A stretch of 27,396 bases of DNA, from positions 1 to 27,396 of the IMG/VR virus record IMGVR_UViG_3300027759_000357. One strand, given 5' to 3'. Both the position numbers and the translations under genes were made by a program. This DNA comes from a virus. Shown here piece after piece: positions 1 through 27,396 of this stretch (its first letter is position 1; each line of letters begins with the position of its first letter). Below the pieces are notes generated by a model. It had not been told where the DNA came from. It made no database searches and worked only from the letters and a program-made list of their open reading frames with translations.

Positions 1-522
1 TACCGCTTTCTCCTGAAGTTCCTGATGTACCACTTTCTCCTGAAGTTCCTGATGTACCGCTTTCTCCTGAAGTACCTGATGTACCACTTTCACCTGATGT
101 TCCACTAGTTCCTGATGTACCACTTTCACCTGAAGTTCCTGATGTACCGCTTTCTCCTGAAGTACCTGATGTACCACTTTCTCCTGATGTTCCACTAGTT
201 CCTGAAGTACCACTTTCTCCTGAAGTTCCTGATGTACCGCTTTCTCCTGAAGTACCTGATGTACCACTTTCTCCTGATGTTCCACTAGTTCCTGATGTAC
301 CACTTTCTCCTGAAGTTCCTGATGTACCACTTTCACCTGAAGTTCCTGATGTACCGCTTTCTCCTGAAGTTCCTGATGTACCACTTTCTCCTGATGTTCC
401 ACTAGTTCCTGATGTACCACTTTCTCCTGAAGTTCCTGATGTACCACTTTCACCTGAAGTTCCTGATGTACCACTTTCACCTGAAGTTCCTGATGTACCA
501 CTTTCACCTGAAGTTCCTGATG
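1..522 (-). repeat. Tandem array of 27- and 36-nt units encoding (GTS)2-3-GES
   Basis: Eighteen contiguous units: fourteen of 27 nt (encoding GTSGTSGES) and four of 36 nt (one extra GTS), all multiples of 9 nt so the frame never breaks. The order of unit lengths is 27,27,27,36; 27,27,36; 27,27,36; 27,27,27,36; then four of 27. Units 2-4 (28-117), 5-7 (118-207) and 8-10 (208-297) form a 90-nt higher-order repeat differing at only a few bases. The array touches base 1, so its full length is unknown. It lies inside the collagen-like fibre gene. Confidence 0.93.
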
Positions 523-1723
523 TACCGCTAGTTCCATTTGAGCCAGTACCACCAGCGGTCATTAATTCCCAATCATTATTAATGTCAGGTGGATTTTGTG
601 CTGACGATATATTTGTAATAGCTATATAACTACTACCAGAATAATAAACAACATCATTTATCCCATAAGGTGTTATACTATTCCATTGTCCAACCCAATT
701 AAAACCAATACCACTAGTCCCGCTAGTACCAGATACTCCACTTGAACCTGATGTACCGCTAGTTCCTGATGTACCACTAGTGCCCGATTCTCCCGAAGTT
801 CCCGATGTACCCGATTCTCCCGATGTACCGCTAGTTCCTGATGTACCTGAAGTACCACTAGTTCCAGTACTACCTGTAATTGTTACTGTAATACTTCCAC
901 CACCATTATCAGTTACAGTAGCACCACTAAAGGTCATTCCTGTAACACCACTATATGAGTTTGTACCATCACCTACTGTGATAGTACCACCACCGGCTGT
1001 AAACCCTGTTATATTAACACTACTACCATTAGCACTATTAAGTGTTAATGTTTGAGAACCACTATTATATGTTCCTCCCGTAATAGGTGCTGTAAAACCT
1101 GAAATTGTAATGGTACCACCTGTACTATTGTATAATTGTAAATCTGATGTTCCTGAAAAATATGTTCCACCAGTAATTTGAACATCACTACCATAAAATA
1201 TTTGCCATCTAGCATTTGCCTTTGTAACACCACTAACACCTTCAATTGTTGAGCCAGTCCATACATTAATAAAAGCGGCACCTTGTGGAGTATCATCGTA
1301 TACCTCATAAGCGGTACCTGTACTAACAATTGAACCAGCGGTTTCTGCGGCATTCCATAATGATGTATATCCTGTGATTGTATATTGATAAACAGTATCC
1401 GTCTCATTAACGTATACTTGCATACCCAACCTTCTTCTACCTGAAGAAATACTATCGTTATTAATATTAAGAGTATTTGGTGCCGAATAAGGTGTTAAAT
1501 AAGTAAAACTAATAGGTATTGAGTTTCCAGAATATAAAACCGGACCACCATTTATTAATATATCATTAGGAATAACCCAATCCAAATCAGATAGATTGTA
1601 AACTTCCATGTATCCACCAATTCCAAGAACACTAAAATTAGTTCCTGTATCATTATCTCTATAGACTGAATTTGGTGCTTGTACAATTACTGACGATATT
1701 GGGTTTATATATTCAAAGCTCAT
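1..1723 (-). CDS. Collagen-like GTS-repeat tail fibre, partial (C-terminus off the left edge)
   Basis: Open from ATG at 1723 to base 1, at least 574 codons with no stop; I translated it by hand. Residues 1-283 form a Gly/Thr/Asn-rich beta-type region, starting [17 protein letters not shown] and including motifs such as [17 protein letters not shown] and GGTITISGF. Residues about 284-339 are Gly-X-Y triplets (GTS, GES, GSS, GVS). Residues about 340-392 form a compact aromatic module ([20 protein letters not shown], then NNDWELM) resembling small carbohydrate-binding or fibre modules of chitinases and phage fibres. From 393 to the edge runs a second, longer Gly-Thr-Ser/Gly-Glu-Ser array. Triplets with Gly at every third position suggest a trimeric collagen-like shaft. 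It is the last gene seen in the fibre block, 41 nt after the 712-aa fibre, with CTATTTATAG just before its start. The family is not identified; tail fibre is inferred from position and composition. Confidence 0.8.
706..870 (-). repeat. Second Gly-X-Y triplet block (GTS/GES/GSS/GVS)
   Basis: An irregular run of 9-nt triplet codons (glycine then mainly Thr-Ser), separated from the left-edge array by the aromatic module at about 545-705. Serine is encoded by both TCA/TCG and AGT/AGC, and the units are less uniform than those of the left array, which suggests an older or less recently expanded block. Part of the same fibre gene. Confidence 0.85.
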
Positions 1724-1764
1724 GTTACTATAAATAGTTATTTATTTTTTTAAGTTATTATTTT

Positions 1765-3903
1765 TTATACATTAACAAGTGTTCCTCCTTGGAAATACCA
1801 GTTATTTCCACCATTAGTAATGTTTGAACCTGGTGAACTCTTTGTGGTATATATTCTATATGTACCAGCTGGTATATTTGTTGAGCCACTATAATTCACA
1901 ATCAACCCGTTTAACACCGAATTAACCGTTAAATCTGTCGCTGGTGGGTTGGCGTTTCCGTTTTTAATTGTTGAGTATTTTTGACCGTTAGTCATTCCTG
2001 TTGCAACAACCCATGTATACCACGCAACTTCTGCCGGTGGGACAGTAGCACTTGGTACTTGTATTGTTTGGAATTTATACGCAGTTATTGGATTACCCCA
2101 AACATCATTACCTCCAGTTGTTGTTGAAATTGGTGCGGTTAAAATAGTTGGTTCAGAAACCCCCCAACCACTATAAGCAAAATAAGCATTCATTTGCGAA
2201 TCAAATGTAGCTTGAGTTGTCGATGGTGTACCTAAGTTAAACCCTATAAAAGCACTACCTTGACTACTCATCCAACTTGCCAATGCTGTCCTTATTGTTG
2301 CGTTATTTCTATCAATAAATAAGTAAGCTTGGAAAGGTGGTGCCGTTGGTGTTGGCGATGGAGTATATGTTGGTGTATTTGTTGGTGTCTGAGTTAAAGT
2401 AGGCGTATTTGTTGGTGTCTCAGTTACCGTCGCAGTTACCGTTGGTGTATTTGTCGGTGTCTCAGTCACTGTTGCCGTTACTGTTGGTGTCTGAGTATTT
2501 GTTGGTGTAAGTGTTGGTGTTGGCGTTGGAGCGTCAATCAATCTAATTTCTACCAAATCATTTTCAGTTAATCCAGTATTAAATACTATATTCCATGTAC
2601 TACCAGCATCTAAAGTATTAGTATCTATTAAGTTTGTATTAACAATTAATTGTAAAGTACCTCTAGTTGTTCCACTTGTTAATACATCTAACGTATTTCC
2701 ACTAGAAATTGTAGTATGGAATGCATTTTTACTTTGACCAAAATCAACTGGTGGTACATAATTACTAATCGTAAATCCTAATTCTGTTAAGAATGTAATA
2801 CTCATACCACCACTAGTATTGAAGTTTGATACTATCAAGTTTCTATTTGGTGTTGTTGTTGGAGTTGGTGTTACTGTCTCAGTTGGTGTTGGTGTATTTG
2901 TTGCGGTCTCAGTTGGAGTTGGCGTATTTGTTGCGGTCTCAGTTGGAGTCGTAGTAACTGTTGGTGTTACTGTTGCAGTATTGGTTGGAGTTTGAGTAAG
3001 AGTAGGTGTTACTGTAGGTGTCTGTGTTTCAGTCACTGATGGCGTTACTGTTGCAGTATTGCTTGGAGTAACAGTCGCAGTATTGGTTGGAGTTTGAGTA
3101 AGTGTAGGTGTTACTGTAGATGTTGGTGTCTCAGTATTTGTTGGTGTATTTGTAGGTGTTTGAGTTTGTGTTACTGAAGGTGTTTGGGTTGGTGTCTCAG
3201 TATTTGTTGGTGTTACTGATGCAGTATTTGTTGGTGTTACTGAAGGTGTTTGAGTTGGTGTCTCAGTATTTGTTGGTGTTACTGAAGGTGTTTGAGTTGG
3301 TGTCTCAGTATTTGTTGGTGTTTGGGTTGGTGTTGGAGTTTCAGTACTTGTTGATGTAATTGTTACTGATGGTGTATTTGTATTAGTTGGTGTCTGAGTT
3401 GGTGTTGGAGTTTCAGTACTTGTTGGTGTTACAGTGCTTGATGGTGTTGCGGTATTCGTAGGTGATACCGTTGGTGATAATGTTGGTGTTTGAGTAACCG
3501 TAGGTGTTACTGTAGGTGTTGGTGATTCAGAAGCCGTAGGTGTTAAACCTAAAGTGGCTGTTGGTGATGGCGTATTGGTAGGAGTTTGAGTAAGAGTAGG
3601 AGTATTAGTAGGAGTTTGAGTAAGAGTAGGTGTCGGTGTTGGTGTTGGTGTACCACAGAAAGCTGATGGGTCTGTAAGTGTTAATACAACACCATATATC
3701 ATTTCTGTTCTTGTAACACCACTGTAAACAGCTGTAGTTCCTGTAGAACCAACATATATATCAAATGGTCCAACAGCATTATTTGTCCCATTAAATTTTA
3801 CAACTATGTTTTGATTACATCCAGTAATGTTATATTGACTTGTTACCGCATTTAAACATCCGCTCGCCTCATTAACTACGATAATATCAAAAATTTGCCC
3901 CAT
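1765..3903 (-). CDS. Fibre-like protein with two long Thr-Pro tracts and a C-terminal tip domain
   Basis: A 712-aa protein not matched to a named family. Residues 1-84 are a small beta-rich head with Cys residues and the motif GPFDIYVGS. Residues about 85-352 are a Thr-Pro tract (units such as [14 protein letters not shown]). Residues 353-457 form a globular segment containing [10 protein letters not shown]. Residues 458-522 are a second Thr-Pro tract. The final 190 residues (starting [15 protein letters not shown]) are a normal-composition domain rich in Trp, Tyr and Asn. The layout of head, extended stalk, mid domain, stalk and tip is what one expects of an adhesin or receptor-binding fibre, with the tip as the likely binding end; this is inference. 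It follows a 72-nt gap holding a 15-bp dyad, the longest spacer in the fibre block. Thr-Pro-rich stalks are stiff, extended and possible glycosylation targets. Confidence 0.85.
2338..2530 (-). repeat. Second Thr-Pro coding tract of the 712-aa fibre
   Basis: Low-complexity DNA encoding degenerate repeats of [16 protein letters not shown] type, between the mid domain and the tip domain. On the plus strand it appears as repeated ggtgtNtNNgt words. It is similar enough to the longer tract at 2848-3651 that intragenic recombination could delete the mid domain. Confidence 0.85.
2848..3651 (-). repeat. Long Thr-Pro coding tract of the 712-aa fibre
   Basis: About 800 nt encoding imperfect repeats of [23 protein letters not shown] and [10 protein letters not shown]. 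Several units recur nearly identically in tandem, for example around 3180-3320. Composition is almost entirely Thr and Pro with Ser, Val, Asn, Gln and Glu. The repeats stay in frame throughout. Confidence 0.9.
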
Positions 3904-3927
3904 TTTTATAATTAATTTCTTAATAAA

Positions 3928-3942
3928 TACAATGACATTGTA
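3928..3942. promoter_or_regulatory. 15-bp perfect dyad (TACAATG-A-CATTGTA) in the gap before the 712-aa fibre gene
   Basis: Two 7-bp arms around one central base, in the 72-nt spacer between the 106-aa and 712-aa genes and about 25 nt before the latter's ATG. A second, weaker inverted repeat (ACATTT-TT-AAATGT, 3963-3976) lies at the stop of the upstream gene. Neither is followed by a T run in the direction of transcription, so a rho-independent terminator is unlikely. An operator or an mRNA processing or stability element is possible. Short AT-rich dyads can occur by chance. Confidence 0.3.
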
Positions 3943-3975
3943 GTTTATGGAATATTAATTTGACATTTTTAAATG

Positions 3976-4296
3976 TTAATACAAAATTGTGTCAAATGTA
4001 CAAGCAGGATTGTCAATTGCAATTGTGAAAATACAATCCGCAGCAACAATTTGTATTGCGAAACCACAACCATATCTACACTCAATTATTTCAAATTTTT
4101 CACACCCATTTGAATCCGTTATTGTTAACATGATTGCAGGTGCGTAATTAAATATTGTTGGTAAATAATAATATTGTGTTGGTGGTACCGCACTTCCTAT
4201 GGTACCAATAAAAGTTGTGTTATTTCCATAAACGTCTGAAACATAAACATCATATGGTGACGCTCCAGTTATCGAATCAATCTGTATTCTTGCCAT
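3976..4296 (-). CDS. Small single-module fibre-associated protein
   Basis: A 106-aa protein of unidentified family. Residues 8-71 (ITGASPYDVYVSD, then IMLTITDSNGCEKFEI) resemble one SprB/PKD-type beta-sandwich; TDSNGC is also the ending seen in the repeats of the 819-aa neighbour. Residues 72-106 are a Cys-containing tail (CRYGCG, then CIFTIAIDNPAC). It starts inside a TAATG overlap with the end of the 819-aa gene, so the two are probably translationally coupled and may act together. It could be a fibre connector or a chaperone-like cap. Overlap and amino-acid composition support it being a real gene; the role is inference. Confidence 0.75.
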   Translation of the reverse strand: MARIQIDSITGASPYDVYVSDVYGNNTTFIGTIGSAVPPTQYYYLPTIFNYAPAIMLTITDSNGCEKFEIIECRYGCGFAIQIVAADCIFTIAIDNPACTFDTILY

Positions 4297-6755
4297 TACG
4301 ATTCACAATTAATGTCATATTGAATTATCAAATCAATAACCACTTGTTGATTTGCGAGGTCACCCTCAGTTTGAATTGTTATAACACTTGATGTTGTATC
4401 AACAGAAACTGCAGATACTCCAGGTACTGTTAATAATAAGGCTTCAACCGTATCATACCAATTTTGGTCTGTCGGAATATCTAATAAGGTCGTTCCTGTA
4501 TAAAACGATTGTTGATATGTTATACCACTCACAACAACTTCAGCAACATAAGTTGCAGCACTTAATTGACAATTTGTGTTTCCTATTGTTAAATCATTAT
4601 ACCCTTCATTTAACATTTGAAGAATTCCACGTTGTGTTCCTGATGTAAAAATAAATTCAGTTTCACACATCGTATAAATTTGATATGTTGATTGAATCGC
4701 GTTACAACTAATTGTTGTGTATCTTGTTTGGACACAATTGTTACTATCAGTGATGGTCAAAGAGTAAGTGCCCCCTGTAAGACCCGAAACATATATGTTT
4801 TGTGGATTTAATGACACATTATCCGACCACAAGAATGTAAACGGTGGTTCACCTGATGTAATTAAGGCTGTTATTGTTCCCGTGTCACCTGTTCCACAAG
4901 TTGTAGGATATAATGAAAAATTAATATTAGATGAAATAGGAATTGTAACATTTCCTGTTTGTGTACAACCATTTGAATCTGTTACAGTATATCCATAAGT
5001 TCCTGATGTCAATGAATTAAACGTGACATTTAATGATGAAGAATTAATTGATGAACCATCACTTAATTGATATAGATATGGAGCAGTTCCACCTGAAGAT
5101 AATAATAAATTAATCTCTCCATCATTATTACTACAAGTTCCACCAGTGTATGATGTTGTTACTGTGTATAAATTTTCAGCTATTATTGACACTCCTTGAG
5201 AATACGAACATCCAGTACCGTCTTGAATAAATACTGTGTAGTCCCCACTTGATAAATTAATAAATGTTTGAACCTCAGAATTAGATGCAATACTAATTGT
5301 GTTTGAATCAGGTTTTACTAACGTATATGTATAAGGAACTGAACCACCGACTAATGAAATTGATATTTTTCCATCTGTACTACTACAAGTGGAATTGGTT
5401 GTATTAATTTGTACATCATAAAAAGAATTTGGTGTCTGTATTACAGTATCAAATTGGATTTTACAAAGTGCCGCATCTGTAACCAACACACTAAACACAC
5501 CAGCGGATAATCCACTGAATAAATAATCTTGTGCGTATGTTACGGCAAAGGTTCCATTTGAACCTGAATAGAAATACGGACCCGTTCCCCCTGTGATTGT
5601 CAGTAATAGCGCTCCGTTTGATGTAAAACAACTTGGTGTTTGTGCACTCCATGAACCTAATCCAACTGAAGGTACATAATCAACAGATGCCGACTTTGTT
5701 TGAACACATCCATCACCTGAAGTTACTGTGCAAGTGTAAATTCCTTTAGTTAAACCAGTAATTGATGTTCCTGTTGTTCCGTCACTCCACAAATATGTAA
5801 ATGGAGAGTTACCTGTAACACCTGTCACATAAAGTTTTCCTGTTGGGCTAGCACATTGTGTATCATTTACAATATAGAATCCAAAATCTAAAGTATTTGA
5901 TGAGTAAACAATACAAGTATCAGTAGTTGCTGTACAACCCCCACCATTAACCGCTGTAACTGAATAAGTTCCTGCCGATAATGAATCAAAAATTGCCAAT
6001 CCATTATTGGTACTTTGTGTTGAAATTAAATTACCATTATTATAAATGTAATACGTGATATTCAAATCAGTTGTATCCGCAGAAACGGTCATACTACCGT
6101 TATCTAAACCACAAGTTGTGTTTGTTATATTAATAAAATCAACACCAAAAGAATTTGTGATGATTGCCGTAATATAAAATTGGTTATTAATTGGTGCTGT
6201 TGAATCGTTGGCTCTAATATAATAAACACCTGCTGATAAGTTATCTTTATAAGCACCTAACCCCAAGTTAGGACTATACCAATCAAAAGTGTATGGTGTT
6301 GTTCCACCTGACGCTGTGATTTCAATGGCACCCAAGGTAGATACACAAGTACCCGTAATGTTTAATGTATATGCAAAAGCGTTTCCATTATAAACACCAC
6401 TTAATGTTGGTGTTGGAGTTGGGTAATTTGATGGAGTAACACTTGGTGTTATAGTTACTGTTGGCGTTACAGTTGGCGTTACTGTTGGTGTTGTAGTTAC
6501 CGTTGGTGTTGGAGTTGGGGTAACATTTAGTAACTGACATGAAGGACAATCAGCATACCCAAACAGATTTACTGTTGAAACGGTGTCTACTGGTGATGAA
6601 CCTACAACACCAATACATTGATAACATCCACTTGGTAATGAACCTGTAAAAGTAAATGAGTAAATAATACCATTTGCTAATACTGGACCCGCATAAGTAA
6701 CTTCATAGGGAGTTGATGTATCACAAGATATTATTGTTATTACTGGAAATGCCAT
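4296..6755 (-). CDS. Tail fibre/adhesin with seven SprB-like repeats
   Basis: An 819-aa protein. Residues 1-77 are a Cys-containing head (STPYEVTYAG). Residues 78-117 form a Thr-Pro linker. Seven repeats follow at roughly 133-200, 210-283, 298-357, 374-440, 455-525, 538-605 and 618-683. They follow the SprB pattern: a starting Cys, G-x-I, GG-x-x-PY-x-Y or W-S-D-G, G-L-x-x-G-x-Y, and T-D-x-x-G-C. Clear examples are SPFTYLWSDGTTGTSITGL and GGTYSLTITDSNNC. The last ~130 residues form a separate C-terminal domain resembling the end of the 984-aa baseplate protein. SprB repeats are known from the mobile surface adhesin used in Flavobacterium gliding. Here the position just after the baseplate genes argues for a virion fibre. 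Preceded by AATATTTAGAAATAACA and a 27-nt gap; ends in a TAATG overlap. Confidence 0.87.
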   Translation of the reverse strand: MAFPVITIISCDTSTPYEVTYAGPVLANGIIYSFTFTGSLPSGCYQCIGVVGSSPVDTVSTVNLFGYADCPSCQLLNVTPTPTPTVTTTPTVTPTVTPTVTITPSVTPSNYPTPTPTLSGVYNGNAFAYTLNITGTCVSTLGAIEITASGGTTPYTFDWYSPNLGLGAYKDNLSAGVYYIRANDSTAPINNQFYITAIITNSFGVDFINITNTTCGLDNGSMTVSADTTDLNITYYIYNNGNLISTQSTNNGLAIFDSLSAGTYSVTAVNGGGCTATTDTCIVYSSNTLDFGFYIVNDTQCASPTGKLYVTGVTGNSPFTYLWSDGTTGTSITGLTKGIYTCTVTSGDGCVQTKSASVDYVPSVGLGSWSAQTPSCFTSNGALLLTITGGTGPYFYSGSNGTFAVTYAQDYLFSGLSAGVFSVLVTDAALCKIQFDTVIQTPNSFYDVQINTTNSTCSSTDGKISISLVGGSVPYTYTLVKPDSNTISIASNSEVQTFINLSSGDYTVFIQDGTGCSYSQGVSIIAENLYTVTTSYTGGTCSNNDGEINLLLSSGGTAPYLYQLSDGSSINSSSLNVTFNSLTSGTYGYTVTDSNGCTQTGNVTIPISSNINFSLYPTTCGTGDTGTITALITSGEPPFTFLWSDNVSLNPQNIYVSGLTGGTYSLTITDSNNCVQTRYTTISCNAIQSTYQIYTMCETEFIFTSGTQRGILQMLNEGYNDLTIGNTNCQLSAATYVAEVVVSGITYQQSFYTGTTLLDIPTDQNWYDTVEALLLTVPGVSAVSVDTTSSVITIQTEGDLANQQVVIDLIIQYDINCES
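6405..6524 (-). repeat. Thr-Pro linker tract in the SprB-repeat fibre
   Basis: Encodes about 40 residues of [16 protein letters not shown] type, the same kind of low-complexity DNA as the tracts in the 712-aa gene about 2.8 kb downstream. It separates the head from the first SprB-like repeat. Confidence 0.85.
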
Positions 6756-6782
6756 TGTTATTTCTAAATATTAAATTTTAAT

Positions 6783-9737
6783 TTATTGGCAAGTAATGTC
6801 TATATTAACACCAACGTTTATTTGTAAGGTACTTACATTTGTAGTACCAACACAAGTTAAATTATATACGGTTACAGTATTTCCATTTACGTAGAAATAA
6901 TACCCATCATTAATTAATTGTGATAAATTAAATAACAATGCGGCTTTCCATTGATTATTGGTTGGAACTTGAGATGTTCCATATCCTTCAAAGAATTTAC
7001 TTTGGATTAATTGGGTACCATCAATTCTAACATCAACATACCATTGTGAATATAATGTGTTTGTTAAACAGTCAGATAATTGATAACCTTGGGAATTTAA
7101 GTAATTGTACAATACACTATATAATACTTGTGAGAATGAACTAACATCCGATATTTGATTTCCAATCCAAGGATAGATAGCGCAAGTTGCAGTCTCTGAA
7201 GTACAATCATAACTAAACAATTGTCCTTGAGCCAAACATGGGTCATTAGTCACAGGAACCAATTGACAACCACTCTGTCTTCTCCACACAAATTTTTGTC
7301 TTTGAAGTGGTGAGTTTTCCAATCTAGTTCCAGTATTCCAAATTGTGGATGCCGCAACCATTTGTTGGGTTAAACGAATCCAATATGGACCCAAACCATC
7401 AACATACTCAATAAGTTTTTGATAAGTAAAATTATCATTTGGTATTCCAACATTTTGTTCTGATAACAAATAGTTGTAGTAGATATTCAACAAATCAGGA
7501 TATCCACTTGTTTTACCATCAGTAGAATACCATCTTGTTCTGGCGTTGATTGTTTGTTGTACAAACGTTTGAGCAAATTCAAAGAAAGTCTTTTTGTTTG
7601 GTTGTGGATTAATAAACGTCCAATCATAACTTCCATAGCTTGGATACGTTGGTGTCATACCAGTATTTGGTATTGGGTAGTTATAATTTTTGGACATGGA
7701 CCAAACATTATATAATATACCTTGACTAGGGTTTAAGAATAAATCAACATTCTTGGCGTTTAATACCAAATTATCAGATGGTGCCACATAATAAGCATTA
7801 TACCCTGATTGGGTACTCACTCTGAATACAGGTGGTTGCCAACTCTTCTTATTATCAGGTACCAATTTCAAGTTGAATCCCAAATTCATGTATGGGAAAT
7901 TTCTGAATCTATCAAAATATTCTTGACCATAACTAAATGGTTGTAAAGTTGTTTGAACATTTGGACTATTACCTGTGAAGACTGATGATGTTTGATTCAC
8001 AACTTCAGGACTTCTGTGTTGTGGTGTAGATTCAAACCAACCCGCACCTTTTTCAAAGAAATAATTTTCAGTATTGACAGGTGCTTGTGGATAACCAAAT
8101 TCATCAACAGGATAAGCATCTCTTGTTTCAGTAACCAAATAAGTTTGGGTATTTGAAGTAAACGCACTATATTGTGTTCCGTAAATTGAGAATGTAACTC
8201 CCGAATTATATGTTGTAATATCTTCAACATATGTTCCACCAGTAATTTGAGCGAATTGTGTATTAAATTCTCTCATATTAATTCTTTGGTCAGCAACATA
8301 AACATGTTCGTTAAACTCAACCAAAGCATCCGGAGCTCCAACTAATCTTAAGGTAAATTCAATTGAACGTCTTGTTCCTTTTGATTTGAACAAGTAGGCG
8401 GAATTAAGAATTAAATTTCTATAAAACTGATAGTTTAATTCTGATGGTGTCAACTCTCTAGAAAAACCTGCGTATTGTGTAACACCAGTTGCACCATAAA
8501 CAGAATTTAAGAAATCTTCATTTGTGATTGGTGAAATATTCGGAGCCCATCCTAATGTTTCAGCCAAGTTTTTCAACAACATTGAAGGTATATCATTACC
8601 TGGAGTGTAATTTACAGAGTTCATGTATGCCAACGCATCTATGAATATTTTAATTTGGTCAAAACTTCTACCGTAAATTTGTAACACTTTAGCAACTTTG
8701 TGGTCAGGTGTATCAAACTCCAATAAAGATTCAGTCACCATGAATCTGGCGATTAGGTTTGTTTTGTACGCATCAAAATCAACACCAATAATATTTAATT
8801 GTTCAAGATAAGTTGTGAAACCAGGTGTTCTAATATCCAAGTTCCATAAACCATCTTTTGGCCAAGTTACAGTTGCCGTTTGTAATTCAACAGGACCACC
8901 ATCAGTTTGAATAGGAACATTAAATGTTGCCGTATATGGTGGTTGAGCCAACCTATTTAATAAGAATTTTTCAACCTCATCAAAATTTTCAGAAAATGCT
9001 TTTTCAACATAATAATCATTTGGTCTAATCACTAATGACTTGTCAGTTGTACTTACACCACTAAATGGATTACCAATAACAATTACTTTAATAATACCAG
9101 TATACAAACTATTTGATGGTGTTAAATCAATAATTTGATATGGAATATCATCAACAACTAATGAATAGTTTCTATACGTGTTTGTTAAATCTCTTAATGG
9201 TGAAAACTCTTGTTCTCTATTTTGTAAATTAACTTTTGAATTTACTGAATAATCTAATGAGAATGGGTTTTTAATTCTCGCAACATCAATCGTAAGTTCA
9301 GTTTCATTTGAAACTGAATTGTATGTTATACCTGTCGCAGTATTACCACTTGTAAAATCATAATAAAATAGGTCAATTTCAATACCCGCAGGGAAAAAGT
9401 TAATTATTCTTTGAACAGATACTTCGAATCTTTTTTGTAAGGAACCAAATATTGTAAATGTTGTAACGTTTGATAAATCAAAGTTAGGATAAACTCGATA
9501 TTCTTTAGCAATTAACTCTCTTGATTGATTAATTGAATCTAAATTCAAATTTTCCAATGAAACTGGTAATTGGAATACCCCAATATTAAAGTTTCTATTG
9601 TTCTTTTCACTGATACCATAACTCCATTCAAAATTACCTTGTGTAAGTCCACCACCCTGCACAGTCTGATTACCCACCAAATTATCAAATGGTGTTTGTG
9701 CTCCTGACGCGCCAATAGGGATGTACTTCTTAGTCAT
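6783..9737 (-). CDS. Large baseplate/tail protein with a gpI/gp7-like KGTR segment
   Basis: A 984-aa structural protein. Residues about 345-400 (VAKVLQIYGRSFDQIKIFID, then MLLKNLAETLGWAPNI) and about 435-470 (YRNLILNSAYLFKSKGTR, then VGAPDALVEF) match the pattern of P2 gpI-type tail proteins, in which a helical segment with K-G-T follows a conserved leucine-rich stretch. gpI corresponds to the T4 gp7 wedge component, so this may be the gp7 equivalent in a gp25-gp6-gp7 wedge; that is inference from motif and order. The C-terminal ~90 residues (YVDVRIDG to VNIDITCQ) look related to the end of the 819-aa fibre. It starts in a TAATG overlap with the 302-aa gene. The gene order differs from T4, where gene 7 directly follows gene 6. 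Confidence 0.82.
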   Translation of the reverse strand: MTKKYIPIGASGAQTPFDNLVGNQTVQGGGLTQGNFEWSYGISEKNNRNFNIGVFQLPVSLENLNLDSINQSRELIAKEYRVYPNFDLSNVTTFTIFGSLQKRFEVSVQRIINFFPAGIEIDLFYYDFTSGNTATGITYNSVSNETELTIDVARIKNPFSLDYSVNSKVNLQNREQEFSPLRDLTNTYRNYSLVVDDIPYQIIDLTPSNSLYTGIIKVIVIGNPFSGVSTTDKSLVIRPNDYYVEKAFSENFDEVEKFLLNRLAQPPYTATFNVPIQTDGGPVELQTATVTWPKDGLWNLDIRTPGFTTYLEQLNIIGVDFDAYKTNLIARFMVTESLLEFDTPDHKVAKVLQIYGRSFDQIKIFIDALAYMNSVNYTPGNDIPSMLLKNLAETLGWAPNISPITNEDFLNSVYGATGVTQYAGFSRELTPSELNYQFYRNLILNSAYLFKSKGTRRSIEFTLRLVGAPDALVEFNEHVYVADQRINMREFNTQFAQITGGTYVEDITTYNSGVTFSIYGTQYSAFTSNTQTYLVTETRDAYPVDEFGYPQAPVNTENYFFEKGAGWFESTPQHRSPEVVNQTSSVFTGNSPNVQTTLQPFSYGQEYFDRFRNFPYMNLGFNLKLVPDNKKSWQPPVFRVSTQSGYNAYYVAPSDNLVLNAKNVDLFLNPSQGILYNVWSMSKNYNYPIPNTGMTPTYPSYGSYDWTFINPQPNKKTFFEFAQTFVQQTINARTRWYSTDGKTSGYPDLLNIYYNYLLSEQNVGIPNDNFTYQKLIEYVDGLGPYWIRLTQQMVAASTIWNTGTRLENSPLQRQKFVWRRQSGCQLVPVTNDPCLAQGQLFSYDCTSETATCAIYPWIGNQISDVSSFSQVLYSVLYNYLNSQGYQLSDCLTNTLYSQWYVDVRIDGTQLIQSKFFEGYGTSQVPTNNQWKAALLFNLSQLINDGYYFYVNGNTVTVYNLTCVGTTNVSTLQINVGVNIDITCQ

Positions 9738-10645
9738 TATTGTCCTGTGATATTAGTGTAACTCTTGCTGAAATCAATGTTTTGATTTCTATTTTCCTTA
9801 ACCTCATAAAGAAGATTATTAAAGTCATCTTTAATTTCATAAAGGTTAAATTGTGAGTAGATATTATTTTGAGTATCGTAAATTGTGTAGATACCATCTT
9901 CCATTGATTTAGTTTGGTTACCATAAAGCGCAATACCTAATGTATCGATATCATATTGAGATACTTGAACCTCTAATGTCAAAGGATTAAAATAAGTGTT
10001 TGATAAAATAATACTTTGAGCTGGTTGTCCAATAAACGGTGTTGCGTTTGGTTTGTTTGTTGGTGATGAACTTGGTGATAAAGTACAAAATACTAAATTA
10101 GTCTGACCTTCAGTATATCTATATCTAACAGCCTTTTGTTGTGTATTTGTTAAATTCTGTACAACAGGTTCACAATAAAAGTTTGATGTAACAATTCTAA
10201 AGAAATTAGGTATTTTACTGCCATCAGCATTTAAGTATTCAACTCTATATCCAACAAGTCCTTGTGCAATAAACTTATTAACAAATTGATTAGGTACGTT
10301 TGATAAATCAATTACAATACCTTTTACGTTTGGAAGTGCCGATAAAACACCACAATCTGTAATTGATGTTCTGATTTCAGCTGGTCTAATATACAATGTG
10401 TATATACCAAGTTGAGTAAATGTTTCGGCTGGTAATCTTAGATTATATAATCCACCAAGTATTTCATTTGTATTACCACCTGTAGCAGCATTGTTGAAAT
10501 AAGGTCTTAAAATAGATGTCGCATCCAATTGTGTTAGGACGAAATTATCCGTTACATCTCTTGAAGGAGTGTAGTTCATGATGATTTGCACATCTTCGGG
10601 TGATACATCAGCCGGTCTTATGGTTCCGTATGTTCCTGTTGCCAT
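9737..10645 (-). CDS. Unrecognised baseplate-region structural protein (302 aa)
   Basis: Not recognised. A soluble protein with no signal peptide or membrane segment and a mixed alpha/beta look. The N-terminus (IRPADVSPEDVQIIMNYTPS) suggests a helical start and a disordered-to-beta transition. The middle (ALPNVKGIVIDLSNVP) has a beta-strand pattern, and the C-terminal ~60 residues are rich in Tyr, Asn and Gln (ENRNQNIDFSKSYTNITGQ). It lies between the PKD protein (1-nt gap) and the gpI/gp7-like protein (TAATG overlap), in a run of coupled genes, so a structural or adaptor role in the baseplate is likely. Confidence 0.78.
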   Translation of the reverse strand: MATGTYGTIRPADVSPEDVQIIMNYTPSRDVTDNFVLTQLDATSILRPYFNNAATGGNTNEILGGLYNLRLPAETFTQLGIYTLYIRPAEIRTSITDCGVLSALPNVKGIVIDLSNVPNQFVNKFIAQGLVGYRVEYLNADGSKIPNFFRIVTSNFYCEPVVQNLTNTQQKAVRYRYTEGQTNLVFCTLSPSSSPTNKPNATPFIGQPAQSIILSNTYFNPLTLEVQVSQYDIDTLGIALYGNQTKSMEDGIYTIYDTQNNIYSQFNLYEIKDDFNNLLYEVKENRNQNIDFSKSYTNITGQ

Positions 10646-10646
10646 T

Positions 10647-11726
10647 TTATGTTACGTTAAAAAAGTGATATCCATAATTTATTAAATCTCCAAGGTTGTC
10701 AACCTCACCTATTCTTTGGACTCTTTCATAGGCTGAGTTTTTTCCTCTCTCTATAAATACATTTGATTGTACTTCTGCTTGAGAAATTATTCCTAAAAGT
10801 AATTCATCTTTTACTAATGGGTCTTGAACCATCCAATCTTCATCTAAACCTGACGATTGTATAAAGTAAATTGTGTCCCCATTGGCATAATCATAGTAAT
10901 CCACATTCTGAATTGTGTAAGCGGTATACACTAAATTTATCTCTGTTATAATACCATAATCAAGTTTATTTTTTTGTATAGGAACCAATAATTTATATTT
11001 TGGTGTTCCATACAACGCTAACTCGGTTAATCTTGATGATGTATATCCACTAACGGTAAATGGTACTGTCACATATGCGGATGATACTTGGTCCACAACT
11101 AAATTAACAGCATCACCTGTGAATATATAATCATAAGATATTGGTGTCGCCGACCAAGAACCCGTATTTGGTGTAAAATATGCCGTTCCTTGTGGATTAA
11201 AATTTGGTACATTAACAAATGGTGTTTGAATTTTTTTCTCTACCTTTGTATTACCCCAAGGATTATATTGTGATAAAGTAATTGTGTATTTTTTTGGTTT
11301 TGAAGCGTAAACATGTGAAATAGAATTAGGTGTATAACTCGTAATTGGTTCTATTGGTGAACCGTCCCCCCAATCTATTGTGTATTGTGATAACTCCAAG
11401 AATGAATTAAATTCAATATCGGCGGTATTATAAACATTCCACGTATAAGGATTTGACGTGGTTGATGAAAATATAAAATTGGTAACAACATTTTGTTGTG
11501 AGATTGCTCCATCAAATGTGGAATAGTATCCAACATCAACAGTATTTTGAATAAGTAGAATTGGAACCGTAAGTCCTGTAAGAAGTGATGTGTAGTTTGT
11601 ATTACCAGTTAAGGTTTGAGTCATTGATGAATAAACACCATAAGTCTCACCTGAATACGTAACATCATGGACGATTGTTTTTAATACTTCAGGGGATACC
11701 CTGATTCTCATTACTTGTGTTTCCAT
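10647..11726 (-). CDS. Baseplate-region protein with a PKD-like domain
   Basis: A 359-aa protein. Residues about 100-170 form a PKD-like beta-sandwich, with hallmarks WGDGSP (119-124) and SHVYASKPKKYTITL (137-151), the usual D-W-G-D-G then H-x-Y-x-x-x-G/K-x-Y-x-V/I-x-L spacing. The flanking regions are not recognised; the C-terminal part (ESSxxVFIERGKNSAYERVQ style) is more charged. PKD domains are usually extracellular binding or spacer domains, so this could be a surface-exposed wedge or fibre-attachment subunit. It starts in a TAATG overlap with the 259-aa gene and is followed after 1 nt by the 302-aa gene. Confidence 0.82.
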   Translation of the reverse strand: METQVMRIRVSPEVLKTIVHDVTYSGETYGVYSSMTQTLTGNTNYTSLLTGLTVPILLIQNTVDVGYYSTFDGAISQQNVVTNFIFSSTTSNPYTWNVYNTADIEFNSFLELSQYTIDWGDGSPIEPITSYTPNSISHVYASKPKKYTITLSQYNPWGNTKVEKKIQTPFVNVPNFNPQGTAYFTPNTGSWSATPISYDYIFTGDAVNLVVDQVSSAYVTVPFTVSGYTSSRLTELALYGTPKYKLLVPIQKNKLDYGIITEINLVYTAYTIQNVDYYDYANGDTIYFIQSSGLDEDWMVQDPLVKDELLLGIISQAEVQSNVFIERGKNSAYERVQRIGEVDNLGDLINYGYHFFNVT

Positions 11727-12505
11727 TATGGGTTTACATATTCATACCATTTTATGGGGTTGGTTATACCACCGACTCTGTTTCCTGTTGGGAAATCAAA
11801 AACTTTGAATGTTTGTGTTAGATAATCTAAATCAACTTTATAATAAAAATATTCTTCAGGTGGGAAACTTGTTCCTCCACCCAAATTACTTTGTTTAACT
11901 CTCATCATTTTTATGAACTGACCAGTGTTGGCATCGAAGAATTTGGCTGTCATGTAAAATGTATTTATATTTAAGAAGTCTCTTTTCTTTAACCAATAGA
12001 TAAAGAACCCTTCTTTATCACCAATATAATCTAAAGTGTATTTTGGTTTTTTAATTGTTACTGGTGTTGTGTTGTTTAACACGGCTGGTGTTAAATATCC
12101 TTGTTGAACAGGTAAGATTGTTGTGATGTAAGCCTTTTGTGTTCTTGTTGTTGGGCTATCATAAAAATCAATCTTCCAAAAAGATTTTGTAAAAGGTCTT
12201 TCAAAATAATAAACTTCATTGGTTGAAAACTTTGGAAGGTATGAATTAATCCATGTTGGGGTTGTTGCATTTCCTTGATGTAAATAAAATTCATAATTCA
12301 AAGATGTCTTTGTGTTATCGTAAATGGCATGGTCGAATCTTGTAACCTCAAAGTCATCACCTTTATTAAGAATTTTTTCAATGATTGAAGTTTCATATTC
12401 TTCAATCGCATCTTGGGTTCCACCAAAATCCCAAATCTGTTCTAATGGAAGAACAATATCTTTATTTTGGTTATCAAAAACAACTCTTATTTTATTCGCA
12501 TCCAT
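11726..12505 (-). CDS. Unrecognised baseplate-region structural protein (259 aa)
   Basis: Not recognised. It begins MDANKIRVVFDNQNKDIVLP and is rich in Tyr, Phe, Asn and Thr, with no membrane segments or catalytic motifs that I can see. Residues about 165-200 (GFFIYWLKKRDFLNINTFYM) look like paired beta strands. It overlaps the upstream 568-aa gene by 14 nt and shares a TAATG with the PKD gene, so it is made from the same message. Two ATG codons lie four bases apart at the start, in different frames; only this one is open. A small wedge or connector subunit is a fair guess. Confidence 0.78.
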   Translation of the reverse strand: MDANKIRVVFDNQNKDIVLPLEQIWDFGGTQDAIEEYETSIIEKILNKGDDFEVTRFDHAIYDNTKTSLNYEFYLHQGNATTPTWINSYLPKFSTNEVYYFERPFTKSFWKIDFYDSPTTRTQKAYITTILPVQQGYLTPAVLNNTTPVTIKKPKYTLDYIGDKEGFFIYWLKKRDFLNINTFYMTAKFFDANTGQFIKMMRVKQSNLGGGTSFPPEEYFYYKVDLDYLTQTFKVFDFPTGNRVGGITNPIKWYEYVNP

Positions 12506-14198
12506 CGATTAAAGGTTGAACTACAACTTGATACAAGTCAGTTATGTCAAATGACGCACCTTCAGGATAAAGTCTAAAAGGTACATTTGTAAAAGGATAG
12601 TGTGATTCGTTTAAGAAAGGATAATCAACCCCCCTACCTAAACTATCTACATAACCATAAGTGTATATATCACGCCAAATAAATTGTTGTGAGTTATTGC
12701 TGAAATAAGCATAATTTGGTACACCATCAACTAAGTTGGCACCTGCGGTTTCAGTATAATCTGAAAACACCTTAAGTGTTATTGGATAATGTGTTTGATA
12801 ATAATATCCATTAGGGTTTGAATTGTTTGCTGGTGATATATTAAACGCTTTTGAATAATATGTCATCTTATTCATATACGGTGATATTACCCTTTCAGCT
12901 TGTTCTATGTCATTCCATTCACACCAATCACCATACATTGTATCACCACTATGTCTTGGTAAGTTAACTGTAAAATCATAAGTAACGTTAATACCCAATC
13001 CAACATTTTGTGTTCTTGTATATGCGGACGTTGTAACATTTTCCAATGAATCATTATTTGTTTGACTCCACCAAGGATTTGTTGACCCTGGTAACATATT
13101 AAATTTCCAACCTTTTCTTAATTGGTTGAACCAACCCATATATCCATTGAATTGGAATGATGCGAAAATTTGTGTTACGGGTTTTTTGTTATTATCTTGT
13201 TGGTTAATGATTTCCAAATCACGAGCCATGGTTACGTTATAAGTTTTTGAACTTTGGAAATTAACAACTCTACCAACATTGTTTGGTGTTAAAGATGAAA
13301 ACTGATAAAATCCTAAATCTTGGAATGGATTAATCTCAAAACCGTTATTTGTAATTATAGATTCTTCAGGGTTAGTAATAACCTTGTGCATTCTCACATA
13401 ATACCTTGATTTTGTTTCACCCGAATTATTAATATCAATAATTCTTTTTAATATACCTTGATTACCACTATTAAATGTTGTACCAGTATACCCAACATTG
13501 GCTAAATTAAAAATGTAAGCGTCTGAACCCAAAGTTCCATTTCCCAATGTATAAACTTGGAAAGTATTAATTGTTCCATAACTAATTGAAAGTTCAACCC
13601 ATTCACCTTCACTTAATCCGTGAGCAACTGGTGTTGTGAACTGAATTACAGGGAAACCATTATCTGAACCTTGTGTAATTGAGAATGGTATTCCATCTCC
13701 TGACATCCACGGATTCAAACTTGAACCATTTGAAAAGAAATACTGCATTGGTACCGTATAATTGTTTTCATACGGATATGTCATAACAATACTCCAATTG
13801 TATGATGAAGCGCTTTTAACAACAAATGGTAACTGTTGGTTATCAATATCAGTTCTAACAAATTCAAATTCTTGATAAGTGGGTAATCCACTCCAAATAC
13901 CATTTGTTAATGATTTTTCAGGATTGATATAATAAAGATTATCTCTAAAAATATTATAGTTTGTAAAACCAACCAAATTGTTTTCATAAATGTATGAAAC
14001 TTTTATTGTTGGTCTGAACGATGTTGATTTTTGTCTTTCACCATCAAATACTGTAACAAGGTTTAAGGATACCGTTCTGTCGTAATCAATAACTTCAGAT
14101 TGTGTTTGCAATATTTCGGCTTGCAAACTAATATCTGTGTTTGGTGCTGACTTATATCTTAAGTTTGGTTTTACAACTACAAAATTACTGTTGGGCAT
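12492..14198 (-). CDS. Unrecognised baseplate/tail structural protein (568 aa)
   Basis: Not recognised. Beta-rich composition high in Asn, Tyr, Thr and Ser. The segment around residues 180-260 (HGLSEGEWVELSIS, with TGTTFNSGNQG) resembles a motif recurrent in phage and marine structural proteins in which a ubiquitin-like or beta-barrel fold carries PHGLxxGxxV. The rest is unassigned. No signal peptide or transmembrane stretch. The position after the gp6-like and giant proteins would correspond to gp8-gp10 in T4, but I see no sequence evidence for a specific equivalence. It overlaps the end of the 1606-aa gene by 14 nt, which implies coupled translation. Confidence 0.78.
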   Translation of the reverse strand: MPNSNFVVVKPNLRYKSAPNTDISLQAEILQTQSEVIDYDRTVSLNLVTVFDGERQKSTSFRPTIKVSYIYENNLVGFTNYNIFRDNLYYINPEKSLTNGIWSGLPTYQEFEFVRTDIDNQQLPFVVKSASSYNWSIVMTYPYENNYTVPMQYFFSNGSSLNPWMSGDGIPFSITQGSDNGFPVIQFTTPVAHGLSEGEWVELSISYGTINTFQVYTLGNGTLGSDAYIFNLANVGYTGTTFNSGNQGILKRIIDINNSGETKSRYYVRMHKVITNPEESIITNNGFEINPFQDLGFYQFSSLTPNNVGRVVNFQSSKTYNVTMARDLEIINQQDNNKKPVTQIFASFQFNGYMGWFNQLRKGWKFNMLPGSTNPWWSQTNNDSLENVTTSAYTRTQNVGLGINVTYDFTVNLPRHSGDTMYGDWCEWNDIEQAERVISPYMNKMTYYSKAFNISPANNSNPNGYYYQTHYPITLKVFSDYTETAGANLVDGVPNYAYFSNNSQQFIWRDIYTYGYVDSLGRGVDYPFLNESHYPFTNVPFRLYPEGASFDITDLYQVVVQPLIDGCE

Positions 14199-17100
14199 TT
14201 GTTTCGGTTCCTAAGTATTGTTGTACGTATTTATCCATTGCTGATTTTCCTTTTTTCAAACCAAAGTAAAAATACCAAGGAGCACTTGTTAAAGTATATT
14301 CGTTTGTTGGTGTTGATGCCACGGTATTATAAGTACCATCAGGATTTCTTTGGTAGATGTATCCATAAGCATTTTCTAATAAATTATTATTTCCTTGGAA
14401 AAATGGTTTTAATCTTCTATCAAACTCTTGATACTTCTTACTTTCAACTGTTGGGTTTCCACCGTAAGTATACCATGAGTTATTTTGACTTCCAAAAATA
14501 GTATTTTCACCACCAACCCAAGCATTGTTAGCCCATTTAAAGAATGGAACTTCTTGTGATTTGGTACCCAAGTAATCAGCAATTAATGTTGTACCAGTTA
14601 ATGTTCTGTCAATTCTTCTTGGTGATATTAAATCTCTATCAGCTGTAAAACCACTATAGAACACACCAAACAAAGGGTCTTTATTTTTATCAGCTCCAAC
14701 AAATATTGGATTATCACCAACAACATTTGGGTCGTCAGGGTAGTTCTCAGCGGTAAATGGTGTTACACCATACTGAGAATTGATTTGTAACATTTGAGCA
14801 AAATCACCATCAACTCTATCTTCGTCTCTACTAAACAATGAACCAACACCACCAGCACCAAATACACCACCAATAATTCTTTGTAAGAAGTTTTGATTAA
14901 CCAATCTTGATACAATAAACAACTGCAACAAATTTGAATCGTCACTCCATGTAGTTGAATTAAATTTATTCATTTGGTAACCAAAGTAGTTTGGTGTTTT
15001 ATTTACCTCACTTTGCCAAACGTATTTTGGGCCCATATCCAACAATGTTGTTGGGAACAATAAATCTTTCGTGTTCACTGGTTGTGAGAAGAACGTATTT
15101 GCCCTTGAACCAACAAAGTTGATACCATCATACGGACTTGAACGGTAATAAAAGTTATTTGATTTTGGTTCAAACACCAATAAATCACCACAATATAAAT
15201 AATTAACTTCTTTATTACCAGTTATAATGTTTGTAGAAACTTTTCTATTATATGGTTTGTTATTTTTATCAAAGAAAACACTTGATTCAAATGGGAACGC
15301 AAATAACGAACCGTTTAACCAAGAGTTTACAAACGTGTGCGATAACACACCCCTACAAATGGCAAAATTCATTCTGAATCTTTCTAACCACTGACTAAGT
15401 AACACATAATCACTATTACCATGATTACTATCCAATGGTAATAATGAAAGAATTGGTTTATTCACCAATCTATAACATCCATTAACCAAAACTTGTCCGC
15501 CATTATTTGTATTACAATCATTTGTACTTGGTAAAACAATAAACTCACCGTTTTGGTTTATATAACAATTTAAGTCAACCATTCCAGCACATGAGAATGA
15601 TTCAATTACCTTATTTACAGTACCACCCGTTGCAATGTCAGGATTGTTAGTAGCGTTTACACCACCAGCACCTGATGCACTTGATACAGTCGCAGCATTA
15701 CCATTATCAGTTATTAAACTATAAGTTAAAGTAACCGAAGCTTGCCCCGCATAATGATTATTACCAGAAATTTCAGGTTGTGTTCCTGTCGGTAAACGGT
15801 CACTTCTCATAACCATTCTTTGACTGTACATCGTCATATTCTGTAATGAATACGCAGGAGCATAATAAAATTGTGGTAATACACCATTGTTATTATCACC
15901 ATTAAAAGGATTAACCGTTGCGTAGTTACCATACCAAATATATGAACCACCTTCAATATATTCGTTACCTTTGTATCCAACACCATTAGGTGTTTTTTGT
16001 ATTGCCAATAATTCACCTGATGTACCAACTTGTACCATCGTACTTAATAATGTTGTACTACCAGTTGTTGTTGGCTCGAATACATTTCTTTGTGTTGCAT
16101 CTAACGATGAATAATATGATTGTAAGTTTGTTGTATATGATGAATACTGAGTTCCCGCAGTAAATGTGTACGAATCATAATACAAATAACCAGAATGGTT
16201 TTCAGTGTTGTTGGTAAAATCATTGTGTCTAACATTTGTTAATCCAACTTGAACAGGAACGTTCAAAAAGAAATCATTTTCTACTGTTACATTCCCCCAA
16301 CTATTGTATCCAAATATTCTTGACAAATCATACTTAATACGCTTCCTTCCACTGTGGGGGTCAACACCTCTTACTAAGAATATAATACCCAAAGTGCCAC
16401 CTAACCATTGACTCAAATAGTCAAAATATGGTTCAGCACCATCAACACCTTGATTCTTAAACATTATTATTTGTTCTTGAATTTGGTTCTTTAGACTTGA
16501 ACCTAAAGTACTTGAATTGTAAGTTATAAAATCATCATAAGTTGTTCCAGTAATTACTTGAAAATACTCGATGTCGGTTGCAAATTTATAACTAACCGTA
16601 GATGCTGTTGTCGCTCCACTTAAAGTATAATTAACACTTTGATTTGTTAGTGGTGATGTAGGGTCAGCATAATTTATTGTTATTGTTTGTCCTTGTACAG
16701 TTTTACCCGTAATACCTGTTGTTGTACCTGTAGTTGGTGCCTTAGGGTTGGGGTCTTTTGATAATAACGCTTGTTGAAAACTTAAAAGTTGTCCTGATGT
16801 AAATGTTTCTTGAACACCTGGGTCAACAATAAGTGCTGTGATATTATCATAGTGAAATAAATTTGGGTTTACATCATAGTTTAATTTTGGTTCAACTTGA
16901 ACTTTGATTCTATTTGAACCAGGATAAACATCGGAATCAAAATACTTTGACTTTAAGTTAAATTTGTTAATTGTTTCCCATATTGGTAAATTATTAACAA
17001 AATTGTAACCACTATTTTTTATTTGATATATTGGTAATTTTTTAGTTTGTAAACTATATCCACCACCCGCAAATGCACTTTGTATATTTGTGTCCGTTGA

Positions 17101-19005
17101 ATTCCAATTACTAGTATTAAAAAAATCTGCATTTGGTGAAACCGCTGATTGAGTTGACGCATCTATAAGTTTTTTAGATTCAGCATTATCAGCTGGTGGT
17201 GTTTCAGATTGACCACAATCACAAAGTTGACAATCGGGATAACTTATATTTGGTAATGAAATTTTTACAAACGGGTTTCTTATTGAATCAAAGATATCAC
17301 CAAATGACGGTGGTTTGGTACATTTACCTATATCAACAAAAGGTATTAAATTGATTGCTTCACAAATAATATAAACAAGATAAGCAAGGGTACCATATAC
17401 AAAAGTAATTAAGACTTGAAATATTGGCCAAATAAATGCTAAAACGTGAATGATAGGTAATAATGCTAATATCACATAATAGTTAATAGGTAATAAGATA
17501 TTAAGTAAAAATACTAAGAAATCAAAACTTTGTACTCCATCCGTTGCTGGAAATTTGTTATTTTCACTAGCACATGAACTATCAGTAATTTCTTTAATAC
17601 CTATAAATTTTGACCTGTTAAAACCTTTTTTATACTCATCATAATGTTGAGCAACAGTATAAACTTTATTATACTGCATTTCATAAAAAGTATCTCGACA
17701 AGCAATGGCTTCTGTTGGGTTTGTGTATCCACTCCACTCGGTTCCAAAATAATATGAACCTATAAATTTTTGATAGTTAGTATCACCAGTATTAACAATA
17801 TATGCTGGGTCCTCATCTGAATTAACCCAACCATATTCTTTAATATTTGGAACTAAAAAATATCCACGTCTAATTTCTTGTGATTCAAAATTAGTTGGTT
17901 GTGTGTATTTGACTTTGAATCTGTACTTACCTTTTGTTGGGATACCAACTGTTGGGTCTTGACTAAAAATTTGTTCACCAAATTCATTTGTTGTGACATA
18001 ATCTAAATTCATTGGTACATCTACAACCCAAGTACCATCACCATCAATAACTTTACCACCTTGTGGTAATGTACCCTGTTCTAAGATTGGTCTTCCTTGA
18101 GTGTCTTGTCTAATTGTTTGTCTCACACTTATAATCTCACCAGGTCCAACCGATAGATTACATAAGTTACCCATGTCTCTTGGTGGTTTACAATTTTTTT
18201 CAACAGATTCATCATCAATACCTGTAACTAAAGAACCCATGAATATTGCACTTGGTTGAATATTAATTCCAACACTTTTCAAATCAAAATCTTTTCTTGC
18301 AATATTAATTTGACATACTTCAGGTTGACCCCAAAATGGACTAATATCAACACTTTGATTAATATTAACAATTTGTGGTAAAGAAAATAAGTTTGCCGAT
18401 GACTTAAAATTAACTCCGTCTAATTGGTCGGCACTTGCTCTACCCATACGGATTAAATCTTGTGGTGATTGTGAAAAAGGACCAATGTCCGATAAATCAC
18501 AATCCATAACCAAAGTGTGACTTCCAATGGGTACTCCCATTATCATGTAGTCACCACTTCCGTTTGTTTTTACTGTGAATTTATAATACTTGTCATAAAC
18601 TTCAATAACGGCTGGGTTTGTCAACACATCATTTCTTGTAGGGAATGTTCCTGTTGGAATGTGTCCTGTGTGTTGTATATCGTAAGGTAATAAATTATAT
18701 CTATATCCATCTTCATTTACATCAGTTAATGATGTATATGGATATAATGTTGAAATAATTTCGTTTTGAGCATCTTCCTCAGTTAATGGAACAAATACCG
18801 AAACTTTAACATTTGGGACACCATAACCACCATTAGCAACAACACGACCAACAACAACACCGTAGTCAGCACACATTCTTGTGTAGACATCTTCTGACCT
18901 TACTTTTAATGAAAGTATTTCGAGTTGTTCAAAATCTTGGTTCAATTGAACATTAATTTCTCTGTCAATCCCGACCTGTGTTTTTAATCTAATTGTTTCA
19001 GGCAT
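14185..19005 (-). CDS. Giant baseplate-region protein with internal membrane-like segment (1606 aa)
   Basis: The largest gene. Residues about 50-170 look like a carboxypeptidase-regulatory/transthyretin-type beta-sandwich (GRVVANGGYGVPNVKVSVF, then GDYMIMGVPIGSHTL). Residues about 493-560 are strongly hydrophobic (LALLPIIHVLAFIWPIFQV is its core), enough for two or three membrane-spanning helices, and are followed by Cys-rich residues (CTKPP, then CQLCDCGQ). The remaining ~1000 residues are Asn/Thr/Tyr-rich and typical of virion proteins. It sits right after gp6, where T4 has gp7, but I cannot show homology to gp7 and the 984-aa protein is a better gp7/gpI candidate. A baseplate hub or peripheral subunit able to touch the membrane is one possibility. 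Preceded by a 74-nt gap containing CTATTTATC and a small dyad. Confidence 0.82.
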   Translation of the reverse strand: MPETIRLKTQVGIDREINVQLNQDFEQLEILSLKVRSEDVYTRMCADYGVVVGRVVANGGYGVPNVKVSVFVPLTEEDAQNEIISTLYPYTSLTDVNEDGYRYNLLPYDIQHTGHIPTGTFPTRNDVLTNPAVIEVYDKYYKFTVKTNGSGDYMIMGVPIGSHTLVMDCDLSDIGPFSQSPQDLIRMGRASADQLDGVNFKSSANLFSLPQIVNINQSVDISPFWGQPEVCQINIARKDFDLKSVGINIQPSAIFMGSLVTGIDDESVEKNCKPPRDMGNLCNLSVGPGEIISVRQTIRQDTQGRPILEQGTLPQGGKVIDGDGTWVVDVPMNLDYVTTNEFGEQIFSQDPTVGIPTKGKYRFKVKYTQPTNFESQEIRRGYFLVPNIKEYGWVNSDEDPAYIVNTGDTNYQKFIGSYYFGTEWSGYTNPTEAIACRDTFYEMQYNKVYTVAQHYDEYKKGFNRSKFIGIKEITDSSCASENNKFPATDGVQSFDFLVFLLNILLPINYYVILALLPIIHVLAFIWPIFQVLITFVYGTLAYLVYIICEAINLIPFVDIGKCTKPPSFGDIFDSIRNPFVKISLPNISYPDCQLCDCGQSETPPADNAESKKLIDASTQSAVSPNADFFNTSNWNSTDTNIQSAFAGGGYSLQTKKLPIYQIKNSGYNFVNNLPIWETINKFNLKSKYFDSDVYPGSNRIKVQVEPKLNYDVNPNLFHYDNITALIVDPGVQETFTSGQLLSFQQALLSKDPNPKAPTTGTTTGITGKTVQGQTITINYADPTSPLTNQSVNYTLSGATTASTVSYKFATDIEYFQVITGTTYDDFITYNSSTLGSSLKNQIQEQIIMFKNQGVDGAEPYFDYLSQWLGGTLGIIFLVRGVDPHSGRKRIKYDLSRIFGYNSWGNVTVENDFFLNVPVQVGLTNVRHNDFTNNTENHSGYLYYDSYTFTAGTQYSSYTTNLQSYYSSLDATQRNVFEPTTTGSTTLLSTMVQVGTSGELLAIQKTPNGVGYKGNEYIEGGSYIWYGNYATVNPFNGDNNNGVLPQFYYAPAYSLQNMTMYSQRMVMRSDRLPTGTQPEISGNNHYAGQASVTLTYSLITDNGNAATVSSASGAGGVNATNNPDIATGGTVNKVIESFSCAGMVDLNCYINQNGEFIVLPSTNDCNTNNGGQVLVNGCYRLVNKPILSLLPLDSNHGNSDYVLLSQWLERFRMNFAICRGVLSHTFVNSWLNGSLFAFPFESSVFFDKNNKPYNRKVSTNIITGNKEVNYLYCGDLLVFEPKSNNFYYRSSPYDGINFVGSRANTFFSQPVNTKDLLFPTTLLDMGPKYVWQSEVNKTPNYFGYQMNKFNSTTWSDDSNLLQLFIVSRLVNQNFLQRIIGGVFGAGGVGSLFSRDEDRVDGDFAQMLQINSQYGVTPFTAENYPDDPNVVGDNPIFVGADKNKDPLFGVFYSGFTADRDLISPRRIDRTLTGTTLIADYLGTKSQEVPFFKWANNAWVGGENTIFGSQNNSWYTYGGNPTVESKKYQEFDRRLKPFFQGNNNLLENAYGYIYQRNPDGTYNTVASTPTNEYTLTSAPWYFYFGLKKGKSAMDKYVQQYLGTETNAQQ

Positions 19006-19023
19006 CCTGTTCTTTTAATTGAT

Positions 19024-19043
19024 AAATAGTTTATGCACTATTT
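19024..19043. promoter_or_regulatory. 7-bp inverted repeat (AAATAGT / ACTATTT) in the spacer before the giant gene
   Basis: Perfect 7-bp arms around a 6-nt loop, within the 74-nt gap between the gp6-like and 1606-aa genes. There is no T run after it in the direction of transcription, so it is weak as a terminator. Its left arm forms part of the CTATTTATC word also seen before other genes here. It may be an RNA hairpin near a promoter or simply a chance AT-rich dyad. Confidence 0.25.
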
Positions 19044-19079
19044 TCTATAAGATAAGAAAGGATATTATAAAATAAATCA

Positions 19080-20921
19080 TCAACTAAATGTAGTTGTCTG
19101 ATAATTCTTAACTCTAACTACAATGTCTTTAGATGGGAATCTAATTTGATAGATTTGATTTGGTTCGGCAAAGATAGTATTGTCTGTTAAAGAGATTTTC
19201 TTTGTAGCTGCGTCTGAATAAGGCATTGATGTCTGTGATGAACTATATTGTCCACCCACTTTACCATTAATTGATATGTCAGTCAAACTAATAACACCAT
19301 TTTCAGCTTGGATGATTCTACTTAATTCTGATAGTAAAATATTTTGTCCTAGTCCTCTAACCGCAGGACTAAAAAATGTTGTAACCCTGTCAATAATGTT
19401 TGAAATAACAACACCCGAGTTTTGAGCTGAGTCTAATACAACCGCCACTTCAACACCCAAATCAATAACCTGAGCACTACCAATGGTAACGTAATCATTT
19501 ATCATTCTATAATTTGAAAGGTATTCTGCTAAATTTTGTTTTAATGTCTGTGATACATCAGCACTTAAATTACCACTCGCATCATACGATAAAATTTGAA
19601 CATTAATTTTGTTATTGTTTTCAGTAATAGATACTTTTGCCGGTGCTCCAAACTCACCTGGCATGTTTCTGATAATAGCCTCGTAATCATGAATTGTAAC
19701 CGCTCTGTTTTGTGCCGCAAAGTTAAATGTTACATAATTTCTAACTTCTTCTGTTGATGGATAACCCGCTCCACCAATAGCCGCTGTCACGTTATTACAA
19801 GTTAATGAATTAATCACTTGGTTATTAATAATATCTGATGGGCCCACAACTGAAAAATCGACAGCCCCAATTTGAGTAATTGTATTTACACCCAAGTTTG
19901 TTGCTAAACCACCACCAATTCTATACTGAATAAAAATTGTAGTATTGGCTTGTGGAGTATTACCTAAAGACATTGAATTGTTTTGATATCTTTGGATTTT
20001 CAAAGGAACATCTAAAGTTGTAAATTGTCTCAATTGGTCTTCAGCAGTATTTGTTCCCCCACCAAATGTAAGTTTCATAAACCCTTCAGGTGTGTATTCT
20101 GTAATAAATCTATCTTGTGTCTGAATGTAAGTCCCAACTTTAATAGCTGGGTCATCAGATGGTTTTGTTGGGTCTGCAATGAATACTCTATCTTCAGCCA
20201 ATGCCGATACTTCATACCATCTTCCGTTTGGACTCATAAATTCTTGAGCTGTTGGTACGTTTGAATATGCTGTACCTTCTCTCTGAATAATAGAGGTAAC
20301 TCCCAAAACATTTTTTTCAGGTAAGAAAAATTCAAAGAATGGTCTAACATCATTTGGAGTTATCACTCTTTTGAATACCTTTGTAATTCCGTTTACAACA
20401 GTTTCTCTTTTTGTAATTGTATAGTTAACCAAGTTTCCGTTTTGGTCGAAGTTTGGAATCTTTAGTCTATTTGGAAAACCATCTTGGTTAAATGGTGAAG
20501 CAAAGTTCACGTCATAAATGGTTTCAAATATTTGCCCAGCACCATTAACCTGACTACCACGTCTTAAGATACCCAAATATCTTTCATCTTCTTTATCACC
20601 AAAAGCAGGAACCGTAATTGAAAAATCAACTAGGGCTACGGATGGTCTTTGACCAGGAATTTTTAATCCATAAGTTCTTGCAATGTTATAAATTGATGAA
20701 CGTTGTTGTGCATATTGAAGAACTGTTTCTTGAATACTTCTATCAATATGATAATGTAAGTTGTCAGCAACCGCTGCGTTCAAGTCCAAAAATACAGAAA
20801 ACACGGATGCGTCATTGAAATTGTCAATTAATTCTGGATAATACGTTCTTGTATAATTGATAAGTTCCTGACGAATTGCTTGGAAATCTCTTACCGTGTA
20901 TGAAATTTTTCTTTGAGCCAT
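19080..20921 (-). CDS. 6: Baseplate wedge protein, T4 gp6-like (baseplate J family)
   Basis: A 613-aa protein, close to T4 gp6 in length. The N-terminal part has the family pattern YTVRDFQAIRQEL (8-20), then FNDASVFSVFLDLNAAVADN (35-54), and HYHIDRSIQETVL. Around residues 403-421 is QNRAVTIHDYEAIIRNMPG, followed by a GAP, the baseplate J-type core in which a conserved Gln-Asn-Arg precedes a strand-helix. gp6 forms the inner wedge ring that links the hub to the outer wedge parts and changes shape on infection; it works with gp25 and a gp7/gpI-like partner. It lies 5 nt after the gp25-like gene, with its TATTTAACATAA leader overlapping the gp25 stop, matching the gp25-then-gp6 order of many myoviruses (W/J in P2). 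Confidence 0.92.
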   Translation of the reverse strand: MAQRKISYTVRDFQAIRQELINYTRTYYPELIDNFNDASVFSVFLDLNAAVADNLHYHIDRSIQETVLQYAQQRSSIYNIARTYGLKIPGQRPSVALVDFSITVPAFGDKEDERYLGILRRGSQVNGAGQIFETIYDVNFASPFNQDGFPNRLKIPNFDQNGNLVNYTITKRETVVNGITKVFKRVITPNDVRPFFEFFLPEKNVLGVTSIIQREGTAYSNVPTAQEFMSPNGRWYEVSALAEDRVFIADPTKPSDDPAIKVGTYIQTQDRFITEYTPEGFMKLTFGGGTNTAEDQLRQFTTLDVPLKIQRYQNNSMSLGNTPQANTTIFIQYRIGGGLATNLGVNTITQIGAVDFSVVGPSDIINNQVINSLTCNNVTAAIGGAGYPSTEEVRNYVTFNFAAQNRAVTIHDYEAIIRNMPGEFGAPAKVSITENNNKINVQILSYDASGNLSADVSQTLKQNLAEYLSNYRMINDYVTIGSAQVIDLGVEVAVVLDSAQNSGVVISNIIDRVTTFFSPAVRGLGQNILLSELSRIIQAENGVISLTDISINGKVGGQYSSSQTSMPYSDAATKKISLTDNTIFAEPNQIYQIRFPSKDIVVRVKNYQTTTFS

Positions 20922-20926
20922 TTATG

Positions 20927-21388
20927 TTAAATATTGATAATAACAAAATCTTTTGAATTAAAAACATCATTACTGATAGAATAATCAATTCTTACTTTTG
21001 CGGTGTATTCAGATACGTTCTGATTTGGTATGGTTAATTCGGGATTTATAATGTTTCCCGCTGTTGTAACGGTTTCACCCGCAGCTTCAGTATCAGGTGC
21101 GGTAATTGAAATGTTTGTTAATTGTAACTGTGGCATGTACTTATCAACAGAATCTCTAATTTCAGATTCGATGTTTCTAAATGTTGGTCCATCTAATGGT
21201 TCAAAGATGTATTCATAGAGTCTTGTACCAAAATCTGGTAAATAATATCTTGAACCTTTTCTTGTTAATAATAAATGAATTAGATTACTTCTGATTTCCT
21301 CAGCAGCATAATCCGTTAAGTCCAAATACTTTCCATCAAAAGAATCTACAAAGGGGAAACTTAAACCGTATGTTTTACCATTAGCCAT
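20927..21388 (-). CDS. 25: Baseplate wedge protein, T4 gp25-like (GPW/gp25 lysozyme-like family)
   Basis: A 153-aa protein, near the usual gp25 length of about 130-150. Family signature: the segment starting FPFVDS, the helix around 28-41 (AAEEIRSNLIHLLL), then TRKGSRYYLPDFGTRL (42-57) and YIFEP (60-64), with a regular helix after it (NIESEIRDSVDKYMPQL). The EPR motif of T4 gp25 is EPL here. The family is part of the sheath-initiating wedge and is conserved from T4 to type VI secretion (TssE). It starts inside the last codons of the DUF5522 gene (8-nt overlap) and is preceded by TATTTATAGACA. Confidence 0.94.
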   Translation of the reverse strand: MANGKTYGLSFPFVDSFDGKYLDLTDYAAEEIRSNLIHLLLTRKGSRYYLPDFGTRLYEYIFEPLDGPTFRNIESEIRDSVDKYMPQLQLTNISITAPDTEAAGETVTTAGNIINPELTIPNQNVSEYTAKVRIDYSISNDVFNSKDFVIINI

Positions 21389-21593
21389 TGTCTATAAATA
21401 TAGTTGTATTTCCTTTTTTGTGATTAGGAAAAAAAGGACAGTGTCTACAACCATTACCACAACAGTGTCCTCGTTTTAGATGAAATTCTTTTGTGAAAAC
21501 ATATTTTCCATTTTCAATATAAAAATAAGAAGGGGAAAGTTGTTCACCTTCCCCTTCATTGAATGTTTTTATATCTTCTTTATTTAATTTCAC
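21381..21593 (-). CDS. DUF5522-like cysteine-rich small protein
   Basis: About 70 aa from a GTG at 21593; an ATG 30 nt upstream at 21623 would give 80 aa but overlap nrdJ by 44 nt. The GTG gives the same 14-nt overlap seen at two other junctions here, so I prefer it, not firmly. The C-terminal half carries HLKRGHCCGNGCRHCPF, a C-C-x3-C-x2-C cluster typical of DUF5522 proteins, which are widespread in Bacteroidota. The cysteines suggest a bound metal or an Fe-S cluster; function is unknown. In this operon it sits directly behind a cysteine-dependent ribonucleotide reductase and in front of the gp25-like gene, so a role in redox or metal handling during nucleotide synthesis is conceivable but unproven. 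Confidence 0.8.
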   Translation of the reverse strand: MKLNKEDIKTFNEGEGEQLSPSYFYIENGKYVFTKEFHLKRGHCCGNGCRHCPFFPNHKKGNTTIFIDNG

Positions 21594-23439
21594 AAGCTCC
21601 ACCAGCACATGCCAACTCACCACTCAAATCTGTGTTGTCTTGTAATTCAACAACCTTTGATAAGTCAATTGACTGTAATTTAGAGAATAATCTTTCATAC
21701 TCTTCTTCAGTACAATCTTCAAATGGTGCTTGAATATAACTTCCACCATCATGAGGTAAAACTGACAAACCATTATAAAAGTCACGATTTTCCCACATCC
21801 ATTCACCCGCCAATTCCCAATCTTCGTTTTTCAAACTGATTGTTGCCGATACGTTGTGTGTGTTTGAACCAGTTCTGTGACCAGGTCTAACCCATTCTTG
21901 AGTGATTTTCTTAACACGGTCCAATAATTGGAATGGTGATTCTGTTCTCAAGATTGCTCCAATTGGTGCTTTCTGTGGAACTGAAATAACTGCCGTGTCG
22001 TGTGGACGGAAGAATTCATCTTCAACCAACTCAGGGTGATACATTGCCAAGTATTGGTAGATTGCTTCATTCTTACCTACACGGACTCTACGGATGTAAT
22101 AATCGTTGTGCCATGCGTGGATACCTGAAGATGTTCCCAATGTCAGAGATGTAGTTCCTGCGGGTTTTACAGTAGTTGTACGAGCCGACTTGTTTACACC
22201 AATCAACTCAGCAACTCTTGCGTTTTCTTCTTTTACAAGTTTAGCCGCTTCTTTCATGTTGTAACCCAATACAACACCAGAACCGATACCTGTCATAGAT
22301 ACACCAATCAACGCTTCTTTTTCAGTTGTACGTTTCCAAATGTCTCTCAAGTAATGGAAATCAGTATATCCCGCTTGAAGTGTTCCAATGAATGCTGCCG
22401 CTTTAACACGGTTGTTCAAGTCTTCTTGTGATTCAATGTCAGAAACATTTACCTCACACAAGTTACAGAATTGGTTTGGTCTCAAAGCAATTTCACAACA
22501 TGGATTAGTTCCCCAATCTTTGTCGTTTGTAAAATAAATACCAGGTTCACCAGCTCCTGAAGCTTCAACACGTTTCCATAAATCCATGAAGAATTCTTTT
22601 GTGATTTTGTGTCTAACCAAAGCCGCTGAATTGTTTGCTCTACCTCTTTGTGGATTTGTTTCCCACCAAGAACCTGATTTACATGCAATCATTTCGTGGT
22701 CATCAGCTGAGAACAATGAAATTAAAGCCGCTCTACGAATACCACCAGCAAGAACTGCGTCTGCAATGTGACATACCATATCGTGAACTTCAATCGGTGT
22801 CATTTTTTCACCATCTTCTTTAGCGTCCAACATACCTTTTAGTTTATGAAGACAATCCTTCAATGGTTGAGGACCCGGTGCTTTACCACCCGATGTTACA
22901 AGTTGAGCCCCTTTTGGTCTAACGTCTGAGAAATCAAATTCTGGTGTTGATAAGTGTTCACCAAAATAAGATTTCATTAATACTTTAATTGCGTCAGCCC
23001 AACCTTCAATAGAATCCCCAACCAAGAATCTTCTTGTTCTATTCGGGTTAGGTTTTCTAATTTCAGGAAGTTTTTCTACGTGGTGTTTTTGAACTGAGTA
23101 TCCAACTCCAGTTCCACCCAACAACAAGAACATTGATTCTGAGAAAGCATCCAAGTGGTCAATAGGTAAGTAAGCACAGTTGTAGATTCTGTTTGGAGAA
23201 ATCTCAATTGGTTTACCACCAAATTGCATTGACCTCATGGAAGGTAATACTTTTTTAGTGTATACATATTGATATACGTCCACAATTTCACCTGCGATTT
23301 GTGGGTATTTTTTAATATGCATGTTCATGTTTCTTGTTACTAATTCTTCCCAAGTTTCTCTTCTTTCCAACTCAGGGATGAATTTTGCGTACTTCATGTA
23401 GACAGTTAAGTCTGACAATATCTTTTGTGATGCGTCCAT
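21580..23439 (-). CDS. nrdJ: Class II (adenosylcobalamin-dependent) ribonucleotide reductase
   Basis: A 619-aa protein. It would reduce ribonucleotides to deoxyribonucleotides for phage DNA synthesis using vitamin B12 coenzyme. Catalytic pieces seen: Cys88 (NRIYNCAY), the N-x-C-x-E loop as Asn312-Pro-Cys314-Cys-Glu316, Cys325 eleven residues later (FCNL), and a C-terminal C-x4-C pair (Cys611, Cys616 in ACAGGACE). By known residues of the Lactobacillus leichmannii enzyme (Cys119, thiyl Cys408, Cys419, Cys731/736) these would be the redox pair, radical cysteine and reducing tail. PAGTTSLTLGTSSG (426-439) is the phosphate-binding loop. It is about 120 residues shorter than that enzyme, so some allosteric part may be reduced. 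The extra Cys315 after the radical cysteine is unusual. No separate radical-generating subunit is visible, as expected for class II. Leader TATTTAACAAA precedes the ATG. Confidence 0.93.
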   Translation of the reverse strand: MDASQKILSDLTVYMKYAKFIPELERRETWEELVTRNMNMHIKKYPQIAGEIVDVYQYVYTKKVLPSMRSMQFGGKPIEISPNRIYNCAYLPIDHLDAFSESMFLLLGGTGVGYSVQKHHVEKLPEIRKPNPNRTRRFLVGDSIEGWADAIKVLMKSYFGEHLSTPEFDFSDVRPKGAQLVTSGGKAPGPQPLKDCLHKLKGMLDAKEDGEKMTPIEVHDMVCHIADAVLAGGIRRAALISLFSADDHEMIACKSGSWWETNPQRGRANNSAALVRHKITKEFFMDLWKRVEASGAGEPGIYFTNDKDWGTNPCCEIALRPNQFCNLCEVNVSDIESQEDLNNRVKAAAFIGTLQAGYTDFHYLRDIWKRTTEKEALIGVSMTGIGSGVVLGYNMKEAAKLVKEENARVAELIGVNKSARTTTVKPAGTTSLTLGTSSGIHAWHNDYYIRRVRVGKNEAIYQYLAMYHPELVEDEFFRPHDTAVISVPQKAPIGAILRTESPFQLLDRVKKITQEWVRPGHRTGSNTHNVSATISLKNEDWELAGEWMWENRDFYNGLSVLPHDGGSYIQAPFEDCTEEEYERLFSKLQSIDLSKVVELQDNTDLSGELACAGGACEIK

Positions 23440-23465
23440 TTTGTTAAATATAATTTTTTTTGTTG

Positions 23466-24851
23466 TTAATTCAAGTTAGTTTCTTGCTCCTTTTGTTTTC
23501 TTCTATCCATTAATTCTTTAATCCTATCTCGTTTTTGGTCTTCTTTCTTTTCTTCAAATCCTAAGAAAGTTACTGAACTTTCAGTATCAATTTCGAGAAG
23601 TTCATTATCAAATTTACAGTTTTCAAATATAACCCCATCTTTACCCAAACGTGATTTGGTGATTGCAATGGTTGCTAAGTTCATTTCTTTTTGTTGTAAA
23701 GTTTTGGCCACGGAAATGATAACGTGTCCAACTTGTGCCTTTTTGATAGAACCACCCATTTGGTCGGTGGTAACAACCTCAGAAGATATAGAGCTTCTGT
23801 TACCCTGTGTTGCGGTCCATCCCACAACTCCTAGTTCGTGACATAATGCCTCAAACCCTCTCATAACTGAACCTTCACTTTTCCATTCATCACCCAAGTT
23901 TTTATCGGGTACAACACAATCAATATAGTCCAAGACTATCATGTCGATATTATGACCATCAGCAATCATCTTACGAATCATGTTTTTGATTTGGGTCATA
24001 GTGTGTTGGTCTGAAGGTAGTTTTTTAAGAAATAACTTATTAGTCATTTCTTCTCTTACCACACGTGCTTTTTCTAAAACTTCTTCTCTATGTAATGGTA
24101 ATAAATCAGGAGCAATACCTGTCCACATAGTGAAGTGTTTTCTTTGAATTACTTTTGGATTGTCTTCAAAAAACAACTGTAATACATCGTATCCATTGTT
24201 AAATGCTGAATTAGCAATTTTGGAAAGAACCGTAGTTTTACCTACCCCAGTTGGTGCTAAAATTACACCGAGTTCTCCTTTTGCTAAACCACCCTTAAGT
24301 AATTTATCAATTCCTGTGATTCCCATAGGAATTGGATGACGGAAATCTTCATTTAATACGTCATCTAAATTTGTAAACACGTCTTCAATTTTGTTATTGT
24401 TTTCCCCCACTTGTAGAGCGGTTCTTACCAATTCCTCAAGTTTGTCATAGTTTTCAAATTCGCCATTGTCAAGAATTTTTTGTGATTTTGTAATCGCTTT
24501 CTGTAACTCTTGTTGTTTACAGAATTTAAGAGATTTCTCTTGTACGAAAGATGCTCCTTCAGTGGGTGCGTCTTTTACTTGTTTAATGGTATCGTTAAGA
24601 ATTTTTAACATTAACTCTTGAGGGAATTCACTTTTCACCATTTGTGATAGTGTCTCAAAAGAGGGAGTACAATCATACTTCACGTAATACTCTTTTATAA
24701 GTTGGAGTAATGTTTTGAAGTATTTGTTCTCAAAATGTGATGGTTCAATTACGTCAATGATAGAATGTGCGAAATCTTTGTCTAAAATTATTTGATTTAG
24801 TAGTTGAAGTTGAAATGTATTACCTAGATATTCGAAGTTCTTGTTTGACAT
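23466..24851 (-). CDS. Replicative DNA helicase, DnaB/T4 gp41 type
   Basis: A 461-aa protein, similar in length to T4 gp41 (475 aa). The N-terminal ~150 residues are helical and fit the DnaB N-terminal domain. The RecA-like C-terminal domain has Walker A APTGVGKTT (200-207 region), a FFED motif (227-230), Walker B DMIVLDYID (303-311) and a WTATQGNRSS motif of the DnaB/gp41 H4 type. It would load as a hexameric ring and unwind the fork with a primase, which is not in this window. The last ~35 residues are a charged Lys/Glu tail. Gap before the start is 34 nt and contains GTATTTATCAC; gap to nrdJ is 26 nt. Confidence 0.93.
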   Translation of the reverse strand: MSNKNFEYLGNTFQLQLLNQIILDKDFAHSIIDVIEPSHFENKYFKTLLQLIKEYYVKYDCTPSFETLSQMVKSEFPQELMLKILNDTIKQVKDAPTEGASFVQEKSLKFCKQQELQKAITKSQKILDNGEFENYDKLEELVRTALQVGENNNKIEDVFTNLDDVLNEDFRHPIPMGITGIDKLLKGGLAKGELGVILAPTGVGKTTVLSKIANSAFNNGYDVLQLFFEDNPKVIQRKHFTMWTGIAPDLLPLHREEVLEKARVVREEMTNKLFLKKLPSDQHTMTQIKNMIRKMIADGHNIDMIVLDYIDCVVPDKNLGDEWKSEGSVMRGFEALCHELGVVGWTATQGNRSSISSEVVTTDQMGGSIKKAQVGHVIISVAKTLQQKEMNLATIAITKSRLGKDGVIFENCKFDNELLEIDTESSVTFLGFEEKKEDQKRDRIKELMDRRKQKEQETNLN

Positions 24852-24885
24852 AATTTATTGTTTTTACTGGTAGTGATAAATACTG

Positions 24886-25335
24886 TTATACTAAGCTATA
24901 ATCCATGTAAGTCGTAACAAAATTTTCACCTGAAAAAATGTCAGTTAAGTCCTTTAATACACTTTTTACTTGCTGGCGTATGTCTACGGTGTATCTTATT
25001 TTTGGTGGGAGAATTTTGGCGTTTAATATTCTATGACAAATTGTCTGTTCACCAACTTTAATATAGAAATTAAAGATTTCAGGACCGTTAGTATTTGAAG
25101 TATCAAGTACATTTGGGTCTTCAAAAATTTGTTCTTGGTTCTCTAAAAGATAGACAACTGAACGCATTTTTTGGTCGTACTCAAATTGAGCTACGAAGTC
25201 TTTTAGGTAGTAGGACATATTCAGTGAACTCTTAGCCACTGGATTGTACCCACGAACATTGAAATACCTTTGAATAACAATATTGTCATTCAATGTGATT
25301 AGGAATTCCATTTTGATTACATCTGTTTCTTTCAT
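24886..25335 (-). CDS. Unrecognised 149-aa protein in the replication block
   Basis: Not recognised. It starts MKETDVIKMEFLITLNDNIV and has a beta-rich first half (IVIQRYFNVRG), a helical middle (YYLKDFVAQFEYDQKMRSVV) and a further strand-helix end (RYTVDIRQQVKSVLKDLTDI). One Cys only, no membrane segments, charge near neutral. It lies between the FEN nuclease and the helicase genes with short gaps of 21 and 34 nt, so co-expression with replication genes is likely. An internal Met at position 9 is a possible alternative start. It could be a small accessory factor, but there is no family evidence. Confidence 0.75.
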   Translation of the reverse strand: MKETDVIKMEFLITLNDNIVIQRYFNVRGYNPVAKSSLNMSYYLKDFVAQFEYDQKMRSVVYLLENQEQIFEDPNVLDTSNTNGPEIFNFYIKVGEQTICHRILNAKILPPKIRYTVDIRQQVKSVLKDLTDIFSGENFVTTYMDYSLV

Positions 25336-25356
25336 ATTTGTATTTTTATAAGTGTG

Positions 25357-26361
25357 TTATTTTTCATTTCTAAATTTTCTTTTTTCTTTTCTTGTTAATT
25401 TCATGAATGGCTGAATGAATCTTAAAAATTCATCGTCACTTTTTCCAAGGTACTTAAAGAACCCGTCATCAGTCATCATACGTATTAGATTTTTGTAACC
25501 CCTACCTTCAGGGTCTAAAGTGTCGGCATAATATTGTTCAACAATTCCTTTACCATCATCAGAAATGAGTGGGTTTTGTAAGTCAACGATTTTTTCATTG
25601 ATTTGAAAAAATTCTTCTCCGTAAATTCCGTCTTTTGTTTTTCCACTGATTAAGTTATTAAGTGCCGTGTTTTTTTCGTCTTCCTTAAGTAATTCTTTTG
25701 CCTTGGTTAAAATATCATTAATATTGACGGGTTTGTCAAGGAACTCAGGAAAATATTTGATTAATGTTTTTTCTCCGAAATAATAAATTCCATTTATATT
25801 ATCGGACTTGTCACCTGTAATAATCTTATATGGTAAAATATTACAAGCTGGTATTTCATATGTGCCAATCTTAACTTTCTTACCGTGAGTGTAAAACACT
25901 TTGGCTATTGGTGAGTAAATGGTTGTGTTTTCGTTCACCAACTGAAGTAAATCTTTATCCGCTGATAAGATGGTTTTCTTCTCTTCTGGTGCTATTTTAC
26001 AGTAGTGTGCTATCAAGTCATCAGACTCGTTCATATCTACTCTTATTTGACGAATAAAACATTCTTCAATGTATTCTTTTACTCGTGATTTTTGTGTGTG
26101 ATACGATTCGAGTTTATACTCGTTCATATCTTGTCGTCTATTTAATTTGTAATTAGGATATAGTTTACGACGCACGGATGCGTTGTCGTCACCGTCCCAA
26201 AATACCAAGACTTTGTCGTAGTTGTGTTCATCGATTTGTTTACGTAATGTATTAACAAAGTGGAAGACACCCCCAATATGGTTTCCTTCTACAAAGAGGT
26301 CTCTGACCCCATGAAATCCGATTTTGAATAGGTTATCACCATCTACTAAGAGTGTCTTCAC
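25357..26361 (-). CDS. FEN/T4 RNase H-like 5'-3' nuclease (PIN-like fold)
   Basis: A 334-aa protein, a little longer than T4 RNase H (305 aa). Metal-binding acidic residues in the family order: Asp7 and Asp9 (LLVDGDN), Asp56/Asp58 (VFWDGDD), Glu112-Asp114-Asp115 (NESDDLIAH), Asp135/Asp137 (LSADKDLL) and Asp184/Asp187 (ITGDKSDN), the last followed by a helix-hairpin-helix-like GIYYFGEKTLIKYF. It would remove RNA primers and 5' flaps during lagging-strand synthesis. The start is GTG at 26361: an in-frame TAA lies two codons before it and no ATG is nearby, so GTG is the most likely start. It begins 10 nt after the recombinase stop, so both probably come from one message. Confidence 0.9.
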   Translation of the reverse strand: MKTLLVDGDNLFKIGFHGVRDLFVEGNHIGGVFHFVNTLRKQIDEHNYDKVLVFWDGDDNASVRRKLYPNYKLNRRQDMNEYKLESYHTQKSRVKEYIEECFIRQIRVDMNESDDLIAHYCKIAPEEKKTILSADKDLLQLVNENTTIYSPIAKVFYTHGKKVKIGTYEIPACNILPYKIITGDKSDNINGIYYFGEKTLIKYFPEFLDKPVNINDILTKAKELLKEDEKNTALNNLISGKTKDGIYGEEFFQINEKIVDLQNPLISDDGKGIVEQYYADTLDPEGRGYKNLIRMMTDDGFFKYLGKSDDEFLRFIQPFMKLTRKEKRKFRNEK

Positions 26362-26371
26362 AATTTATTGT

Positions 26372-27382
26372 TTATACTGTTTCACTTTCTTTTTCCTCAA
26401 ACAAGCTGAAATCTCCATCAGCCCCAATAATCTCTTTCCAATACTCAGCGTTTTCTTTCTTGTATTGTTCAATAGATACTTTCTCTTCCGCAGCATCTTT
26501 TCCTGCCAAGAATCCGTGAGGTGTTACGATAATTTTACCATCCTCATATCCCAAACCATTGATGTGGTTTTTCATAACAGAAACTTTTGTACGGATTGCA
26601 AACTTAACAGTTCTTTTGTCTTTTGTTGCGGAAATTTTGTTTGTTCCCGCACCTTTTTGATTACCAAATAAAAATACCAAAGATGAGTTTAACCAAATTG
26701 CTTCACCACCTTTTGCTTTAATCTTTGGTTGTCCAAATGGATTGTCAGGAAGTTCAACCCAAGGTTGGTTAACAATAACCAAACTATTTTCGTATTTTGA
26801 ATCAGATTTACGAGAACCTGAAATACGTTGGTTGATACCCATACCAATTTTGTCGGCAAGAACCGCTGCGTTGTGTTGTTTACCACCTTTACCTTCGTAA
26901 GTCATCTTACAAGGAACTGAACCTACTGAATCCCAAAGGAATAATAAATCATATTCCAATTCACCTTTGTCTTGAGCATCTAACAAACTATTAATATAAT
27001 CTGTGATTTGTTCAATGTAAGAGAAGTTGTTATTAAAGATGAAGAATCCATCCCAATCCAATTCTCCTGTTTCAGGGTCAACCACTTCTTCACAATCAAA
27101 ACCCATAAGTCTTGCGTGTTCAAAACTCCACTTCTGTTCGGTGATAATGAAAACGGGAAGAATATTTTGTTTTTGAGCTGATACAGCGGCCTTTACGAGA
27201 GCCGTTGTCTTACCTGTATCAGAGTGACCCAAGAACATGTTCAAGTGTCCTATGGCGGGTCCTGGTAGTCCTACAGCATCCAAGAAATCTTTACCCAAGT
27301 CAAAGTATCTTTGTGGTTTATACTTCGCCGAAGTTGAGAATTTCTTCTTTACTGAATTAAAATCGTTTTTCTTGATTGCCAT
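26372..27382 (-). CDS. uvsX: UvsX/RecA-like recombinase
   Basis: A 336-aa protein, short for RecA but near T4 UvsX (391 aa) in type. Walker A GHSDTGKTT (52-60), a glutamate-containing motif TEQKW (81-85), Walker B LLFLWDSVGS (146-155), an L2-region KAKGGEAIW (222-230) and NPFGQ. It would form filaments on single-stranded DNA and promote strand exchange for recombination-dependent replication and repair. The C-terminus is acidic (SLFEEKESETV), as in many RecA-family proteins. It starts 15 nt from the right edge with leader AATTTATAACACAC, so nothing can be said about what lies upstream. The next gene, a FEN nuclease, begins 10 nt downstream. Confidence 0.9.
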   Translation of the reverse strand: MAIKKNDFNSVKKKFSTSAKYKPQRYFDLGKDFLDAVGLPGPAIGHLNMFLGHSDTGKTTALVKAAVSAQKQNILPVFIITEQKWSFEHARLMGFDCEEVVDPETGELDWDGFFIFNNNFSYIEQITDYINSLLDAQDKGELEYDLLFLWDSVGSVPCKMTYEGKGGKQHNAAVLADKIGMGINQRISGSRKSDSKYENSLVIVNQPWVELPDNPFGQPKIKAKGGEAIWLNSSLVFLFGNQKGAGTNKISATKDKRTVKFAIRTKVSVMKNHINGLGYEDGKIIVTPHGFLAGKDAAEEKVSIEQYKKENAEYWKEIIGADGDFSLFEEKESETV

Positions 27383-27396
27383 GTGTGTTATAAATT

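Follow-up and report, generated by a model that had tools for sequence, protein, structure and literature searches.

The BACON array of crAssphage, which is tail-adjacent and is built of tandem beta-sandwich domains of the host phylum (PMC6949934), is the closest precedent for the protein described here, an 819-aa phage protein with a rod of seven tandem SprB repeats. Both arrays have position-specific clades, a conserved order of domains, and one poorly conserved terminus (PMC6949934). The BACON array has eight domains in one cluster and five to six in others, whereas the SprB rod keeps both its seven repeats and its length down to 33% identity. Unlike the BACON array, the SprB protein bears modules at either end and has a C-terminal domain in common with a neighboring tail protein. 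Alongside BACON, SprB would be a second surface domain of Bacteroidota to have become established in phage tails as an ordered array, in this case with an invariant number of copies.

The PF13573 pattern of the phage repeats (Cys / GG..PY / G.Y / D..GC) is the same as that of the SprB gliding adhesin and of T9SS-secreted SprB proteins. GhpA, the grappling hook of Aureispira (PDB 9flp and 9fly), likewise has serial Ig-like domains, but it is a bacterial surface protein of much greater size (the pieces solved extend to residue 5009) whose likeness to the phage rod is at the local domain level only (16 to 18% identity in the best matches; TM about 0.2). Among viral proteins, A0A6J5LD72 (714 aa) is clearly of the same family, with 35% identity over the full core in a structural alignment, and is described by annotation only. 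No papers on SprB repeats in phages, or on A0A6J5LD72, were found in a search that covered few subscription journals.

Tail operon, phage type, and host

The window, that is, the whole stretch of DNA analyzed, is a 27.4-kb IMG/VR viral record. Between the gene for gp25 and position 1765, the genes follow one another closely, no gap exceeding 74 bases (Table 1). The SprB-array gene sits in this baseplate operon with conserved synteny, directly downstream of a gene for a 984-aa protein. A DnaB/gp41-like helicase, a 5'-3' exonuclease, and a UvsX-like recombinase are also encoded on the strand of gp25 and gp6. Relatives with longer records extend to 295 and 326 kb, and a tail-sheath family was matched in all 12 long relatives tested (4 above the cut-off; the sheath lies outside the window), so that these viruses, the window's included, can be classed from sequence as T4-like jumbo myoviruses.

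TABLE 1 Features of the SprB-array locus and its surroundings in the window
Feature	Position	Strand	Remarks
Pro-Thr-rich modular protein, 712 aa, probable fibre or tip	1765..3903	(-)	From sequence; order kept in relatives
Adaptor-like protein, 106 aa	3976..4296	(-)	Stand-alone here; TAATG-coupled
SprB-array protein, 819 aa	4296..6755	(-)	ATG start; ORF real
C-terminal alpha/beta, docking-like domain (residues ~694-819)	4299..4676	(-)	hhalign and model
Rod of seven tandem SprB repeats (residues 133-693)	4677..6359	(-)	
Exchangeable N-terminal module and Pro-Thr linker (residues 1-120)	6396..6755	(-)	Module, residues 1-78; linker, residues ~79-120
Conserved tail-operon protein, 984 aa	6783..9737	(-)	Directly upstream of the SprB gene; same docking-like domain at its end
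Baseplate wedge gp6 / J-like	19080..20921	(-)	
Baseplate wedge gp25	20927..21388	(-)	
B12-dependent ribonucleotide reductase	21580-23439	Same as gp25 and gp6	

An earlier note on this DNA had read the locus as that of a phage fibre with a Flavobacterium-type host. The baseplate operon, with its gp6 and gp25 genes, is a fitting location for a tail fibre. The proposed host is favored by the matches of two proteins: UvsX matched only Flavobacterium phage immuto (43.7% identity; four records), and four of the six records matched by gp6 were from the same phage. Unlike the Flavobacterium-leaning UvsX, the ribonucleotide reductase shares 68% identity with its counterpart in Microcystis phage Mel-JY01 and 63% with those of Vibrio and Oceanospirillum phages; because it is nearest to that of a Microcystis phage, the host assignment is tentative. 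The virus is a large one of lake type, probably with Flavobacterium-like bacterial hosts. The moraphages, which are freshwater phages of up to 307 kb, have Flavobacteriia as predicted hosts (PMC12619734). Elsewhere in the tail operon, a 359-aa protein (10647-11726) has a PKD-like stretch (WGDGSP...SHVY...YTITL) recognized by eye, with no Pfam match above the cut-off.

SprB repeats of the 819-aa protein

The earlier note had described seven SprB-pattern repeats in this gene and had proposed a PF13573 profile search of residues 120 to 690. The 819-aa open reading frame (ORF) matched PF13573 in six stretches (E = 5.8e-26; 90.3 bits, against a curated cut-off of 28 bits), and the window DNA matched it at six places, five of them singly above the cut-off; none of 14 control genomes had a match. 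When a profile was made from the repeats of this ORF, it found all seven, now placed at residues 133 to 693, and the description holds. The repeats, which are 18 to 43% identical to each other within the protein, can be assigned to the SprB family on these profiles. Cysteines 137, 215, 301, 350, 376, 431, 457, 516, 541, 597, and 674 are kept in all 40 nonredundant homologues. The match to a Hoc-like Ig PHROG (E = 2.4e-5) is far weaker than that to SprB, and by profile strength the repeats are nearer to bacterial SprB, with Bacteroidota as best relatives, than to phage Ig-like domains.

The AlphaFold model of the core consists of serial beta-sandwiches (pLDDT, 82.5); since its pTM is 0.34, the domains are reliable and their arrangement, and hence the overall shape of the rod, is not. 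Among solved structures, GhpA gave the best matches, with its neck, its base, and fragments. The best viral match was BFVD A0A6J5LD72, from an uncultured Caudovirales phage and already labeled "SprB repeat."

Conservation of the rod among related phages

PF13573 was matched above the cut-off in 49 of 50 related records, 13 of them located by way of the SprB protein and 37 by way of the 984-aa neighbor; if only the latter are counted, the figure is 36 of 37. The contigs compared are fragments, and in the one exception (L043) the contig breaks off 298 codons into the following ORF. Every one of the 74 complete homologues in the first sets (40 nonredundant) had exactly seven repeats, as did 79 of 80 homologues of a later set, the remaining one being cut at six; these counts rest on one profile trained on these phages, though the Pfam model points to the same family. 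The rod is 560 to 585 aa long in all unbroken homologues. In 280 of 280 comparisons, the nearest relative of a repeat in another phage occupied the corresponding position. The rod is under purifying selection, with dN/dS values, rough because dS is high, of 0.08 to 0.11, compared with 0.04 to 0.10 for the C-terminal domain and 0.03 to 0.06 for the 984-aa neighbor. The phage family with this rod is abundant, with at least 545 candidate loci.

Further SprB repeats occur elsewhere in some relatives. Six records (L022, L049, L085, L088, L093, and L096) encode downstream fibre-locus proteins with one or two additional repeats, and in the 294,914-base record L014 a second, weaker SprB match (264505-265176) lies in a 738-aa ORF, far from the tail operon.

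The 984-aa neighbor and the common C-terminal domain

A domain of ~126 aa comes after the rod, and its last 90 residues are homologous to the C terminus of the 984-aa protein (hhalign probability, 96.9; E = 1.3e-10), while control windows gave E values of 0.02 or higher. Viral-contig stretches matching the 984-aa patterns encode a relative of that protein in 94 of 97 cases. In three records (L066, L079, and L099), a long ORF takes the place of the full 984-aa protein, and the common C-terminal domain is encoded by a 166-aa gene of its own.

Pfam, PHROGs, NCBIfam, PDB sequences, and AlphaFold with Foldseek gave no identity for the 984-aa protein, the model of which has low confidence. No match to T4 gp6 to gp11 was found in a comparison that is insensitive, as the window's own gp6 is only 16% identical to T4 gp6. 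A gp7/gpI-like role, considered for its KGTR..IE motif, was dropped after the database, structure, and T4 gp6 to gp11 comparisons gave nothing. Gene order and the common C-terminal domain suggest a link of this protein to the baseplate.

These same features bear on whether the 819-aa protein could be a neck whisker or a head decoration rather than a tail fibre. Ig-like arrays occur in such proteins too, and profile searches matched the neck whisker 9occ (E = 5.7e-5) and decoration proteins, besides the Hoc-like PHROG. We regard this assignment as quite unlikely: the 9occ and Hoc-like matches are generic Ig-like similarity, and the place in the baseplate operon, after a protein with a common C-terminal domain, is conserved.

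Exchangeable modules and the proposed fibre architecture

Terminal modules on Pro-Thr linkers are swapped between near-identical rods. The cores of L010 and L013 are 94.7% identical and their modules are unrelated; those of the window and L007 are 88.8% identical, and their N-terminal modules have no homology. Many homologues have no N-terminal module and begin right at repeat 1, and some bear C-terminal modules instead. The modules matched no Pfam family, receptor-binding families included.

The 819-aa protein likely belongs to the virion of a T4-like jumbo myovirus, where it would probably be a tail fibre near the baseplate, with a fixed shaft, a docking C-terminal domain, and exchangeable tips. 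The seven SprB-type beta-sandwich domains would form a shaft of fixed length, ~28 nm if each domain spans ~4 nm, and the C-terminal domain held in common with the 984-aa protein would dock this shaft in the baseplate or a fibre hub. Host recognition would lie mainly in the modules on Pro-Thr linkers, at the N-terminal end here and at the C-terminal end in other members, and also in the downstream adaptor and Pro-Thr-rich fibre. We infer virion location, docking, ligand, and host alike. The fixed number, order, and constraint of the repeats suit a length-setting part, and the swapped modules suit recognition. If true, a length-setting shaft with swappable, Pro-Thr-linked tips would show which part of the fibre sets the host range.

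Ligand binding by the repeats, as the earlier note had suggested, was not borne out by this pattern of conserved repeats and swapped tips. In a form of this explanation that we consider unlikely, it is the repeats that attach to glycans on the host surface or to an adhesin layer of SprB type belonging to the host, while the modules do no more than modify specificity. SprB-type domains are indeed Bacteroidota surface domains, and surface binding has been proposed for the crAssphage BACON arrays (PMC6949934); however, the repeats are conserved (dN/dS about 0.1) with fixed number and spacing, and it is the terminal modules that diverge and swap. The repeats look structural rather than adhesive. 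That the rod acts as a functional mimic, pairing with or riding on a host adhesin layer of the SprB/GhpA type or the gliding track, so that the phage reaches its entry site via moving adhesins, seems to us improbable.

The stop of the 819-aa gene and the start of the 106-aa gene overlap as TAATG, and the coupling proposed earlier is therefore real. The 106-aa product, seen at the time as a possible partner of the repeat protein, now reads as an adaptor-like domain that in other phages is fused to the next Pro-Thr-rich fibre: it forms 71 distinct short ORFs and the N-terminal end of 21 longer ORFs, mostly Pro-Thr-rich fibres. When it was compared as a candidate single SprB-like domain, the hhalign probability was 55. 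The 712-aa protein downstream and its relatives have long Pro-Thr-rich repeats, and their genes often lie at or close to the ends of IMG/VR contigs, probably through assembly breaks.

Bacterial relatives and origin of the array

The best 80 genome matches of the SprB protein were all from Bacteroidota. In the set seen here, these relatives carry 2 to 58 repeats and are more alike internally than the phage proteins (median best likeness within a protein, 55% versus 33%). T9SS sorting domains (CHU_C or Por_Secre_tail) were found in all three bacterial relatives scanned, whereas neither is present above the cut-off in the phage protein, in which no Sec signal peptide was seen by eye. Among 1,513 bacterial repeats, the best was 39 to 48% identical to the phage repeats. 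The tree of repeats is poorly resolved, and a single origin of all phage repeats was not rejected (p-AU, 0.86); no donor lineage was recovered from it, the alignment columns being too few.

The seven-repeat array is judged to be older than the whole phage clade. The earlier note had raised the capture of a host adhesin gene, which as a recent event runs against a clade-wide array with neither a type IX sorting domain nor a close bacterial relative. Although its repeat family is that of T9SS-secreted adhesins, it is highly improbable that the protein is a recently captured gliding adhesin or T9SS substrate, displayed on the host surface and not in the virion: besides these points, its gene lies in the tail operon. 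A viral contig annotated with a "SprB repeat" need not encode a host adhesin.

In LR756502, an uncultured phage of 642 kb, 14 SprB repeats lie in a single protein of 1670 aa (L103:13885-18897). Nine of these cluster beside bacterial repeats, and the protein is apparently a separate acquisition.
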